A stretch of 64,000 bases of DNA. Origin: Ancylobacter oerskovii. Its GTDB lineage: Bacteria; Pseudomonadota; Alphaproteobacteria; Rhizobiales; Xanthobacteraceae. The position numbers and the translations under genes are program-made. This document shows, piece by piece, positions 1 through 64,000 of this stretch; positions within the stretch are counted from its first letter, which is position 1; every line of letters starts with the position of its first letter. The DNA is taken from NCBI RefSeq assembly GCF_018390555.1, contig NZ_JAHBGB010000044.1, positions 151,424 through 215,423 on the forward strand. Reading direction: 5' to 3'. The notes under the pieces were generated by a model. It was not told where the DNA came from, searched no databases, and saw only the letters and a program-made list of their open reading frames with translations.

Positions 1-1
1 G

Positions 2-544
2 GTCATACGCGACCGCCGGATAGCCGAGCGCGGTCTCCGCGTCGCCGGGGCTCTATTCGGTCATGCGGGGCCTACGGGCTATTGCTGGCCCAGCCAGGCG
101 TCCCTCGCGCGCGCCACCAGTCTGGACGAAAGGACTGTCCGCCGCGTGCTGAAGGAGCTCGCCGGCCTTGGCGTCATCCGCCGCGTGCGGGCGATCGACC
201 TGCCGCAGGAACTGGCGAGCATTGCCCTAGGGGGCGTAAGGGACGGCGGAAGTGGGCGCAGCTACCGTGGCGGAGCCTATGTTTTGGTACCGCCCGCTGA
301 TTGGACCGCGATTGCTGTCACAGGGCTAAATCCGCCCTCTGACAACAGGGCGGAATCCGCCCTCTATAACCACCAGGATGAACCCGAACCTGCTTCGCAG
401 GATTCTTTCACACAGATGGACAGTAACAGTTCTGGAACTGTCCCATTTAATGGAACCGTCCCTCGTTTCGATGAAGGAGCGATTCAGAACTGTGACTGTT
501 GCTCCGAACCCCACGCGCGCGAGGGCCGTCATGACGCAGCGTAG
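2..544 (+). CDS. Helix-turn-helix phage replication/regulatory protein, 5' end missing
   Basis: The reading frame is open at the left window edge and ends at a TAG at 542-544, so only the C-terminal part is present. The first 60 or so residues hold a winged-helix pattern (SQASLARATSLDERTVRRVL followed by KELAGLGVIRRV), as in HTH_36-type proteins that open phage early operons and often act in replication initiation. The remainder is low in recognisable features, rich in Asn/Ser/Thr and ends with a Cys-Asp-Cys-Cys stretch. The next gene starts inside its last codons (531), so the two are probably translated together. The exact role (initiator or regulator) cannot be decided from this fragment. 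Confidence 0.6.
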   Translation, partial: VIRDRRIAERGLRVAGALFGHAGPTGYCWPSQASLARATSLDERTVRRVLKELAGLGVIRRVRAIDLPQELASIALGGVRDGGSGRSYRGGAYVLVPPADWTAIAVTGLNPPSDNRAESALYNHQDEPEPASQDSFTQMDSNSSGTVPFNGTVPRFDEGAIQNCDCCSEPHAREGRHDAA

Positions 545-779
545 CGCCATCATCATCCCGTTCCCTGCCGCTAAGCGCACCGGCCGGATCCAGCGGGTGG
601 CGGAGATCCTGAGCAGCCAGCACACGAAGCGCGGCGTTGAAGCCTATTGGCGGCGCACCGTCAACGACATGCGGCGGTCGATGGAGAAGGCTGGCCTCGA
701 ACCCGAGATCATCGCCCGCGAGGTAGAGGACTTCCGCCGCGCCGTCGGCGCGGCCATGGTGCAGGGAGCCACGGCATGA
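531..779 (+). CDS. DUF6074-like small phage protein
   Basis: 82 residues. The N-terminus reads MTQRSAIIIPFPAAKRTGRI, a pattern I associate with the DUF6074 family that is common in prophages of Hyphomicrobiales. The remainder is a charged helical region (YWRRTVNDMRRSMEKAGLE...). The frame extends upstream to 378, but this ATG is favoured because it matches the family start and overlaps the preceding stop codon. The stop at 777-779 overlaps the next start as ATGA. Function unknown; it sits in the early-type operon next to the HTH protein. Confidence 0.6.
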   Translation: MTQRSAIIIPFPAAKRTGRIQRVAEILSSQHTKRGVEAYWRRTVNDMRRSMEKAGLEPEIIAREVEDFRRAVGAAMVQGATA

Positions 780-1030
780 CCGCGACAACACAATTCATCG
801 TCGCCCCTGTCGCCGTCACCGTCGAAGGCATCAGCCTGCCCGGCGGCGCAATGATCGCGGTCGAACTCGCCGAGCCGCGCCACCGGCATGCCATCCTCGC
901 CCATCAGCCCGGCGGAGACGTGGAGATCATCGCCATGTACCCAGATGAGCGGGAGGCGAAGGACGCACTGGCCGACATGCTGCTGCGCCTCGCGGAGGCT
1001 GAGCGCCAGGCGGGGGCGACGGTGCAATGA
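776..1030 (+). CDS. Hypothetical phage protein, 84 aa
   Basis: No family recognised. The protein starts MTATTQFIVAPVAVTVEGIS, continues with a beta-rich first half and ends with an alanine/glutamate-rich helix. The start is an ATG overlapping the upstream TGA, and its own TGA (1028-1030) overlaps the ATG of the next gene. Four genes from the left edge to 1302 therefore form one translationally coupled set. An upstream in-frame extension to 647 exists but would overlap DUF6074 heavily. Confidence 0.5.
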   Translation: MTATTQFIVAPVAVTVEGISLPGGAMIAVELAEPRHRHAILAHQPGGDVEIIAMYPDEREAKDALADMLLRLAEAERQAGATVQ

Positions 1031-1302
1031 ACGACCGCCCCATCCTCCTGTCCCGTGGCGAGTTGCTCGAGCTCCGCTGGACAGCGATGGGCCAGGTCCG
1101 TGGCGGCAGCTACGAGCCGGCCCCCAATCTCTTCATGCTGTGGCGGGACGGTCAGCTGATCGGCTTTACCAGCGAATTCGAGGCAGGCCTCACGCTCGGC
1201 GAGCGCTTCGCTCGCCAGTTCGGGTGCGAACTGATCGACGTCACCATAGAAACGACCGCGCCAGAGGATAGGCCGCAGTGGCCGCCCCTGCCCACGACCT
1301 GA
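1027..1302 (+). CDS. Hypothetical phage protein, 91 aa
   Basis: No family recognised. The start MNDRPILLSRGELLELRW overlaps the preceding stop (ATGA), which supports translation. It is the last gene of the plus-strand early-type run and converges on the AbiU2-like gene with only 9 bases between the two stop codons. Confidence 0.5.
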   Translation: MNDRPILLSRGELLELRWTAMGQVRGGSYEPAPNLFMLWRDGQLIGFTSEFEAGLTLGERFARQFGCELIDVTIETTAPEDRPQWPPLPTT

Positions 1303-1311
1303 ACCGCAGAT

Positions 1312-1998
1312 CTATTGCGGTCGAACTAATCGGCCGCTCATGAAGTCAAAGGTGCCTGTCCAGAACAGCCGTGCCTCTGCCGAGATGCCTTCCCATGCAT
1401 AGTTGGCCCGAGCTCCTTCGACCGCCAGGACCATGTGCGTTCCGATTTTTATCGCAACAGCGAGGAGAGCATCGACCTCCTTGTACTCTGGTTTGTCGGG
1501 GACCTCATTGATGTCGTGAGCAAGTTCCTTACTGCGGGTAGCTGACAGGCGGCTCAGCGCCTGCTGCCCATCAGACGATGCTGAAAACTGCTCATACGTT
1601 TCGATGGCTGCGGATATTGCTGCTCTTACCTCGTCCGGGGACCTCAGCCGCTCCTCCCATGTCTCCGATTGGGCTCGACCGATGAGAACCTCTTGGACCC
1701 GTTCTTTCTTCAGAAGGTAGACCGCAACAGCGAAGCTTCGATGGTCAGAACTTTCTGAATTGCCACGATTGGGCTTCTCAAAAAGGCGAGACAGGCAAAA
1801 AATAATGTCTATTATCAAAGATCTGTGAATTATATTATAGATTTTCACAAATCCCGCATTCTTTGCATGACCACTCATTATCAATTTATTTGCTTCGGCC
1901 ATCGCGTGGTGAGCGACAATCGCTGCATTTATGTTTGCATGTATTCTGTATAGGCATGTATCCAGCCGCTCAATTTCATCTTGCGCGGAATCTGACAT
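1312..1998 (-). CDS. HEPN/AbiU2-like protein, candidate anti-phage abortive-infection gene
   Basis: 228 residues. The helical N-terminal half with a HRSLIIDIIFCLSRLFE segment and the later RSKELAH (R155, H161 in this numbering) fit the HEPN_AbiU2 family, in which an R-x4-6-H pair is the usual RNase active site. ATG at 1998 is chosen because a run of seven G lies just upstream; the frame opens further to a TTG at 2043, which is unlikely. The gene is far AT-richer than its neighbours (15 of the 60 bases in 1801-1860 are G or C), is transcribed alone and lies between early and tail genes, as expected of a moron. The defence role is inferred from family and context; no activity can be read from sequence. 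Confidence 0.65.
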   Translation of the reverse strand: MSDSAQDEIERLDTCLYRIHANINAAIVAHHAMAEANKLIMSGHAKNAGFVKIYNIIHRSLIIDIIFCLSRLFEKPNRGNSESSDHRSFAVAVYLLKKERVQEVLIGRAQSETWEERLRSPDEVRAAISAAIETYEQFSASSDGQQALSRLSATRSKELAHDINEVPDKPEYKEVDALLAVAIKIGTHMVLAVEGARANYAWEGISAEARLFWTGTFDFMSGRLVRPQ

Positions 1999-2101
1999 GT
2001 CATCCCCCCCACGATGCGTATTCAAAGAGAATACACGATACAAATGAGTATCGATCGGCGCACTTCCTATTCGAGCGGCCTTTGAGCTTAACCCATGAGC
2101 A

Positions 2102-4489
2102 TCATTTGTCTCCGTAGTTCGCGCCTCCGAAAGCGATCTGGACGGCGCGATTGAGCCTTCGTTCGAGGGCGTCAGCCAGCATTTGGGCGTCGGAGTTGGT
2201 CGCGCCGCCCTTCAGGTTGATGGTGACGGGCATGTTGATCATTGGGCCGCCGCCATGACCCCGGCGGTCCTGGCCGTCGCGTCCCGGCGCGCCATCGCGG
2301 CCGTCCGCACCCGGGCGCCCCGGTGATCCAGCATTCCCGCTCAGGCGATGGTTCGGGATGATGTCGCCGTCCGTGCGCGGCCGGAATATCTCCCGGCCCC
2401 GCTCGCCCACGAGATAGGACTTTCCGGCCTCTACTGGACCGCCGTCGGCTCGGGTGCCATCGACCTTCGGCGCTGCTCCCAAGCCCGGCTGCCCATTCCA
2501 ACCGGGATCGGGCTTGTAGCCGCCCGCCGGCGGCGAGAAGCCGCTGTTGGGGCTGCCGCCGGATGAGAAGACGTTGCTGATCGCCTTCGCCGCGGTGCCG
2601 GCCAGTTCCATTAGAGAGCGAAGCCAGCCGGCCACCTTCTCGAGCCCGGCAATCAGCGAGGCGACGCCACCGCCGGCGAGCGCGCCGAGCGTCTCGCCCC
2701 ACGACCGCCATTTCGCGCCGCTCTCATCGATCGGTCCGAGGATGCCGGTGATCTTCTCCCATATCGTCGCGACGGCGGTCGCGAAGCCTTCGACGATCGG
2801 CTTCGCCGGTCCGAGCGCCGCCATGAAGGATTTGCCGAACGAGCTGAACATCTCGCTGATGCCGGCCCAGTTCTGGTGGATGAGGACGCCGGCGGCACCG
2901 ATGCCGGCGATGATGGCGCCGACACCCGAGCCGATGAAGGCGACGCGCAGCGCCGTGCCGAGCACGCGCACCGCACCGGCCGCCAGTTTCAGCGGATTGA
3001 GCAGCGCCAGCGCCGACGTGCCGACGGCAGCCAGTGCCGTGCCGATGCCGCCGATGCGCGCGGCGATCGAGAAGGCAGCCCAGGCACGGCTAGTGGCCAT
3101 CAGCGCGGCCCGGAAGGGAGCCAGAGCTGCCACCGTGACCGCCGCCGCTGCGGACAAACCGCGCATGCCGACAATCGCCGCGGTGAGCGCGCCGGCACGT
3201 AGCATGCCGGTGGCGAAGGCAGCTCCGATGGCGGCGATGCGGAAGGCCACCAGACCGGCGGTGGTGGCGACGATGGCGGTCGTCACCTTCGGATATTGGC
3301 TGGTGAGTTCCGTCAGCCGATCCAGCATCGGCGCTAGCGTGTCCATGATGGAGGTCATCGCCGGGAGCAGCGCATTGCCCAGGCTGATCGACAGGCGCTC
3401 GACGCGGTTCTGGAACAGCTGCACCGCATTCGCGGTCGTCTTGCTGCGGTTCTCATATTCCCGCGTCGCCGAGCCGGCATAGGTCGCTTCATCGCCGACG
3501 ATGCCGAGAGACTCGCGGATCAGGTTCAGGTTCGTCAGCAGCGGGCCCAGCGCCCGCGCTTCGTCGCCGAACAGCTGCGAGACGAGCGACGCCCGTCGCT
3601 CCGCCGGCAGCTTGGCGATGCGCTCCATGACGTTGAGCGTGGTGCCGACGGCATCCTTCTGCATCGCCTTGGCGACGGCCTTCGCCTCGAGCCCCAACGC
3701 CTTGTAGGCTTCCCGCTGCGACTTGGTCGCCGCCGCGCCCTTGGTGAGCGCCCGGCCCATATTGTTGAAGCTGGTGGCCGCCACCTCCGGCGCTGCGCCA
3801 GCGCTGATCATCGCCGAACCGAAGGCGGCAGCTTGTTCCGCAGCGAACCCGAACATCTTGGCCTGAGCACCGACGCGGGTCTCGAAATCGAGGATGTCGC
3901 TCGCGCTCGACGCCTGCCGGTTGCTGAGTTCGTTCATCGCGTCGGCAAGGCGGAACACCTGATCGGTGCTGTAGCCGAGCCCGGTGCGCAGCTTCGCCAT
4001 GGCATCGCCCGCCGCGCCGGCGGAGATATCGAAGGCCACGCCGATCTTGGCGGCGCCCTCGGTGAACTTGGCGAGTTCCTCACCGGCGATGCCCGCCTGG
4101 CCGGCGGCCGCCGCGATCTGGGCGAGGCCGGTCACCGCCACCGGAAGCCGGGCGGAGAGGTCCAGAAGATCCTTCTTGAAGGCCGCAATGCCGGCGTTGC
4201 CGCCAAAGTCGACGACCTTGGTGACGTCCGCCATGGCGCTCTCGAAGGCCATAGCGGATTGGATCGGCGCGGACAGGGCACGTTGCAGCGCCCATGCACT
4301 GGCGGTGGCGTCGATCATACGCCCGCGCATCTGATCGACCCGCTGATTTACCGCATCCCGGCGAGCCGCGAAGCCCTTCAGCGTTTTATCCAGCCTGCCG
4401 AGCACCCCGGAGACCGCCTTCGCGGGAGCCGAAACACCATCGATGAGTTGCAGGCGGAGAGCCGCCTCCTTCGTGCCGGCCATTGCCAT
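2102..4489 (-). CDS. Phage tail tape measure protein
   Basis: 795 residues. The N-terminal half (about 80-400) shows the TP901-type tape-measure core: repeated Ala/Gly-rich helices such as SAMAFESAMADVTKVVDFGG and the LSNRQASSASDILDFETRVG segment. Residues about 400-560 contain several hydrophobic stretches, as usual in these proteins. Near the C-terminus seven consecutive Gly-X-Y triplets (GSPGRPGADGRDGAPGRDGQ and on) form a short collagen-like tract, which is unusual here. At about 1.5 angstrom per residue it would set a tail of roughly 120 nm (inference). It follows the two tail chaperone genes on the same strand. No tail tube, distal tail or baseplate gene follows; the next gene downstream is the AbiU2-like one. 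Confidence 0.9.
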   Translation of the reverse strand: MAMAGTKEAALRLQLIDGVSAPAKAVSGVLGRLDKTLKGFAARRDAVNQRVDQMRGRMIDATASAWALQRALSAPIQSAMAFESAMADVTKVVDFGGNAGIAAFKKDLLDLSARLPVAVTGLAQIAAAAGQAGIAGEELAKFTEGAAKIGVAFDISAGAAGDAMAKLRTGLGYSTDQVFRLADAMNELSNRQASSASDILDFETRVGAQAKMFGFAAEQAAAFGSAMISAGAAPEVAATSFNNMGRALTKGAAATKSQREAYKALGLEAKAVAKAMQKDAVGTTLNVMERIAKLPAERRASLVSQLFGDEARALGPLLTNLNLIRESLGIVGDEATYAGSATREYENRSKTTANAVQLFQNRVERLSISLGNALLPAMTSIMDTLAPMLDRLTELTSQYPKVTTAIVATTAGLVAFRIAAIGAAFATGMLRAGALTAAIVGMRGLSAAAAVTVAALAPFRAALMATSRAWAAFSIAARIGGIGTALAAVGTSALALLNPLKLAAGAVRVLGTALRVAFIGSGVGAIIAGIGAAGVLIHQNWAGISEMFSSFGKSFMAALGPAKPIVEGFATAVATIWEKITGILGPIDESGAKWRSWGETLGALAGGGVASLIAGLEKVAGWLRSLMELAGTAAKAISNVFSSGGSPNSGFSPPAGGYKPDPGWNGQPGLGAAPKVDGTRADGGPVEAGKSYLVGERGREIFRPRTDGDIIPNHRLSGNAGSPGRPGADGRDGAPGRDGQDRRGHGGGPMINMPVTINLKGGATNSDAQMLADALERRLNRAVQIAFGGANYGDK

Positions 4490-4492
4490 CCC

Positions 4493-4747
4493 CTATGTAT
4501 CCACCGTGACGACTCGCCCAATCTTCAAGCCACTGACCGGGTCGATATCGCCGAACTTGAGACCGTCGGGATTGGCGACCGGCGGGGGCTCGGGCAGCGG
4601 CAGGGCGTCTGGCTCGGACTCGAAGGCAACGACGCCACCCGCGATCCGCCGCGCCTCGTCATGGAAGGCCTGGAAGTCCGACCAGCGCCGCCGCTCCATC
4701 TCGCTGAAGGGCTGATGAAGGATGGCGCCAATTTCAGCGAGCATCAT
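4493..4747 (-). CDS. Phage tail assembly chaperone, GpE-like (downstream partner)
   Basis: 84 residues. The start MMLAEIGAILHQPFSEMERR and the following DFQAFHDEARRIAGG resemble phage P2 GpE (ATTFHWPQSEIWRM...ERARIRSG). The gene sits directly between the gp41-like chaperone and the tape measure, which is the conserved position. The ATGATG start overlaps the upstream stop, so it can be made by re-initiation; in many tailed phages the same pair is joined by programmed frameshifting. The C-terminal half is proline-rich. The stop lies 3 bases before the tape measure start. Confidence 0.6.
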   Translation of the reverse strand: MMLAEIGAILHQPFSEMERRRWSDFQAFHDEARRIAGGVVAFESEPDALPLPEPPPVANPDGLKFGDIDPVSGLKIGRVVTVDT

Positions 4748-5019
4748 CCGCCGGCGCTTCCATTCTCCGGCTCGAGCGCGAAAGGGGCGAGCGCGGCACC
4801 GATCGCCTCGAAATCGCTGGTCCGCAGCTTCCGCAGGGCTTCCGCCGGCCAGCCGGTGTCCGCCGCCAGCATGGCGATGGTGGCACCCGTGCCGGTCGCC
4901 CCGGCCGCCTGGGCGCGCTCCATCGCCTCGATGGCACCGACGGTCGGCTCGTCCACCTCGATGGTCGCGTAGGTCTTTCCCTCGTGCTCAACGGGTCGCT
5001 TCAGGGTGATCGTGGTCAT
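4744..5019 (-). CDS. Phage tail assembly protein, Mu gp41-like chaperone
   Basis: 91 residues starting MTTITLKRPVEHEGKTYATI, the typical opening of the Phage_TAC_7 / Mu gp41-like family (short beta-strands followed by a helix rich in Ala; LRKLRTSDFEAIGAAL near the end). An AAGGA ribosome site lies about 8 bases before ATG 5019. It is the first gene of the minus-strand tail block and runs divergently from the head operon across 5020-5147. It is expected to coat the tape measure during tail assembly. Confidence 0.7.
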   Translation of the reverse strand: MTTITLKRPVEHEGKTYATIEVDEPTVGAIEAMERAQAAGATGTGATIAMLAADTGWPAEALRKLRTSDFEAIGAALAPFALEPENGSAGG

Positions 5020-5046
5020 GGGGGCGTCCTTCAGTCGTGAGAGGTT

Positions 5047-5130
5047 TTCAGAAAATCTGAATTAAGATTTCTAGCATTCAGAAAAACTATCACGGAGGGC
5101 GAAAGAATGTTAGCCTGAACTCGAATTCAG
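5047..5130. promoter_or_regulatory. Divergent control region with TTCAG/CTGAA dyads
   Basis: This is the short AT-rich gap between the tail block (minus) and the head operon (plus). It contains TTCAGAAAATCTGAA (5047-5061, perfect 6-bp arms), a further TTCAGA half-site (5077-5082) and CTGAACTCGAATTCAG (5115-5130, 5-bp arms). Five copies of the same half-site in 84 bases indicate an operator cluster. The HTH gene at 5148 is the obvious candidate binder (inference). Confidence 0.55.
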
Positions 5131-5147
5131 TTAAGGACCGCCCGACG

Positions 5148-5570
5148 ATGCGCCTCACCCAACGCGACCTCGCCTATGCGCTCGACATGAGCGCAATGAG
5201 CGTCAGCCGTGCCGCGACGCGGCTAGGCCGTCCCATGGGGCTGATGAGCGAGGATCTGGCGTTCGAGCTGTTGGTAGCCGGTGCACTGCGCGAGCGCGGC
5301 ATCTCGTGGCCTCAGTCCATTCGACTGGTCTGCCGGTTCTCGTCCGAGATCCGCGGCCTCGCCTCGAACATTGATGAACGCCGGCTGTGGGTCGTCTTCG
5401 TCAACGCCACCGTGAACCCTTTCACGGTCATGGCGATCAGCCCCTCGCACCTCGCGAACGTCATCAGCAGGCACCCGCTTGCGCGGACGATCGGCCTGCA
5501 CGAACCCGTTTCCGAGGCTATCGAGCAACTCGACGCCCTGAAGACACGCAAGACGTGGGCATGGGCATGA
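5148..5570 (+). CDS. Small HTH protein leading the head operon, candidate regulator
   Basis: 140 residues. Residues 1-30 (RLTQRDLAYALDMSAMSVSR then AATRLGRP) form a helix-turn-helix; the next 100 residues are not recognised. It is the first gene of the head operon, directly downstream of the TTCAG/CTGAA dyads, and its TGA overlaps the portal start as ATGA, so expression of structural genes is coupled to it. I infer autoregulation or control of the divergent tail/head promoters; a structural role is not excluded. Confidence 0.55.
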   Translation: MRLTQRDLAYALDMSAMSVSRAATRLGRPMGLMSEDLAFELLVAGALRERGISWPQSIRLVCRFSSEIRGLASNIDERRLWVVFVNATVNPFTVMAISPSHLANVISRHPLARTIGLHEPVSEAIEQLDALKTRKTWAWA

Positions 5571-6907
5571 ATATCGTTCGCGCCCTTCAATCCATCTTCA
5601 AGCGTGCTGCTCCCGTCGAGGCGGGTAGCCACGGCCCGCGCTGGGCACACGGCAAGGTCCTCCGTGCACCGGCCCAGGAAGCCACACGGCGGCGGCAGCT
5701 CGCGGCCGATCGTGCCGCGTGGCTGGCGATGAACGATGCCACTGCAGCGTCAATCATCGACCGCTGGGCGAGCAACCTCGTCAGCGACGGTCCGAGCATC
5801 GTGCCCCGCACGAATGACGATGCCCTGCGCCGGAGCGTGACCGACTCCTGGGCGCGCTGGTGGGATCGGGCTGACGCGGAAGGCCGCGACGACTTCGGCG
5901 GCATCCTGTCCCGCGCCGCGCGTGGCATTGTCGCCAGCGGCGAGGCCTTCCTCGCTGTGGAGGTCGACGACGCCGGCGAGCTTGTGCTGCGCAGCCTGGC
6001 GCCGGAACAGGTCGACGCCAGCCTCACCCGACCGGCCGGCACCGGCGGCAACATCATCGCCGGCGTCGAGATGGATCGGCGGGGCCGGCCGACTGCCTAC
6101 TGGGTTCGCCCGGCCACCGATGCGCTGCTGGCCTATATGCTCACCGCCCGACCGGTAGATGCCGGCGACGTGCTGCACGTATTCCGTCGCGACCATCCCG
6201 GCCAAGTGCGCGGCCTGTCCTGGCTTGCCCCGATCGCCACGCTGCTGTCGCAGATCGGCGAGTTGCAGGACTCCGTGCTGGCGACCGCGAACACCGCCGC
6301 GCTGTTCGGCGGCGTGCTGACCAACATCAGCGGCCAGCCAACCGATGGCGTAGCGCCTGCGGCGGGGCTGATGCCCGGGGCGCTTGTCGAGCTGCCGGCG
6401 GGAATGGACATCAAGTTCTCTTCGCCTCCCGCCCTCACCGGCGCCGACGCCACGCGCCGCGAGATGCTGCGCTCCGTCGCCGCTGGCGTCGGACTGCCGT
6501 TCGAGCTCGTCACCGGCGACCTGAGCCAGGTGAACTATTCCAGCATGCGCGCCGGCTTCGGCGAGTTCCGCAAGCGCGTCGACGTGCTGCGGCGAACCAT
6601 GATCGAGGCGCAGCTGATCCGGCCGCTGTGGCGCAAATGGCTGGCCTTCGAGGCGATGCACGGACGCATTTCCGCAAGCGTCGCCGCCGAGCTCGAGCCG
6701 CTAATCAGCTGGCCGGCCTGGCTGCCGATCGATCCGCAGAAAGAGACCGCCGCCGACATCCTTGCCCTGGATGCCGGCCTGACCTCTCGCGCCGAACTGG
6801 TGGCAAAGCGCGGTCGCGACCTCGCCGAGCTCGACGCCGAAATCGCCGCCGACCGCTTCGTGCCACGCGCGGCTCCGACCACGACTCCGGAGGAATCCGA
6901 TGCCTGA
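5567..6907 (+). CDS. Phage portal protein, lambda family
   Basis: 446 residues. It forms the dodecameric ring through which DNA enters the capsid. Lambda-type portal features are seen throughout: a basic N-terminus with DRAAWLAMNDATAASIIDRW, a central GQVRGLSWLAPI segment, the LPAGMDIKFSSP region and the C-terminal QVNYSSMRAGFGEFRKRVD followed by IRPLWRKWLAFEAMHG. ATG 5567 is chosen because it overlaps the previous TGA; the frame opens further upstream only through the HTH gene. Its stop overlaps the next start by 8 bases. Confidence 0.9.
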   Translation: MNIVRALQSIFKRAAPVEAGSHGPRWAHGKVLRAPAQEATRRRQLAADRAAWLAMNDATAASIIDRWASNLVSDGPSIVPRTNDDALRRSVTDSWARWWDRADAEGRDDFGGILSRAARGIVASGEAFLAVEVDDAGELVLRSLAPEQVDASLTRPAGTGGNIIAGVEMDRRGRPTAYWVRPATDALLAYMLTARPVDAGDVLHVFRRDHPGQVRGLSWLAPIATLLSQIGELQDSVLATANTAALFGGVLTNISGQPTDGVAPAAGLMPGALVELPAGMDIKFSSPPALTGADATRREMLRSVAAGVGLPFELVTGDLSQVNYSSMRAGFGEFRKRVDVLRRTMIEAQLIRPLWRKWLAFEAMHGRISASVAAELEPLISWPAWLPIDPQKETAADILALDAGLTSRAELVAKRGRDLAELDAEIAADRFVPRAAPTTTPEESDA

Positions 6908-8696
6908 TGAACTGCTCATCCGACGCGCGCCGCTCACGGCGTCCAGCTGGAACCCGGACGAGCGCACCCTCGAGGTGATCTTCTCCACCGGCGCCGGTGT
7001 CGAGCGCATGGACGCGCGCGGCACCTTCCTCGAGCGGCTGGACCTCGATCAGGACTGGTCCGCCTTCATCGGCGCTCCGGTGCTGAACGCGCACAAGCGT
7101 GGCGACGTCACCGACGTGCTCGGTCATGTCGTGAAGGCGTGGACCGTGAGCGCCTCCGAGGCCCGCGCCATCATTAAGCTCTCCCGCCGGCCCGACGTCG
7201 AAACCGTCGTGCAGGACGTGCGCGACGGGCACCTGCGTGGTGTCTCCGTCGGCTATGCCGTCGCGGAATGGCGGGAAGGCGCCGAGGGCGGCAAGCGCAC
7301 CAAGACGGCGACGCGATGGACGCCGGCAGAACTCTCCATCGTTCCCGTTGCCGCCGATCCCGGCGCCACCATTCGCAGTGAGAATCCCATGCCCGAAAAC
7401 ATCACGACCCCGAATCCGCAGCAGACCACCGCGCTGGCGCCCGTTGCGACCCGCGCGGCGGAAAATCAGGAAATCCGTGCCATCGCCGGCCTTGTCGGCC
7501 TCGATCAGGCGTGGATCGACGGACAGATCGACACGGGCGCCACGGCGGATGCTGCCCGTGCCGCCGCGTTCGAAGCCCTCCGCTCCCGCGCGCCGGCGCC
7601 GATCGTCACCGCGCGGGCCAGCATCGGCACCGACCATGCCGACCCGCTGGCGATCCGCTCCGCCATGGCCGACGCACTTGCACACCGCCTGGCGCCCGGC
7701 GCAGTGAAGCTGGAAGGCCGCGCCGCCGAATTCCGCGGGGTGCGGCTGCTCCATATGGTCGGCGACCTCGCCCATGCGCGCGGCGAGCGCATCAACCTGC
7801 GCGATCAGAATGCGCTCATGGAGCGCGCGGTCGGAGCCCACTCCACCAGCGATTTCCCACTGCTGCTGGCGGATGCCACCAATAAGGCACTGCTGGCGCA
7901 GTACCAGATCGCCGCACCGACCTATCGCAAATGGGCGGCGCCCCGGCAGTTCGGCGACTTCCGCGACCACAGCTTCCTGCGCGTCGGCGATTTCCCGGCC
8001 TTCAAGCCGATCGCCGAGAATGGGGAAGTGACCTACGGCACCCTCTCAGAGAACCGCGAGAAGGTCCGGGCAAAGGAGTACGGCACCGGCATCTCCGTCG
8101 GGCGCCAGTTGCTCATCAATGACGATCTGTCGGCGCTGGCCGACTTTTCATCCATGATCGCCCAGCGCGCCGCGGCCGATAAGAACCAGCTCGCCTATGC
8201 GGTTCTCTCCGCCAATGCCGTGCTGTCGGACAACGTGGCGCTGTTCCACGCCGACCATGGCAATCTCGCGGCCACGCCGGCGGCGATCACCGCCACGTCG
8301 ATTGGAGCCGCCGTAGCAGCGCTGCGTGGCCAAACCAGCCTCGACGGGCTCGCGCTGAACCTTCAGCCGGCCTTCCTCGTGGTCGGCCGGGCGAAGGAGG
8401 TGGAGGCCCGCCAGATCCTCGCCGCCATCACGCCGAGCAAGACCACCGACGTGAACGTCTGGGCGGGCTTCGCCGAGCTCATCGTGGACGCGAACATCCC
8501 CGCCAACGAGTGGTACCTCCTCGCCGCGCCGGGGGCCGCTCCGACCGTGGTGTACGGCTACGTCTCCGGAGCCGAGGGCCCGCAGGTGCGCACCGAAATC
8601 GACTTCGACACCCGTGCGGTGAAGGTCGCCGCCGGGCTGGATTTCGGCGTCGGCGCGATCGATTTCCGCGGCGCCTATAAGAACGAGGGCTTGTGA
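6900..8696 (+). CDS. Prohead protease / major capsid protein fusion
   Basis: 598 residues. Residues about 1-160 are an HK97-type prohead protease domain (LIRRAPLTASSWNPDERTLE, VLNAHKRGDVTDVLGHV with the catalytic-type His, RGVSVGYAV, ELSIVPVAADPGA). Residues about 165-598 form the major capsid protein (FRDHSFLRVGDFPAFKPIAE, the INDDLSALADF region, and a C-terminal VRTEIDFDTRAVKVAAGLDF). The protease presumably cuts itself away from the shell protein. An in-frame ATG at 7389 (Met164, MPENITTP) lies exactly at the domain boundary and could yield free capsid protein. No stop or frameshift separates the domains. Confidence 0.9.
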   Translation: MPDELLIRRAPLTASSWNPDERTLEVIFSTGAGVERMDARGTFLERLDLDQDWSAFIGAPVLNAHKRGDVTDVLGHVVKAWTVSASEARAIIKLSRRPDVETVVQDVRDGHLRGVSVGYAVAEWREGAEGGKRTKTATRWTPAELSIVPVAADPGATIRSENPMPENITTPNPQQTTALAPVATRAAENQEIRAIAGLVGLDQAWIDGQIDTGATADAARAAAFEALRSRAPAPIVTARASIGTDHADPLAIRSAMADALAHRLAPGAVKLEGRAAEFRGVRLLHMVGDLAHARGERINLRDQNALMERAVGAHSTSDFPLLLADATNKALLAQYQIAAPTYRKWAAPRQFGDFRDHSFLRVGDFPAFKPIAENGEVTYGTLSENREKVRAKEYGTGISVGRQLLINDDLSALADFSSMIAQRAAADKNQLAYAVLSANAVLSDNVALFHADHGNLAATPAAITATSIGAAVAALRGQTSLDGLALNLQPAFLVVGRAKEVEARQILAAITPSKTTDVNVWAGFAELIVDANIPANEWYLLAAPGAAPTVVYGYVSGAEGPQVRTEIDFDTRAVKVAAGLDFGVGAIDFRGAYKNEGL

Positions 8697-8697
8697 C

Positions 8698-9267
8698 ATG
8701 AAGAACTTCCGCCGCTCCGGCAATTCCAACCCCGTGCCGGCGCCCGCTGGCGGCGTGCTCTCCGGCGATGGTGTGCTTGTCGGCTCGCTGTTCGGTATCG
8801 CGGCCGCGAGCGCGGCAGAGGGCGAACTGGTCGAACTCGCCTGCGTGGGTGTCTTCGACCTAAAGAAGACCGCCGGCCAGACGTGGACCGTCGGCGCCCG
8901 AATCTATTGGGATGCTGCGGCGAAGGTGGCGACCGTCACGCCGGCCAGCAACACGGTGATCGGCCTAGCGGTCGCCCCGGCCGCGAGCTCGAGCGCCACC
9001 GGGCTCGTGCGCCTGAATGGCGTCGACGCCACCCCTGGTACGCTCGATCAGCTCCCGGGTGGAGGTGGCGAAGGAGACGTGCTGAAGATCGCCTCCGGCG
9101 TGCCGACCTGGGCGCCAGCCTTCGATGACTTCGATGGCGACGTGGAAGCGGCGGTGTCAGCCAAGACGGAAATCGCGGCGCTGGTGCCGATAGCCGATCC
9201 GTCGACGGCCACCGCCGAGGACTGCGCAACCACGCTCAATGCCATCATCGCGGCGCTGAAGGCGTAG
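8698..9267 (+). CDS. DUF2190 capsid cement protein with a head-fibre-like tail
   Basis: 189 residues. Residues about 1-115 match the DUF2190 pattern (APAGGVLSGDGVLVGSLFGI, VFDLKKTAGQTWTVGARIYW, NTVIGLAVAPA), a family of capsid decoration proteins. The rest (GGGGEGDVLKIASGVPTWAP... VPIADPSTATAEDCATTLNA) looks like the tail of phage head-fibre proteins, suggesting a decoration protein with an extra exposed module. It starts one base after the capsid stop codon. Confidence 0.75.
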   Translation: MKNFRRSGNSNPVPAPAGGVLSGDGVLVGSLFGIAAASAAEGELVELACVGVFDLKKTAGQTWTVGARIYWDAAAKVATVTPASNTVIGLAVAPAASSSATGLVRLNGVDATPGTLDQLPGGGGEGDVLKIASGVPTWAPAFDDFDGDVEAAVSAKTEIAALVPIADPSTATAEDCATTLNAIIAALKA

Positions 9268-9272
9268 TGCAC

Positions 9273-9503
9273 ATGAACCAGGGGCTGACGACCGACCTTG
9301 CCACGCTGATGATGCAGCAGAAGGAGCTGCAAGCCGCGCGAGCGTCCGGCGTCCGACGCGTCGAGTTCCGGGATCGGACGGTGGAGTACCGCTCCGATGC
9401 CGAACTCGCCGCTGCCATCCGTGACCTTGAAGCCCGCATCGCCGCAGCCCAAGGGCAACCAGCGGTGCAGGTTCACATCGTGACCAAGAACCGAGGCTGG
9501 TAG
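9273..9503 (+). CDS. Phage head-tail joining protein (gpW-type)
   Basis: 76 residues. The pattern LQAARASGVRRVEFRDRTVE followed by YRSDAELAAAIRDLEARIA is characteristic of the short gpW-like head-tail joining proteins that sit on the portal. A GTG at 9267 is an alternative start, better spaced from the GAAGG upstream. It lies between the cement protein and terminase small subunit. Confidence 0.7.
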   Translation: MNQGLTTDLATLMMQQKELQAARASGVRRVEFRDRTVEYRSDAELAAAIRDLEARIAAAQGQPAVQVHIVTKNRGW

Positions 9504-9505
9504 CC

Positions 9506-10087
9506 ATGCCGAGGCACCAGAGGGGGCATCGGACGCCTGGGTCCTCCCCCGAAACGCCCACCGCAAGGTCGAAGCATCGCGGGATCTCGCTCGCTGCAAC
9601 CTCCTCCAAGGGCCCTCCGCCGCCATTGGGAGAGCCGGTGACGGCCGATGAGCTCGCCGGGCTGCTCGGCATCGCCCCGCGCACGGTGCGGGAGTTGGCC
9701 GGCCGTGGCCTCGTGGTGAAGGCCGGACGTGGCCGGTATGACGTCGCCGCGTCGCTTTCCGGCTACTGCGCCCATCTCAGGGAACAGGCGGCCGGGCGCG
9801 CCGGCGATGCACAGGCCGGGCTTACCAATGAGCGGGCACGCCAGGCGCGGGAGGCAGCTGACAATCTCGCGCTGAGGAACGCCACCCTGCGCGGCGAGAT
9901 GGTGGCGGCGAAGGACGTCGCCGCCGAATGGTCCGGTATCCTGCGCCGGCTGCGCTCGCGGATCCTCGCCGTACCGTCCCGGGTGAACCAGCGGCTCCCG
10001 TTCCTGAAGCCGCACGACGTCGCCGAGGTCGATGCCGAGCTGCGCGAAGCGCTCACGGAGTTGGGCCATGACGGCGCATCCGCTTGA
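9506..10087 (+). CDS. Terminase small subunit, Nu1-like
   Basis: 193 residues. After a basic, Pro/Ser-rich leader, residues about 45-90 form a winged-helix DNA-binding domain (VTADELAGLLGIAPRTVREL, AGRGLVVKAGRGRYD), followed by a long helical region (LTNERARQAREAADNLALRN; VAAEWSGILRRLRSRILAVP) as in lambda gpNu1 relatives. It recognises the packaging site and recruits the large subunit. The 3' end overlaps the large subunit start by 20 bases, the expected partner order. Confidence 0.8.
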   Translation: MPRHQRGHRTPGSSPETPTARSKHRGISLAATSSKGPPPPLGEPVTADELAGLLGIAPRTVRELAGRGLVVKAGRGRYDVAASLSGYCAHLREQAAGRAGDAQAGLTNERARQAREAADNLALRNATLRGEMVAAKDVAAEWSGILRRLRSRILAVPSRVNQRLPFLKPHDVAEVDAELREALTELGHDGASA

Positions 10088-11876
10088 GCTCGTGCGCCGA
10101 ACGGCGCTGGCGAACCTCATCCCACCGCCGCGGCTGCCGCTGTCCGACTGGATCGAGCGCCACCTCATCCTGCCCGACGATGTCTCTGCGCAGCCCGGCG
10201 CGGTGCGGCTATGGCCGTTCCAGCGCGAAATAGCCGACGCGATCGGGGATCCGGCAATCGAGCGCGTGACCATCGTCAAGCCGGTGCGCGTCGGCTTCAC
10301 CACCCTGCTCACTGGTGCGCTGGCCTCCTTCGTCGCCAATGAGCCGGCGCCGGTGTTGGCACTGCTGCCGGCGGAGGCCGACTGCCGCGACTACATGGTG
10401 TCGGACATCGAACCCACCTTTGCCGCCTCGCCGGTGCTTGCTGGGTTGTTGTCGGCCGATGCGGCGGAGGGCGGCCGTAACACGCTGCTGTCGCGTCGCT
10501 TCCCCGGTGGCTCCCTGAAGGTCGTCGCCGCCAAGGCGCCGCGCAATCTGCGCCGCCACAATGCCCGGCTGCTCTTCATCGACGAAGCCGACGCCATGCT
10601 GCCCGGCCCGGAGGGCGCGCCGATCGCGCTGGCCGAAAAGCGCACGCTCTCCTTCGCCAACCGCAAGATTGTGCTGGGATCCACACCGACCGATGAGGAG
10701 ACGTCGAACGTCCTGCGCTCCTACGCGGCGAGCGACCGACGGGTATTCGAGGTACCCTGTCCGCATTGCGGGGAACGTTTCGAACTCCTCTGGGCACATA
10801 TCCAGTGGCCGAAGGACCAGCCCGAAGACGCCTATGCCGCTTGTCCGGCGAATGGCTGCATCATCGCCGAACGGGAAAAGCCGGCCATGGTCGCTGCGGG
10901 CACCTGGCGCGCCACCGCGCCGGCGGTGAAAGAGCATGCCGGCTTCCGGCTCAATGCCCTTGTCTCACTGCTGGCGAAGGCCTCGTGGGGCAAGCTCGCT
11001 GCTGAGTTCCTCACGGCCCGAGCCAGCAGCGACACGCTGCGCGTCTTCGTCAACACCATCCTCGCCGAGGGCTGGCGCGAGACGGCGGATATCATCGACG
11101 AGTCGGCGCTCGCCGGGCGCATCGAACCCTTCGGCCTGAACGCCATTCCCGCCGAGGTGCTGGTCATCACCGTCGGCGTCGACGTGCAGGATGACCGCTT
11201 GGAATGTTCCATCGTGGGCTGGACGCGGACCGACGACGCTCTGGTGCTCGGACACTCGATCGTCTGGGGATCCTCGCAGGACGATTCTACCTGGGCAGAA
11301 CTCGACGAGCTGCTGCGCACCACCTGGCCACATCCCCATGGTGGCCGGCTGAAGGTCGAGGCGGCGATCGTGGACTCCGGCGACGGCGGGATCACCGAGA
11401 AGGTGTATTCGTTCTGCTTCCCGCGCATGCCGCGCCGCATCTGGGCCGGCAAGGGCGTGGCCGGCCCCCGCCCGGCCTGGCAGATGAGCAAATCCACCGT
11501 GAAGGGCGGCCGGCTGTTCATCGTCGGCGTCGACGGCATCAAGACGACGATCTTGGATCGCCTCCGCCGCACCGGTGGCGATGAGGCGCCGCAGAGCTCC
11601 ATCCGTCTCTCCGCCGACCTCGAGCCCAGTTATTTCGAACAGCTCGCCAGCGAGCGGCGCGTGATCCGGATGCATGCCGGCCAGCCGGTCCGCCGCTTCG
11701 AGCGCATCACTGGCGCCCGCGCCGAAGCGCTCGACTGTCTCGTCTATGCCTTCTCCGCCCGGCGCGGCGTGACGATCAATTACGACAATCGCGAGGAAGA
11801 GCTTCGCGGCATGCCGACACCGCCGCGCCCATCCCGGGTGATCGAATCCAAGTGGATGAATCGAGGTCGCGCATGA
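10068..11876 (+). CDS. Terminase large subunit, GpA family
   Basis: 602 residues; the packaging ATPase and nuclease. The ATPase loop KPVRVGFTT is at 71-79 and Walker B LLFIDEAD has D172/E173. Four cysteines (C231, C234, C259, C264) form a zinc ribbon typical of GpA-type terminases. The nuclease half begins near VITVGVDVQDDRLECSIVGW and contains further acidic residues (VDSGDGG). ATG 10068 is chosen because it gives the usual start MTAHPLELVR and a short overlap with the small subunit. Confidence 0.92.
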   Translation: MTAHPLELVRRTALANLIPPPRLPLSDWIERHLILPDDVSAQPGAVRLWPFQREIADAIGDPAIERVTIVKPVRVGFTTLLTGALASFVANEPAPVLALLPAEADCRDYMVSDIEPTFAASPVLAGLLSADAAEGGRNTLLSRRFPGGSLKVVAAKAPRNLRRHNARLLFIDEADAMLPGPEGAPIALAEKRTLSFANRKIVLGSTPTDEETSNVLRSYAASDRRVFEVPCPHCGERFELLWAHIQWPKDQPEDAYAACPANGCIIAEREKPAMVAAGTWRATAPAVKEHAGFRLNALVSLLAKASWGKLAAEFLTARASSDTLRVFVNTILAEGWRETADIIDESALAGRIEPFGLNAIPAEVLVITVGVDVQDDRLECSIVGWTRTDDALVLGHSIVWGSSQDDSTWAELDELLRTTWPHPHGGRLKVEAAIVDSGDGGITEKVYSFCFPRMPRRIWAGKGVAGPRPAWQMSKSTVKGGRLFIVGVDGIKTTILDRLRRTGGDEAPQSSIRLSADLEPSYFEQLASERRVIRMHAGQPVRRFERITGARAEALDCLVYAFSARRGVTINYDNREEELRGMPTPPRPSRVIESKWMNRGRA

Positions 11877-12203
11877 CGCACTGAGATCGCCGGGGGTTCA
11901 CGCGCTTTCTCCCGGCGGGTGATGGCCGATCACCATAAGAATCGGCCCGCAACCCGCGCCTCTGTCCTTCAGGGGTTTGGGCGGGGCAGGCAGGCGTCCC
12001 CCTGCCATCCGCCGTGCGAACGGCAGCCTCCTTGGACCCGTGCCAGCCGCACGGAGCGCGGGAGGCACCTTCTCAATCGCTCAGAGAGACTCGTGGGCGG
12101 CCGCTTGCCGCCCGGGCCACCTCACCAGCAGCAGACAGCAGATCGCCGCATACGCCGCCCCCTGAGTCACCGGCAGGGCATCCCTTGAGTGGAGCACCGC
12201 ACC
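11877..12203 (+). other. Non-coding gap between terminase and neck-like gene
   Basis: I see no convincing gene in these 327 bases. Near the start is a dyad with 7-bp arms, CGCCGGG (11888-11894) and CCCGGCG (11911-11917), without a following T run, so at most a weak terminator or processing site. Short open frames here have no recognisable composition or ribosome site. Confidence 0.4.
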
Positions 12204-12620
12204 ATGTCCCTATTCGACCGCCTGGACGCCATGGCAAGCCGATCCGTCGACCACGTGATGGCGATCCCCTTCCGGCTCGATCCCATGCGGAGCAGTCCGA
12301 ACGGCCGGCCGCAGCCGGATCCCACCCGCATCACGGTGTACGGTCGGGGCGTGCTCACCGAGGGGGCCGCGGATCACGCCATCGAAGCCGGCGACCGCAG
12401 CCGGTCAGGCAATGATATGCGCACGCTCGCCACCGGCCGGACGTACGAGCTGTCGGTGGACCGGCGATATTTCGAGCACGTCGTGCCGGAACAGCGCGAG
12501 CCGCGGCAGGGCGACCAGATTGTCTTTCCCGACAACTGCGAGTTGGACCCGTTTCAAGTCATTGCGGTCCGGCGGGACGGATTGAGTCGAATGGTGCTTA
12601 GGCTGGAGCGCCTTCAATAG
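12204..12620 (+). CDS. Putative phage head-tail connector/neck protein
   Basis: 138 residues, MSLFDRLDAMASRSVDHVMA onward. The first half resembles small proteins encoded beside terminase and portal genes in alphaproteobacterial prophages (FDRLD.MASR.VD..., then NGRPQPDPTR); the second half is beta-rich with RSGNDMRTLATGRTYELSVD, where such proteins carry a conserved RSGND-like turn. I infer a head-tail completion role; a specific family was not verifiable. ATG 12204 is preferred over GTG 12189 since GGAG lies 10 bases upstream. It is the last gene with normal phage GC content before the AT-rich module. Confidence 0.5.
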   Translation: MSLFDRLDAMASRSVDHVMAIPFRLDPMRSSPNGRPQPDPTRITVYGRGVLTEGAADHAIEAGDRSRSGNDMRTLATGRTYELSVDRRYFEHVVPEQREPRQGDQIVFPDNCELDPFQVIAVRRDGLSRMVLRLERLQ

Positions 12621-12783
12621 CGTCACCGATCATCTAAGTGCGTCACGCCTTAGGCGTAAAAAAATATCCTCAAGAATTGCGACGGGCACCCGGCCCGAGC
12701 GAACGCGCTGCTCTTGTCGAGCGCGATCACATAGTATCATAACGTTGGAATTAGGTGCTGGGTCTTTGTATCGGGAGCTTGAT

Positions 12784-13908
12784 GTGCAGATTGACACCAT
12801 TAAGGTGAGCCCCTCAGATCTTCTTCTTGATCCAAATAATTATCGCTTCCATGACATTCAAGGTTATCGAGCGGTAAGTAAAAGTCGCTACGCCGAGCCC
12901 GGAGCTCAGGAGAGAGCTCTGCAGTTTTTGCGCGACACACCTGCATTCGATCTTAACGCCCTACGTGATTCAATTATATCAAATGGATTTGTCCCATTTG
13001 AACAGATTGTTGTTGAAAAATACCACGTTCCCGAAGGTGGATTTAAATATCTCGTTATTGAAGGAAACAGACGCGCAGCGGCATTGAAAACCATACTTAA
13101 AGACTACAATGAATCCACCTTGGATTTAAGTCCGGAAAAGCTCGCCACGATCGAAAATATTTCTGTTATTGAAATTACTGGATCGGAATCCGAACGACAG
13201 GGCTACCAGAAGACGCTCATGGCAATACGCCATGTTGCCGGGATTCGAGAATGGGGCCCATACCAACAAGCCCGGTTGGTTGTGGAGATGTATGATCAGG
13301 AAGAGGGCGCATTCGGTCCAGTAGCCCAGCGGATCGGCATTACTTCTCGGGAGGTCGCTCGCCGGTATCGAGCATCCAAAGCCTTGCAGCAGATGGAGAA
13401 AGATGACGAGTTCGGCGAATATGCCGCCCCCAAACTCTATTCATTTTTCCACGAAGCAGTTTCACAGCCTAAAGTAAGAGAGTGGCTGAAATTTTCAGAC
13501 ACAAGCTATATGGCCGAAGATGCGGATGCTAGGCGAGTATTCTACGAATTGCTGAGTCCACGAGAAACCGTGGATGGACGCCAAGCTCCAAAACTTCAGA
13601 ATGCAAATCAGCAGGTTCGTCAACTCAAAGACATCGTAGATAAACCCATCCCCCTCAAGATCCTTTCAGATCCCGAGCGCAGCTTTTCAGAGGCGGTACG
13701 CGCAGCGGAGGCCGAGCTTCCAACTGACGAAACCGGCGCCCTCGAGCACGCATTGGGCACAGCACTCCAAGCCCTGCGGCAGCCGAGCATCGATGCCTGG
13801 CTCAGCCCGGATACACGAGCAGTACAGATTTGGGAGGATTTAGTTAGCCTCGTGGACAAGGTTCGGCCGCTAATATCCAAGAAAAATGACACCCAAATTA
13901 ATAGTTAA
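12784..13908 (+). CDS. ParB/Srx-fold protein with HTH, first gene of a candidate defence module
   Basis: 374 residues. Residues about 1-110 match the ParB-like fold: an opening IDTIKVSPSDLLLDPNNYRF and the key motif EGNRRAAALK (E93, G94, N95, R96, R97), equivalent to the GERR nucleotide/phosphate-binding box of ParB. Residues about 155-200 look like the following helix-turn-helix (PVAQRIGITSREVARRYRAS). The C-terminal 170 residues are not recognised. GTG 12784 is chosen because GGGAG lies at 12773-12777; the frame opens upstream to TTG 12745. The composition is clearly lower in GC than the phage and host genes. It overlaps the Mrr-like nuclease gene by 23 bases. A nucleotide-dependent sensor or DNA-loading role is inference. 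Confidence 0.7.
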   Translation: MQIDTIKVSPSDLLLDPNNYRFHDIQGYRAVSKSRYAEPGAQERALQFLRDTPAFDLNALRDSIISNGFVPFEQIVVEKYHVPEGGFKYLVIEGNRRAAALKTILKDYNESTLDLSPEKLATIENISVIEITGSESERQGYQKTLMAIRHVAGIREWGPYQQARLVVEMYDQEEGAFGPVAQRIGITSREVARRYRASKALQQMEKDDEFGEYAAPKLYSFFHEAVSQPKVREWLKFSDTSYMAEDADARRVFYELLSPRETVDGRQAPKLQNANQQVRQLKDIVDKPIPLKILSDPERSFSEAVRAAEAELPTDETGALEHALGTALQALRQPSIDAWLSPDTRAVQIWEDLVSLVDKVRPLISKKNDTQINS

Positions 13909-14761
13909 GCTTTTAGAAGAGACAATCGGAATTGATGGATCGCCAAAGAAAGTAATTTTGGCGATCGAAGAAGCCCTTTTTCTGAAGAAAGGACTCACTC
14001 GCATCGCCTCTGCTGAACTGGCAGAAAGACTTGAGCAGGCTACGATTGCATATATCGCTGAGAAAGCCGCCGCTTCTGAAAAAGATGGCGTACTTTTTCA
14101 CCTTCAATTACTCGGGTCCTCTCGGGATTATGTGGCAGGCTTTTCGCATCCACTCGCCACCGAAAGTCCAGGAAGCGCCCTTGCACGGCAACAGAGGCGC
14201 CACGTTGCCGATGTGCGCGCAGCAATTCAGTCCCTGTCATTCAGCCATTTTGAGAGATTCTGCGCACGCATTCTCATTCTCATGGGCGCCTCTGAGGCCA
14301 AAATAACTCCTCACTCTGGAGATCAGGGCATAGATTTCCATGGAACATTGACGCTTGGTCAATTCAATTCACTACCTCAGCCATTCATGCAAATGGCGCA
14401 CGACATTAGATTCTCCTTTCTTGGGCAAGCAAAACACTACCCAAATAGCGCACTTAGCACCAGCGTCGTACGGGAGTTAATTGGAGCAGTAAGCTTAGCA
14501 AGAACAAAAACATTCTCTTCCAGATCTTTTGATGGATTGGAAAGCGCAAATATACGACCATTTTCACCGATCGTTACTATATTGTTCACTACCGGAACAT
14601 TAAGTCGAGGCGCGCGCGAACTTTCCAGTTCCGCCGGAATAATATCACGATCCGGAGAGCAATTGGCTGTATTTCTAGTTGATCACAGTATAGGAGTTTC
14701 AATAAACGACGATGAACTGAAATTTGACAAAGACGCATTTGAATATTGGCTTCTTGGGTAG
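13886..14761 (+). CDS. Mrr-like PD-(D/E)XK nuclease, second gene of the candidate defence module
   Basis: 291 residues. Residues about 113-185 match the Mrr_cat restriction endonuclease pattern: SFSHFERFCARILILMGASE, then GDQGIDF with D146 and D150, then GQAKHY with Q181 and K183 (D...QxK catalytic arrangement). The N-terminal 100 residues are helical and unrecognised; the C-terminal 90 residues may form the rest of the fold. The gene shares the low GC of its partner (27 G/C in the 60 bases 14401-14460) and begins inside it, so both are made together. DNA cleavage is inferred from the motif; the target (modified DNA, phage DNA) is unknown. Confidence 0.75.
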   Translation: MTPKLIVKLLEETIGIDGSPKKVILAIEEALFLKKGLTRIASAELAERLEQATIAYIAEKAAASEKDGVLFHLQLLGSSRDYVAGFSHPLATESPGSALARQQRRHVADVRAAIQSLSFSHFERFCARILILMGASEAKITPHSGDQGIDFHGTLTLGQFNSLPQPFMQMAHDIRFSFLGQAKHYPNSALSTSVVRELIGAVSLARTKTFSSRSFDGLESANIRPFSPIVTILFTTGTLSRGARELSSSAGIISRSGEQLAVFLVDHSIGVSINDDELKFDKDAFEYWLLG

Positions 14762-14802
14762 CGATCATTAGCCACACCAATTCACCGAATAGGTATTTAT
14801 AT

Positions 14803-15123
14803 TTAATCCTTATTTTTGACACCAGCCATCAACCTGCGCCGCCGCATGACGGAGGCCAGGTCGGGCTCTCGCGCTTCGGAATCGCTGATCCCGCTCGCCA
14901 ACAACCCGCTCCTTCCACTCGAGATGGTGCTCTGTCGCTCCAACGCCTCGATCGCCTCGATCGGAATTCGCAGCAGTTTTCCACCCAGGCGGAAAGCCCC
15001 GGGCATTTTGCCGTCTGCTATCATCCGCCGCACGAACGAGGGCGAGCACTTCCACCGTTCGGCGACCTCCTCCGGCGTGTAGACGAAGCTGACGAATTCT
15101 TCCTTGTCCGGGCCGGCGGTCAT
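14803..15123 (-). CDS. Excisionase-like helix-turn-helix protein
   Basis: 106 residues. Residues about 14-55 (VYTPEEVAERWKCSPSFVRR, MIADGKMPGAFRLGGKLLRI) are the MerR/excisionase HTH_17 pattern; the basic C-terminal tail ends MRRRRLMAGVKNKD. ATG 15123 has an excellent GGAGGTG site just upstream. It reads away from the attachment region and sits between the accessory genes and the tRNA, the usual place for an AlpA/Xis type gene that bends DNA for excision. No integrase is next to it in this window. Confidence 0.7.
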   Translation of the reverse strand: MTAGPDKEEFVSFVYTPEEVAERWKCSPSFVRRMIADGKMPGAFRLGGKLLRIPIEAIEALERQSTISSGRSGLLASGISDSEAREPDLASVMRRRRLMAGVKNKD

Positions 15124-15389
15124 TGGCACCTCCATCTCCCGAGCATGATCCACGCCTGCCGGCATGCGGGCAAGGGCAGCAGCAGATTCCTCGTGCCCCT
15201 GTAGCGTCCCGCCTCTTCACACCCTAGCTCGCCGGCCGGACGTGTCGCATTTCATGTCGCGTGGAGCCGCCGTACAATACTGAAAACCGTTGGAAATTAA
15301 GGAAAGTGGTTTGCGGCATGTCGCGACATAAAAATCGTCTGATCTAGCGCGTGCTGCATCCTAAGTTATTGAAATAACTTAGGAAAATT
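15124..15389. other. Attachment-flanking region with integrase/Xis-type sites
   Basis: 266 non-coding bases between the excisionase-like gene and the tRNA 3' end. TGTCGC recurs (near 15242, 15254 and 15320), the last as the perfect 12-base palindrome ATGTCGCGACAT (15318-15329). A second perfect dyad lies at 15360-15383. Such clustered short repeats are what arm sites for integrase and excisionase look like; this role is inference. Confidence 0.45.
15360..15383. repeat. Perfect 11-bp inverted repeat next to the tRNA 3' end
   Basis: CCTAAGTTATT (15360-15370), two bases GA, then AATAACTTAGG (15373-15383): a perfect AT-rich dyad 6 bases from the tRNA CCA end. It is not followed by a T run on the tRNA strand, so an intrinsic terminator is doubtful. 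It could be a core or arm site of site-specific recombination. Confidence 0.6.
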
Positions 15390-15466
15390 TGGTAGCGGAG
15401 GAGGGACTTGAACCCCCGACCCCAGGATTATGATTCCCGTGCTCTAACCAGCTGAGCTACTCCGCC
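15390..15466 (-). tRNA. tRNA-Met (CAU), elongator type
   Basis: A full cloverleaf reads on the minus strand from GGCGGAGTAGCTCAG to a templated CCA (15390-15392). The acceptor GGCGGAG pairs with CTCCGCT, with a G-U closing pair. The anticodon loop is ATCATAA with anticodon CAT, the anticodon stem is CGGGA/TCCTG with one G-U pair, and the T arm is GGGGG TTCAAGT CCCTC. It lacks the unpaired C1-A72 and GGG/CCC anticodon stem of initiator tRNA. It serves as the likely integration site of the element on its 3' side. Confidence 0.93.
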
Positions 15467-15622
15467 ATCGGGAGCGACCGCATGCGGCCGTCTCGCGAGG
15501 TGCGCGGGATATAAGGAAGCCGGCCGAAGGGTGTCAAGCACCGCCGTGCGTTTCTCACACAGGCAAGCGGCGGTCCCGCATCGGCAAGCGGGGTTCGCGG
15601 CGCCCCAGAAGGCCGCCTCGCC

Positions 15623-16023
15623 CTACCAATGGGCGGCCGGCGGATGGCCGTACACGATCTCGGCGATGCGCCGCCGCGTCGCCGGCGTGGTCGCGGCGGG
15701 CAGGGCATCGGGCGGGAAGAAACCCGCCTCGGCGATCTCGCGATTGGGATAGGGCGGGGGCCGCATTCGAAGCCGGCCGCGACGAAGACGGCGACATGGT
15801 CGCGCGAGCCGAGATGGGTGTTGAGGAACAGGCCGTGCAGCCGCGGCGGCGCGGTGAGCCGGATCGCCGCCTCCTCGTCCAGCTCGCGGCGCACCGCCTG
15901 CTCGGCGGTCTCGCCCGGATCGACGGCGCCGCCCGGCAATTGCCAGCCCGCGACATAGGTATGGCGCACCAGCAGGATCCGCCCCTGCGGATCGAGCACC
16001 ACGGCGCGGACGCCGAGCGTCAT
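15623..16023 (-). pseudogene. Nudix hydrolase with a frameshift near 15760
   Basis: The frame from ATG 16023 (MTLGVRAVVLDPQGRILLVR) carries a Nudix box, GGAVDPGETAEQAVRRELDE then EAAI, with Ala in place of the usual Gly. After ...GFECGP the frame turns into nonsense, while the expected C-terminus PYPNREIAEAGFFPPDALPA...IAEIVYGHPPAAHW continues in another frame to a TAG at 15623. Adding one C to the C run (the GGGGG near 15757-15762 on the plus strand) restores the whole protein, so this is a homopolymer frameshift: either a real inactivation or a sequencing error. An upstream N-terminus (PRFRLPRLLHLWGRLTRG) is in frame but lacks a clear start and overlaps the divergent gene. Confidence 0.75.
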
Positions 16024-16152
16024 GCCGCGCGTCAGCCGTCCCCAGAGATGCAGGAGGCGCGGCAGGCGGAACCTCGGCGCGGCTGCCGCGTCCTGTGGGG
16101 ACGTGAACGCTGCGTCGCCGCGCCCGCTTTCCTTCCGGGGGAGGGCGCTGCT

Positions 16153-17106
16153 ATGGAGAGCCCCGTGTTTGTGCTCGCTCATCTCACCGATCCCCATCTC
16201 GGTCCGCTGCCGCGGGCGCGGCTCCTCGAGCTCGCCGGCAAGCGGGCGCTCGGCTTCATCAACTGGCAGCGCGGCCGACGGCGGCGATTCTCCGACGCCA
16301 CGATCGATCTCCTGATCGCCGATATCAAGGCGACGGCGCCCGACCACATCGCGGTGACCGGCGACCTCGTGAATGTCGGCCTGCCCGCCGAATATCTGAC
16401 CGGGCTCGGCTTCCTGCAGACCCTCGGCCCCGGCCACTATGTGACGGTGGTACCCGGCAATCACGACGCCTATGTGCGCTCGACCGCCCATCACGCGCTG
16501 CTCAACTGGGGCAACTACATGCGCGGCGACGGCGCCGAGGGCGGCGAGGCGGAGGGCGTGGTCGCCGAGTTCCCCTTTCCCTTCGTGCGCCGGCGCGGCG
16601 ACGTGGCGCTGATCGGCGTCTCCACCGCCATCCCCACCCAGCCCTTCATGGCCACCGGCAAGGTGGGGCGCCGGCAGATCGAGCATCTGGCGCGGCTGCT
16701 GCGCGAGCTCGGCGAGCAGAAGCTGTTCCGGGTGGTGCTGATCCATCACCCGCCCTGCGGCCACCGCGCCGCGCACAAGAGGCTCATCGACGCCGACGCC
16801 TTCCGGGCCTGCCTCGCCGCCCATGGCGCCGAGCTGGTGATCTGCGGCCATGACCACCGGCCGATGGTGGAGATGCTGCCCGGCCCGGCGGGCGGGCTGG
16901 TGCCGGTGGTCGAGGCGCCGTCCTTCGCCGCCGGCCCCGAGGACAGCCACTGGCCCGGTGGCTATCATCTCTACCGGATCGAGCGGCTGCCCGGCGCCGA
17001 ATTCCCCTGGCGCTGCACCCTGGAGACGCGCGGCTTCGCCCGCGGCGACGCCAGCGTGGCGATGCGCACGACGCGGGTGCTGAGCTCTCCGTCGAGAGGC
17101 GGCTGA
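16153..17106 (+). CDS. Metallophosphoesterase (calcineurin-like)
   Basis: 317 residues. Metal-binding motifs are in order: LAHLTDPHLG (DxH), VTGDLVNVG (GDxxN-like), VVPGNHDAYV (GNHD), LIHHPPCGHR and ICGHDHRP (GHxH). The family hydrolyses phosphomonoesters or diesters; the substrate cannot be told. A GGGGGAGG site precedes ATG 16153. It is divergent from the frameshifted Nudix gene with overlapping 5' regions, and ends just before a convergent gene. Confidence 0.85.
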   Translation: MESPVFVLAHLTDPHLGPLPRARLLELAGKRALGFINWQRGRRRRFSDATIDLLIADIKATAPDHIAVTGDLVNVGLPAEYLTGLGFLQTLGPGHYVTVVPGNHDAYVRSTAHHALLNWGNYMRGDGAEGGEAEGVVAEFPFPFVRRRGDVALIGVSTAIPTQPFMATGKVGRRQIEHLARLLRELGEQKLFRVVLIHHPPCGHRAAHKRLIDADAFRACLAAHGAELVICGHDHRPMVEMLPGPAGGLVPVVEAPSFAAGPEDSHWPGGYHLYRIERLPGAEFPWRCTLETRGFARGDASVAMRTTRVLSSPSRGG

Positions 17107-17110
17107 TCGC

Positions 17111-17692
17111 CTAGAAACGGCCTTGCAGCAGCAGCCAGCCGGCGAGGCTGGCGGCGATGCCGGCGACGAGGCCGAGCAGGAAGGTGCCGCCTTTGCCGCG
17201 CGGCGGTGGTTCGGCGACCGGCGCCGGCGCGTGGTGCGGCAGCGGGCGCGGCGATTCGGCCTCCGGCGGCGTGCTGGTGGCGATGGCCTGCTCGCGGGCG
17301 ATGAGGCGGCGGGCGACGTAGCGCGTCACCGCGTCGGCGATGTCGTTGGGGTTGGTGCTCTCGGCGAGCACCCGGCGGCCGGAACGCGTGTCTTGCAGGA
17401 AGCGGAAGGTCCGCCGGTCGCGTCCCAGCGTGATGTGCGCGACCATGTCGACGAACAGGCGCGGGGTCTCGCCGGGCATCAGGCCGCGGTCGAACAGGTC
17501 GGCATGCTCCAGCGGCACGTCGGCGAAGATCGGGTCGAGGATCTCGTTGAGCATGGACAGGCGCACGAGGCTGGCATCGCGCAGCTCGACGATGACGCCC
17601 GCCTGCTCGGCCGCCTCCACCCGCGCGGCGCGGATCGCCTCGCGCAGCGACAGGCCGGGCGCGTCGCCCCGCTGGTGGCCGCCTTCGTCCAT
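17111..17692 (-). CDS. Hypothetical protein with a C-terminal membrane anchor
   Basis: 193 residues. The main body (about 1-140) is soluble (LREAIRAARVEAAEQAGVIV; HADLFDRGLMPGETPRLFVD) and is followed by a proline-rich linker and a single C-terminal hydrophobic helix (TFLLGLVAGIAASLAGWLLL), so it looks tail-anchored with the domain in the cytoplasm. No family recognised. ATG 17692 is preferred over upstream in-frame codons because GGGGGG precedes it. Confidence 0.65.
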   Translation of the reverse strand: MDEGGHQRGDAPGLSLREAIRAARVEAAEQAGVIVELRDASLVRLSMLNEILDPIFADVPLEHADLFDRGLMPGETPRLFVDMVAHITLGRDRRTFRFLQDTRSGRRVLAESTNPNDIADAVTRYVARRLIAREQAIATSTPPEAESPRPLPHHAPAPVAEPPPRGKGGTFLLGLVAGIAASLAGWLLLQGRF

Positions 17693-17825
17693 GAACCCCC
17701 CGCCCTTTTCGTCCGCGAGACTAGCCGGCGCCTGTCGCGCCCGCCACAAGCATGCCCCGACTATCCTCCTCTTGGGTTAATAGATGGCCTGCATTAAGGC
17801 GAAGCGGAGCGGCGGCGGAGCGCGG

Positions 17826-18920
17826 ATGGCACGGTTCGAGATTCCCGAGGGCGTGGTGGCGGTGGAGGATTACGAGCCGCATGCTCGCGCGCGACTGAGC
17901 CGCGAGGCCTTCGCCTATTATTCCGGCGGCGCGGCCGACGAGACGACGCTGCGCTGGAACCGCGAGGCCTTCGCGCGGCGGCGGCTGAAGAGCCGGATCC
18001 TGCCGGAGATCGCCGGCGGGGGGACCGGGCTGACGCTGTTCGGGCAGGAATTCGCGCACCCCATCCTCGTCGCGCCGACCGCGCATCACCGGCTGGCCGA
18101 CCCGTCGGGGGAGCTCGCCACGCTGGTGGGGGCCGGCGGCGCCAGGGCCGGCATGGTGGTGAGCACCGAGGCCGACGTCACGCTGGAGGAGCTGGCTTCC
18201 GCCGCGCGCACGCCGTTGTGGTTCCAGCTCTACATCCAGCACGATCGCGGCTTCACGCTCGACCTCGCGCGCCGCGCCGAGGCGGCGGGCTATGGCGCGC
18301 TGGTGGTGACGGTGGACGCGCCGGTGTTCGGTCTGCGCAATACCGAGCAGCGCGCCGGCTACCAGCCGCCCAAGCTCTCCGAGCATGCCAATCTCGCCGG
18401 ACTGCACACGACGCATTTTGCCCATGCCGAGCTCGGCGAGAGCCTGATGTTCAACGGCTTCATGGATGTCGCGGCGCGCTGGGCGGATATCGAGCGGCTG
18501 CGCGCGGCGACGGGATTGCCGCTCATCCTCAAGGGGATACTCAGCGCGGAGGATGCCGAGCGGGCCATCGGCGCCGGGGCGGACGGGCTGATCGTCTCCA
18601 ATCATGGCGGGCGGGTGCTCGACACGCTGCCGGCCAGCATCGACGCCTTGCCCGGGGTGGCACAGGCGGTCGGCGGGCGGGTGCCGGTGCTGATGGACGG
18701 CGGCATCCGCCGCGGCACCGACGTGCTGAAGGCGCTGGCGCTAGGGGCGAGCGCGGTGCTGGTGGGGCGCCCGGTGCTCTACGGGCTGGCGGTGGCCGGG
18801 CCGGCCGGCGTCGCCCATGTGCTGCATTTGCTGCGCTGCGAGCTAGAGATCGCCATGGTGATGACCGGCTGCAGCCGGCTCGCCGAGATCGGCCCGCAGG
18901 TGCTGTGGCCGGATCAGTAG
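17826..18920 (+). CDS. FMN-dependent alpha-hydroxy-acid dehydrogenase/oxidase
   Basis: 364 residues of the lactate dehydrogenase LldD / glycolate oxidase family (TIM barrel). Visible: FAYYSGGAADETTLRWNREA, the FMN contacts ILVAPTAHHRL and WFQLYIQHDR, VTVDAPVFGLRNTEQRAGY, the lysine in LILKGIL, the catalytic SNHGGR (His-Arg), and the C-terminal phosphate site VLMDGGIRRGTDVLKALALG. It oxidises a 2-hydroxy acid to the keto acid; the substrate is not certain. ATG 17826 has GGAG upstream. It converges on the PPOX gene with a 7-base overlap of coding ends. Confidence 0.85.
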   Translation: MARFEIPEGVVAVEDYEPHARARLSREAFAYYSGGAADETTLRWNREAFARRRLKSRILPEIAGGGTGLTLFGQEFAHPILVAPTAHHRLADPSGELATLVGAGGARAGMVVSTEADVTLEELASAARTPLWFQLYIQHDRGFTLDLARRAEAAGYGALVVTVDAPVFGLRNTEQRAGYQPPKLSEHANLAGLHTTHFAHAELGESLMFNGFMDVAARWADIERLRAATGLPLILKGILSAEDAERAIGAGADGLIVSNHGGRVLDTLPASIDALPGVAQAVGGRVPVLMDGGIRRGTDVLKALALGASAVLVGRPVLYGLAVAGPAGVAHVLHLLRCELEIAMVMTGCSRLAEIGPQVLWPDQ

Positions 18921-19522
18921 AGCGTCTCGCGGTAGCGCTGCAGCATCTCCGCCTGGGTTTCGGCGGTGGCGAGGTTCAGCTGGTCGCGCAGCATCTCGCC
19001 CATGCTCGGCAGGCTGTCGCGGGCGACGAAATGCGCGGGGTCCCAGGCGTGCGAGCGCATGAACGCCTTGGCGCAATGCAGATAGGCCTCCTCGACGGCG
19101 ACGCGCAGCACGGTGGCCGGCGGGCGGCCATCCACCTCGAAGCGGGCGCGCAGCTCGGCATCGTCGTGGATCTCGGCGCGGCCGTTCACCCGCAAGGTCT
19201 CGTCGACGCCGGGCACCAGGAAGATGAGGCCGATGGCGGGATTGGCGAGGATGTTCGTCAGCGTGTCCAGGCGGTTGTTGCCGGGGCGGTCGGGGATGAG
19301 CAGGGTCGAGGCATCCTCCACGACGATGAAGCCGGGCGCGTCGCCGCGCGGGGTGACGTCGGCGCGGCCATCGGCGCCGAAGCTGCCCATCATCACCAGC
19401 GGCGAGAGGGAGACGAGGTGGCGGCAATGCGCGTCGAGTGCCGGCAGCACCTTGCGGCGGCTGCGCTCGCGCGGCTCGCCATAGATGGCGCGCAGCGCCT
19501 CGATGCTGGTGATGCGGGCCAT
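18914..19522 (-). CDS. FMN-binding PPOX-type flavoprotein (MSMEG_1061-like)
   Basis: 202 residues. The split-barrel flavin fold is indicated by HLVSLSPLVMMGSFGADGRA, DVTPRGDAPGFIVVEDASTL, IPDRPGNNRLDTLTNILANP and IGLIFLVPGVDETLRVNGRA, the pattern of pyridoxamine 5'-phosphate oxidase-related proteins. These usually reduce or bind flavin; the substrate is unknown. It is transcribed away from phnF with 14 bases between, so phnF and this gene could be one transcript (phnF first). Confidence 0.8.
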   Translation of the reverse strand: MARITSIEALRAIYGEPRERSRRKVLPALDAHCRHLVSLSPLVMMGSFGADGRADVTPRGDAPGFIVVEDASTLLIPDRPGNNRLDTLTNILANPAIGLIFLVPGVDETLRVNGRAEIHDDAELRARFEVDGRPPATVLRVAVEEAYLHCAKAFMRSHAWDPAHFVARDSLPSMGEMLRDQLNLATAETQAEMLQRYRETLY

Positions 19523-19536
19523 CGGTCTCTCCTCGA

Positions 19537-20313
19537 TCAGTTCTTCACCACCAGCTGTACACGATCCGCCGAGAAGCGGGCACGGGTAAACTGGATCGGC
19601 TGGCGCCGGGCGTCGCCATTGATGCTCTCCACCACCATGACCGTGCGGCCGGCGGGCAGGGCGAGCAGGCTGCGCTCCTCCTCGTCGGCGGGACGGGCGG
19701 TGATGCGGGTCTCCAGCCGGCGGTAGTCGCCGAGGCCCAGCGCCTCCAGCGCGCGAGTGACCGAGCCGGTGGCGGCGGCGATGAGATCGAGGTCGCGGCA
19801 GCGCTCGGCGACATACCAGTGCGTGCCGATGGTGAGCGGCACGCCGTCGGCCTCGCGCAGCATGTCCAGCCGCAGCGCGTCGGTGCCGGGCGGCACCCGC
19901 AGCGCCGCGGCGATATCGGTGGCCGCCGGAACGATGCGCGAGGCGATCACCCGCCCGCCCGGCGCGCGGCCTTCGCCGGAGACGATCTCCGAGAAGCGGG
20001 TGCGCGGGGTGATCGGGTAGCGCAGCGGCGGCTCCTTCACGAAGGTGCCCCGGCCGGGCATCGCCTCGACCAGCCCCTGCTCGGTCAGCGTCGCGAGCGC
20101 CCGCCGCAAGGTGTGGCGGTTGACGCCGAAGCGCTCGGCGAATTCGGCCTCGGTGGGAAGCCGGGCCCCCGGCTTCAGCCGGCCTTCGGCGATATCGGCC
20201 TCGATACGCTCGGCGATCTGCTTCCAGAGCGCGACGCCGCTGCCGCGGGCCACATCGGAGGCGGAGGCCTCGCCGGGCGGGGACGTCATCGGCATGTCGT
20301 CGGTGTCGGTCAT
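19537..20313 (-). CDS. phnF: GntR/HutC-family regulator of phosphonate genes, PhnF
   Basis: 258 residues. N-terminal GntR winged helix (RIEADIAEGRLKPGARLPTE, FGVNRHTLRRALATLTEQGL, MPGRGTFV), then a UTRA effector domain (RYPITPRTRFSEIVSGEGRA ... VVESINGDARRQPIQFTRAR). It lies divergently to phnG with a perfect palindrome in the gap, which fits repression of the C-P lyase operon and itself. ATG 20313 is chosen; one TTG codon precedes it in frame. Confidence 0.9.
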   Translation of the reverse strand: MTDTDDMPMTSPPGEASASDVARGSGVALWKQIAERIEADIAEGRLKPGARLPTEAEFAERFGVNRHTLRRALATLTEQGLVEAMPGRGTFVKEPPLRYPITPRTRFSEIVSGEGRAPGGRVIASRIVPAATDIAAALRVPPGTDALRLDMLREADGVPLTIGTHWYVAERCRDLDLIAAATGSVTRALEALGLGDYRRLETRITARPADEEERSLLALPAGRTVMVVESINGDARRQPIQFTRARFSADRVQLVVKN

Positions 20314-20348
20314 CAAAGGCGGGTCCCGTCGCGAGGGGCTATTGCGTA

Positions 20349-20370
20349 TTTGTATAGATCATTATACAAA
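20349..20370. promoter_or_regulatory. Palindromic operator between phnF and phnG
   Basis: Arms TTTGTATA (20349-20356) and TATACAAA (20363-20370) are perfectly complementary around GATCAT. The gap of 107 bases between the divergent starts is otherwise GC-rich, so this AT dyad stands out. GntR/HutC regulators bind such GTATA...TATAC sites; binding by PhnF is inference. Confidence 0.75.
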
Positions 20371-20420
20371 GTTGGCGTGGTTGTAAACCGCCAGCCGAAC
20401 GCAGGGCCCGGACCGAACCG

Positions 20421-20894
20421 ATGCCGCAGACTTCCGAAAATCACAGTCAGGATAACGAGATAGCCGCCCGCCGGGCCGCGCTGGCGACGCTTGCCCGCGC
20501 CCGCCGCGACGAGCTGGAATCGATGATCGAGCGCCTGTCCCCCCTGCCGGCGGCGAGCGAGCTGCGGCCGGCGGAGGTCGGCCTGGTGATGCTACGCGGG
20601 CGGACCGGCGGCGACGGCGCGCCGTTCAATCTCGGCGAGGCGACGGTCAGCCGTGCCGCCATCCGCCTGGAAGGCGGGGCGACCGGCTTCGGCTACCGGC
20701 TGGGGCGCGATGTCGCCGCCGCCCGCCGCGGCGCCGTCATCGACGCGCTGTGGCAGGACCCGGCGCGGCGCGAGGCGGTGGAGGCGGCGCTGGCGCCGGT
20801 GCGGGCGCGGCTCGTTGCCGAGGCCGGCACGGTGCGGGCGGAGACGGCGGCGACCAAGGTCGATTTCTTCACCCTGGTGCGCGGGGAGGATTGA
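20421..20894 (+). CDS. phnG: C-P lyase subunit PhnG
   Basis: 157 residues. PhnG pattern: RRAALATLARARRDELESMI, RPAEVGLVMLRGRTGGDGAP, FNLGEATVSRAAIRLEGGAT, GFGYRLGRDVAAARRGAVID, and the C-terminal AATKVDFFTLVRGED. Part of the PhnGHIJ core that transfers the phosphonate onto ribose. First gene of the operon behind the operator; phnH begins 1 base after its stop. Confidence 0.95.
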   Translation: MPQTSENHSQDNEIAARRAALATLARARRDELESMIERLSPLPAASELRPAEVGLVMLRGRTGGDGAPFNLGEATVSRAAIRLEGGATGFGYRLGRDVAAARRGAVIDALWQDPARREAVEAALAPVRARLVAEAGTVRAETAATKVDFFTLVRGED

Positions 20895-20895
20895 C

Positions 20896-21492
20896 GTGCA
20901 GATGCAGGAACTTGCGCGCGGCTTCGCCGATCCGGTCCTCGAGGCGCAGGACGTGTTCCGCGCGGCGATGCGGGCGCTGTCCCGCCCCGGCCGGCCGCAG
21001 CGGCTGGTGACGGAGCTGGCGCCGCCGGCGCCGCTCACGCCGGAGGCGGCGGCGCTGGCGCTGGCGCTTTGCGATTATGAGACGCCGGTTTTCCTTGACG
21101 CGACGCTGGCGGCGGAGCGGGCGGTGGGGGACTTCCTCGCCTTCCACACCGGGGCGCCGATCACCGCCGATCCCGGGGAGGCACGGTTCGCCTTCATCTC
21201 CAACCCCTTGGAAATGCTGGATTTCTCGGCATTCGCGCCGGGCTCTCCCGAATTCCCCGATGCGTCGACGACGCTGGTCCTCCAGATCACGGGCTTCACC
21301 GGGCGCGGGCTTTCGCTGGAGGGGCCGGGCATCAAGGGACGGATCGGCTTCGGCGCCGCGCCGCTGCCGGCCGGCTTCGCGGCGCGGATGGCGGCCAACC
21401 GGGCGCTGTTCCCGCGCGGGGTGGACCTGCTGCTGGCCGGCGCCGGTGAGGTTGCCGGGCTGCCGCGTTCCACGATCGTCGGGGAGGACTGA
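20896..21492 (+). CDS. phnH: C-P lyase subunit PhnH
   Basis: 198 residues. PhnH pattern: GFADPVLEAQDVFRAAMRAL, SRPGRPQRL, FLDATLAAERAVGDFLAFHT, DASTTLVLQITGF, GPGIKGRIGFGAAPLP, FPRGVDLLLAG. It completes the PhnGHI core. GTG 20896 is preferred because GGGGAGG lies 6 bases before it; ATG 20902 is the alternative. Confidence 0.95.
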   Translation: MQMQELARGFADPVLEAQDVFRAAMRALSRPGRPQRLVTELAPPAPLTPEAAALALALCDYETPVFLDATLAAERAVGDFLAFHTGAPITADPGEARFAFISNPLEMLDFSAFAPGSPEFPDASTTLVLQITGFTGRGLSLEGPGIKGRIGFGAAPLPAGFAARMAANRALFPRGVDLLLAGAGEVAGLPRSTIVGED

Positions 21493-21495
21493 GCG

Positions 21496-22626
21496 ATGTA
21501 TGTGGCGGCAAAGGGCGGCGAGAAGGCCATCCGCAACGCGCACAAACTGCTGGCCAAGCGTCGGCGCGGAAACGAGAATCTGCCCTCGGTCACGCTGGAG
21601 CAGATCGCCGCCCAGCTGACGCTGGCGGTCGACCGGGTGATGGCGGAAGGCTCGCTCTACGACACCCATCTCGCCGCGCTGGCGATCAAGCAGGCGCGGG
21701 GCGACCTGATCGAGGCGATCTTCCTCATCCGCGCCTTCCGCACCACCCTGCCGCGCTTCGGCAATTCCCGGCCGCTGGATACCGGCGACATGCTGGTGCG
21801 CCGGCGGGTGTCGGCGACCTTCAAGGACCTGCCGGGCGGGCAGCTGCTCGGCCCCACCTTCGACTATACGCACCGGCTGCTGGATACCTCCCTGGCGGTG
21901 CCCGACGAGGCCGGTGAGGTGGACGATCAGGCCGGGGCGGCGGCGATGCGGGCCGATGAGGCCGATCCGGCGGAAAAAATGCCGCGCGTGACCGATCTCA
22001 TCGGTGCGGAAGGGCTGATCGAGGCCTCCCCCGCCGATGACGGCGAGGAGCCTTTCGACATCACCCGCGCGCCGGTGAGCTTCCCGGTCGACCGCGCCAC
22101 CCGGCTGCAGACGCTGGCGCGCGGCGACGAGGGCTACCTGCTGGCGCTCGGCTATTCCACGCAGCGCGGCTATGCCCGCTCGCATCCCTTCGTCGGCGAG
22201 ATCCGCTTCGGCGATGTCGAGGTGATCCTCGACGTGCCGGAACTCGGCTTTCCCGTCTCCATCGGCGAGGTGCAGCTCACCGAGTGCCAGATGGTGAACC
22301 AGTTCAAGGGCTCCGCCGAGCAGCCGCCGCAATTCACCCGCGGCTACGGCCTCGTCTTCGGGCAATGCGAGCGCAAGGCGATGTCGATGGCGCTGGTGGA
22401 GCGGGCGCTGCGCTGGGCCGAGCTCGGCGAGGAGCCCGGCGCCCCGGCGCAGGACGAGGAATTCGTGCTCTCCCATTGCGACAACGTGCAGGCGACCGGC
22501 TTCGTCGAGCATCTGAAGCTGCCGCATTACGTCGACTTCCAGGCCGAGCTCGACCTGGTGCGGCGCATGCGGCGGGAGGCCTCCGGGAGAACGCCGGCCG
22601 ACGAGATGAAGGAGGCGGCGGAATGA
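21496..22626 (+). CDS. phnI: C-P lyase subunit PhnI
   Basis: 376 residues starting MYVAAKGGEKAIRNAHKLLA, the family signature. With PhnG/H/L it attaches the phosphonate to the C1 of ribose of ATP, releasing adenine. Further hallmarks: GRPLDTGDMLVRRRVSATFK-type segment near residue 95, LALGYSTQRGYARSHPFVGE and GEVQLTECQMVNQFKG. The stop overlaps phnJ as ATGA. Confidence 0.96.
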   Translation: MYVAAKGGEKAIRNAHKLLAKRRRGNENLPSVTLEQIAAQLTLAVDRVMAEGSLYDTHLAALAIKQARGDLIEAIFLIRAFRTTLPRFGNSRPLDTGDMLVRRRVSATFKDLPGGQLLGPTFDYTHRLLDTSLAVPDEAGEVDDQAGAAAMRADEADPAEKMPRVTDLIGAEGLIEASPADDGEEPFDITRAPVSFPVDRATRLQTLARGDEGYLLALGYSTQRGYARSHPFVGEIRFGDVEVILDVPELGFPVSIGEVQLTECQMVNQFKGSAEQPPQFTRGYGLVFGQCERKAMSMALVERALRWAELGEEPGAPAQDEEFVLSHCDNVQATGFVEHLKLPHYVDFQAELDLVRRMRREASGRTPADEMKEAAE

Positions 22627-23657
22627 CGTCGCATCATACCGGCGAGATGCCGGCCATCCGTTACAACTTCGCCTATCTCGACGAGCAGACCAAAAGGATG
22701 ATCCGCCGCGCGATCCTGAAGGCGATCGCCATTCCCGGCTATCAGGTGCCGTTCGCGGCGCGGGAGATGCCGATGCCCTATGGCTGGGGCACCGGCGGCG
22801 TGCAGGTGACGGCGGCGGTGCTGGGGCCGCACGACGTGCTCAAGGTGATCGACCAGGGGGCGGACGACACGACGAATGCCGTGGCGATCCGCGGCTTCTT
22901 CGAGAAGACCGCCGGGGTGGCCACCACCACCGCGACCGCCGAGGCGACGATCATCCAGACCCGCCACCGCATTCCCGAGACGCCGCTCGGCGAGGAGCAG
23001 ATCCTGGTCTACCAGGTGCCGATCCCCGAGCCGCTGCGGTTCCTGGAACCGCGCGAGACCGAGACGCGGCAGCTGCATGCGCTCGAGGAATACGGGCTCA
23101 TGCATGTGAAGCTCTACGAGGACATCGCCCGCCACGGACATATCGCCACCACCTATGCCTATCCGGTGGAGGTGGCCGGGCGCTATGTGATGGATCCCTC
23201 GCCGATCCCGAAATTCGACAACCCGAAGATGGACGACTGCCCGGCGCTGCAATTGTTCGGCGCCGGCCGCGAGAAGCGCATCTATGCCATCCCGCCGCAC
23301 ACCAGGGTGCGCTCGCTGGATTTCGAGGACCACCCCTTCGCGGTGCAGCGCTTCGCCAAGCCGTGCGCGCTGTGCGCGGCTTCGGGCGTCTATCTCGACG
23401 AGGTGATCCTCGACGACAGGGGCGGGCGGATGTTCGTGTGCTCGGACACCGACTACTGCGCCGGACGGCAGGCGCAGGGGCATCGCGGCGAGATGGCGGC
23501 GCCGGCGGCGGGACAGGCGCTCGACGTCATGCCCGGGCTCGACCCGGGCATCCACGGAGTGCCGCCGGTGCTCCCGGCCCAAGGCGTGGATGGCCGGGAC
23601 AAGCCCGGCCATGACGGAGTTTCGGACCGGGTGGGTGGCGCGGGAGGGATGCCGTGA
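22623..23657 (+). CDS. phnJ: C-P lyase radical SAM subunit PhnJ with a repeat-encoded C-terminal tail
   Basis: 344 residues; cleaves the C-P bond of ribose methylphosphonate cyclically with an Fe-S cluster and SAM. The cluster ligands are C248, C251, C273 and C279 (CX2CX21CX5C), the unusual PhnJ arrangement. The core ends near residue 300; residues about 302-344 (MPGLDPGIHGVPPVLPAQGV, DGRDKPGHDG and on) are the translation of a palindromic intergenic repeat that has become part of the gene. The start overlaps phnI; the stop overlaps the GTG of the GNAT gene. Confidence 0.95.
   Translation: MTSHHTGEMPAIRYNFAYLDEQTKRMIRRAILKAIAIPGYQVPFAAREMPMPYGWGTGGVQVTAAVLGPHDVLKVIDQGADDTTNAVAIRGFFEKTAGVATTTATAEATIIQTRHRIPETPLGEEQILVYQVPIPEPLRFLEPRETETRQLHALEEYGLMHVKLYEDIARHGHIATTYAYPVEVAGRYVMDPSPIPKFDNPKMDDCPALQLFGAGREKRIYAIPPHTRVRSLDFEDHPFAVQRFAKPCALCAASGVYLDEVILDDRGGRMFVCSDTDYCAGRQAQGHRGEMAAPAAGQALDVMPGLDPGIHGVPPVLPAQGVDGRDKPGHDGVSDRVGGAGGMP
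23526..23622. repeat. Palindromic repeat, copy 1 (inside phnJ 3' end)
   Basis: The unit has GTCATGCCCGGGCTCGACCC at one end and GTGGATGGCCGGGACAAGCC...CATGAC at the other, with GTCAT/ATGAC and CCCGGG dyads. The same family occurs at 24210-24274, 25152-25243 and 40073-40168. Here it is read in frame as the PhnJ tail. Confidence 0.85.
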
Positions 23658-24313
23658 GCGCCGACCTCATCGTGCGCGCCGCCGAGCCGGCCGACCTGCC
23701 GGCGGTGCTGGAGCTCTATCGCGAGCTCGACCCGGACGATGCCGGCGACCTCGCCGAGGCGCGTGCCGTGTTCGACCGCATGGGGCGCTATCCCGATTAC
23801 GGGCTCTATGTCGCCGAGGCGGAGGGCGAGGTGCTCGGCACCTTCACGCTGCTGGTGGCGGAGAACATCGCGCATGGGTGCGCGCGCTCGGCGGTGATCG
23901 AGGCGGTGGCGGTGAGCGGCGCCGCGCAGGGCCGGGGCATCGGCCGGGCGATGATGGGCTGGGCGCTCGACCGCGCCCGCGAAAAGGGCTGCTACAAGGC
24001 GGCGCTGTCGACGCGGATGTCGCGCGAGCGGGCCCACGCCTTCTATGAGGGGCTCGGCTTCCGGCGGCACGGCTTCAGCTTCACCACCGAGCTGGGGGAG
24101 ACGGACATTTCCGCGCGGGACACCCTCTCGCCCCGGCCCTCTTCCCATTGGGGAGGGGGAACGGACGGCACCCTGCACCTCGCCCCTTTGGGGAGAGGTC
24201 GCCCCGCAGGGGCGGGTGAGGGGGCGTACCCGGCCCAAGGCGTGGATGGCCGGACCGAACCCGGCCATGACGGTGTGTCCGGCGGAACGGATGTGACGGA
24301 GCGCGTATCATGA
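23654..24313 (+). CDS. GNAT N-acetyltransferase in the phn operon (PhnO-like role)
   Basis: 219 residues, GTG start overlapping the phnJ stop. Residues 1-153 form a GNAT domain: IVRAAEPADLPAVLELYREL, YGLYVAEAEGEVLGTFTLLV, the acetyl-CoA loop VSGAAQGRGIGRAMMGWAL (Q-x-x-G-x-G), and ERAHAFYEGLGFRRHGFSF. Residues about 154-219 derive from two intergenic repeats read in frame (SPRPSSHWGGG..., AYPAQGVDGRTEPGHDG). By position it probably acetylates aminoalkylphosphonates as PhnO does; sequence alone does not prove the substrate. Confidence 0.8.
   Translation: MSADLIVRAAEPADLPAVLELYRELDPDDAGDLAEARAVFDRMGRYPDYGLYVAEAEGEVLGTFTLLVAENIAHGCARSAVIEAVAVSGAAQGRGIGRAMMGWALDRAREKGCYKAALSTRMSRERAHAFYEGLGFRRHGFSFTTELGETDISARDTLSPRPSSHWGGGTDGTLHLAPLGRGRPAGAGEGAYPAQGVDGRTEPGHDGVSGGTDVTERVS
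24121..24274. repeat. Two adjoining intergenic repeats captured in the GNAT gene
   Basis: The first part (24121-24230) is a CTCTCGCC...GGGGAGAGGTCGCCCCGCAGGGGCGGGTGAGGGG type element seen again at 39937-40040 and 40281-40376. The second part (24231-24274) is the GTGGATGGCCGG...CCGGCCATGAC half of the palindromic family. Both are read through as protein. The 20-base limit is kept here by quoting parts only. Confidence 0.8.
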
Positions 24314-25104
24314 CCACGCAGACAGCGACCGACGACGCCCCGCTGCTCGTCGCCGAGGGGCTGGGCAAGAATTACGGCGCCCGCATCGGCTGCCGCGACG
24401 TGTCGCTGGAGGTGTTTCCCGGCGAGGTGCTGGCGGTGGTGGGCGAGAGCGGCTCGGGCAAATCGACGCTGCTCGGCCTGCTCTCCACCGAGCTGGCGGC
24501 CGGCGCCGGGCGCGTCTCCTACCGCATGCGCGACGGTGAGCTGCGCGACCTCGCCGGCCTCGGCCCGGCCGAGCGGCGGCTGTTGATGCGCACCGACTGG
24601 GGCTTCGTGCGGCAGAACCCGGCCGACGGGCTGCGCATGGCGGTGTCGGCCGGCGGCAATGTCGGCGAGCGGCTGATGGCGGTCGGCTGGCGGCACTATG
24701 GCAACATCCGCGAGGAGGCGACCGATTGGCTGGGGCGGGTGGAGATCGCGGCCGACCGCATCGACGACGATCCCCGCGCCTTCTCCGGCGGCATGCGCCA
24801 GCGGCTGCAGATCGCCCGCAACCTCGTCACCAAGCCGCGCCTGGTCTTCATGGACGAGCCGACCGGCGGGCTCGACGTCTCCGTGCAGGCACGGCTGCTG
24901 GACCTGATCCGCTCGCTGGTGGCGGAGATGGGGCTGGCGGTGATCATCGTCACCCATGACCTCGCGGTGGCGCGGCTGCTGTCGCACCGCATGGTGGTGA
25001 TGCGGCACGGACGGGTGATCGAGACCGGGCTCACCGACCAGGTGCTCGACGACCCGCGCGAGCCCTATACCCAGCTGCTGGTCTCCTCGGTGCTGGCGGC
25101 GTGA
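24310..25104 (+). CDS. phnK: C-P lyase ABC-type ATPase PhnK
   Basis: 264 residues. Walker A GESGSGKST, signature FSGGMRQRLQIAR, Walker B LVFMDEPTGGLD and the switch histidine IIVTHD. PhnK binds the PhnGHIJ core and its ATPase activity drives turnover. The LMRTDWGFVRQNPADGLRM segment is typical of PhnK. ATG overlaps the stop of the GNAT gene. Confidence 0.95.
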   Translation: MTTQTATDDAPLLVAEGLGKNYGARIGCRDVSLEVFPGEVLAVVGESGSGKSTLLGLLSTELAAGAGRVSYRMRDGELRDLAGLGPAERRLLMRTDWGFVRQNPADGLRMAVSAGGNVGERLMAVGWRHYGNIREEATDWLGRVEIAADRIDDDPRAFSGGMRQRLQIARNLVTKPRLVFMDEPTGGLDVSVQARLLDLIRSLVAEMGLAVIIVTHDLAVARLLSHRMVVMRHGRVIETGLTDQVLDDPREPYTQLLVSSVLAA

Positions 25105-25151
25105 GGGGAATGACGATGGCTTACGTTCGATACGTCGCCAGCCCGCGCGCC

Positions 25152-25243
25152 GTCATCCCCGGGCTTGACCCGGGGATCCACACCTTGGACCGGGCGTTTC
25201 GGCGGGAAGACGTGGATGCCCGGGGCAAGCCCGGGCATGACGG
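25152..25243. repeat. Palindromic repeat, copy 3 (between phnK and phnL)
   Basis: GTCATCCCCGGGCTTGACCC at the left and GTGGATGCCCGGGGCAAGCC...CATGACG at the right, the same family as the copy in phnJ, here lying between genes. It separates phnL from phnK by 185 bases in an otherwise overlapping operon. Confidence 0.85.
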
Positions 25244-25289
25244 CCTTTCGGATGGGGCCGTGTAGGCGAATGAACAGGTGAACGGCATC

Positions 25290-25991
25290 ATGAGCGAACC
25301 CATCCTTTCGGTCTCCGGCGTCGAGAAGACCTTCATCCTGCATCTGCGCGAGGGCGCCAGGCTGCCGGTGGTGTCCGGGGCCGGCTTCGAGCTGTTTTCC
25401 GGCGAATGCGTGGCGCTGGGCGGGCCGTCCGGCGCCGGCAAGAGCTCGCTGCTGAAGATGGTCTACGGCAATTACCGCGTCGATGCCGGGCATATAAGGG
25501 TGCGCGACGGCGACGAGGTGGTGGATGTCGCCACCACCCCGCCGCGCCGGCTGATGCGGCTGCGCGAGACCACCATGGGCTATGTCAGCCAGTTCCTGCG
25601 GGTGATCCCGCGCGTCGGCGCGCTCGACGTGGCGGCCGAGCCGCTGACCGGCGACGGGGTGCCGCGCGAGGAGGCGCTGGCGCGGGCCGGCGCGCTGCTC
25701 GCCCGGCTGAACCTGCCGGAGCGGCTGTGGGGCCTGCCGCCGGCTACCTTCTCCGGCGGCGAGCAGCAGCGGGTGAACATCGCGCGCGGGCTGATCGCCC
25801 ATCGCCCGCTGCTGTTGATGGACGAGCCGACCGCCTCGCTCGACGCCGCCAACCGGCAGGTGGTGATCGGCCTCATCGAGGAGAAGAAGCGGGCCGGCGT
25901 CGCCATTCTCGGCATTTTCCACGATGCCGAGGTGCGCGAGGCGGTGTGCGACCGGGTGATCGACGTGACGGAATTCGCGAAAGCCGCGTGA
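25290..25991 (+). CDS. phnL: C-P lyase ABC-type ATPase PhnL
   Basis: 233 residues. Walker A GPSGAGKSS, the Q-loop region MGYVSQFLRVIPRVGALDVA (a PhnL hallmark), signature FSGGEQQRVNIARG, Walker B LLLMDEPTASLD, switch IFHDAEVRE. It forms the second ATPase of the C-P lyase complex. ATG 25290 with AGGTGA upstream is preferred over GTG 25278. Confidence 0.95.
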   Translation: MSEPILSVSGVEKTFILHLREGARLPVVSGAGFELFSGECVALGGPSGAGKSSLLKMVYGNYRVDAGHIRVRDGDEVVDVATTPPRRLMRLRETTMGYVSQFLRVIPRVGALDVAAEPLTGDGVPREEALARAGALLARLNLPERLWGLPPATFSGGEQQRVNIARGLIAHRPLLLMDEPTASLDAANRQVVIGLIEEKKRAGVAILGIFHDAEVREAVCDRVIDVTEFAKAA

Positions 25992-26059
25992 GTTGGGCCG
26001 CGAGTGCGGCGGCGGGGCGGGCAAGGCGACGGGGCGGCGTATGGCCGCGTGAGGACGAG

Positions 26060-27199
26060 ATGGACGAGATTATTCTGGCGAATGCCCAGCTGGTGCTGGA
26101 GGACGAGGTGCGCCGCGGCCACCTGGTGATCCGCGACGGGAAGATCGCCGAGATCGGCGAGGGGAGCGTCCCGGCGGGGGCGATCGATCTTGCCGGCGAC
26201 CACCTGCTGCCGGGCTTCGTCGAACTGCACACCGACCATGTGGAGGGGCATCTCTATCCGCGCCCGCGGGTGATGTGGAACGCGTTTGCCGCCGTGACCG
26301 CCTATGACGCGCAGATCGCGGCGGCCGGCATCACCACGGTGTTCGATTCGCTGCGCGTGTGGCCGGACAAGAAGGCGGTGGGCATGGACGGCGACGCGCC
26401 GCTTCTGGCCGCGACGATCGACGAGGCGGCGCGGGCGGGGCTGCTGCGGGCCGAGCACCATGTGCATCTGCGCTGCGAGGTGGCGGCCGACGGCGTGGTG
26501 GAGGACGCGCAGGCGCTGATGGAGGCCTGCGACGTGCGCCTCGTCTCGCTGATGGACCACACGCCCGGCCAGCGGCAATTCCTCACCGAGGAGCATTTCC
26601 GCGCCTATTACAAGAAGAAGAGCGGCATGAGCGATGCCGAGATGGACGTGATCGTCGCCGATCGGCTGCAGGCGCATGAGCGCCACGCCCGCGCCAATCG
26701 CGAGCGGCTGGTCGCCATCGCGCGGGCGCGCGGCATCGTGCTGGCGAGCCATGACGACGCCACGCCCGCCCATGTCGCCGAGGCGGTGACCGACGGGGTG
26801 GCCATCGCCGAATTCCCCACCACGGTGGAGGCGGCGCAGGGCTCGCACGGCGCCGGCATCCGCGTGCTGATGGGCGCGCCGAACGTGGTGCGCGGCGGCT
26901 CGCATACCGGCAACGTCGCCGCCGGCGACCTGGCGTGGCGCGGCGTGCTCGACATCATGAGCTCGGACTATGTGCCGGGCAGCCTGCTGCTCGCGGCCTT
27001 CGCGCTGCCGGCGCTGGTGGAGGGCATCACCTTGCCGCAGGCGGTGGCGATGGTGAGCGCCAATCCCGCCGACGCCGCCGGCATGGGCGATCGCGGGCGG
27101 CTGCGCGCCGGGCTGCGGGCGGACCTGCTGCGGGTCTCGCTCGCCGGGCCGGCGCCGGTGGTGCGCACGGTCTGGCGGCAGGGCGCGCGGGTGGCGTGA
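26060..27199 (+). CDS. phnM: Alpha-D-ribose 1-methylphosphonate 5-triphosphate diphosphatase PhnM
   Basis: 379 residues of the amidohydrolase fold. Metal motif GFVELHTDHVEGH, then LMDHTPGQRQF, the long FRAYYKKKSGMSDAEMD helix and VLASHDDATPAHVAEA, all PhnM-specific. It removes pyrophosphate from the product of PhnGHI(L). It follows phnL by 68 bases; ATG 26060 is preceded by GAGGACGAG. Confidence 0.95.
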   Translation: MDEIILANAQLVLEDEVRRGHLVIRDGKIAEIGEGSVPAGAIDLAGDHLLPGFVELHTDHVEGHLYPRPRVMWNAFAAVTAYDAQIAAAGITTVFDSLRVWPDKKAVGMDGDAPLLAATIDEAARAGLLRAEHHVHLRCEVAADGVVEDAQALMEACDVRLVSLMDHTPGQRQFLTEEHFRAYYKKKSGMSDAEMDVIVADRLQAHERHARANRERLVAIARARGIVLASHDDATPAHVAEAVTDGVAIAEFPTTVEAAQGSHGAGIRVLMGAPNVVRGGSHTGNVAAGDLAWRGVLDIMSSDYVPGSLLLAAFALPALVEGITLPQAVAMVSANPADAAGMGDRGRLRAGLRADLLRVSLAGPAPVVRTVWRQGARVA

Positions 27200-27267
27200 G
27201 GCCGAATCTGGCGCGGGACGGCGTGGCGACCTATGACGGCGACGGGGACGAGACGGGAGTTGCAGGC

Positions 27268-27912
27268 GTGAGCGGCAGGACCGAGGCGGATATCGATGCG
27301 GGTATTTCGCCGGAAGCGGGGGCGCCGGCAGGCGCGGCCCGGCTGGGGCCCGGCACGCTGGTGCTGGTGGTCGGCCCTTCCGGCGCCGGCAAGGACACGC
27401 TGATCCGCGAGGCATGCCGGCGGCTCGCCGGGCGGGACGATATCCGCTTCGCGCGCCGGCGCATCACCCGGCCGGTCGACGCCACCGAGGACCATGTCAG
27501 CCTCGACGCGGCGGCCTTCGCGCGCGGCGTCGCGGCGGGGGAGTTCCCGCTGCACTGGCAGGCCAACGGCCTCGCCTATGCGCTGGGGCCGGAAGTGGCC
27601 GCGGATCTCGCCGCCGGCCGCATGGTGGTCGCCAATGGCTCGCGCGGGGCGGTGGCGGAGGCGCGCCGGCGCTTCGCCGCGGTGCGGATCGTCATGGTGA
27701 CGGCGCCGCCGGAGCTGCTCGCCGCCCGCATCGCCGCGCGCGGCCGCGAGGGGGCCGAGGACGCGGCGCGGCGGCTGAAGCGCGAGCCGGCGCTGCCGGT
27801 GCCGCCGGACGCCACCATCGTCAATGACGGGGTACCGGAGGCGGGGGGCGCGCGGCTGGCCGACGTCCTCGCGCGGCTGGCGGAGAACTGTCAGGGGCGG
27901 GGGCCTCGATGA
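27268..27912 (+). CDS. phnN: Ribose 1,5-bisphosphate phosphokinase PhnN
   Basis: 214 residues. P-loop VVGPSGAGKDTL, then RFARRRITRPVDATEDHVSL, FPLHWQANGLAYALGPEVAA, VVANGSRGAV and VTAPPELLAARIAARGRE: guanylate-kinase-like PhnN. It makes PRPP from ribose 1,5-bisphosphate at the end of the C-P lyase pathway. GTG 27268 with GGGAG at 27255-27259 gives a normal-length protein; a GTG at 27196 overlapping the phnM stop would add 24 residues. Confidence 0.9.
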   Translation: MSGRTEADIDAGISPEAGAPAGAARLGPGTLVLVVGPSGAGKDTLIREACRRLAGRDDIRFARRRITRPVDATEDHVSLDAAAFARGVAAGEFPLHWQANGLAYALGPEVAADLAAGRMVVANGSRGAVAEARRRFAAVRIVMVTAPPELLAARIAARGREGAEDAARRLKREPALPVPPDATIVNDGVPEAGGARLADVLARLAENCQGRGPR

Positions 27913-27939
27913 TGCCGGAAGCCCGTGGAGGCTGTCGGC

Positions 27940-28296
27940 ATGGCGAAGAGGGATGACCACGACGCCTATATCGCCGCCGCGCCGGAGCCGTTCCGCGCCG
28001 TTCTGAGCCAAGTGCGCGCGCAGCTGTCCCGGGCGCTGCCGGACGCCGACGACATCGTCAAATACGACATGCCCGGCTTGCAGATCGCAGGCACGGTCAT
28101 CGCGGGCTATGCCGCCTTCAGCAAGCCATGCGGTCTCCATGTCGACCCGCGGGCGATCGCCGCCCACGCCGACGAGATCGCCGCCCTGAAGCTCAAGGCG
28201 ACCAGGACCGGGATCGCCTTCCCGGCGAGCCGGCCGATCCCCGCGGAACTGATCGCGACGCTGGCGGAGAGTTCGCGCCGCGAGACGGGAGTTTAG
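27940..28296 (+). CDS. DUF1801 family protein (YdhG-like)
   Basis: 118 residues. The pattern YIAAAPEPFRAVLSQVRAQL, DADDIVKYDMPGLQIAGTVI, AGYAAFSKPCGLHVDPRAIA, LKATRTGIAFPASRPIPAEL is that of DUF1801/YdhG proteins of unknown function. GGAGG precedes ATG 27940. It trails phnN by 27 bases and may be read from the phn transcript, although no role in phosphonate use is known. Confidence 0.8.
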   Translation: MAKRDDHDAYIAAAPEPFRAVLSQVRAQLSRALPDADDIVKYDMPGLQIAGTVIAGYAAFSKPCGLHVDPRAIAAHADEIAALKLKATRTGIAFPASRPIPAELIATLAESSRRETGV

Positions 28297-28440
28297 CGGG
28301 CGTCGTCCAGGGCCGGCATGTGATGACGGCCGAACGTGGCGCGGCGCGGCGCGGCTGTGCGGTGAGGTGAGGACTGCCCTTCGGCGTCGGCGCGGTGGAG
28401 GGAAGGCGCGCCGGTCGGTGCCTGTGTCGTCGATCGACCT

Positions 28441-28542
28441 CATCCTGAGGCGCCCGGCGTCAGCTGGCCTCGAAGGATGCCTGTCCGGGTGCGCATGACG
28501 AACATCCTTCGAGGCTCGCTGCGCTCGCACCTCAGGATGAGG
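28441..28542. repeat. CATCCTGAGG-type inverted intergenic repeat
   Basis: CATCCTGAGG (28441-28450) and CTCGAAGGATG (28469-28479) on the left mirror CATCCTTCGAG (28503-28513) and CCTCAGGATG (28530-28539) on the right, giving a long imperfect hairpin. This type of element is scattered in many Hyphomicrobiales genomes (general knowledge). Confidence 0.8.
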
Positions 28543-28643
28543 GGGGCTTTCGGGAGACGGGTGGCGTGGCATCGGTCGGATCGATGCCGACGGGCCTCAG
28601 GATGAGCGCCCCGCGGGAAGGGCGGCGGGCGGTCGCCGAAACG

Positions 28644-28670
28644 AAAAACGGCCGGGACGAGGCCGGCCGT
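28644..28670 (-). terminator. Intrinsic terminator of sciP
   Basis: On the minus strand ACGGCCGG (28670-28663), a short loop, then CCGGCCGT (28655-28648) directly followed by TTTTCG (from the A run at 28644-28648). It lies 29 bases after the sciP stop codon. Confidence 0.85.
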
Positions 28671-28698
28671 GCGATTCCGCTCGATGATGACTGGCGAT

Positions 28699-28974
28699 CT
28701 ACTGGCGATATTGCTGGATGCGGGTGGTGCGCAGGCCGGCGAGGCCGTGGCGGTCGATCGAGGCCTGCCAGGAGAGGAACTCCTCCGTGGTCAGCGTGTA
28801 GCGCTTGCACGCCTCCTCAAGGCTCAGGAGCCCGCCACGCACGGCGGCGACCACCTCGGCCTTGCGGCGAATGACCCAGCGACGGGTGTCGGGCGGAGGA
28901 AGATCGGCAATGGTCAACGGACTGCCGTCCGGTCCGATCACGTATTTCACCCTGGGGCGATAGGCCTCGGTCAT
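28699..28974 (-). CDS. sciP: CtrA inhibitor SciP (DUF1153)
   Basis: 91 residues, near-identical in pattern to Caulobacter SciP: RPRVKYVIGPDGSPLTIADL, PPPDTRRWVIRRKAEVVAAV, RGGLLSLEEACKRYTLTTEE, FLSWQASIDRHGLAGLRTTR, IQQYRQ. SciP binds CtrA and blocks activation of its promoters late in the cell cycle. ATG 28974 matches the family start; ATG 28989 would add five residues. A CtrA box lies about 100 bases upstream and an intrinsic terminator follows. Confidence 0.95.
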   Translation of the reverse strand: MTEAYRPRVKYVIGPDGSPLTIADLPPPDTRRWVIRRKAEVVAAVRGGLLSLEEACKRYTLTTEEFLSWQASIDRHGLAGLRTTRIQQYRQ

Positions 28975-29073
28975 TGTACGCTCACTCATGACACCCGAAC
29001 TTATGAGATGATGGTATCCTGGCAGCGATAAATATTTTCCTAAACGAATCACGGCTTGGTGAGTTCAGGAAGG

Positions 29074-29089
29074 TTAAGCCGTTCTTAAC
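29074..29089. promoter_or_regulatory. CtrA box between sciP and mnmA
   Basis: TTAA (29074-29077), seven bases, TTAAC (29085-29089) matches the CtrA consensus TTAA-N7-TTAAC, and reads as TTAA-N7-TTAAC on the other strand too. It lies 100 bases upstream of the sciP start. CtrA activation of sciP is known in Caulobacter; use here is inference. A GAATC (CcrM-type GANTC) lies at 29046-29050 between box and gene. Confidence 0.8.
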
Positions 29090-29230
29090 ATCCACGAAAC
29101 TTTTCGTTTACCTTGCGGAATCTTCGCCGCTCCTGCTTCGACTGCCCGGCAGGCGCGCCGCCGGCGGACGGGCGGGTTGCGCGAGAGGGGCGGGATTGCG
29201 TAGAAACGGGTTCGACGAAATCCGCCGACA

Positions 29231-29242
29231 CCCTATATAGGG
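29231..29242. promoter_or_regulatory. 12-base palindrome upstream of mnmA
   Basis: CCCTATATAGGG is a perfect palindrome 45 bases before the mnmA start, an AT-centred element in GC-rich surroundings. It may overlap a promoter -10 (TATATA) or be an operator; nothing else supports either. Confidence 0.35.
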
Positions 29243-29286
29243 ACTCCGCCGCCGTCGCCTTCCATGTCTCTGACCCACCGCTCGCC

Positions 29287-30480
29287 ATGATCCGCCTCGA
29301 CGATACAGGCCGCTCCCCGAAGGACACCCGCGTGGTGGTGGCGATGTCGGGCGGGGTGGATTCCTCGGTGGTGGCCGCGCTCTATGCGCAGGCCGGCTAC
29401 GAGGTGCTGGGCGTCACCCTGCAGCTCTACGACCATGGCGAGGCGATGCACCACCGCCCCGGCGCCTGCTGCGCCGGGCAGGACATCTACGATGCCCGCA
29501 CCGTGTGCGAGAAGCTGGGCATCCCGCATTACGTGCTCGACTATGAGAGCCGGTTCCGCAACGCGGTGATCGAGCGCTTCGCCGACGCCTATGCCTCGGG
29601 CGAGACGCCGATCCCCTGCGTCGACTGCAACCGCACCGTCAAGTTCCGCGACCTGATGGAGACGGCGAGGGACCTGGGCGCCGACATCCTCGCCACCGGC
29701 CATTACGTCACCAGCCGCGGATTGCCGGACGGCACGCGGGCGCTGTACCGCCCGCTCGACGAGAGCCGCGACCAGAGCTACTTCCTCTATGCGACGACGC
29801 AGGCGCAGATCGACATGCTGCGCTTCCCGCTCGGCGAGACCACCAAGCCGGAAGTGCGGGCGCTGGCGGAAGGCTTCGGGCTGAAGGTGGCCGACAAGCC
29901 GGACAGCCAGGACATCTGCTTCGTGCCGAACGGGCACTACACCGCCATCGTCGAGAAGCTGCGCCCCGAGGCCGGCGAGCCCGGCGATATCGTGCATCTC
30001 GACGGGCGGGTGCTGGGGCGGCACGGCGGTGTCATGCGCTACACGATCGGCCAGAGGAAGGGCCTCGGCATCGCCTCCACCGAGCCGCTCTACGTGGTGG
30101 GCATCGACGCCCGCCAGCGCCGGGTGCTGGTGGGCCCCCGCGCCGCGCTGGGCGTGACCGAGGTGCGTGTCGACGAGGTGAACTGGCTCGGCGACGAGAG
30201 CCTCGACGCCGCGCTCGATGCCGGCCGCGAGATCCATGTGAAGGTGCGCTCGACCCGCGCCCCGGTGCCCGGCCAGCTCGGCCGCGCGGCGGATGGCGCC
30301 CCGGTGGTGCGGCTCGCCGCCGCGGAGGAAGGGGTGGCGCCCGGCCAGGCCTGCGTGTTCTATGCCGATGCCTCGTCGGGCGCGCGGCTGCTCGGCGGCG
30401 GGGCGATCCGCCGCGTGCCAAGCACGTTCACAGCGCTGACACGCGGTCAGGAGATGTTGGCGAACGCCCGTACCGCGTGA
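29287..30480 (+). CDS. mnmA: tRNA 2-thiouridine(34) synthase MnmA
   Basis: 397 residues. PP-loop [20 protein letters not shown], the catalytic cysteines in [12 protein letters not shown] and [16 protein letters not shown], and the C-terminal [13 protein letters not shown]-type tRNA-binding segment ([15 protein letters not shown]). It thiolates U34 of tRNA-Lys/Glu/Gln with sulfur relayed from IscS. ATG 29287 gives the usual short N-terminus; the frame is open to 29113 but without signal. Confidence 0.95.
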
Positions 30481-30538
30481 GTCGGGCCTCGCACCGGGCA
30501 TCGGCGGCAAGGCCGGGCCGGAGTTGTTGGGGGGAAGC

Positions 30539-31228
30539 ATGACGACCGATCTCGACCGTGCCACCGTTGAGGAAGCCTATGCCCGCTGGGCGCCGGTTTA
30601 CGACGTGGTGTTCGGCGCGGTGTTCGACGCCGGTCGCAAGGCGGCGATCAAGGCGGCGGAGAAGATCGGCGGGCGCATCCTCGAATTCGGCGTCGGCACC
30701 GGCCTCGCGCTGCCGCTCTACAAGCGCTCCAACCGCATGGTCGGCGTCGACATCTCCGAGCCCATGCTCCACAAGGCCCGCGAGCGGGTGAAGAAGGAGC
30801 ATCTGCGCCATGTCGAGGGGCTCGCCCTCATGGACGGCGCGCATCTCGGCTTCGCCGACGACAGCTTCGACGTGGTGATCGCCCAGTTCGTCATCACCGT
30901 GGTGCCGCAGCCGGAGGAGACGCTGGACGAGATGGCCCGCGTGCTGAAGCCGGGCGGCGAGATCATCCTGGTCAACCATCTCGGCGCCGAGGACGGGCCG
31001 CGCGCGGTGTTCGAGCGCTGGTTCGCCCGCAAGGCGCGCAAGCTCGGCTGGCGGCCGGAATTCCAGTTCGCCCGGCTGCGCAACTGGGCGCTGCAGAACG
31101 GCACGGTGGACCTGCCGATCGCCAAGGATGTCGGGCTCGGCATGTACACGCTGGTGCGCTTCCGCAAGCTGAGCGCGGAAGAGCAGGCGACGCGGGTGGA
31201 GACCGGCAAGGTGGCGCTGGCGGGGTAG
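30539..31228 (+). CDS. pmtA: Phosphatidylethanolamine N-methyltransferase, Rhodobacter PmtA type
   Basis: 229 residues of a class I SAM methyltransferase: EEAYARWAPVYDVVFGAVFD, the SAM loop ILEFGVGTGLALPLYK, VGVDISEPMLHKARERV, FDVVIAQFVITVVPQPEETL, RVLKPGGEIILVNHLGAEDG. The combination matches the soluble PmtA that makes phosphatidylcholine by three methylations. ATG 30539 has GGGGGGAAGC upstream. Other lipid or quinone methyltransferases are less likely. Confidence 0.85.
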   Translation: MTTDLDRATVEEAYARWAPVYDVVFGAVFDAGRKAAIKAAEKIGGRILEFGVGTGLALPLYKRSNRMVGVDISEPMLHKARERVKKEHLRHVEGLALMDGAHLGFADDSFDVVIAQFVITVVPQPEETLDEMARVLKPGGEIILVNHLGAEDGPRAVFERWFARKARKLGWRPEFQFARLRNWALQNGTVDLPIAKDVGLGMYTLVRFRKLSAEEQATRVETGKVALAG

Positions 31229-31255
31229 CACCGCCAGCGAGCGCGCCGGCCCGTT

Positions 31256-32674
31256 TCAGCCGTCGATCTCTCCCGCCGCCGCGATCACTTCCTCGACGAT
31301 CAGCCGCACGTCTTCCTCCGTGGTGCGGTGGTTGACGAAGCAGGCGCGCAGCGCGAAGCGCGCGTCGAGCGTGGCGTTGGACAGGAAGACGCGGCGGCGC
31401 GCGATCACCCGGCGCAGCAGCGCCTCGTTGTCCTTTTCCCGGTGACGGAAGCAGACGGCGCTCAGCGGCCCGGTCGACAGAAGTTCGAGCTCCGGGCGGG
31501 CGGCGACCGCGCGCTCCAGCAGGCGTGCATGGGCGAGGTCGCGGGCGATGGCGGCGCGGAAGGCGGCGCGCCCGTGATATTGCAGCGACATCCACAGCTT
31601 CAGCGCGCGGAAGCGGCGCGACAGCTCCAGGCTCTCCTCGAAATAGGCGAAGGCCTCGCCGGGATCGGTGTTGAGCGCCCGTACATAGTCGCCGCTATGC
31701 GAGAAGGTCTCGCGCGCGACGTCGCCGTGCCGGTGCAGCAGGCAGCCGCAATCCACCGGCTGGTACAGCCATTTATGCGCGTCGAGCGACAGCGAATCCG
31801 CCTGCGACAGGCCTTCGAACAGCGCGGGCGCGGCGAGCGCCGCCAGCACGCCGAAGGCGCCATCGACATGCATCCAGAGATCCTCGCGCCGGGCGATGGC
31901 GGCGATGGCGGGCAGCGGGTCGATGGCGCCGGTCGCCACCGTGCCGGCGGTGGCGACGATGGCGAGGGGCGTGCGGCCGGCGGCGCGATCCTGCGCGATG
32001 GCGGCCTCCAGCGCGTCGAGGCGCATCCGCTTCTCCGCATCGACGGGGATGAGCCGCAGGTTGCGCCGGCCGAGGCCGATCAGCGCCACCGCCTTCGGGA
32101 CGGACATGTGCACCTGCTCGGACGCGTAGACGATGCCGGGGCGGGCGCCGTCCTCATTGGCCGGCAGCTTCGCCTCGCGCGCCATGGCGAGCGCCATCAG
32201 ATTGGCCGAGGAACCGCCGCCGCACAGCGAGCCGGTGAAGCCGGGACAGCCGATGGCGTCGGCGAGCCAGCCGATCACCGCCTGCTCGACGGCGACCGCC
32301 GCCGGGGCGGAGCGCCAGGCGCCGACATTCTGGTTCAGCACCGAGGCGAGCAGGTCGCCGAGCGCGCCGACCGGCTCGCCGGAGCCGAACACATAGCCGA
32401 AGAACCGGCCGCCGGACGGCCGGGAATGCGCGGCGATGGCGGTGAAATCCTCCAGCACCGCGGCGCCGCGGCCCTCGTCCGCCCAGGGGCGGGCGAACAG
32501 CCGTGCGGTTTCCGTGGCGCTGGTCTCGGGATAGGCCGGGCGCGCCTCGAGCCCGGACCAGTAGCCGGCGGCGAGCCGGGCGGCATCGTCGAGGAGGCCG
32601 GCGAGCGCCTCGCCGGAGATTTCCAGGGCGTGGCGCTGCCGGTCGCCGTCGTCCTGCCGTGCATCGTGGTTCAT
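31256..32674 (-). CDS. PLP-dependent decarboxylase (group II, aromatic/tyrosine-type)
   Basis: 472 residues. The PLP lysine lies in SLDAHKWLYQPVDCGCLLHR; other family marks are HSRPSGGRFFGYVFGSGEPV, GSLCGGGSSANLMALAMARE, VYASEQVHMSVPKAVALIGL and MHVDGAFGVLAALA. It likely decarboxylates an aromatic amino acid; the exact substrate is open. ATG 32674 is chosen with GGGGGGCG upstream. It converges on pmtA. Confidence 0.85.
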   Translation of the reverse strand: MNHDARQDDGDRQRHALEISGEALAGLLDDAARLAAGYWSGLEARPAYPETSATETARLFARPWADEGRGAAVLEDFTAIAAHSRPSGGRFFGYVFGSGEPVGALGDLLASVLNQNVGAWRSAPAAVAVEQAVIGWLADAIGCPGFTGSLCGGGSSANLMALAMAREAKLPANEDGARPGIVYASEQVHMSVPKAVALIGLGRRNLRLIPVDAEKRMRLDALEAAIAQDRAAGRTPLAIVATAGTVATGAIDPLPAIAAIARREDLWMHVDGAFGVLAALAAPALFEGLSQADSLSLDAHKWLYQPVDCGCLLHRHGDVARETFSHSGDYVRALNTDPGEAFAYFEESLELSRRFRALKLWMSLQYHGRAAFRAAIARDLAHARLLERAVAARPELELLSTGPLSAVCFRHREKDNEALLRRVIARRRVFLSNATLDARFALRACFVNHRTTEEDVRLIVEEVIAAAGEIDG

Positions 32675-32785
32675 CGTCGCCCCCCTTGTCGCCGCTTCTC
32701 GCCGTCGCTCCCGGAGGGCGCGGCGCGGGAGGCTAGGCCTCCCCGGGACGTGGGGCAATGCGGCGGCGCGTCCCGTCGGCGGCGC

Positions 32786-33757
32786 CTACTCGGCCCAGGC
32801 GAGTTCCGGCCCCACCGGGACGATGCCGGTGGGATTGATGGTCTTGTGGCTCTCGTAATAGTGCCGCTTGATGTGGGTGAGGTTCACCGTGCCGGCGACG
32901 CCGGGCACCTCGTACAGCGCCTTCAGGTAGCGCGACAGGTTCGGGTAGTCGGCGATGCGGCGGATGTTGCACTTGAAATGGCCGACATAGACGGCGTCGA
33001 AGCGGATCAGCGTGGTGAACAGCCGCCAGTCGGCCTCGGTCTGGGTGGCGCCGAACAGAAAGGGGCCGTCGGCGAGGCGGGCCTCCAATTCGTCCAGCAT
33101 GGCGAACAAAGCGCGCACCGCCTCCTCATAGGCTTCCTGCCGGGTGGCGAAGCCGGCCTTGTAGACGCCGTTGTTCACCGCGTCGTAGATGCGGGCGTTG
33201 AGGGCATCGATGTCGGCGCGCAGCGGCTCGGGGTAATAGTCGTGCCGGTCCGGCGTGAAGGCGCCGAAGGCCGAATTGAACATGCGGATGATCTCAGCCG
33301 ATTCGTTGCTGACGATGGTGCCGCGCTTCCTGTCCCACAGCACCGGCACGGTGACGCGGCCGGAATAATGCGGATCGGCGGCGAGGTAGACCTCGTAGAG
33401 CCGCTGCGTGCCGAGCACGGTGTCGGCGGTGGCGCCGAGGGTGGGGCGCGGGGCGTGGCCGGCGAACACCCAGCCTTCCTCGCCCATATGCGGATCGACC
33501 ACATCGACGTCGACGAGATCCTGCAGCTGCTTCAGCTGGCGGAAGATCAGCGTGCGATGCGCCCAGGGGCAGGCATAGGAGACATAGAGGTGGTAGCGGC
33601 CGGGCTCGGCGGCAAAGCCGCCCTCGCCGGTGGGGCCGGGGGCGCCGTCCGGGGTGATCCAGTTGCGGAAGCGGGTGACGGTGCGCTCGAAGCGCCCGCC
33701 GGTGCTCTTGGTGTCGTACCAGGTGTCGGCCCATTTGCCGTCGACCAGCAGTCCCAT
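32786..33757 (-). CDS. Glutathionyl-hydroquinone reductase (Xi-class GST)
   Basis: 323 residues. The catalytic Cys lies in YHLYVSYACPWAHRTLIFRQ; NNGVYKAGFATRQEAYEEAV, ADWRLFTTLIRFDAVYVGHF and HIKRHYYESHKTINPTGIVP are diagnostic of the YqjG/PcpF family, which removes glutathione from glutathionyl-hydroquinones. It lies alone, upstream of the decarboxylase gene on the same strand (111 bases apart). Confidence 0.93.
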   Translation of the reverse strand: MGLLVDGKWADTWYDTKSTGGRFERTVTRFRNWITPDGAPGPTGEGGFAAEPGRYHLYVSYACPWAHRTLIFRQLKQLQDLVDVDVVDPHMGEEGWVFAGHAPRPTLGATADTVLGTQRLYEVYLAADPHYSGRVTVPVLWDRKRGTIVSNESAEIIRMFNSAFGAFTPDRHDYYPEPLRADIDALNARIYDAVNNGVYKAGFATRQEAYEEAVRALFAMLDELEARLADGPFLFGATQTEADWRLFTTLIRFDAVYVGHFKCNIRRIADYPNLSRYLKALYEVPGVAGTVNLTHIKRHYYESHKTINPTGIVPVGPELAWAE

Positions 33758-33866
33758 CGCGTGTCTCCCTCGGATCCAGGGGAGAAGCTAGGCCGAAACC
33801 GGCGCCATGGCACCCCGCCCGGCATGGCAGGCGCGAGAAGGATGGATTGCGGGAATGCCCGCGCGG

Positions 33867-34391
33867 CTACAGCCGCTTGACGTAGAGCCGCGTGCCGGTG
33901 AGGCCGCCCAGCGGCTTCAGCGCGAAATCCGGGATCTCGCCGCAGAAGACGAAGCCGTGCCGCTCGTAGAGGCCGGCGGCGCCGCCGTCGCTGGCGGTGT
34001 CGAGCACCAGATGCGTGCGGCCCCGCGCGCGGGCGATGGCCTCGGCGGCACGTAGCAGGGCGCTGGCGATGCCGCGGCCGCGACAGGCCGGGAGCGTCAT
34101 CATCTTGGCGATCTCGGCGCGGTGCGGCTGGTTCTCCGGCAAGGCGAGCTGCAGCGTCACCGTGCCGGCCAGCGTCTCGCCGAGGAAGGCGCCGAGCACC
34201 ACGCGCTCGCCGCGGGCGGCGGCGGCGAGCGATCCGCGCCAGAACGCCGCCGCCTTGTCCGGGGCCAGCGGATGCATGAAGCTGACCGAGCCGCCGCCCG
34301 CCACCGTCTCGACCAGCAAGGCGGCGAGGGCCGTCACGGTCGGCTCGTCGGCGGCGAGGGGACGGATGGCGAGAGCGGGTGCGTCGGTCAT
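33867..34391 (-). CDS. GNAT N-acetyltransferase
   Basis: 174 residues. The acetyl-CoA loop is in LPACRGRGIASALLRAAEAI and the C-terminal GLYERHGFVFCGEIPDFALK is typical. It follows the XRE-cupin regulator gene by 35 bases on the same strand, an arrangement commonly seen for a regulator and its acetyltransferase. ATG 34391 is chosen over an upstream GTG at 34430. Substrate unknown. Confidence 0.85.
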   Translation of the reverse strand: MTDAPALAIRPLAADEPTVTALAALLVETVAGGGSVSFMHPLAPDKAAAFWRGSLAAAARGERVVLGAFLGETLAGTVTLQLALPENQPHRAEIAKMMTLPACRGRGIASALLRAAEAIARARGRTHLVLDTASDGGAAGLYERHGFVFCGEIPDFALKPLGGLTGTRLYVKRL

Positions 34392-34426
34392 GGCGTGGCT
34401 CGGAGAAGCGGCGGGCTGGGCCGGGA

Positions 34427-34990
34427 TCACAGGCGGGTGAGGGCGACGATGTAGCGGCAGGGAGCGGCGCTCTCATTGGCGAAGGTGACGTCGGCCGGCG
34501 GGCCGAAGCCGAGCGCGTCACCGGGCTTCAGTTCGTGGCGCGCCCCGCCCTCGATCAGGGTGAGCGCGCCCTGGCGCAGCTGCAGCACCTGGCGGATCGG
34601 CGCATAGGAGGAGGCGGGAAGGGTGACGCGGGCGCCGGGCGGCAGCTCGACCTCCACCAGCTCGACCGGATGATCCGGCCGGGCGAAGATCTGCCGGCGG
34701 ACATAGCCCGTCGCGGGATCGCGCCAGAGCGGCTGGTCGGCGGCGCGCACCAGCCGGTCGCCGCCCTCGGCGCGCAGGAGCAGGCCGGCGAGGGTGAGGT
34801 CGAAGGCATGGGCGAGACGCACCAGCGTCACCGCGGTGGGGCTGATCTCGCCGCGCTCGATCTTGCTGATGGTCGCCTTGCCGACGCCGGCGCGACCGGC
34901 GAGATCGGCCAGCGACCAGCCGCGCGCCTCGCGCTCCAGCTTGAGGCGGCGGGCGAGGCGGATCTCGGTGTCGTCAATTAAAGTAGACAT
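34427..34990 (-). CDS. XRE-family transcriptional regulator with a cupin domain
   Basis: 187 residues. HTH: ARRLKLEREARGWSLADLAG, RAGVGKATISKIERGEISPT (residues about 10-60); C-terminal cupin: VELPPGARVTLPASSYAPIR, LIEGGARHELKPGDALGFGP. These regulators usually sense a small molecule and control the next gene, here the GNAT. The start ATG 34990 lies in a short AT-rich patch (TTTAATTGACG side), suited to a promoter. Confidence 0.85.
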   Translation of the reverse strand: MSTLIDDTEIRLARRLKLEREARGWSLADLAGRAGVGKATISKIERGEISPTAVTLVRLAHAFDLTLAGLLLRAEGGDRLVRAADQPLWRDPATGYVRRQIFARPDHPVELVEVELPPGARVTLPASSYAPIRQVLQLRQGALTLIEGGARHELKPGDALGFGPPADVTFANESAAPCRYIVALTRL

Positions 34991-35273
34991 ACGTTTCTTA
35001 TAAGAGATTGACCGTCCGGCGATCAAGGGGGCGGGGCGAGACGGGCCGCGCCGGCGTGCCTCTCGACCTGTGCCCCGGCCTGTGCTATCCGGCCGAACCT
35101 TTTTTCGGGAATGACGGCGATGGCCCCGCGGCCGATGCAGCGACGACGAGACGGGATGACCGGCACGGACAGCTTTCCGTGCACGGACGATTCCGCTCGC
35201 CGGTGCCGGCGGCCGTGACCCGACGGCCGCTCGGCGCGGCGATGTGCCGACCTTGAGCCTTCCGAGCGCCGAC

Positions 35274-35816
35274 ATGACCGAACTCTCCATTACCGTCCTT
35301 ACCGAGAAGCCCTCCGACGACGCCGCCATCGAGCGGCTGGTGGCGCGCACCTTCGGGCCCGGCCGCTATGCCCGCACCGCCTACCGGCTGCGCGAGGGCA
35401 ATCCGCACCGGCTGGACCTCTCCTTCACCGCCTATATCGGCACCATGCTGGTCGGCTCGGTGCGGCTGACGCCGATCGCCATCGGCGAGGATGCGGCGCT
35501 GCTGCTCGGCCCGCTCACCGTCGAGCCGCCCTTCCGCTCGCACGGCATCGGCCGGCGGCTGGTGGAGCGCTGCCTGGAGGCGGCGAAGGCGGAGCTGGAC
35601 CGCCAGGGCGCCGCGACGCTGGTGCTGCTGGTGGGCGACGAGCCCTATTACGGCCGCATGGGCTTCAAGCGGGTGCCGCCGGGCCAGGTGAGCCTGCCCG
35701 GCCCAGTGGATCCGGCCCGGGTGCTGGTGTGTGCGCTCGACGGCACGCCGCCGGAAGCGGTGCGCGGCCCGGTGCGCAAGGGGCACGGCGTTCCCGCCCC
35801 CATGGCGGCGGAGTAG
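35274..35816 (+). CDS. GNAT N-acetyltransferase (YhbS-like)
   Basis: 180 residues. TFGPGRYARTAYRLREGNPH, VGSVRLTPIAIGEDAALLLG, the acetyl-CoA loop PFRSHGIGRRLVERCLEAAK, and LLVGDEPYYGRMGFKRVPPG match YhbS-type enzymes. ATG 35274 is chosen over GTG 35244. It converges on the DHFR-like gene with 8 bases between stops. Confidence 0.85.
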   Translation: MTELSITVLTEKPSDDAAIERLVARTFGPGRYARTAYRLREGNPHRLDLSFTAYIGTMLVGSVRLTPIAIGEDAALLLGPLTVEPPFRSHGIGRRLVERCLEAAKAELDRQGAATLVLLVGDEPYYGRMGFKRVPPGQVSLPGPVDPARVLVCALDGTPPEAVRGPVRKGHGVPAPMAAE

Positions 35817-35824
35817 GCCTGCCC

Positions 35825-36364
35825 TCAGCCGCCGGAAGGCGGGGCTGGAAGCGCGTAGGTCAGCCGTACCATGCCGAGCGGCAGGGCGCGGCTGTCCGTC
35901 AGGGTCAGCGACATCGGGCCGATGGCTCCGGCCGGCACCATCTGCACCCCGTCGCCGAGCAGTACGGGAATGACGAACAGGTCCAGCCGTTCCATGGCGT
36001 TCGCGGCGAGAAAGGCGGCCTGCAATTGCGCGCCGCCGATCATCCAGACCACGCCCTCGCCCGCGCGCAGTTCGGCGATGAGATCGCCGATGCCGCCGTG
36101 CCAGGCCTCGACGCCGGCCGGCGCCTCGTCGAGCGGGCGGGACGTGACGATGACAGCCCTTTTGCCGGCGTAGAACCAATCGCCCTCGAAGGAGCGGACC
36201 TGATCATAGGTACGCCGCCCCATCACCACCGTGTCGATACCGGCGATGAAAGCGGCATAGCCGGTGTCGACGGCATCGAAGGGCTTGAGCCAGTCGATGC
36301 CGCCTTCCGCGTCGGCGATGTAGCCGTCAAGACTCATGGCCATGTAGCCGAGAATGGTCGCCAT
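35825..36364 (-). CDS. Dihydrofolate reductase family protein (RibD C-terminal-like)
   Basis: 179 residues. MSLDGYIADAEGGIDWLKPF, IDTVVMGRRTYDQVRSFEGD, GVVWMIGGAQLQAAFLAANA and LDLFVIPVLLGDGVQMVP are the YyaP/YwjB-type pattern. It is expected to bind NADPH; the substrate is not known. ATG 36364 is chosen because the frame upstream (to 36415) has no start signal. Confidence 0.85.
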   Translation of the reverse strand: MATILGYMAMSLDGYIADAEGGIDWLKPFDAVDTGYAAFIAGIDTVVMGRRTYDQVRSFEGDWFYAGKRAVIVTSRPLDEAPAGVEAWHGGIGDLIAELRAGEGVVWMIGGAQLQAAFLAANAMERLDLFVIPVLLGDGVQMVPAGAIGPMSLTLTDSRALPLGMVRLTYALPAPPSGG

Positions 36365-36496
36365 GGGATGCTCCCTCGCTCGAATCGCGCCGCCGAGGAT
36401 GACAGCGATCGGCAAGGCCGCCCATCGCGTCCGTCGGGTCGAAAGGCGGCGGGAAGAGGCGATGCATCGTCCCGCCGCGCCTGTCGCGCCAATGCC

Positions 36497-37567
36497 TCAG
36501 AGCGCGCCGAGCAGCGCCTTGTGGAACGCCTCCGGCGATTCCACCTGCGGCGAATGGCCGAGCTTTTGGAACTCGATAAGCGTCGCGTTCGGAATCGCCT
36601 TCGCCGCCGCCTTGCCGAGTTCGGCATAGTTGCCGAGCGTCGCCGCGACCTCCGGGCGCGCGCGGTTGGCGCCGGGAGCGGTGCGGTCGGTCTGGCCGAT
36701 CATCAGCACGGTCGGCACCGCGATCTGACCGAACTCGTAGATCACCGGCTGGGTATAGACCATGTCGGAGGTCTGGGCCTGGTTATACGCGACGCTCTCG
36801 CGGCCCGGGCCGGCATAGAGCCCGGCCGCCATCTCCACCCAGCGGTCATAGGCCGGCTTCCACTGGCCGTTATAGTAGAACTTCAGCTGGTAGGCCTTGA
36901 TGCTGTCGGCGGTGGTCTTGAGCTCGCCCTGATAGAGCTGGTCGATGGTGGCGTAGGGCACGCCCCGGGCCTTCCAGTCCTCGAGGCCGAGCGGGTTGAC
37001 CATGACGAGCTTGTCGGTGGCGTTCGGGAAGGACAGCGCATAGCGCGCCGCCAGCATGCCGCCCATGGAATGGCCGATCACGGTCGCCTTCTCGACGCCG
37101 AGCGAGGCGAGCAGCTTGTGGGTGTTGTCGGCGAGCTGGTGGAAGCTGAACTGGTAGCCCTTCGGCTTGGTCGAGGCGCAGAAGCCGATCTGGTCGGGCA
37201 CGACGACGCGGTAGCCGGCCTTCGACAGCACGTCGATGCTGTCCTCCCAGGTGGCGCCGCAGAAATTCTTGCCGTGCAGCAGCACTACCGTGCGGCCATT
37301 GGGATCGGCCACCGGGCCGACATCCATATAGGCCATCGACACCGGCTGGCCCTGCGAGGTGAAGTCGAAGCGCTTCAGCGGGTGGGGATAGGCGAAGCCT
37401 TCGAGCTGGGCGCCATAGGTTTTGGCGCCGGGAGCCTCGGCGGCCGGCGGTGCGGCCGTCTGGGCGAGGGCCGGGGCGAAGGCCGGGCAGGCGAGAGCGG
37501 CAATCGACAGACAGAAACGGGCGAGAACATAAGGGCGGGCGGGAATATTGGAGCGGGCGAAAATCAC
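36497..37567 (-). CDS. Secreted alpha/beta hydrolase
   Basis: 356 residues. A signal peptide is clear (ARPYVLARFCLSIAALACPA, cleavage after APALA). The hydrolase carries the oxyanion segment VVLLHGKNFCGATWEDSIDV, the nucleophile elbow GHSMGG and the catalytic-type histidine in LGHSPQVESPEAFH. The fold resembles haloalkane dehalogenase/epoxide hydrolase relatives, but no specific activity can be assigned. GTG 37567 with GGAGG 9 bases upstream is preferred to the longer frame to 37663, which would bury the signal peptide. Confidence 0.8.
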   Translation of the reverse strand: MIFARSNIPARPYVLARFCLSIAALACPAFAPALAQTAAPPAAEAPGAKTYGAQLEGFAYPHPLKRFDFTSQGQPVSMAYMDVGPVADPNGRTVVLLHGKNFCGATWEDSIDVLSKAGYRVVVPDQIGFCASTKPKGYQFSFHQLADNTHKLLASLGVEKATVIGHSMGGMLAARYALSFPNATDKLVMVNPLGLEDWKARGVPYATIDQLYQGELKTTADSIKAYQLKFYYNGQWKPAYDRWVEMAAGLYAGPGRESVAYNQAQTSDMVYTQPVIYEFGQIAVPTVLMIGQTDRTAPGANRARPEVAATLGNYAELGKAAAKAIPNATLIEFQKLGHSPQVESPEAFHKALLGAL

Positions 37568-37746
37568 CGGGTCGAGCCTCCACGCAATGGGTCGTCCGCG
37601 ACGGCACCGTGCCGTCACGGACGCGCGGGAGGCTAGAGCGGTGTCGCTACGGCAGATAGTCACGAGGCGGCGAGGGAGCCCCGGCGCCCTTCAACAATGA
37701 GCGAGGGAGACCGGCTGGCGAGGGGGCAGCGCCCAGATCCCCGTGG

Positions 37747-37836
37747 GTGGCGAGGGGCTTAGCGCCCCAGATTCCCGCGAGTGGCGAGGGGCTTAGCGCC
37801 CCAGATTCCCGCGAGTGGCGAGGGGCTTAGCGCCCC
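37747..37836. repeat. 34-bp tandem repeat spanning a stop codon
   Basis: The unit starting GTGGCGAGGGGCTTAGCGCC is present at 37747-37780 and 37781-37814 in full and at 37815-37836 in part. The last partial copy contains the TAA (37827-37829, minus strand) of the membrane-protein gene, so the 3' end of that gene was duplicated twice. Each unit carries a GGGGC/GCCCC dyad. Confidence 0.9.
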
Positions 37837-39899
37837 TCGCGCGCCCAGGCGGCGGCGATGCCGGCCATCAGGATCATCAGGCCGGACAGGCCGGCGAAGA
37901 GCGGGAACAGGCCAAGTCCGCGCACCACCGAGACGTCGCGCAGCGCGAGGCCCATCCAGTCCTCGCCGGCGAAGCGCTCGCCCGAGCGCACCGCAACGAC
38001 GCGCGGCACGCCGCCCGACAGGTCGGCCATGCGCCAGACGCCACCGCCGGTGGCGGCGAGCGGGGCGCGCAGCGTCTCGGTGGTCGAGGTCACCTCGGCG
38101 AATTCGCGCGGGTTGAGCGGGCCGACATTGACCAGCGCCGTGTGGGTGCCGTCGCTCGCCCGCCACAGGCCGAGCATGTCGGCCGGGAAGGTGGCGCGGA
38201 ACAGGCCGGGCTCGACGGACGCCAAAGTGAGGGTGCGGGTCGCCCCGGTGGGGTTGGTGACGACGACGGTGGGCGCGGCGTCGCCCATGGTCTGGCGCTC
38301 CACCACGAGATCGGGGCCGTGGGCGAGAAGGCGCAAGCGCTCCTCCTCGAGGTCCGGCTCCTTCATCAGCCAGTGGGAGAGGCGGCGGAGCAGGTCGATA
38401 TAGGGGCCGCCGCCCTCGAAGCCGCGCGCCCACAGCCAGAAATGATCCGACAGCAGCAGCGCGACGCGGCCCTCGCCGACGCGGTCGAGCAAGAGGATCG
38501 GCTTGCCGTCCGGCCCGTCCATCACGCTGGTGCCGCGCGCGCCCTGGGTGTCGACGATGCGAAAGAAGCGCGCCCAGGCCGGCGGATCGCTTTCCGAGCC
38601 CGGCAGGGCGCGGGTGACGGGATGCCGGCGCCCGAGCTCGGTGAGCGCGGCGCGGAACGGCGTCTCGGTCATGTGGCCGGCGGGGGCGGCGGGCAGCACG
38701 GCTTCGAGCGGGGTGTTGAACACCGAGCCGTCCGAGATGTAGTCGGTGCCGGCGGCGACCAGCAGCGCGCCGCCTTCCTCCACATAGCGCACGATGTTGT
38801 CGAAATAGATCATCGGCAGCACGCCCTGCTGGGCGTAGCGATCGAAGATGATCAGGTCGAAATCCTTGATCTTCTGCTGGAACAGCTCGCGGGTCGGGAA
38901 GGCGATCAGCGAGAGTTCGTTGATCGGCGTGCCGTCCTGCTTCTCCGGCGGCCGCAGGATGGTGAAGTGGACGAGATCGATATTGGCGTCGGACTTCAGG
39001 AGGTTGCGCCAGGTGCGCTCGCCGACATGCGGCTCGCCGGAGACGAGCAGCACCCGCAACTTGTCGCGCACGCCGTCGATGGAGAGGGCGGCGCGGTTGT
39101 TCACCGGGGTGAGCTCGCCCTCGAGGCCGGCGGCCTCGATCTCGACGATGTTGGCGCCGGCATGGGTGATCTCGACATCGACCCTGGCCTCCTGGCCGGC
39201 GGTGACGATGGGCCGGGCCACCACCTCGCCGTCGCGGCGCACGGTGACGCCGACGCGGGCGCCCGCGGGCGCTCCCTCATCCACCACGCGGTAGCCGATG
39301 GTCTGGTTCTGGCCGACGATGCCGAAGCGCGGCGTCGAGGTGAGGGCGACGCGACGGTCGCGCTCGTTCGGCTGGCCGGAGATGATGGCGTGCACCGGGG
39401 CGCGGAAGCCGAGCGCCGCCATGTTGGCGGGGATGTCGTGCACGCGGCCGTCGGTGAGGAAGATGGCGCCGGCCACCCGCTCGGGCGGCACGTCGGCCAG
39501 CGCGGCGGAAAGCGCGGTAAACAGGCGGGTGCCGTCGACCTCGCCGCTGCCGGCGCCGGCATCGACGAAGCGGATCTCGGCGCCCTGCTCCTTCAGCCGG
39601 GCGAGGCGGGTGTCGAGCTCGGCGCGGGCGGCCTCGGTCATGGCGTTGCGGTCGCCGAAATCCTGGCTGGCGCTCTTGTCGACGACGACGGCGACCACGG
39701 TGGAGAGCGGCTCGCGCTCCTCGCGGGTCAGCGAGGGGTTGGCCAGCGCCAGCACCGCCAGCGCCAGCGCGAGGCCGCGCAGCAGGGCGCCGCGCGAGCG
39801 GGCGACGATGAGCAGCAGCGCCACCGCGCCGGCGACCACGGCGCAGGCGATCAGGAAGGGCAGCGGGATCAAGGGATCGAAGGCGAGGCCGAGATTCAT
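37827..39899 (-). CDS. VWA/GATase-like membrane protein of the MoxR-DUF58 operon
   Basis: 690 residues. Two N-terminal helices (LPFLIACAVVAGAVALLLIV; GLALALAVLALANPSL), a von Willebrand-like stretch (VVAVVVDKSASQDFGDRN; GAIFLTDGRVHDIPANMAAL), a central glutamine-amidotransferase-like part (LIIFDRYAQQGVLPMIYFDN; YVEEGGALLVAAGTDY) and one C-terminal helix (LFPLFAGLSGLMILMAGIAA). Such proteins follow MoxR, DUF58 and DUF4159 genes in many alphaproteobacteria; the complex is thought to act in envelope processes. The stop codon lies inside the 34-bp tandem repeat. Confidence 0.8.
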   Translation of the reverse strand: MNLGLAFDPLIPLPFLIACAVVAGAVALLLIVARSRGALLRGLALALAVLALANPSLTREEREPLSTVVAVVVDKSASQDFGDRNAMTEAARAELDTRLARLKEQGAEIRFVDAGAGSGEVDGTRLFTALSAALADVPPERVAGAIFLTDGRVHDIPANMAALGFRAPVHAIISGQPNERDRRVALTSTPRFGIVGQNQTIGYRVVDEGAPAGARVGVTVRRDGEVVARPIVTAGQEARVDVEITHAGANIVEIEAAGLEGELTPVNNRAALSIDGVRDKLRVLLVSGEPHVGERTWRNLLKSDANIDLVHFTILRPPEKQDGTPINELSLIAFPTRELFQQKIKDFDLIIFDRYAQQGVLPMIYFDNIVRYVEEGGALLVAAGTDYISDGSVFNTPLEAVLPAAPAGHMTETPFRAALTELGRRHPVTRALPGSESDPPAWARFFRIVDTQGARGTSVMDGPDGKPILLLDRVGEGRVALLLSDHFWLWARGFEGGGPYIDLLRRLSHWLMKEPDLEEERLRLLAHGPDLVVERQTMGDAAPTVVVTNPTGATRTLTLASVEPGLFRATFPADMLGLWRASDGTHTALVNVGPLNPREFAEVTSTTETLRAPLAATGGGVWRMADLSGGVPRVVAVRSGERFAGEDWMGLALRDVSVVRGLGLFPLFAGLSGLMILMAGIAAAWAREGR

Positions 39900-39936
39900 C
39901 TGGCGGGGCCTCCGTCAGGCATGGGGTGGGCGGCTT

Positions 39937-40040
39937 TCCCCTTCTCCCCGAGGGGGAGAGGTCGGCCCGCAGGGGCGGGAGAGCGGGCGGGGCGGGTGGG
40001 CATATCGGCGCGCGCCCTCACCCCATCGGGGAGAGGAAGC
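39937..40040. repeat. CTCCCCGAGGGG-type intergenic repeat
   Basis: CTTCTCCCCGAGGGGGAGAG, then GTCGGCCCGCAGGGGCGGGA and a mirrored GCCCTCACCCCATCGGGGAG. The same core as in the GNAT gene (24121-24230) and at 40281-40376. Confidence 0.75.
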
Positions 40041-40072
40041 AGGCCTGTGCCTGGCGGAACCTCGTGCCCCGG

Positions 40073-40168
40073 ACGTGCTCCGGGTATCCACGCCGGCGCT
40101 TCGCCTGCGCCCAGTCCCCTCGTCTCGCGGCCAAAGACGTGGATGGCCGGGTCAAGCCCGGCCATGAC
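40073..40168. repeat. Palindromic repeat, copy 4
   Basis: The right half GACGTGGATGGCCGGGTCAA...CCGGCCATGAC matches the copies in the phn operon; the left half is a diverged GTGCCCCGGACGTGCTCCGG...TCCACG form. Confidence 0.75.
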
Positions 40169-40275
40169 GCTGCGCGGGATGGCGCTGCGCGGGATGACGG
40201 GGCACGGGACGGCGGCGTATGGGATGGCGATGCTCGGGATGACGGCGCGCGGAATGATGGTGCGTGGGACGGCGG
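40164..40275. repeat. Degenerate 15-bp tandem repeat, seven to eight units
   Basis: Units follow ATGACGCTGCGCGGG with drift: ATGGCGCTGCGCGGG, ATGACGGGGCACGGG, ACGGCGGCGTATGGG, ATGGCGATGCTCGGG, ATGACGGCGCGCGGA, ATGATGGTGCGTGGG. The period of 15 keeps one frame open but there is no sign of a real gene. Confidence 0.8.
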
Positions 40276-40280
40276 TCTTC

Positions 40281-40376
40281 CACCTCTCCCCGAGGGGGGG
40301 AGGTCGCCGCGCAGCGGCGGGTGAGGGGGCGGGGCGGACGACCGTGTCGGCACGCCCCCTCACCCCACCCCTCTCC
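40281..40376. repeat. CTCCCCGAGGGG-type repeat, second copy
   Basis: CACCTCTCCCCGAGGGGGGG, then AGGTCGCCGCGCAGCGGCGG GTGAGGGG in two parts and a mirrored CCCCCTCACCCCACCCCTCT. It is interrupted at its right end by the double hairpin at 40377-40442, after which GGGGAGAGGGAG resumes. Confidence 0.75.
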
Positions 40377-40442
40377 CCCAAGATCGGATGGATCCGATCT
40401 TGGGTTCGTCGGATCCAGAACTCGGCAACAGCCGAGTTCTGG
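40377..40442. repeat. Two perfect adjacent hairpins
   Basis: Hairpin 1: CCCAAGATCGG / CCGATCTTGGG around ATGGAT (40377-40404). Hairpin 2: CCAGAACTCGGC / GCCGAGTTCTGG around AACA (40415-40442). Both are perfect, 10 bases apart, and appear inserted into a CTCTCCCC...GGGGAGAG repeat. Confidence 0.85.
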
Positions 40443-40608
40443 ACGGGGAGAGGGAGCAAGGGGAGCATCCCGTCCGCGGCACCGCGTGGAACCGCATCCT
40501 TCAGCCTCGTGGGGAGAGGGAGCCAGCGCAGGTCACGATCGAGCCACTGAGCGGCACCGCGCTGCGTGCGGCTTGTCCGGGGAAGGGCGCGGCCACCATG
40601 CGGGATCG

Positions 40609-43524
40609 TCATTGTCCCAGCCTTTCCAGCAGCGCCGGGACATGCACCTGGTCGGCCTTGTAGTTGCCGGTGAGCACGTACATCACGAGGTTGGCGCCGG
40701 CGCGGAAGGCGAGCTCGCGCTGGCGGGCGCCGCCGTCCGACAGCGGCAGCAGCGGGCCGCCATCCGGGGCGGTGGCCCAGGCGCCGGCGAGGTCGTTGGA
40801 GGTGATCACCACCGGCGAGACGCCGTCACCGGCGCGGGCGGGGCGCTCCTCGCCTTCCTCCGCCGGCGGCAGCGCCTCCACCCAGGTGGCGCCGCCGGTG
40901 AAGCGGCCGGGGAAATCGCGCAGCAGGTAGAACGCCTTGGTGAGAACGTGGTCGCGCGGCACCGGCTCCAGCTCGGGAATGTCGAGCCCGTCGAGGATCT
41001 GGCGCAGCGCGGCATTGGTCGGCGTGGCGCCGCCGACGCCGGGGATGGTGGTCTCGGCGTCGCGGGTATCGAAGACCACGGTGCCGCCCTGCTTCATGAA
41101 GGCGTCGACGCGGGCGAGCGTTTCCGGCGAGGGCCGCTGGGCGTTGGACAGCACCGGCCAGTAGAGCAGCGGGAAGAAGGACAGCTCGTCGCGGGAGAGG
41201 TCGACGCCCATCGGCTCGCCGGCCTCCAGCGCCGTGCGCTCGCCGAGGAAGTCGGTGAGCGCCTTGAGGCCGGAAGCGCTCACCTCGTCGGTCTCGGCGT
41301 CGCCGGTGACGACATAGGCGAGGCGGGTGGCGCTGGTGGCCTTCACCGCGAAGTCGATCTCCGCCGGCGTCATCGGCGTGTCGGTGCGGGCAGCGGGAGG
41401 CCGGGCTTGAGCCTGCGCCTGAGGCTGGGGCTGGGCCGCCGGTGCGGTCTGGGCGACGGCGGGGGCGGCGAGGAGGGCGCCGAGCAGGCCCGCGAGGGCG
41501 ACCGCCAGCACGAGGCTCGCGGCGGTGGAGGTGCGACGCGGCGCGAGGCGGGACAGCCCGCCGGCGAGCAGGAACACGATCATGGCATCCACCAGCAGGA
41601 GGGCGAGCAGGGCGAGCAGCAGCGGCGCGCGCAGGTCGCGCGGGGCGGCGTCGCGATAGGGCTCGACACGGCCGAGCGGCGAGAGGTCGAGCGGCGCCAG
41701 CCGGTCGGCCGGCAGCAGCGCGTTGACTGCCACGAGGCCCTCGGGCGGGCCGTAGAAGCCGGGCGGATGCTCGGCGCTGGCGCGGCCATTATAGCCGACC
41801 GGGATTGCCCGGGCGGTGGGCGTGACCGGCCGGAAGGCGCCGAAGCCGTCCAGCAGCCGGCTCGGCGGCACCGTCTCGCCGGCGGTCGCCGCGTCGCCGA
41901 TGGCGGCGCCTTCGCCGGCCGAGGCCTCGGCGGCGCTGGAGCCGCCGAGCGCCACCACCCGCCTGAGCATGTCGACGAAGGCGCCGGACAGCGGCAGGTT
42001 CGACCAGGCGGTATCGGCGGTGACGTGGAACAGCACCACCATGCCGGCGCCGCGCTTCTCGCCGGTGACCAGCGGCGTGCCGTCGGAGAGCGTCGCCCAG
42101 GTGCGGGTGGCGAGCAGGCCGTCCGGCTCGGCCAGCACCTGCCGGCCGACGGTGACGTCGTTCGGCACCGGCACGTCGCGGAACGGGCCTTCCGGGTTGA
42201 AGCCGCCGAGCGATTGCGGCTGCTCCCAGGACAGCGAGCCGCCGAGCACGCGGCCGCCGCGGCGCAGCGTCACCGGCACCAGGTCGTCCGAGCCGTTGGC
42301 GAGACGCGGGCCGGCGAAGCGGATCAGCACGCCGCCGCCCTCGATCCAGCGCGTCAGCCGGGCATGCACCTCCGGCGGGATGGTGCCGACATCGGAGAGC
42401 ACGATGACCGGCAGGCGCTGGTCGATGAAGCGCTCGATGGCTTCCGGCGTGGCGGCGCCGTCGGCGGTGCGCAGATCGGCGAAGGGGCCGAGCGCGCGGG
42501 TGAGATAATAGGAGGGCGACAGCAGCGGCTGGCGTTGGTCGGCGGTGACGCCGGAGACCAGGCCGACGGTGCGGCGGCGCCAGCGCTTGTCGAGCAACTG
42601 GACGGCGCCGGCGGATTCCACGCCGGCAATGTCGAGCCGGGCCACTTCGTTGCGGATCTCGACCGGCATGTCGAAGCGCGCCTCGCTCTCGCGGGCGCCG
42701 GGCTCGAAGCTGAACGGCGCCTCGCCGAGGGTGAGGCCGCGCATGTCGAGCGCGCGGACAGTGCCGGCGCGGGGCAGCGTCTGGCGGTCGGCGCGCAGCA
42801 CCTTGACGGTGAGCGCGCCGGCGGCGTTGTCGGCGGCGGCGAGCGCCAGCGGCTCCTCGACGCCATCGGCCAGCGTGGTGAGCGGGTGCGGGCCGGCGAT
42901 GGCCGCCAGCTCGGCGGCGAAGCCGTCCGCCCCGTCGAGCCGCACGCCGTCGGAGAGATAGACGATGCCCGCCTCGGGGGCGGCGTCGAGCGCCTTGCGC
43001 AGGCTGGCGAGGGCGGCGGCGCGGTCCGGCAGGAAGGGCTGCGGCTCAAGGGTGCGCAGGCGCTCGCGCGCCTCGCTCGGCGTCATGAGGCGCGGTTCGA
43101 GCGGCGGCTCGCCGGTGGGGATGAGCAGGAGGCCGCGGCCGGCGAGATCGGCATCCGCCACGATGCCCTCGGCGGAGACCCGGCGGGCCTCCCAGGTGGA
43201 GGCGGCGGTCCAGCCGGAATCGATCAACAGCACCACCGGGCCGGATGCCGAGGGGCCGGCCACCGGCGGATTCCAGATCGGCCCGGCGGCGGCGAAGATG
43301 ACGAGGGCGGCCAGCAGCAGCCGCAGCACGGTGAGCCACCACGGCGTGCGGGCCGGGGTCTCCTCCTTGGGCGGAATGTCCAGCAGCAGCCGCGTCGGCG
43401 CGAAGGCGACGCGGCGCGGGCGCGGCGGCACCAGGCGCAGCAGGAACCACAGCAGCGGCAGCGCGGCGAGCGCGGTGAGCAGCAGCGGGGTGGTGAAGGC
43501 GAGGGGAAGGCCGAGCAGGTTCAT
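40609..43524 (-). CDS. BatA/DUF4159 domain membrane protein
   Basis: 971 residues. N-terminus: LLGLPLAFTTPLLLTALAAL, PLLWFLLRLVPPRPRRVAFA (BatA-type double helix) and PWWLTVLRLLLAALVIFAAA. Residues about 90-220 form a von Willebrand-like domain (VVLLIDSGWTAASTWEARRV). A further helix lies near 640-660 and a hydrophobic segment near 690; residues about 730-971 form DUF4159 (EIDFAVKATSATRLAYVVTG ... ELSFFPLLYWPVLSNAQRPS ... GGTVVFDTRDAETT). Its start overlaps the DUF58 stop as ATGA. A role in envelope integrity with MoxR is inferred from the conserved cluster. Confidence 0.88.
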   Translation of the reverse strand: MNLLGLPLAFTTPLLLTALAALPLLWFLLRLVPPRPRRVAFAPTRLLLDIPPKEETPARTPWWLTVLRLLLAALVIFAAAGPIWNPPVAGPSASGPVVLLIDSGWTAASTWEARRVSAEGIVADADLAGRGLLLIPTGEPPLEPRLMTPSEARERLRTLEPQPFLPDRAAALASLRKALDAAPEAGIVYLSDGVRLDGADGFAAELAAIAGPHPLTTLADGVEEPLALAAADNAAGALTVKVLRADRQTLPRAGTVRALDMRGLTLGEAPFSFEPGARESEARFDMPVEIRNEVARLDIAGVESAGAVQLLDKRWRRRTVGLVSGVTADQRQPLLSPSYYLTRALGPFADLRTADGAATPEAIERFIDQRLPVIVLSDVGTIPPEVHARLTRWIEGGGVLIRFAGPRLANGSDDLVPVTLRRGGRVLGGSLSWEQPQSLGGFNPEGPFRDVPVPNDVTVGRQVLAEPDGLLATRTWATLSDGTPLVTGEKRGAGMVVLFHVTADTAWSNLPLSGAFVDMLRRVVALGGSSAAEASAGEGAAIGDAATAGETVPPSRLLDGFGAFRPVTPTARAIPVGYNGRASAEHPPGFYGPPEGLVAVNALLPADRLAPLDLSPLGRVEPYRDAAPRDLRAPLLLALLALLLVDAMIVFLLAGGLSRLAPRRTSTAASLVLAVALAGLLGALLAAPAVAQTAPAAQPQPQAQAQARPPAARTDTPMTPAEIDFAVKATSATRLAYVVTGDAETDEVSASGLKALTDFLGERTALEAGEPMGVDLSRDELSFFPLLYWPVLSNAQRPSPETLARVDAFMKQGGTVVFDTRDAETTIPGVGGATPTNAALRQILDGLDIPELEPVPRDHVLTKAFYLLRDFPGRFTGGATWVEALPPAEEGEERPARAGDGVSPVVITSNDLAGAWATAPDGGPLLPLSDGGARQRELAFRAGANLVMYVLTGNYKADQVHVPALLERLGQ

Positions 43525-44522
43525 GAGCCATGGCCTCCTGCGGCGCCCGCCGGTTCGTGGATCTCCCCGGCATGGGCGCCGCGCTCGTCGGATTCGCCCT
43601 CATATTCCGGCACGCCGGACGGCATGGGCGGCACCGCGCCGGCGCCGCCGGCCATGCGGGCATGCAGGGCGAGCAGCAGCTCGCTCGCCGGCCGGTCGGT
43701 GCGGTGGACGAGGAAGCTCCACAGGCGGCGCTCGGCCTCGCGGCGGATGATGGCGCGGTGGCGGGCGACGCGCTCGACATAGTCCTCGCGCACCGTCTCG
43801 GCGCGGCCGATGGTGAGCAGCGTGCCGCTTTCCGGCTCGCGGAACTCGACGCGGCCGGAATAGGGGAAGGTCTCCTCGGCGGGGTCGCAGACCTGCACCA
43901 CATGGCCGTGGGCGCCGGACGCGGCGAGGCCGGCGAGGCTGGCAACCACCTCGGGCGTCGGGCTCCACAGATCGCCGAGCAGCACCACCTCGGCGAGCGG
44001 CGAGGGGGCGAAGGCCGGCGGCAGGCTCTGCGGCAGCGTATGGGCGTGGATGAGCGACTCCGCCATCTTCTCGACGATGCGGCGCGAGGCGGAGGGGCGC
44101 ATGACGCCGGGAATGCCGACCCGCTCGCCGCCCTTCACCAGCAGCTCGCCGAGGGCGAAGGCGACGACGAGGGCGCGGTCGCGCTTGGTCTCCCAGACCA
44201 GCGGCGAGGCGAACACCATGGATTGCGACAGGTCCGGCCAGATCCACACCGTGTGGGCGGCCTCCCATTCGCGCTCACGCACATAGAGATGGTCGTCGCG
44301 CGCCGAGCGGCGCCAGTCGACGCGCGCGGAAGGCTCGCCGTCGACGAAGCGGCGGTACTGCCAGAAATTCTCGCCGGAGCCGGCGCGGCGGCGCCCGTGC
44401 AGGCCGTGATAGACGCTCGCGGCGATCCGGCGCGCCTCCAGCACCAGACGCGGCATGGCGGCGACCAGGCCGGCGGCGTCCTGCGCCGCGCTTCTGACGG
44501 CATTGTCCGCGTCGAATTCCAT
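43521..44522 (-). CDS. DUF58 domain-containing protein
   Basis: 333 residues. The DUF58 signature is clear: GSGENFWQYRRFVDGEPSAR, VDWRRSARDDHLYVREREWE, then VWIWPDLSQSMVFASPL. The family accompanies MoxR ATPases. Gene order MoxR, DUF58, DUF4159, VWA-like membrane protein is conserved in alphaproteobacteria. It begins 29 bases after moxR; a TTG directly precedes the ATG. Confidence 0.92.
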   Translation of the reverse strand: MEFDADNAVRSAAQDAAGLVAAMPRLVLEARRIAASVYHGLHGRRRAGSGENFWQYRRFVDGEPSARVDWRRSARDDHLYVREREWEAAHTVWIWPDLSQSMVFASPLVWETKRDRALVVAFALGELLVKGGERVGIPGVMRPSASRRIVEKMAESLIHAHTLPQSLPPAFAPSPLAEVVLLGDLWSPTPEVVASLAGLAASGAHGHVVQVCDPAEETFPYSGRVEFREPESGTLLTIGRAETVREDYVERVARHRAIIRREAERRLWSFLVHRTDRPASELLLALHARMAGGAGAVPPMPSGVPEYEGESDERGAHAGEIHEPAGAAGGHGS

Positions 44523-44551
44523 CAACCCATCCTACGCCACGCCACCCTGCA

Positions 44552-45562
44552 TCAGCCGATCTTCGCCGCCAGCTTGGCGACGAGGCCCGGCACGGTCTCG
44601 CCATCCGCCCGCGCGGCGAAGGTGAGCGCCATGCGGTGCTTCAGCACGGGTTCGGCCAGCGCCACCACGTCGTCGACGGAAGGGGCGTAGCGGCCGTCCA
44701 GAAGGGCGCGGGCCCGCACCGCCAGCATCAGCGACTGCGAGGCGCGGGGGCCGGGGCCCCAGGCGATGAACTTCGACAACGCCCCGGCATCCGGGCCCGG
44801 ACGGGCGGAGCGCACGAGGGTGAGGATCGCCTCCACCACCGATTCGCCGACCGGCAGCCGGCGGACGAGGCGCTGGGCGGCGGCGAGCTCGTCGGCGGTC
44901 ATCACCGCCTTCGGCCGGGTCTCCTCGGCGCTGGTGGTGTCGAACAGGATCTTCCGCTCGGCGTCGCGGTCGGGATAGTCGACGTCGATCTCCATCAGGA
45001 AGCGGTCGAGCTGGGCCTCGGGGAGCGGGTAGGTGCCTTCCTGCTCCAGCGGGTTCTGCGTCGCCAATACGTGGAAGGGCTTGGGCAGGTCGTGCCGGGC
45101 GCCGGCGACGGTGACATGGCCTTCCTGCATCGACTGCAGCAGCGCCGACTGGGTGCGCGGCGAGGCGCGGTTGATCTCGTCCGCCATCAAAAGCTGGGCG
45201 AAGACCGGGCCGGGAATGAAGCGGAAGGAACGCCGGCCGCCGGCGCCTTCCTCCAGTACCTCGGCGCCGAGGATGTCGGAGGGCATCAGGTCCGGGGTGA
45301 ACTGCACGCGCCGCGCGTCGAGGCCGAGCACGGTGCCGAGCGTCTCCACCAGCTTGGTCTTGGCGAGGCCGGGTACGCCGACGAGCAGGCCGTGGCCGCC
45401 GGACAGGATGGTGATGAGCGTGCGCTCCACCACCGCCTCCTGGCCGAAGATGACCTGGCCGATGCCGGCCTTGGCGGCACGCACATTCGCCGCCGTCGTC
45501 TCCGCCGAGCGGACGATCATGGCGTCGAGGGATTCGAAGTTCTCGCCGGTCGCGGACGTCAT
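44552..45562 (-). CDS. MoxR family AAA ATPase
   Basis: 336 residues. MoxR signatures: VIFGQEAVVERTLITILSGG, the modified P-loop GVPGLAKTKLVETLG, RVQFTPDLMPSDILGAEVLE, Walker B LLMADEINRASPRTQSALLQ, and ATQNPLEQEGTYPLPEAQLD. It acts as a chaperone-like ATPase for VWA proteins, here presumably the two membrane proteins downstream. ATG 45562 is chosen; a TTG lies five codons upstream with no better site. Confidence 0.93.
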   Translation of the reverse strand: MTSATGENFESLDAMIVRSAETTAANVRAAKAGIGQVIFGQEAVVERTLITILSGGHGLLVGVPGLAKTKLVETLGTVLGLDARRVQFTPDLMPSDILGAEVLEEGAGGRRSFRFIPGPVFAQLLMADEINRASPRTQSALLQSMQEGHVTVAGARHDLPKPFHVLATQNPLEQEGTYPLPEAQLDRFLMEIDVDYPDRDAERKILFDTTSAEETRPKAVMTADELAAAQRLVRRLPVGESVVEAILTLVRSARPGPDAGALSKFIAWGPGPRASQSLMLAVRARALLDGRYAPSVDDVVALAEPVLKHRMALTFAARADGETVPGLVAKLAAKIG

Positions 45563-45904
45563 GTCGTGCTCCTTCAACCTTGCTTCCGACCGGCAGGCCT
45601 TGCGGCATGCCGGGCTCCATCGGCACTTCCCCGAACACTCTGCAAGCTCGAGACCACACCAGCCCGCGAGCCGCTTTGCGGCGGACGCCCGGTGCTGCCG
45701 GCCCGGGCCGGCAGCCGGCCCCGCGACGCCTTGCCGGCTATGTTGCGATGCAAGATTTCATATTGCAACGCACATAATCCGGCGCCGGCGCGAGGGGGCG
45801 AGCGGGCTTCCTGTCGGTGAAGCTTACGCTATCTTCTGATCGCGTCGACTATCGGGCGGGGGATCACGACTGCGCGATTAAGTCCATGTGACAGAGAAAG
45901 AAAA
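45563..45904. other. Divergent promoter region of moxR operon and DUF1285 run
   Basis: 342 bases without a gene. It holds a perfect 22-base GC palindrome (arms GCTGCCGGCCC at 45694-45704 and GGGCCGGCAGC at 45705-45715) and an AT-rich stretch with TTGC/GCAA dyads (45742-45769). Both promoters must lie here; I cannot place -35/-10 boxes with confidence. Confidence 0.6.
45742..45769. promoter_or_regulatory. Candidate operator with TTGC/GCAA dyads
   Basis: TTGCGATGCAA (45743-45753; TTGC-N3-GCAA) is followed by TATTGCAACG, and GTTGC (45742-45746) mirrors GCAAC (45765-45769). The patch is the only AT-rich part of the divergent gap. The binding protein is unknown. Confidence 0.45.
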
Positions 45905-46510
45905 ATGTCTTCAGACACTTCCGGGCGATTTGACGATTTCATGAGGTCGATCGCCGCGGCGAAGGGCGCGGGCGGGCCGCCGCTGGAGCGCTGGGACCCG
46001 CCGGATTGTGGCGACATCGACATCCGCATCGACCGCGAGGGCGGCTGGCATCATGAGGGCCGGCCGATCGGCCGGCCGGCGCTGGTGAGGCTGTTCGCCT
46101 CGGTGATGCGGCGCGAGGGCGAGCGCCATGTGCTGGTGACGCCGGTGGAGAAGCTCGGCATCACGGTGGAGGACGCGCCGTTCCTGGCGGTGGAGATGCG
46201 GGCGGAGGAAGCCATGCCGGACGGGCCGGCGCGCGGCGAGCCCGGCCTTGCCTTCCGCACCAATCTCGACGACTGGGTGATCTGCGACGCGGCGCATCCG
46301 CTGCGCTTCGACGCACAGGCGGACGGCGCGGTGCGCCCCTATATATATGTGCGACGCGGCCTGTGGGCGCGGCTGACGCGGCCGGTGTTCCTCGAGCTCG
46401 TCGAGCGCGGCGAGGTGCGCGAGGCCGAAGGGCGACGGCTGTTCGGCGTCGCTTCCTCCGGGGCGTTCTTCCCGATCGCCGCCGCCGAAGAGACGGAAGA
46501 GAGAGAATGA
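45905..46510 (+). CDS. DUF1285 domain-containing protein
   Basis: 201 residues. DUF1285 pattern: PPDCGDIDIRIDREGGWHHE, GRPIGRPALVRLFASVMRRE, HVLVTPVEKLGITVEDAPFL, VEMRAEEA, TNLDDWVICDAAHPLRF, YIYVRRGLWARLTRPVFLEL. Function unknown. It leads a tight operon with the Nudix, DUF6111 and CCA genes, joined by ATGA overlaps. Confidence 0.9.
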   Translation: MSSDTSGRFDDFMRSIAAAKGAGGPPLERWDPPDCGDIDIRIDREGGWHHEGRPIGRPALVRLFASVMRREGERHVLVTPVEKLGITVEDAPFLAVEMRAEEAMPDGPARGEPGLAFRTNLDDWVICDAAHPLRFDAQADGAVRPYIYVRRGLWARLTRPVFLELVERGEVREAEGRRLFGVASSGAFFPIAAAEETEERE

Positions 46511-47172
46511 CCGCCGCCGTGCCGCTGCCTGCCGTTTCCGATGCCTTGCTGGCCGCCTCGCCGCGGGTGGAGGACTTCGTCGCCCGCGCCAATGCGCGGC
46601 TGCTGCGCGCCCCCGACCTCGACGGGGTGCCGGTGCGCGGCGACCACGAACTGACGCCGGAATTCCGCGAGCTGGTGGAGAATGTGCGGGCGGCGGCGGT
46701 GCTGATTCCCGTGGTGGCGCGCCCCGACCCGACGGTCCTGCTGACCCTGCGCTCCTCGCATCTGCCGAGCCATGCCGGCCAGATCGCCTTTCCCGGCGGC
46801 AAGGTCGACCCGACCGACCCCGACCCGCTGCACGCCGCGCTGCGCGAGGCGGAGGAGGAGGTGGGGCTCGACCGCAGGCTGGTATCGCCGCTCGGCTATC
46901 TCGACAGCTATCTCGCCCGCACCGGCTACCGGATCGTGCCGGTGGTCGCGCTGGTGGCGCCGGATTTCGGCCTGACGCTCAATCCCGGCGAGGTCGACGA
47001 GGCCTTCGAGGTGCCGCTCGACTTCCTGATGAGCCCGGGAAACCACCAGCAGGAAAGCCGCGAATGGCTGGGGTTCATGCGCACCTTCCACGCCATGACC
47101 TATGACAAGCGGCGCATCTGGGGCATCACGGCGGGCATACTGCGCAGCCTCTATGAACGGGTGTATGGCTGA
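46507..47172 (+). CDS. Nudix CoA pyrophosphatase
   Basis: 221 residues. The CoAse motif LRSSHLPSHAGQIAFPGGKV precedes the Nudix box (GGKVDPTDPDPLHAALREAE, EEVGL). It hydrolyses coenzyme A derivatives to phosphopantetheine and ADP products. The C-terminus RTFHAMTYDKRRIWGITAGI is typical. ATG 46507 overlaps the DUF1285 stop. Confidence 0.92.
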   Translation: MTAAVPLPAVSDALLAASPRVEDFVARANARLLRAPDLDGVPVRGDHELTPEFRELVENVRAAAVLIPVVARPDPTVLLTLRSSHLPSHAGQIAFPGGKVDPTDPDPLHAALREAEEEVGLDRRLVSPLGYLDSYLARTGYRIVPVVALVAPDFGLTLNPGEVDEAFEVPLDFLMSPGNHQQESREWLGFMRTFHAMTYDKRRIWGITAGILRSLYERVYG

Positions 47173-47435
47173 TGCTGCGGATCGCGATCACCAATATCCT
47201 GCTGTTCCTCACGCCCTTCGTGCTGTTCGCGCTGTATCTGCGCTTCGGCCGGCGGGTGGATGCGGCGCTGTCCGGCTGGTCGACGCGCGCGCTCGCCGCC
47301 TGCCTGTTCATCGGGGTGGCGCTGGTGGCGGCGAGCCTGTTCGTCTTCGAGGCCGGGACGCGCGGGCCGACCACCGGGCGCTACGTGCCCCCGACCTGGG
47401 ACGGCGGCAGGCTGACGCCCGGCCATATCGAATGA
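47172..47435 (+). CDS. DUF6111 small membrane protein
   Basis: 87 residues with two membrane helices (IAITNILLFLTPFVLFALYL; ALAACLFIGVALVAASLFVF) and a short C-terminal tail ending YVPPTWDGGRLTPGHIE, a pattern I link to DUF6111. It always sits between the Nudix and CCA genes in related bacteria (general knowledge). Start and stop overlap both neighbours. Function unknown. Confidence 0.8.
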   Translation: MLRIAITNILLFLTPFVLFALYLRFGRRVDAALSGWSTRALAACLFIGVALVAASLFVFEAGTRGPTTGRYVPPTWDGGRLTPGHIE

Positions 47436-48664
47436 CCCGCGCGGAACACCCGCTCATCGCCGGGCATCCCGGCCTTTCCCGCCTGCTCGACGTGCTCGAC
47501 GGCGAGGGCGAGGAGGCGCGCATCGTCGGCGGCGCGGTGCGCGACTGGCTGGTGGGACGCGGCACGCGCGGCGACGTCGACATCGCCACCACCGCCCCGC
47601 CGCAGGAAGTGACGCGGCGGGCGAAGGCGGCCGGCTTCAAGCCGGTGCCGACCGGCATCGAACACGGCACGGTGACGGTGATCGCCGAGGGCCGGCCCTA
47701 TGAGGTGACGACGCTGCGCGAGGACGTGGCGACCGACGGGCGGCGGGCGCAGGTGGCGTTCGGCCGCGACTGGCGGCGCGACGCCGCGCGGCGCGACTTC
47801 ACCATGAACGCGCTCTACCTGACGCGCGGCGGCGAGCTGGTGGACCTCACCGGCGGCGAGGCCGATGCCCGCGCCGGGCGGGTGCGCTTCATCGGCGACG
47901 CCGACACCCGCATCGCCGAGGATTACCTGCGCATACTCCGGCTGTTCCGCTTCCATGCCGGCTATGGCCACGGCCCGGTCGATGCCGAGGCGCTGGCGGC
48001 GGCGGTGCGGGGCCGGGAGGGCCTCGCCCGGCTGTCGCGCGAGCGGGTGCGGGCGGAGGTGCTGAAGCTGCTGGTGGCGCCCCGCGCGGCGGACACCCTC
48101 GTCGAGATGGACGCCGCCGGGCTGCTGGAGCCGGTGCTCGGGCGGCCGGGCGATGTCGCGGCCTTTGCGCGGCTGGCCGCGATCGAGGCGGCGCTCGGGC
48201 TCGCCCCGGACGCGCTGCGCCGGCTCGGCGCGCTCGCCGTGCGCGAGGAGGCGGAGGCGGAAGCGCTGGCCGAGCGGCTGCGGCTGTCGCGTGCCGAGGC
48301 GGCGCGGCTCGTGGCGCTGGCCGGCCCGGCGCCGACGCCGGGCCTATGCGAGAAGGGGCAGAAGGCGTTTCTCTACCGCATGGGGCGCGAGCGCTTCACC
48401 GACCGGGCGCTGATCGCCTTCGCCCGTTCCGGCGCCGCGGTGGACGACGAGGGCTGGCGGGCGCTGATCGACATTGCGCGGGACTGGCCGATCCCGGCCT
48501 TTCCGCTGAAGGCGGCGGACTTCCTCGCCCGCGGGCTGACGCCCGGCCCGGCGCTGGGCGCGGCGATGAAGCGGGCGGAGGAGGCGTGGATCGAGGCCGG
48601 CTTCCCGCAGGACCCCGGCGTGCTGGACGAACTCGTCGCGACGGTACTCGCCGACGACCGCTGA
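47432..48664 (+). CDS. CCA tRNA nucleotidyltransferase
   Basis: 410 residues. Class II nucleotidyltransferase: RIVGGAVRDWLVGRGTRGDV followed by DIAT (DxD metal site), TVIAEGRPYEVTTLREDVAT, the RRDFTMNALYL basic motif, and RFIGDADTRIAEDYLRILRL FRF in two parts. It adds or repairs the 3' CCA of tRNA. The start overlaps the DUF6111 stop (ATGA). Confidence 0.93.
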   Translation: MTRAEHPLIAGHPGLSRLLDVLDGEGEEARIVGGAVRDWLVGRGTRGDVDIATTAPPQEVTRRAKAAGFKPVPTGIEHGTVTVIAEGRPYEVTTLREDVATDGRRAQVAFGRDWRRDAARRDFTMNALYLTRGGELVDLTGGEADARAGRVRFIGDADTRIAEDYLRILRLFRFHAGYGHGPVDAEALAAAVRGREGLARLSRERVRAEVLKLLVAPRAADTLVEMDAAGLLEPVLGRPGDVAAFARLAAIEAALGLAPDALRRLGALAVREEAEAEALAERLRLSRAEAARLVALAGPAPTPGLCEKGQKAFLYRMGRERFTDRALIAFARSGAAVDDEGWRALIDIARDWPIPAFPLKAADFLARGLTPGPALGAAMKRAEEAWIEAGFPQDPGVLDELVATVLADDR

Positions 48665-48714
48665 AGGACGGGCCATGCCATAGTGCGATCCTACCCAGGG
48701 GAAGGAGAGCGCTC

Positions 48715-49137
48715 ATGGCCGATGAGGGCCTGCATGTCGCCCGGCAGATCTTCGTCAACCTGCCGGTGAAGGACCTGAAACGCTCGGTGGATTTCTTCAC
48801 CGCGCTCGGTTTCAGCTTCAACCTGCAGTTCACCGACGAGAACGCCACCTGCATGATCATCGGCGAGAATTTCTACGCCATGCTGCTGGTCGAGCCGTAT
48901 TTCAAGAGTTTCACCCACAAGGAGATCGCCGACACCAGCAAGGCCAACGAGGCGCTGGTGGCGTTGGCGGTGGACGACCGGGAGGCGGTGGATGCGCTGG
49001 TGGCCAAGGCGCGCGCCGCCGGCGGCGCGGTGCCGCGTCCGCCGCAGGATCTGGGCTTCATGTACTCGCACGGCTTCGAGGACCCCGACGGTCACATCTG
49101 GGAGGTGTTTCACATGAGCGAGATGCCGCCGGCCTGA
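48715..49137 (+). CDS. VOC (glyoxalase/bleomycin-resistance fold) family protein
   Basis: 140 residues. QIFVNLPVKDLKRSVDFFTA, LGFSFNLQFTDENATCMIIG, YAMLLVEPYFKSFTHKEIAD, and FEDPDGHIWEVFHMSEM are the YaeR/lyase-type VOC pattern. Metal-dependent activity is likely but not known. AAGGAGAG precedes ATG 48715 at good distance. Confidence 0.88.
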   Translation: MADEGLHVARQIFVNLPVKDLKRSVDFFTALGFSFNLQFTDENATCMIIGENFYAMLLVEPYFKSFTHKEIADTSKANEALVALAVDDREAVDALVAKARAAGGAVPRPPQDLGFMYSHGFEDPDGHIWEVFHMSEMPPA

Positions 49138-49208
49138 GCCCGCGCGCCTCTGGCCGCGACGCGGGAAGGGTGGTTCAATGACACCCTTGCGTCGTTTCGG
49201 GTGATGCC

Positions 49209-50288
49209 ATGGTTGCCGCTTGGGTGCGGGCTTTGCGGTTCGGTCTGCTGGCGGTGCCGCTCCTGGTGGCCGGCATCGCACCCTCGGCGGCCGACGAGGC
49301 GGACTGGCCCATCGAGGGGCGGCTGTTCGGCAAGCTCGAATCCGGCGGCAGCAAGAAGCTCGATTTCAAGACCGCGCGCGACATCAGCGGCATCGCCTGC
49401 GAGGACGGCAACGCCCTGCCGCGATTATGCGTGATCGCCGACGACGAGGCGCAGGGCGTGCAGATCGTCATGGCCCGGCGCAATGAGGGCGTCGCCGGTG
49501 CCTTCATCCCGCTGATCTCCGACCGCCATGCCGGCGAGCCGCTGTCGCTCGACGCCGAGGGCGTCGCCTATGCGGACGGCGCCTTCTACGTGATCGGCTC
49601 GCATGGCCGGCCGCGCCGCGAAAGCGACCCGGCGGTGGCCAATGCCCGGGCGAAGGCGACGTGGCGGGTGTTCCGCATCCGCTTCGTGCCGGGCTCGGTG
49701 AGCCGCAGCGGCGACATAAGGGGGCCGCGGCCGGCGATCGAGGTCTCCACCGACCTGCCGGCCTTCCTGCGCGCCGTGTCGCAGCTGGCCGGCGCCTTCG
49801 ACGGCAAGCTGGCCGAGCACGGGCTGAACATAGAGGGCGTGGCGGTGCGCGAGGGCCGGCTGCTGGCCGGGCTCAGGGCCCCGACGGTGGAAGGGCGCGC
49901 GGCGGTGGTGGCGGTGCCGCTCGGCTCGCTGTTCGGCGGCGCGCCGGGCAAGCCGGAGCTGATCACCTACGATCTCGGCAAGGACACGCTGGGGGCGCCG
50001 CGCGGCGTGCGCGATCTCGTCGCCTTCGGGTCCGGCCTGCTCATTCTCGCCGGTCCGCAGCTCGATCCGCCGGCCGGCCGGGGCGTGGTCTATGGCGACT
50101 ATGCGGTCTACCGCACGCTGCCCGGCGACGGCGCTGCGCTGGTGGCCAACCTGCCGGCCTTCGGCGGCGAGGCCAAGCCGGAGGCGCTGCTGCCGCTGAA
50201 GCACGAGGGCGGCGCGCTGCGGGCGGTACTGCTGTTCGACGGGCTGCGCGAGGGCGGCGGGCGGCTGGTGAGCTTCGAGATCCGCTAG
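49209..50288 (+). CDS. Secreted DUF3616 protein
   Basis: 359 residues. Signal peptide ALRFGLLAVPLLVAGIAPSA then ADEA. The mature part is a repeated beta-structure: DISGIACEDGNALPRLCVIA, LSLDAEGVAYADGAFYVIGS, HGLNIEGVAVREGRLLAGLR, GVRDLVAFGSGLLILAGPQL, suggesting a beta-propeller (DUF3616). Periplasmic or exported; role unknown. Confidence 0.8.
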   Translation: MVAAWVRALRFGLLAVPLLVAGIAPSAADEADWPIEGRLFGKLESGGSKKLDFKTARDISGIACEDGNALPRLCVIADDEAQGVQIVMARRNEGVAGAFIPLISDRHAGEPLSLDAEGVAYADGAFYVIGSHGRPRRESDPAVANARAKATWRVFRIRFVPGSVSRSGDIRGPRPAIEVSTDLPAFLRAVSQLAGAFDGKLAEHGLNIEGVAVREGRLLAGLRAPTVEGRAAVVAVPLGSLFGGAPGKPELITYDLGKDTLGAPRGVRDLVAFGSGLLILAGPQLDPPAGRGVVYGDYAVYRTLPGDGAALVANLPAFGGEAKPEALLPLKHEGGALRAVLLFDGLREGGGRLVSFEIR

Positions 50289-50465
50289 CGCCCGCGCCGC
50301 CGGGGGAAGGGCGCGCGGGCGGCCTTCCGCGCCCGATCCGGGCGCCGCCGGGCGCCGCCGGGCGGCGGCGATGCGCGCCGAACTCTTCCGCATGGGCATC
50401 TTTCCTTGACCTTGGGAGATGCCCGACCTAGCTTCCCCTCGGGCACGAGGAGCGGTCGCTAGGGA

Positions 50466-51509
50466 ATGTCGATCACATTCGTCGGACTGACGCGATTCAG
50501 CCTGGTCACGCCGGATTCGCTGACCTGGTTCGAATCAACGCGGCACCTCACCCTCGAGGAAGCCAAGCTGCGGGTGTTCGACAAGGACCGGCTGATGCTG
50601 CGGCTGGAGATCTTCCGCCGCTATGCGTTGCCGACCTATGCGGCGCTCACCCGGCATCCCCGTTCCCATGCCCTCGTCATCATCAATGCCGACCTGCCGA
50701 GCTTCTGCCAGAAGCGGCTGCGGGAGATGATCGCGCCCTATCCCAATATCCGCATCGTGCAGATAAAGGAGGGGCACAGCTTCAAGATGGCACCCAAGCG
50801 GGTATCGGTCGAGCTGGCGGCCGGGGGGCGGCTGTTCTCCTACCGCTTCGACGACGACGATGCCCTACCGCCCTCCTATATCGAGATGATCGGCGCCCAT
50901 GCCGACAACCTGCCCGACGGCACGGTGATCTCCCCGGTCAATGGCTGGACGATTGCGCCGGCGGCGGAGGAGGTGGTGCAGCTGCAGAAGAGCGAGCTGC
51001 CCTTCCTCGCGCTGGGGCTCGGCGTGGTGTCGTCGGCGGAGCGCTATCTGAGCGCCTTCCAGCTCGGCAACCACATGACGGTGGACAAGCGCTTCCCGGT
51101 GCACCTCATCTCGTCCGAGCGGCCGCTCTGGCTGCGGACGCGCCACGGCTCCAACGACACCATCAAGCGCCGCCGCGGCCCGCCGCCGGTGGACCTGCCG
51201 ATGCTGGAGGCGTCGATCGAGCTGAAGAAGGATTTCCCCTTCATCAACCTCGCCTCGATGCGGGTACTGTACCGGCAGGTGGCGCCCGCCGCCGCGGCCG
51301 CCGAGGCGGTGCCCCCGGCCGAAGCCGCTGTGCCCGCCGAAGCTGTCGCATCTGTCGAAGCCGCGGCGCCCGCCGAGGCCGTCACGCCTGCCGAGGCGGT
51401 GGCTCAGGTCGAGGCGCCGCCCGCTGCCGCCGACGCGGTACACCCGCCCGTGGCACCCCGGTTCAGGATCGGCCCGTCGCGGCCGGCATTCGAGGGCGCC
51501 ACCCCCTGA
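50466..51509 (+). CDS. Putative rhamnosyltransferase with PAEAV repeats
   Basis: 347 residues. The pattern FVGLTRFSLVTPDSLTWFES, DKDRLMLRLEIFRRYALPTY, HALVIINADLPSFCQKRLRE, FSYRFDDDDALPPSYIEMIG and RHGSNDTIKRRRGPPPVDLP fits the Rhamno_transf family (PF11316-type) with the acidic DDDD metal site. From residue about 278 a low-complexity tail of AEAV/PAEA/VEAA repeats runs for 55 residues. The substrate is not certain; it is not near other polysaccharide genes. Confidence 0.75.
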   Translation: MSITFVGLTRFSLVTPDSLTWFESTRHLTLEEAKLRVFDKDRLMLRLEIFRRYALPTYAALTRHPRSHALVIINADLPSFCQKRLREMIAPYPNIRIVQIKEGHSFKMAPKRVSVELAAGGRLFSYRFDDDDALPPSYIEMIGAHADNLPDGTVISPVNGWTIAPAAEEVVQLQKSELPFLALGLGVVSSAERYLSAFQLGNHMTVDKRFPVHLISSERPLWLRTRHGSNDTIKRRRGPPPVDLPMLEASIELKKDFPFINLASMRVLYRQVAPAAAAAEAVPPAEAAVPAEAVASVEAAAPAEAVTPAEAVAQVEAPPAAADAVHPPVAPRFRIGPSRPAFEGATP

Positions 51510-51567
51510 CAAGCCCGAAGGAAGGCGCGCCGCCGGCCGGCCGCGTCGCCCCCCGTCGGCCGGCCCC

Positions 51568-52503
51568 CTAGGGCCATTTCACCACGGGCGGCATGGAGGA
51601 GAGGATCGATTCCACATTGCCGCCGGTCTTCAGGCCGAACACCGTGCCGCGGTCATACAGCAGGTTGAACTCGACATAGCGGCCGCGGCGGATGAGCTGC
51701 TCCTCGCGCTCGGCCTCGTTCCACGGCGTGGCGAAGTTGGCGCGTACCAGCTTCGGATAGATGTCGAGGAAGGCCAGCCCGACATCGCGGGTGAAGGCGA
51801 AGTCGGCGTCGCGATCGCCCGTATCCAGCCAGTCGTAGAAGATGCCGCCGATGCCGCGCGGCTCCTTGCGGTGCGGCAGCCAGAAATACTCGTCGCACCA
51901 CGCCTTCAGCCGGCCATGGTCGGCCACCGCATGGGCGTCGCAGGCGGCCTGCATCGCCGCGTGGAAGGCGATCGCATCGGGATCCTCCTGCGAGCGCCGC
52001 CGTTCCAGCACCGGGGTGAGGTCGGCGCCGCCGCCGAACCATGCCCGCGAGGTGACGACGAGGCGGGTGTTCATGTGCACCGCCGGCACATGCGGGTTTG
52101 CCATGTGGGCGATCAGCGAGATGCCGGTGGCGTGGAAGCGCGGATCGGCCTCGGCGCCGGGGATCTGCTTGCGGAATTCCGGGGCGAACTCGCCGAACAC
52201 GGTGGAGCAGTGCACGCCGACCTTCTCGAACAGGCGGCCGCGCATCACCGACATCACCCCGCCGCTGCCCGGCGCGCCGGTGTGGTCGGCCCGGTTCCAG
52301 GGCGTGCGCTCGAATCGGCCGGGGGCGCCGGGATAGAGCGCGGCCGGCGCCTCGTCCTCCAGGGCCTCGAAGGCGGCGCAGATGCGGTCGCGCAGTTCCT
52401 CGAACCATGAGCGGGCGGCGGCCTTGAGCGGCTCGACGCCTGCCGGATCGAGCGGCGTGCCGGGCGCGTTGCGGGCGGCGTCGGCGATATTCTGGTCGGA
52501 CAT
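51568..52503 (-). CDS. hemF: Oxygen-dependent coproporphyrinogen III oxidase HemF
   Basis: 311 residues. Family hallmarks: [17 protein letters not shown]-type segment, [103 protein letters not shown]. It makes protoporphyrinogen IX with O2. ATG 52503 has AAGGAAG upstream. It is divergent from the ABC exporter gene. Confidence 0.96.
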
Positions 52504-52707
52504 CGGCGGGCTTCCTTTCTGCACCGACGCTTCTAGAACCTTTCCGCCCCCGCGCGAAAGGGCGAGGGCCGCGTCGCCGGGCCGCAGACCGGGGCCGGCG
52601 GAAATCCATGCTGGCATCGGGGGCGCGACTCGTGTCTGTTCCCTATTGGTTCACATCCGTTCCGCCCCGACATACTCCCGCCGCAGGAAAGGCGGAAAAG
52701 GCTGCTC

Positions 52708-54597
52708 ATGCTGACGCGTCTGCTTGTCTGGTTCGAGAACCGCCTCGACCCCTTCCGCCCCATGCCGCCGGCCCGCCCTCCCGAGGGGCTGTGGGCGTTC
52801 TACTGGCATTTCGTGCAGCAGGGCGGGCCGATCTTCGTCGCCGCGCTGGCGGCGGCCTTCCTCGTCGCCATCGTCGAGGTGTCGCTGTTCCGCTATGTCG
52901 GGCAGATCGTCGACCTGCTGCAATCCTCCTCGCCGGGGGCGATCTTCGCCGACCATGGCGGGCTGCTGCTGTGGATGGCCTTCGTGGTGGTGATCGCCCG
53001 GCCGGCGACGCAGGCGCTGCACGATTTCCTGGTGCGGCAGTCGATCAACGCCAATTTCTCCAGCCTGATCCGCTGGCAATCCTATCGCTGGGTAGTGCGC
53101 CAGAGCCTCGCCTATTTCCAGAGCGACTTCGCCGGCCGTATCGCCACCCGCGTGCTGCAGGCCGGGCCGGCGGTGCGCGGCTCGGTGGTCGAGGTGATCG
53201 ATGCGCTCTGGTACGTCTCGGTCTACGCCATCAGCGCGGTGATCCTGTTCGCCGAGGCCGACTGGCGGCTGGCGGTGCCGATCGTCGGCTGGATCGCGCT
53301 GTATGTCCTCGCGCTGTCCTACTTTATCCCGCGGGTGCGGGCGCTGTCCAAGGCGATGTCGGAGACCAACTCCGCGCTGACCGGACGCATCGTCGACAGC
53401 TACACCAACATCATGACGGTGAAGCTGTTCGCTCATGCCGACCGCGAGGACGCCTATGTCCGCGAGGCGACGCAGCTCCACAACGACGCCTTCCTCGCCC
53501 AGCAGCGGCAGATCACCGGCATGGCGATGAGCGTCAGCTGGCTGAACAGCGTGATGCTCGGCTCGGTCGGCGCGCTCGGCGTGTGGCTGTGGTCGACGGG
53601 GGCGATCAATCTCGGCGCCATCGCGCTCTCCACCGGCCTCGCCATCCGCATCACCAACATGTCCGGCTGGATCATGTGGGTGGTGACGGGCGTGTTCGAG
53701 AATGTCGGCACGGTGCAGGAGGCGATCCTCACCATCGCCCGGCCGCACACGGTGATCGACAGGCCGGCGGCGCCGGCGCTGGCGGTGCCGCGCGGCGAGA
53801 TCCGCTTCGACGACATCAGCTTCCACTACGGCAAGGGCTCCGGGGTGATCGAGAAGCTTGACCTGGCGGTGAAGCCGGGCGAGCGCATCGGCCTCGTCGG
53901 CCCCTCGGGGGCGGGCAAGTCGACGCTGATGAACCTGCTGCTGCGCTTCTACGACCTCGAGGGCGGGCGCATCCTGATCGACGGGCAGGACATTGCCGGC
54001 GTGACGCAGGAGAGCCTGCGCGGCCGTGTCGGCGTGGTCACGCAGGACACCTCGCTGATGCACCGCTCGGTGCGCGACAACATCCGCTACGGCCATCCCG
54101 AGGCGGACGAGGAGGCGATCTGGCTGGCGGCGCGGCGGGCGCATGCGGCGGAGTTCGTCCAGGACCTCGTCGACCCGCAGGGGCGCCGGGGGCTCGACGC
54201 GCATGTCGGCGAGCGCGGGGTGAAGCTGTCGGGCGGCCAGCGCCAGCGCATCGCCATTGCGCGGGTGCTGCTGAAGGACGCGCCGATCCTGGTGCTGGAC
54301 GAGGCGACCTCGGCGCTCGATTCGGAGATCGAGGCGGCGATCCAGACCAATCTCGACGCGCTGATGCAGGGCAAGACGGTGATCGCCATCGCCCATCGGC
54401 TCTCCACCATCGCGCGGATGGACCGGCTGGTGGTGATGGACCATGGCCGCATCGTCGAGATGGGCACCCATGCCGAGCTGATCGAGCGCGGCGGGCTCTA
54501 TGCGCGGCTGTGGCAGCGCCAGTCCGGCGGCTTCATCGATGTCGAGGAAGACGCGGCGCCGAAAAATGCCCCGCAGAAGGACATCGCGGCGGAGTGA
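52708..54597 (+). CDS. ABC transporter, fused membrane and ATPase domains
   Basis: 629 residues. Six membrane helices in residues about 35-330 (GPIFVAALAAAFLVAIVEVS; ALWYVSVYAISAVILFAEAD; WRLAVPIVGWIALYVLALSY). ATPase domain: Walker A GPSGAGKSTLMNLLLRFYDL, Q-loop VVTQDTSLMH, signature VKLSGGQRQRIAIARVLLKD, Walker B ILVLDEATSALDSEI, H-loop IAHRLSTIARMD. Exporter of the MsbA/multidrug type; substrate unknown. Confidence 0.92.
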   Translation: MLTRLLVWFENRLDPFRPMPPARPPEGLWAFYWHFVQQGGPIFVAALAAAFLVAIVEVSLFRYVGQIVDLLQSSSPGAIFADHGGLLLWMAFVVVIARPATQALHDFLVRQSINANFSSLIRWQSYRWVVRQSLAYFQSDFAGRIATRVLQAGPAVRGSVVEVIDALWYVSVYAISAVILFAEADWRLAVPIVGWIALYVLALSYFIPRVRALSKAMSETNSALTGRIVDSYTNIMTVKLFAHADREDAYVREATQLHNDAFLAQQRQITGMAMSVSWLNSVMLGSVGALGVWLWSTGAINLGAIALSTGLAIRITNMSGWIMWVVTGVFENVGTVQEAILTIARPHTVIDRPAAPALAVPRGEIRFDDISFHYGKGSGVIEKLDLAVKPGERIGLVGPSGAGKSTLMNLLLRFYDLEGGRILIDGQDIAGVTQESLRGRVGVVTQDTSLMHRSVRDNIRYGHPEADEEAIWLAARRAHAAEFVQDLVDPQGRRGLDAHVGERGVKLSGGQRQRIAIARVLLKDAPILVLDEATSALDSEIEAAIQTNLDALMQGKTVIAIAHRLSTIARMDRLVVMDHGRIVEMGTHAELIERGGLYARLWQRQSGGFIDVEEDAAPKNAPQKDIAAE

Positions 54598-54600
54598 GCC

Positions 54601-55080
54601 TCACGCCGCCGTGCCGGCCGCCGGGAACGCCCCGAGCTGGCGCAGCGCTTCGCCGGCGATCATCGCCCCCGCCAGCGCCACATTGAGCGAGCGCGCGCCC
54701 GCGGCCAACGGGATGAGCAGGCGGGCGTCGGCCGCCGCATGCGCCGCCTCCGGCACGCCGGCGCTCTCGCGCCCCAGCAGCAGCACGTCGCCCGCCGCGA
54801 ATCGGAAATCGACATAGGAGGCCGCCGCGCGCGTGGTGGCGAGGATGAGGCGCGCGCCCTCCTGCGCCCGCCAGGCCTCGAATGCCGCGAAGCTCGCATG
54901 CCGGCGGATCGCGGCACGGTCGAGATAATCCATGCCGGCGCGGCGGAACCCGGCATCGCCCACCGGAAAGCCGGCCGGCTCGACGATGTGCAGCTCGAGC
55001 GCCAGGCAGGCGCAGAGCCGCGCCAGCGTGCCGGCATTCGGCGCGATATCCGGCTGGTAGAGGGCGAGGCGGATCGGCAT
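54601..55080 (-). CDS. trmL: tRNA (cytidine(34)-2'-O)-methyltransferase TrmL
   Basis: 159 residues, SPOUT knot: LALYQPDIAPNAGTLARLCA, LHIVEPAGFPVGDAGFRRAG, MDYLDRAAI, VLLLGRESAGVPEAAH, IPLAAGARSLNVALAGAMIA. It 2'-O-methylates C34/U34 of tRNA-Leu. ATG 55080 matches the family start. Convergent with the ABC exporter (3 bases apart), divergent from petA. Confidence 0.93.
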   Translation of the reverse strand: MPIRLALYQPDIAPNAGTLARLCACLALELHIVEPAGFPVGDAGFRRAGMDYLDRAAIRRHASFAAFEAWRAQEGARLILATTRAAASYVDFRFAAGDVLLLGRESAGVPEAAHAAADARLLIPLAAGARSLNVALAGAMIAGEALRQLGAFPAAGTAA

Positions 55081-55403
55081 GGCGGCGGTTCCGGGCGTCG
55101 GGCTGACCGAAGGTCGCCGGAAACGGCGGGATTGCGGCGACATCATGGCGGCGGCGCGTCTTGCAAGCCAGGGGGGCGGGGCGGACTGCCGCACTGCCGT
55201 CATCTGGACAAGGCGCCGGGAGGGTGCAATTAGAGGCAGTCGAAGGTAAGCCGACCGCGCGGCCGGCCGCATCGGCGTTGCGTCATGCCGAGGGGCGGGT
55301 GGCCGGTTGACATGTCGGCAGCCAGGCATTTCGGCGGCGCGCCGCTCGGGTAGCGAGCCGCCTCGTGCATCGTTCGATGGGCGTGAGGGGAAAGGAAACA
55401 CTC
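55081..55403. other. Divergent gap trmL / petA with a candidate promoter
   Basis: 323 bases without a gene. TTGACA at 55307-55312 is a consensus -35; the -10 about 17 bases later is poor (CATTTC-like). Transcription of petABC from here is likely, but the exact promoter is not established. Nothing else stands out. Confidence 0.4.
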
Positions 55404-55973
55404 GTGGCATCAACCGGAACGGCGGAAACCACGCGCCGCGACTTCCTCTATATCGCGACCGGCGCCATGGGCGCGGTCGGGGCCGCCGCCCTGGTGTGGC
55501 CCTTCATCTCGCAATTGCAGCCGGACGCCTCGGTGCTGGCGCTTTCCTCGACCGAGGTCGACCTCGGCCAGATCCAGGAAGGCCAGATCGTCACCGTGAA
55601 GTGGCGGGGCAAGCCGGTCTTCGTGTGGAACCGCTCCGCGAAGGACATCGAGGAAGCCAAGGCGGTGCCGGTCTCCGCGCTGCTGGACCCGATCGCCCGC
55701 AATCCGAACCTCGCGACGCCCGATTCCCCCGCCACCGACGCCAACCGCGCGGCGGTGGGCGAGGGGCGCGAGAAGTGGCTCGTGGTCATCGGCATCTGCA
55801 CCCATCTCGGCTGTGTCCCGATCGGTCATATGGGCGAGTATGACGGCTGGTTCTGCCCCTGCCACGGCTCGGAATATGACAGCGCGGGCCGCGTCCGCCG
55901 CGGTCCGGCGCCGGAGAACCTCTGGATCCCGCCTTACAATTTCGTGTCCGACACGAAGATCTCCATCGGCTGA
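55404..55973 (+). CDS. petA: Ubiquinol-cytochrome c reductase Rieske subunit PetA
   Basis: 189 residues. Tat-type N-terminus [20 protein letters not shown] leads into the membrane anchor; the 2Fe-2S site is [10 protein letters not shown] and [20 protein letters not shown]. It passes electrons from ubiquinol to cytochrome c1. GTG 55404 has GGGGAAAGG at good distance; earlier in-frame GTG/ATG codons (55365, 55377) lack a site. Confidence 0.96.
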
Positions 55974-55997
55974 GCCGAGCATCCGGGAAAGAGACAG

Positions 55998-57269
55998 ATG
56001 AGCGGACACGCAACGTTCGAGCCGAAGAACCCGGCCCTGAAGTGGTTCGAGAGTCGGCTGCCCCTGGTCGGGCTGATCCATTCCTCCTTCGTCGCCTACC
56101 CCACGCCGCGCAACCTGAACTACTGGTGGACCTTCGGCGGCATCCTGTCGCTGATGCTGGCCTGCCAGATCCTGTCGGGCGTGGTGCTGGTGATGCACTA
56201 CACGCCGCATGTGACGCTGGCCTTCGATTCGGTCGAGCACATCATGCGCGACGTCTCCTATGGCTGGCTGCTGCGCTACATCCATGCGAACGGCGCCTCG
56301 ATGTTCTTCATCGCGGTGTACATCCACATGTTCCGCGGCCTGTATTACGGGTCCTACAAGGCGCCGCGCGAGGTGCTGTGGATCCTCGGCTGCATCATCT
56401 ACCTCCTGATGATGGCCACCGCCTTCATGGGCTACGTGCTGCCGTGGGGCCAGATGAGCTTCTGGGGCGCCACCGTCATCACCAACCTGTTCTCGGCCTT
56501 CCCGGTGGTCGGCCCGACCATCGTCGAGTGGCTGTGGGGCGGCTTCGCGGTCGACAACCCGACGCTCAACCGCTTCTTCTCGCTGCACTACCTGCTGCCC
56601 TTCATGATCGCCGGCGTCGTCGTGCTGCACATCTGGGCGCTGCATGTCGTCGGCCAGAACAACCCGACCGGCGTCGAGCCGAAGACCCCGAAGGACACCG
56701 TGCCCTTCACCCCCTACGCGACCATCAAGGACGCGTTCGGCATGGTGTGCTTCCTGATCTTCTTCGCCTGGTTCCTGTTCTACATCCCGAACTATCTCGG
56801 CCACGCCGACAACTACATCCCGGCCAACCCGCTGGTGACGCCCGCCCACATCGTGCCGGAATGGTACTACCTGCCGTTCTACGCGATGCTGCGCGCCATC
56901 CCCTCGAAGCTCGGCGGCGTGCTGACCATGTTCAGCGCCATCATCGTGCTGTTCTTCGTGCCGTGGCTGGACACCTCGAAGGTGCGCTCGGGCGTCTACC
57001 GCCCGCTGTTCAAGCAGTTCTTCTGGATCTGGGTGGCGGTGTGCATCGGGCTCGGCTGGCTGGGCTCCAAGCCGGCCGAGGGCGGCTACATCGTCGCCGG
57101 CCGCATCCTGACCTTCTGGTACTTCGCCCACTTCCTGATCATCCTGCCGCTGCTCGGCCTGTTCGAGAAGCCGAAGGCGGTGCCGGCCTCGATCACCGAG
57201 GCGGTGCTGGGCAAGAAGGGGGGCGCCCCCGCATCCGTCGGCGTCAACGCGCCGCAGACCAAGGGCTGA
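55998..57269 (+). CDS. petB: Cytochrome b subunit of the bc1 complex PetB
   Basis: 423 residues, full-length cytochrome b with eight to nine helices. [40 protein letters not shown] (heme histidines H...H), [20 protein letters not shown], the PEWY quinol site ([20 protein letters not shown]), and a second heme-histidine pair in [20 protein letters not shown]. It follows petA by 24 bases. Confidence 0.97.
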
Positions 57270-57284
57270 GCGGGGAATCGAACG

Positions 57285-58163
57285 ATGAACAAGCTGATGT
57301 CCTCGCTCTCCACCCTCCCGCTGCGGCGCGGCCTGATCGGCGGCGCCCTGGCCGGTGCCCTCCTGCTCGCCGGCGGCCTCGCCCCGGCGACGGCCCAGGA
57401 ACATGGCGGCACCAAGCCGCACCGCGAACACTGGAGCTTCGCCGGCCCGTTCGGCAAGTTCGACCAGGCGCAGTTGCAGCGCGGCTTCCAGGTGTTCAAG
57501 GAAGTCTGCTCCTCCTGCCACTCGGCGCATCTGCTCGCCTTCCGCAACCTCGCCCAGCCGGGCGGCCCGCACTTCAGCGAAGAGCAGGCCAAGGTGGTGG
57601 CGGAAGAGTACAAGGTGCAGGACGGCCCCAACGACGCCGGCGACATGTTCGAGCGCCCGGCACGGCTGTCCGACCGCTGGCCCTCGCCCTTCCCGAACGA
57701 GCAGGCGGCCCGCGCTTCGAACGGCGGCGCTTTCCCGCCGGACTTCTCGACGCTGGCCAAGGCGCGCACCTATGAGGTGGGCTTCCCCGGCTTCCTGATC
57801 GACATCTTCACCCAGTATCAGGAGCAGGGTCCCGACTACATCCACGCGCTGCTGAACGGCTATGTCGATCCGCCGGAAGGCGTGCAGGTGCCGGAAGGCG
57901 GGCATTACAACACCTATTTCCCTGGCCACTTCATCAAGATGCCGCCGCCGATCTCCGCCGACCAGGTGACCTATACCGACGGCACGCCGCAGACGGTGGA
58001 CCAGTATTCGCGCGACGTGACCGCCTTCATGATGTGGGTGGCCGAGCCGCATCTGGAGGCCCGCAAGCGGCTGGGCTTCCAGGTGATGATCTTCCTGATC
58101 GTCTTCGCCGGCCTGCTCTACTTCACCAAGAAGAAGGTGTGGAAGGCGGTCCACGACCACTGA
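57285..58163 (+). CDS. petC: Cytochrome c1 PetC
   Basis: 292 residues. Signal peptide GLIGGALAGALLLAGGLAPA then TAQ; heme site EVCSSCHSAHLLAFRNLAQP; Met ligand region YFPGHFIKMPPPISADQVTY; C-terminal anchor FQVMIFLIVFAGLLYFTKKK. It docks cytochrome c. Last gene of the operon, with an intrinsic terminator 40 bases after the stop. Confidence 0.96.
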   Translation: MNKLMSSLSTLPLRRGLIGGALAGALLLAGGLAPATAQEHGGTKPHREHWSFAGPFGKFDQAQLQRGFQVFKEVCSSCHSAHLLAFRNLAQPGGPHFSEEQAKVVAEEYKVQDGPNDAGDMFERPARLSDRWPSPFPNEQAARASNGGAFPPDFSTLAKARTYEVGFPGFLIDIFTQYQEQGPDYIHALLNGYVDPPEGVQVPEGGHYNTYFPGHFIKMPPPISADQVTYTDGTPQTVDQYSRDVTAFMMWVAEPHLEARKRLGFQVMIFLIVFAGLLYFTKKKVWKAVHDH

Positions 58164-58202
58164 CGCCGCCGCCCTGCCGGGCGGTGTCGCGACGGCTATG
58201 GC

Positions 58203-58231
58203 AAGGGCCCCTCGCGGGGCCCTTTGCTTTT
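58203..58231 (+). terminator. Intrinsic terminator of petABC
   Basis: AAGGGCCCC (58203-58211), TCGC loop, GGGGCCCTT (58216-58224), then TGCTTTT. A perfect 9-bp stem with a U tract, 40 bases after the petC stop. Confidence 0.9.
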
Positions 58232-58408
58232 GGTGCCAGCGGTGTCCGCCGGCTTTCGCCATGCCCGCCACGATCCGGCCGGCAGCCCTCGCTCCGGCGC
58301 CCTCTTCGGAGGTGGCCGGGCTTCAACGGGGCGTCACATGTCGGCAGGTAGCTTGTTCCGCGAGATGGCCATACGATCGCGGCTGGCCGGGCGAGCGGGG
58401 GATGGGGC

Positions 58409-59299
58409 ATGGCGACGGCGACCTACAGCTACCTCTATCAGGCGGGTGGCGCCGGCGGCACCGTCCCCGGCGATGGACTGCCGCAGCTGGGCAGCAACGT
58501 CACGGTGACGGAGGGGACCGATGACGGTGTCTTCTCGGTCTCGGAAACCCTCGTCATCGAGCCCGCGCCGGCCGGGATGATCCCGCCCGTTACCTATCTC
58601 GGCACGATCGACGGCGGCATCGCGGTGCAGGACGGCAACGGTTCCTATTACTGGGTGACCAACCGCACCTACGAGCCGAGCGACGAGACGCCCTTCAGCG
58701 CCGTGGATTCGCCGGCCTGCTTCCTCGCCGGCACCCTGATCGCCACGCCGGAAGGCGCGGTGCCGGTGGAGAGGCTGAAGGCGGGTGACCTCGTGCGGAC
58801 CGTCGGCGGCGCGGCGCGGCCGGTGCGCTGGCTCGGGCGGCAGACCGTCTCCACGCGCTTCACCGATCCCCTGCGGGTGCTGCCGGTGCGCATAGAGGCG
58901 GGCGCGCTGGGCGAGGGGGTGCCGGCGCGCGACCTTCATCTTTCCGCCGACCATGCGCTGTGGCTGGACGGCCTGCTGGTGCAGGCCGGGGCGCTGGTGA
59001 ACGACGTCACCATCACCCGTCGCGCGGACGTGCCGGAAAGCTTCGTCTACTACCATGTGGAGCTGGACGACCACGCCCTCATCCTCGCCGAGGGCGTGCC
59101 GGCGGAGAGCTTCGTCGACAATGTCAGCCGTCGCCGCTTCGACAATTGGCAGGAGGCGCCGGCGAGGGAACCGAATGGCGCGATGCGGGAAATCGATCTG
59201 CCGCGCGTGAAGTCGTCTCGCCAGCTGCCGCCGGCGCTGGCCCGCCGGCTGGCCGAGCGGGCGCGGCTGAGAGCCGGCATCCCCACGCAGGTCGCCTAG
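58409..59299 (+). CDS. Hint-domain protein (Hedgehog/intein-type, Hint_2)
   Basis: 296 residues. The Hint domain begins SPACFLAGTLIATPEGAVPV with the nucleophile cysteine, ERLKAGDLVRTVGGAARPVR, WLGRQTV, RDLHLSADHALWLDGLLVQA, DVPESFVYYHVELDDHALIL, AEGVPAESFVDN. The first 100 residues are a beta-rich unknown module (TATYSYLYQAGGAGGTVPGD). In bacteria such proteins are often secreted and may self-process at the cysteine; no substrate is known. It stands alone after petC with its own start. Confidence 0.8.
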   Translation: MATATYSYLYQAGGAGGTVPGDGLPQLGSNVTVTEGTDDGVFSVSETLVIEPAPAGMIPPVTYLGTIDGGIAVQDGNGSYYWVTNRTYEPSDETPFSAVDSPACFLAGTLIATPEGAVPVERLKAGDLVRTVGGAARPVRWLGRQTVSTRFTDPLRVLPVRIEAGALGEGVPARDLHLSADHALWLDGLLVQAGALVNDVTITRRADVPESFVYYHVELDDHALILAEGVPAESFVDNVSRRRFDNWQEAPAREPNGAMREIDLPRVKSSRQLPPALARRLAERARLRAGIPTQVA

Positions 59300-59316
59300 A
59301 CGGCTTTCGCCGCCGC

Positions 59317-59793
59317 TCAGCTTTCCTCCCGCTCGACGAAGACGCAGTCGTCGAGCGCGAAGACCGGGCGGCCGAACTGATCGGTGCCGGTCTCGTGGGT
59401 GAAGACGAGGCCCCATTCCGGGCGGCTGGCGCTCGGCTTCTTCGCGATCACCTCGCTGGCGAAGGTGACGGTATCGCCGGCCAGCACCGGGCGCAGCCAT
59501 TTGAGGTTCTTGAAGCCCGGGGAGGGGCCGATGCGCGGCACCGGGCGGCCCTGCCGGTGCAACTCGGCATGATGGCGGGCGATGGCCTGCGCCCGCAGGC
59601 GGGCGGCGACCGCCGCGGTGTGCCAGCCGGAGGCGGCGAGCCCGCCGAAATGCATGCGCGCGCCGACCGCGGCGTCGAGATGGAAGGGCTGCGGATCGAA
59701 GCTGCGGGCGAAGGCGGTGATCTCCTCGGCGAAGAAGCTGTGCGAGCCGAGCGGGGTGACGGTGCCGACCACGACATCCTCGAAGAAGTCCAT
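59317..59793 (-). CDS. MaoC-like hot-dog dehydratase
   Basis: 158 residues. The hydratase motif is FARSFDPQPFHLDAAVG; GGLAASGWHTAAVAARLRAQ and SPGFKNLKWLRPVLAGDTVT are typical of MaoC_dehydratas proteins. It follows the second MaoC gene (59804-60262) by 10 bases on the same strand, so both probably form one enzyme pair. Acyl-CoA substrate unknown. Confidence 0.88.
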   Translation of the reverse strand: MDFFEDVVVGTVTPLGSHSFFAEEITAFARSFDPQPFHLDAAVGARMHFGGLAASGWHTAAVAARLRAQAIARHHAELHRQGRPVPRIGPSPGFKNLKWLRPVLAGDTVTFASEVIAKKPSASRPEWGLVFTHETGTDQFGRPVFALDDCVFVEREES

Positions 59794-59803
59794 GACGCCC
59801 TCC

Positions 59804-60262
59804 TCAGGCCGGCCGGAAGCCGGGATTGCGCCGGCCGAGCATGAAGGCGCCGGTGAGCTCGCACACCGGCCGGTTCCCGGCGTCCAGCAATTCGAGCCGC
59901 ATCTTGACGATGCCCATGTCCGGCCGGCTCTTCGAGGAGCGGGTCTCCAATATGTGGCGGCGCAGGCTCAGCACCGTGCCGGGCCGCACCGGGGCCAGGA
60001 AGCGCGCCTCGTCGACGCCCGGCGAGCCGAGGCAATCGGCATTGGCGAGCACCCCGTCCACCAGCAGCCGCATGGCGATGGCGCAGATGTGCCAGCCGGA
60101 GGCGCAGAGCCCGCCCACCGCGCTGGCGCCGGCGGCGGCGTCATCGAGATGCAGCGGGTTGGGATCGTATTTGCGCGCGAAGGCGACGATTTCCTCGCGG
60201 CCGACCACATAGCGCCCGCTCACCGCGACATGGCCCTCGTGGAAGTCCTCCCAGAAGAGCAT
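59804..60262 (-). CDS. MaoC-like hot-dog dehydratase, second copy
   Basis: 152 residues. FARKYDPNPLHLDDAAAGAS is the hydratase motif, then GGLCASGWHICAIAMRLLVD and GSPGVDEARFLAPVRPGTVL. Similar in layout to the next gene but clearly diverged, as in heterodimeric MaoC pairs. ATG 60262 gives the usual MLFWEDFHEGH start; the frame runs further upstream without a start signal. Confidence 0.88.
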   Translation of the reverse strand: MLFWEDFHEGHVAVSGRYVVGREEIVAFARKYDPNPLHLDDAAAGASAVGGLCASGWHICAIAMRLLVDGVLANADCLGSPGVDEARFLAPVRPGTVLSLRRHILETRSSKSRPDMGIVKMRLELLDAGNRPVCELTGAFMLGRRNPGFRPA

Positions 60263-60718
60263 AGGCGCCCCCGCTCCGTCCCCGACTCCAGCCTTTATGA
60301 CAGGCGAGGGGCGCGTCGAGGTCAAGCCATTCGCCGCGACGACGGCGATCCGCCTCAGGCTTCCGGCCTTTCGCGAGGCGGTTGTCGACCGCGGGCACGA
60401 GGCGGGCAGGCGCGTTCGGCCGCCCGGGCGTGGGGTTTTGAACTCGAGGTGGCCGGGGAAAGGGCCGAGGCGCACGTCTCGGCGATTCCGTGGCCGGCGG
60501 GTCCCGGGGGCACCTCGCCAGCTCGCTGGGCCCGGTGGCGACAGGCGCGGCCGGCGAGCGGGACGCCCCGAGGGAGCGGTGTTGTCATCGGCCACACCAG
60601 CAGTGGGCGGAACGGGGGCGCTCGACGGGAGCGGCCTTGCCCCCTGGGCGTCCCCGCTGGAGGCGGGGAGGCCGGGCGCGGGGCGCCACGGCCGCTCGTT
60701 GTTCCGGCCTTGGCCGGG
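60263..60718. other. Intergenic stretch with no identifiable gene
   Basis: 456 bases between the MaoC genes and ychF. Open frames exist on both strands but none has a recognisable product or start signal. The stretch is more uneven in composition than coding DNA nearby. It could be a decayed gene; I see nothing specific. Confidence 0.5.
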
Positions 60719-61816
60719 TCAGTTGGCGAAGCGGAAATGCAGCACGTCGCCATCGGCGACGACATATTCCTTGCCTTCGAGCCGCAGCCGGCCGGCGTCG
60801 CGGGCGCCGGCCTCGCCCTTGCCCTTGACGTAGTCGTCATAGGCGATGGTCTCGGCGCGGATGAAGCCCTTCTCGAAATCGGTATGGATGACGCCCGCCG
60901 CCCCCGGCGCCTTGGTGCCGGCGGTGATGGTCCAGGCGCGCGCTTCCTTCGGACCGACGGTGAAATAGGTGACGAGCTGCAGCAGCTCGTAGCCGGCGCG
61001 GATGACGCGGTTGAGGCCGGGCTCGTCGAGGTCGATGGCCTCGAGATATTCCTTCTGCTCCTCGGGCGGCAGCACGGCGATCTCGCTCTCGATCTTGGCG
61101 GAGACGACGACCGCCTTGGCGCCTTCCTTCGCCGCCTGCTCGAACACCTGCGCGGAGAGCGCGTTGCCCTCCTTCGCCGAGGCTTCCTCGACATTGCAGA
61201 CATAGAGCACGGGCTTCGAGGACAGCAGGCCGAGCATGCGGAAGGCCTTCTGCTCCTCCGGCTTGACGTCGACCAGGCGGGCCGGCTTGCCCTCGCGCAG
61301 CAGGACGAGGGCGCGGCTGATCAGGTCGAACAGTTCCTTGGATTCCTTGTCGCCGCCCTTGGCCTTCTTCTCCAGCGCCGGGGCGCGCTTCTCGAGACTC
61401 TCGAGATCGGCCAGCATCAGCTCGGTCTCGATGGTGTCGATGTCGTTGAGCGGCGCGATCTTGCCGTCGACATGGGTGATGTCGCCATCCTCGAAGCAGC
61501 GCACCACATGGGCGATGGCGTCGCATTCGCGGATATTGGCGAGGAACTGGTTGCCGAGGCCCTCGCCCTTCGACGCGCCGCGCACCAGGCCGGCAATATC
61601 GACGAAGGTGAGGCGGGTGGGGATGATCTGCCCCGAGCCGGCGATTTCCGCCAGCGTGTCGAGCCGCGGGTCCGGCACCGCCACGTCGCCGACATTCGGC
61701 TCGATGGTGCAGAACGGATAGTTGGCCGCCTGCGCCGCCGCCGTCTGCGTCAGCGCGTTGAAGAGGGTCGACTTGCCGACGTTCGGCAGGCCGACGATGC
61801 CGCATTTGAAGCCCAT
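60719..61816 (-). CDS. ychF: Redox-regulated ATPase YchF
   Basis: 365 residues of the OBG family. P-loop [20 protein letters not shown], the switch [40 protein letters not shown], the ATP-specific NVEEAS (replacing NKxD), and the C-terminal TGS domain [37 protein letters not shown]. It binds the ribosome. It is 88 bases downstream of pth on the same strand. Confidence 0.96.
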
Positions 61817-61904
61817 GGTGCGATGCTCTTGAAATGTCCGATGTGTCGCCGACGTGGTTAGGCAAGCGCGCGCGGGAGCGCAAGCGCCGTGGCCCCCGCC
61901 GGGG

Positions 61905-62516
61905 CTATTTCGCGGCCTCGCCGGCCAGCTTGACCGTGCCGAAGCCCTGTGCCTCCAGGAAGAGATGCAGCCGGCTCTGGAACTCGTCGACCCGGCCGGC
62001 GACCAGCAGCCCGGCACAATCGGCGCAGCCATCCTCCACCGCTTCCACCCAGTTGCGCTCGGCCTTGGCGAAATCGCCCAGCACGAAGGGCATGACGAGG
62101 TTCCTGTCGCCGGGATGGCCGATGCCGAGCCGTACCCGGCCGTAATCATTGCCGCAATGGGCGGTGACGGAGCGCAGGCCGTTATGGCCGGCATTGCCGC
62201 CGCCGAACTTGGCCCGCACCTTGGCGGGCGGCAAATCGAGCTCGTCATGGAAGACGAAGATGTGCTTCAGCTCGATCTTGTAGAAGCGCTGCGCCTCGGC
62301 GACGGCGCGGCCGCTCTCGTTCATGAAGGTCTCGGGCAGCAGCGCCAGCACCTTCTCGCCGGCGATCTCGCCCTCGCAGGCGGCGCCCTGGAAGCGGCGG
62401 CGCCAGGGCGAGAAACGATGGCGGCGGGCGATGGCGTCCACCACCATGAAGCCGATATTGTGCCGGTTGCCGGCATATTTCGGCCCGGGATTTCCGAGCC
62501 CGGCGAAGAGGAACAT
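61905..62516 (-). CDS. pth: Peptidyl-tRNA hydrolase
   Basis: 203 residues. [20 protein letters not shown] has the catalytic His, [20 protein letters not shown] the Asn, [20 protein letters not shown] the Asp, and [20 protein letters not shown] the remaining site. It frees tRNA from drop-off peptidyl-tRNA. rplY-pth-ychF is a common order; a terminator lies between rplY and pth. Confidence 0.96.
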
Positions 62517-62550
62517 CCCTGGCCCCGTGGCGCTGACCGCAGCGGTCCCT

Positions 62551-62586
62551 GAAACGAGAAGGAGCCGGAAGCGGGCTTCCGGCTCC
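62551..62586 (-). terminator. Intrinsic terminator after rplY
   Basis: On the minus strand GGAGCCGGAAG (62586-62576), a 4-base loop, CTTCCGGCTCC (62571-62561), then TTCTCGTTT. Perfect 11-bp stem, 56 bases after the rplY stop, so pth may depend partly on read-through or its own promoter. Confidence 0.85.
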
Positions 62587-62642
62587 AGATTTCATCCGCC
62601 GCGCCCTGATCGCGCGGGAACGTAGCGGGTCGCGTCGGCCGA

Positions 62643-63266
62643 TCAGGCCTTGGCGGCCTCGGCAGCCGCCGCGGCGGCTTCGTCGGCCTCGGCTTCCTTG
62701 AGGCCCGACGGCGCCACGATGGTGGCCAGCGTATCGTCGCCATGGCCGGCCCAGGTGACGCCCGCCGGCAGCTTCACCTTCGACAGGTGGACCGAGTCGC
62801 CGAAGGCGGCGCCGGAGACGTCAACCTCGATCGCGTCGGGAATGGCGTCGGCCGGAGCGTTCAGCGACACGCTATGGGCGACGATGTTGAGCGTCGCGCC
62901 CTGCTTGAAGGCGGCGCCGGTGTCGGCACCGAGGAAATGCACCGGCACGTCGACGGTCAGGGTGGCGCCGATGGCGACCCGCAGGAAGTCGATGTGCAGC
63001 GGGAAATCCTTCACCACATCGAGCTGGTAGTCGCGCGGGATGACGCGGTGCGTCTCGCCGTCGACGTCGATGTTGAACAGGGTGGTCAGGAAGTGGCCGG
63101 CATAGATGATCTTGTTGATCTCGACATGGTCGAGGGTGATGCCGACGGGGGCCTTCCCGTCGCCATAGATCACGGCGGGCACGCGGCCGGCGCGACGCTC
63201 GGCACGGGCGGCCCCCTTGCCGCTCTTCGCGCGGGCCTGCGCCTTCAGTTCCTTGATGGCGGACAT
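62643..63266 (-). CDS. rplY: 50S ribosomal protein L25/general stress protein Ctc
   Basis: 207 residues, the long CTC form: L25 domain (ELKAQARAKSGKGAARAERR, AGRVPAVIYGDGKAPVGITL, FNIDVDGETHRVIPRDYQLD, FPLHIDFLRV) and a C-terminal beta domain (VHFLGADTGAAFKQGATLNI), ending in an Ala/Glu-rich tail. It binds 5S rRNA. ATG 63266 matches the family start. Confidence 0.95.
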   Translation of the reverse strand: MSAIKELKAQARAKSGKGAARAERRAGRVPAVIYGDGKAPVGITLDHVEINKIIYAGHFLTTLFNIDVDGETHRVIPRDYQLDVVKDFPLHIDFLRVAIGATLTVDVPVHFLGADTGAAFKQGATLNIVAHSVSLNAPADAIPDAIEVDVSGAAFGDSVHLSKVKLPAGVTWAGHGDDTLATIVAPSGLKEAEADEAAAAAAEAAKA

Positions 63267-63454
63267 GCTTGAATTCCTTGTTTGCAAAAGGAGAGGGCCG
63301 CTCGCGCGGCCCGGTCCCTTCAGGCTGGGTCTGGTGGTGCCGCAGCGGGCCTCCAGGGGTGCGGAATGGCTGCAGCGAGCGGCTCAATAGCAGCAAAAGC
63401 CTTCTGCGGCAATGCTTGCCTCAACGCCCGCCGCCATCGCGCGCCGCCGGGCGG

Positions 63455-64000
63455 CTAGAACTTGCCCAGCACGCCGGCCTTCACCACGCCGCTGGCGTTC
63501 GAATCCACCGGCGCCGAACGCTGGACCGAGATGAAGCGCTCATAGGTGCCCATCGGCGCGCGCCATTCCACGCCGGTGTTGACGGTGGAGGAACTGTCCA
63601 TCTCGACGGTGGCGCCGAGCTTGTCGCCCGTGCCGAGGCTGTCCAGCGGCACGCTGTAGCTGCTGCCGACGGTATAGCCGTCATAGACGGAGGGCGTGCC
63701 GGTGGAGGCCGAGGCGCCCAGCTGGCTGGTGCCGTAGAGCGAGAGATTGTCCATGGAATAGCCGACGCGGCCCTTCACCTCGCCATTGCCGCTGCCGGCC
63801 TGCCGGTTGAGCAGCGAGGAGACCGGGGCGGTGGCCGACATGCTGGTGGAGACGCCGACGCTGACCGGACCGCGCTCGACGAACTGGACGCTGGTGGGCA
63901 GCCGGGACCCCTTCGGCGCCGCGACGGACTTGCGTTCCGGCAGCTGCGCGTTGGGCGCCGGCTTCTCGCTCGCCAGCTCCGGCGTGCCGCCGAGGCCGAG
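63455..64000 (-). CDS. Outer-membrane-like or secreted protein, 5' end beyond the window
   Basis: The frame stays open to the window edge, so the N-terminus is missing (at least 181 residues seen). The visible part is rich in Ser/Gly/Thr beta-strand-like segments (GRVGYSMDNLSLYGTSQLGA; STVNTGVEWRAPMGTYERFI) and ends ...GVVKAGVLGKF, with the terminal Phe common in outer-membrane beta-barrels. An ATG at 63841 exists but cutting there would remove continuous coding sequence. No family recognised. Confidence 0.6.
   Translation of the reverse strand, partial: LGLGGTPELASEKPAPNAQLPERKSVAAPKGSRLPTSVQFVERGPVSVGVSTSMSATAPVSSLLNRQAGSGNGEVKGRVGYSMDNLSLYGTSQLGASASTGTPSVYDGYTVGSSYSVPLDSLGTGDKLGATVEMDSSSTVNTGVEWRAPMGTYERFISVQRSAPVDSNASGVVKAGVLGKF

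What the first reader, a model, noticed from the sequence alone, without database searches (positions are those of the whole stretch)
12784..14761. Unfamiliar two-gene module: ParB-fold protein plus Mrr-like nuclease
An AT-rich, translationally coupled pair sits between the packaging genes and the attachment end of the element, a typical accessory/defence slot. Gene 1 joins a ParB/Srx-type box (EGNRRAAALK, residues 93-102) to an HTH and a 170-residue unknown C-terminus; gene 2 has the D146/D150...QAK183 arrangement of Mrr-type PD-(D/E)XK nucleases. I know ParB-fold (DUF262/GmrS-like) proteins and Mrr nucleases separately in restriction, but not this ParB-HTH plus Mrr pair as a named system. 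Base composition, overlap and location are seen; the defence role is inference.
Basis: partly seen in the sequence, partly recalled or inferred. Interest (0 to 1): 0.8.

Follow-up and report, generated by a model that had tools for sequence, protein, structure and literature searches.

The report
ParB-like clamp plus MspJI-type nuclease pair
A small integrated phage-like element carries two linked genes, one for a ParB-like DNA-binding protein and one for a restriction-enzyme-type DNA cutter, which together look like an unnamed system for destroying invading DNA and hint that one recognition module is combined with different immune weapons.

Summary
Two overlapping AT-rich genes (12784-13908, 13886-14761) lie between terminase genes and the tRNA attachment end of an 18-kb phage-like element (45-bp repeats). 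Gene 1 is a ParB/KorB/Noc-type protein (pLDDT 94.5; KorB, Z 10.6). Gene 2 is an Mrr_cat nuclease whose closest solved fold is MspJI (Z 13.2), catalytic residues intact. All 17 loci found with a close gene-2 relative have gene 1 directly upstream, over seven phyla; 14 other Mrr proteins matched only by the gene-2 profile do not. Gene 1 was in none of 60 relatives searched. In 116 of 132 gene-1 loci a partner of one of two families follows. The sister group (103 loci, including coliphage Wphi) has a nearby DNA methyltransferase in 92, the window's clade in 1 of 13 by the same count. PADLOC candidate PDC-M38 (ParB arm fused to an AriA-like ATPase) nests inside the window's clade. Best reading: an unnamed ParB-guided restriction-type defence module. 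No function was tested; how the host is spared is unknown.

The parts
12784..13908 (+). Gene 1: ParB/KorB/Noc-like protein, 374 aa, GTG start
13060..13089 (+). ParB P-motif-like box E-G-N-R-R-A-A-A-L-K (residues 93-102)
   Evidence: V91 and E93-R97 invariant in 51 sequences
13258..13398 (+). Helical DNA-binding (HTH-like) region, about residues 159-205
   Evidence: model secondary structure; aligned stretches of KorB, SopB and ParB DNA-binding domains
13813..13902 (+). Long C-terminal helix (residues 344-373), position of the dimerisation helix in ParBs (inference, recalled)
13886..13908 (+). 23-nt overlap of the two genes
13886..14761 (+). Gene 2: Mrr_cat PD-(D/E)XK nuclease, 291 aa, MspJI-like nuclease domain and mostly helical N-terminal part (about 1-115)
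   Evidence: Pfam PF04471 1.1e-8; model pLDDT 87.5; MspJI Z 13.2; profile hit to MspJI 2.3e-6
14321..14335 (+). Catalytic acids D146 to D150 (DQGID)
   Evidence: D150 in 14 of 14, D146 in 13 of 14 (E in one)
14426..14434 (+). Catalytic Q181-A-K183
   Evidence: Q and K in 14 of 14
14803..15165 (-). Excisionase/HTH-like gene between the pair and the attachment site
   Evidence: PHROG 10045, 66, 1840
15390..15434 (.). Right attachment repeat (45 bp, 3' end of tRNA-Met); the left copy lies at window coordinate -2696 on the same contig
15390..15466 (-). tRNA-Met (cat), integration target
9506..11876 (+). Terminase small and large subunits, the packaging genes next to the pair
   Evidence: PHROG 57 and 15

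Best explanation
The pair is a two-component restriction-type defence module carried as cargo by an integrated phage-like element. Shown (by sequence and model): the two proteins are a ParB-type protein and a PD-(D/E)XK nuclease with intact catalytic residues, inherited as a unit across phyla; some relatives sit in a phage hotspot known for defence genes, beside restriction-modification genes, or beside methyltransferases. Inferred: gene 1 recognises sites or a feature on incoming DNA with its HTH region, closes on it as an NTP-dependent (CTP or another NTP) clamp through the GNRR box, and recruits or activates gene 2, which cuts that DNA. In the sister group the linked methyltransferase would mark self DNA; in the window's clade another rule must protect the host.
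For: Conserved adjacent pair: all 13 phmmer hits of gene 2 among the ORFs of L008-L177 lie directly downstream of gene 1; L202 and, starting from gene 2, L210 and L211 bring the total with the window to 17 of 17. Co-inheritance: distance correlation r 0.89, 0 of 10000 permutations as high, n 14. Nuclease; Mrr_cat above its cut-off in 5 of 5 relatives scanned. ParB. Defence context: phages Wphi and 12474III carry sister pairs and a C5 methyltransferase near replication gene A, in 12474III also after the portal gene, which is the P2 hotspot of PMC9519451 (passages read); L025 lies beside a DNA methylase, an endonuclease-domain gene and AbiEi/AbiEii genes, L028 near a C5 methylase and a BsuBI/PstI nuclease. 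A methyltransferase of three clusters lies within four genes in 92 of 103 sister-clade loci; of 99 such genes 65 are at the position right after the pair and 18 right before it. The same ParB family is an arm of PADLOC PD-Lambda-5_A and PDC-M38A, and PD-lambda-5 was shown to defend (PMC9519451, passages).
Against: No experiment. No methyltransferase was identified beside the window's pair; in the whole genome the C5 and N4/N6 methylase hits lie on other contigs and there is no D12 methylase; only 1 of 13 clade loci has one of the counted families (L025 and L027 have other DNA methylases). So self-protection is unexplained. By eye, most clade loci are not in recognisable defence islands. Co-inheritance is expected for any two linked genes and does not show contact. 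Nucleotide binding was not tested. Of 15 genomes matched by the gene-2 profile in the class search (of 385), 14 hold other Mrr-like proteins with no gene-1 hit in the short loci held, so the nuclease domain itself is common and often unpaired.
Confidence: 0.58

Rival explanations
1. Modification-dependent (type IV-like) restriction: the ParB-like protein or the nuclease reads modified phage DNA, and the host is spared because its DNA lacks that mark.
For: The nuclease domain is closest to MspJI and AspBHI, both modification-dependent (PMC3874153 passages); few clade loci have a methyltransferase of the counted kinds (1 of 13); GmrSD is a precedent for a ParB/Srx-fold plus nuclease type IV enzyme (PMC4619093 passages).
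Against: No SRA-like reader domain is apparent in the gene-2 model, whose residues 1-115 are mostly helical; [quoted passage not shown] the host genome has C5 and N4/N6 methyltransferase hits of its own.
Confidence: 0.3
2. Abortive or toxin-antitoxin-like unit: gene 1 holds the nuclease inactive (and may repress the operon) until infection, and the nuclease then cuts host DNA as well.
For: Overlapping two-gene layout; the best fold match of gene 1, KorB, is a transcriptional repressor; PDC-M38 combines the same ParB arm with an AriA-like ATPase, and PARIS, the ariAB system, is abortive (PMC9122126 passages).
Against: The methyltransferases of the sister group point to marking of DNA rather than toxin control; no conserved operator was seen upstream of the window's gene and its four closest relatives.
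Confidence: 0.2
3. A function of the element itself (partition, packaging, host-DNA degradation) and not defence.
For: It sits next to terminase genes in the window, and one relative follows a repressor-like gene in a viral contig (L211, by eye).
Against: The pair occurs in varied, mostly non-phage-looking contexts in seven phyla (contexts by eye); the nearest ParA-type (CbiA) match on the contig lies more than 70 kb away; its GC differs from its flanks.
Confidence: 0.1
4. Unrelated neighbours that happen to overlap.
For: None beyond the absence of an experiment.
Against: 17 of 17 loci keep the order and adjacency.
Confidence: 0.01

Closest known systems
PADLOC candidate PDC-M38 (A: ParB-like arm fused to an AAA_15/AAA_21, AriA-like ATPase; B: a ~290-aa protein, TOPRIM-like only by a weak match)
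   Same: Gene 1 matches positions 10-317 of the 715-position PDC-M38A profile at 1.3e-50, and four PDC-M38A ParB arms nest inside the window's clade.
   Different: The window has no ATPase half and no M38B match; the partner is a PD-(D/E)XK nuclease. Architecture of PDC-M38 as seen in L198.
PD-lambda-5 (E. coli prophage defence system; ParB-like A plus D12 methyltransferase B)
   Same: Homologous N-terminal ParB region (1.5e-11); two-gene layout.
   Different: PD-Lambda-5_A is a longer chain with another C-terminus and pairs with a D12 methyltransferase; the window has a separate nuclease and no methyltransferase beside it.
Coliphage Wphi gp98/gp96 plus Mth (sister clade II)
   Same: Same gene order, homologous gene 1, second gene of a family with a distantly similar motif (family-level hhalign E 1.8e-4, probability 48.5%).
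   Different: Gene 2 is of another family in which only 21 of 100 keep the QxK lysine, and a methyltransferase is linked.
MspJI / AspBHI modification-dependent restriction enzymes
   Same: Catalytic domain fold (Z 13.2 and 12.7); profile match to MspJI (2.3e-6).
   Different: MspJI carries its own SRA-like reader in one chain (PMC3874153 passages); here a separate ParB-like protein accompanies the nuclease.
GmrSD type IV restriction enzyme
   Same: ParB/Srx fold combined with a nuclease (PMC4619093 passages).
   Different: GmrS is DUF262 with a DGQHR-like motif and GmrD an HNH nuclease (PMC4619093); neither Pfam family is hit by the window's proteins.

Membership tests
Mrr_cat / PD-(D/E)XK nucleases | Pfam PF04471 above its curated cut-off with intact D...(D/E/Q)XK | tested here: met
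   35.6 bits against 21; D150, Q181, K183 in 14 of 14
MspJI family | MspJI-like Mrr-type catalytic domain | tested here: met
   Z 13.2, 148 residues, rmsd 2.8; profile 2.3e-6
MspJI family | N-terminal SRA-like 5mC reader in the same chain | tested here: not met
   By predicted secondary structure only: residues 1-115 of the model are helices with two short strands, not a beta-sheet crescent; the N-terminus was not searched alone
ParB-CTPase fold | ParB N-domain with GxRR-type P motif, followed by HTH region | tested here: met
   KorB Z 10.6 (199 residues, rmsd 4.3), Noc 9.9, ParB-CDP 9.8 (94 residues); profile match to ParB/Noc; E93-R97 invariant
ParB-CTPase fold | CTP or other NTP binding | not testable with these tools
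   no biochemistry
ParABS partition | Neighbouring parA and a ParA-binding motif | tested here: not met
   Nearest CbiA (PF01656) match on the contig is over 70 kb away; no (L/F/I)G(K/R)G(L/F/I) in gene 1 (read; motif as given in PMC12704722)
PDC-M38 (PADLOC) | Full-length A with ATPase half, plus B | tested here: not met
   Only the ParB arm matches; gene 2 does not match M38B
PD-lambda-5 | Full-length A plus D12 methyltransferase B | tested here: not met
   N-terminal match only; no D12 methylase in the whole genome
GmrSD | DUF262 plus DUF1524/HNH | tested here: not met
   Neither hit at E up to 5
Restriction-modification | Linked DNA methyltransferase | tested here: not met
   None identified beside the pair; C5, N4/N6 and D12 hits: none on its contig
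Anti-phage defence system | Restricts phage when expressed | not testable with these tools
   needs plaque assays

The most novel reading that the evidence does not exclude
ParB-type NTP-gated DNA clamps are a general loading module of prokaryotic immunity. One gene family has been combined with an MspJI-type nuclease (this pair), with another putative nuclease plus a methyltransferase (Wphi type), with an AriA-like ATPase plus a small partner (PDC-M38), and, more distantly, with PD-lambda-5. The window's pair is the unnamed member without a linked methyltransferase, in which a sliding clamp marks foreign DNA for cutting.
Probability: 0.42. Interest if true: 0.86.

Novelty: new variant of a known kind. 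Interest (0 to 1): 0.68.

Why it matters
ParB clamps are known from chromosome segregation. A conserved family in which such a protein is tied to a restriction-type nuclease, and in which the ParB arm is kept while the partner changes, would make a directly testable case of clamp-loaded immunity, would tie a PADLOC candidate and an experimentally found system (PD-lambda-5) to one recognition module, and would pose a clear question: how does the branch without a linked methyltransferase spare its host?

Tried and rejected
Rejected: partition system (no ParA motif in gene 1; nearest CbiA match on the contig over 70 kb away). Rejected: GmrSD, PD-lambda-5 or PDC-M38 membership. Led nowhere: single-protein scans of viral contigs (no relative); tblastn of gene 2 against plasmids and phages (no match); tblastn of gene 1 gave only distant relatives (2 plasmid records; 10 phage records); NCBIfam (none); single-sequence PDB searches (none for gene 1; four weak hits, all ribosomal protein L6). 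No conserved operator or repeat was seen upstream of the window's gene 1 and its four closest relatives; promoter and terminator scans were not above chance. Ten second-gene proteins of distant gene-1 loci matched no PADLOC model at E up to 0.1, and three of them scanned with Pfam had no relevant family, so calling clade II partners nuclease-like rests on the motif and the profile alignment alone.

Limits of the counts. The genome search kept the best 80 of 460 relatives and the viral search 80 of 91, so the 132 loci are a top-ranked sample, made non-redundant from 170 (38 dropped at 85% identity). 16 of the 132 have neither partner family; by eye some are contig ends, PD-lambda-5-like genes or tandem ParB genes. 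3 of 103 clade II partners of 250 aa or less were dropped before the motif count. The distance test used 14 of the 17 pairs: L020 was left out because its gene 1 is split, L210 and L211 came later. The tree used 16 of 17 clade I rows (not L020), 30 chosen clade II rows, 4 PDC-M38A rows and 5 PD-lambda-5-like rows, of which L012, L042 and L097 were checked with PADLOC and L044 and L072 only cluster with them. Methyltransferase counts cover three protein clusters with some members checked by Pfam, not every member or other methylase kinds; the Fisher test ignores kinship. L210 has a gene about 2.9 kb after the pair that looks by eye like a D12 methylase, not counted. Only L198 of the PDC-M38A loci was scanned with Pfam and PADLOC. 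Papers: PMC9519451, PMC12704722, PMC12373910, PMC13190303, PMC3710099, PMC12839542, PMC9122126, PMC4619093 and PMC3874153 were seen as passages only; all others only as search listings.

Full report
What is there. The window holds two overlapping genes on the + strand: gene 1, 12784-13908 (374 aa), and gene 2, 13886-14761 (291 aa). They have 48.2% GC against 69.5% in the flanks. Upstream lie portal, head protease/major head, decoration, adaptor and terminase genes; downstream an excisionase-like gene and a tRNA-Met. Forty-five bases of the tRNA 3' end (15390-15434) recur at window coordinate -2696, about 18.1 kb away on the same contig, beside a 415-aa ORF that looks by eye like a tyrosine recombinase (not family-tested). 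So the pair is cargo at one end of a small integrated phage-like element. Gene 1 was found in none of 60 relatives searched, 29 of them in the same genus, and in 6 of 385 genomes of the class, its own included; the other five are distant relatives at 28-43% identity over parts of the protein.

Gene 1. Pfam and NCBIfam give nothing. PADLOC gives PDC-M38A at 1.3e-50 over positions 10-317 of 715 and PD-Lambda-5_A at 1.5e-11 over the N-terminus; PHROG 3694, of unknown function, matches at 6.7e-19. A profile of 51 relatives finds ParB, Noc and Spo0J among solved structures (best 1.6e-4). The AlphaFold2 model (pLDDT 94.5) matches KorB (Z 10.6, 199 residues, rmsd 4.3), Noc (9.9) and ParB-CDP (9.8, 94 residues). 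V91, E93, G94, N95, R96, R97, H150 and W157 are among the invariant residues in the 51 sequences.

Gene 2. Pfam Mrr_cat at 1.1e-8, and above its cut-off in 5 of 5 close relatives scanned. The model (pLDDT 87.5) has a nuclease domain closest to MspJI (Z 13.2, 148 residues, rmsd 2.8) and AspBHI (12.7), followed by AF1548 and FokI. A profile of 14 relatives finds MspJI, and only MspJI, by sequence at 2.3e-6. F122, E123, G148, D150, Q181 and K183 are in 14 of 14 and D146 is D in 13 of 14. PMC3874153 (passages) gives MspJI's C-terminal domain as Mrr-cat with a (D/E)..(D/E/Q)XK motif and its N-terminal domain as SRA-like; the gene-2 N-terminus is instead mostly helical.

Conservation of the pair. 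phmmer with gene 2 against all ORFs (60 aa or more) of loci L008-L177 gives 13 hits, each directly downstream of gene 1, in the 13 loci closest to the window's gene 1 (L018-L030). L202, found through the PDC-M38A model, is another. Starting from gene 2, two viral contigs were found and both have gene 1 directly upstream. With the window that is 17 of 17; in L020 gene 1 is split in two ORFs. Those with a named organism span Pseudomonadota, Myxococcota, Acidobacteriota, Actinomycetota, Chloroflexota, Bacteroidota and Balneolota. Distances of the two proteins correlate with r 0.89, 0 of 10000 permutations as high, n 14; this shows co-inheritance, not contact. Against specificity of the nuclease domain: in the class search with the gene-2 profile, 14 of the 15 matching genomes (of 385) hold other Mrr-like proteins, with no gene-1 hit in the short loci held.

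The wider family. Among 132 non-redundant gene-1 loci (a top-ranked sample, see limits), 103 have a second, different ~330-aa partner directly downstream (clade II), 13 the window's type (clade I), and 16 neither. In 114 of these 116 the partner ORF starts within 20 nt of the end of gene 1 or overlaps it (longest-ORF starts). The two partner families align in their D and Q motifs by profile (E 1.8e-4, probability 48.5%); in clade II one D and the Q are invariant but the lysine of QxK is present in only 21 of 100, so clade II partners are putative nucleases only. A methyltransferase of three clusters (D12 adenine, C5 cytosine or N4/N6; ten or fewer members checked by Pfam) lies within four genes in 92 of 103 clade II loci but in 1 of 13 clade I loci (Fisher p 2.3e-9, kinship ignored); of 99 such genes in clade II, 65 are at the position right after the pair and 18 right before gene 1. 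Two further clade I loci have other DNA methylases nearby (L025, L027). Phages Wphi and 12474III carry clade II pairs and a C5 methyltransferase near replication gene A, in 12474III also after the portal gene, which is the P2 hotspot of defence genes described in PMC9519451 (passages).

Module exchange. Four PDC-M38A proteins match the 715-position profile nearly end to end. The one scanned further (L198) consists of a ParB arm and an AAA_21/AAA_15 ATPase that also matches AriA and AbiLi models, followed by a PDC-M38B protein, for which Pfam gives only a weak OLD-like TOPRIM match (0.053). In a maximum-likelihood tree of 55 ParB arms the PDC-M38A arms and clade I form one group (100/100), and the four PDC-M38A arms sit inside it, next to L027 and L030 (100/99); the five PD-lambda-5-like arms, on long branches, form a separate group (98/97). 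So the same ParB arm appears to have changed partners at least once. PMC9519451 (passages) reports broad defence for PD-lambda-5 and calls it a compacted restriction-modification plus abortive system; in L012 and L097 the PADLOC families pair a long ParB-like chain with a D12 methyltransferase.

Mechanism. Shown by sequence and model: a ParB-type protein with its nucleotide-binding box and HTH region, and a nuclease with intact catalytic residues, inherited as a unit. Inferred: gene 1 loads on incoming DNA as an NTP-gated clamp and brings gene 2 to it. In clade II the linked methyltransferase suggests protection of self DNA. For clade I, protection could come from absence of the site, from a need for modified DNA (the MspJI kinship makes this a serious rival), or from activation only during infection. 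In the window's genome the C5 and N4/N6 methylase hits lie on other contigs and no D12 methylase is found.

Novelty. Searches of the paper library for PDC-M38 (none), for ParB with Mrr and anti-phage or antiphage (one and two papers, on HEPN domains and on SMC-like Wadjet systems) and with related terms (lists capped) turned up no description of this pair; the 2025 survey of the ParB-CTPase fold (PMC12704722) has no occurrence of 'Mrr' in its main text. The library is open-access only, so a name in a subscription paper or preprint cannot be excluded. I rate it a new variant of a known kind: ParB/Srx-fold plus nuclease restriction exists (GmrSD), but I found none with this ParB type, this nuclease and this change of partners.

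Noticed in passing
window 1312-2043 (-): A second AT-rich accessory gene in the same element: HEPN_AbiU2 (PF18734, 3.2e-7, above cut-off), so the element carries another candidate defence gene.
   Followed up: partly
window -2696 to 15434 (contig C39 148727-166857): The element between the 45-bp repeats is only about 18.1 kb, with head, portal, terminase and a tape-measure gene; no other tail gene was recognised among the ten proteins scanned: a prophage remnant or a satellite-like element.
   Followed up: partly
clade II gene 2, e.g. L013 6080-7012: Partner proteins keep an invariant D and Q but mostly lack the QxK lysine (21 of 100 have it); a lysine ten residues on (80 of 100) may be a migrated catalytic residue, or the site may be inactive.
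   Followed up: partly
L013, L046, L053, L059, L081: In a subgroup the pair follows a Z1-domain gene and often a DUF4420-type PD-(D/E)XK gene, suggesting a larger operonic system (only L046 and L053 members Pfam-checked).
   Followed up: no
L034 4851-8367; L096 4829-8289: Runs of three consecutive gene-1-like ParB genes without the usual partner.
   Followed up: no
L016 4785-6885 and 7431-9624: One fecal phage contig carries two different gene-1/partner pairs facing each other.
   Followed up: no
L211 2212-4861: In this viral contig the pair directly follows a gene that looks by eye like a CI-type repressor, a position expected to be expressed in the lysogen.
   Followed up: no
window 12189-12620 (+): A 143-aa ORF between terminase and the pair without any PHROG or Pfam match.
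   Followed up: no
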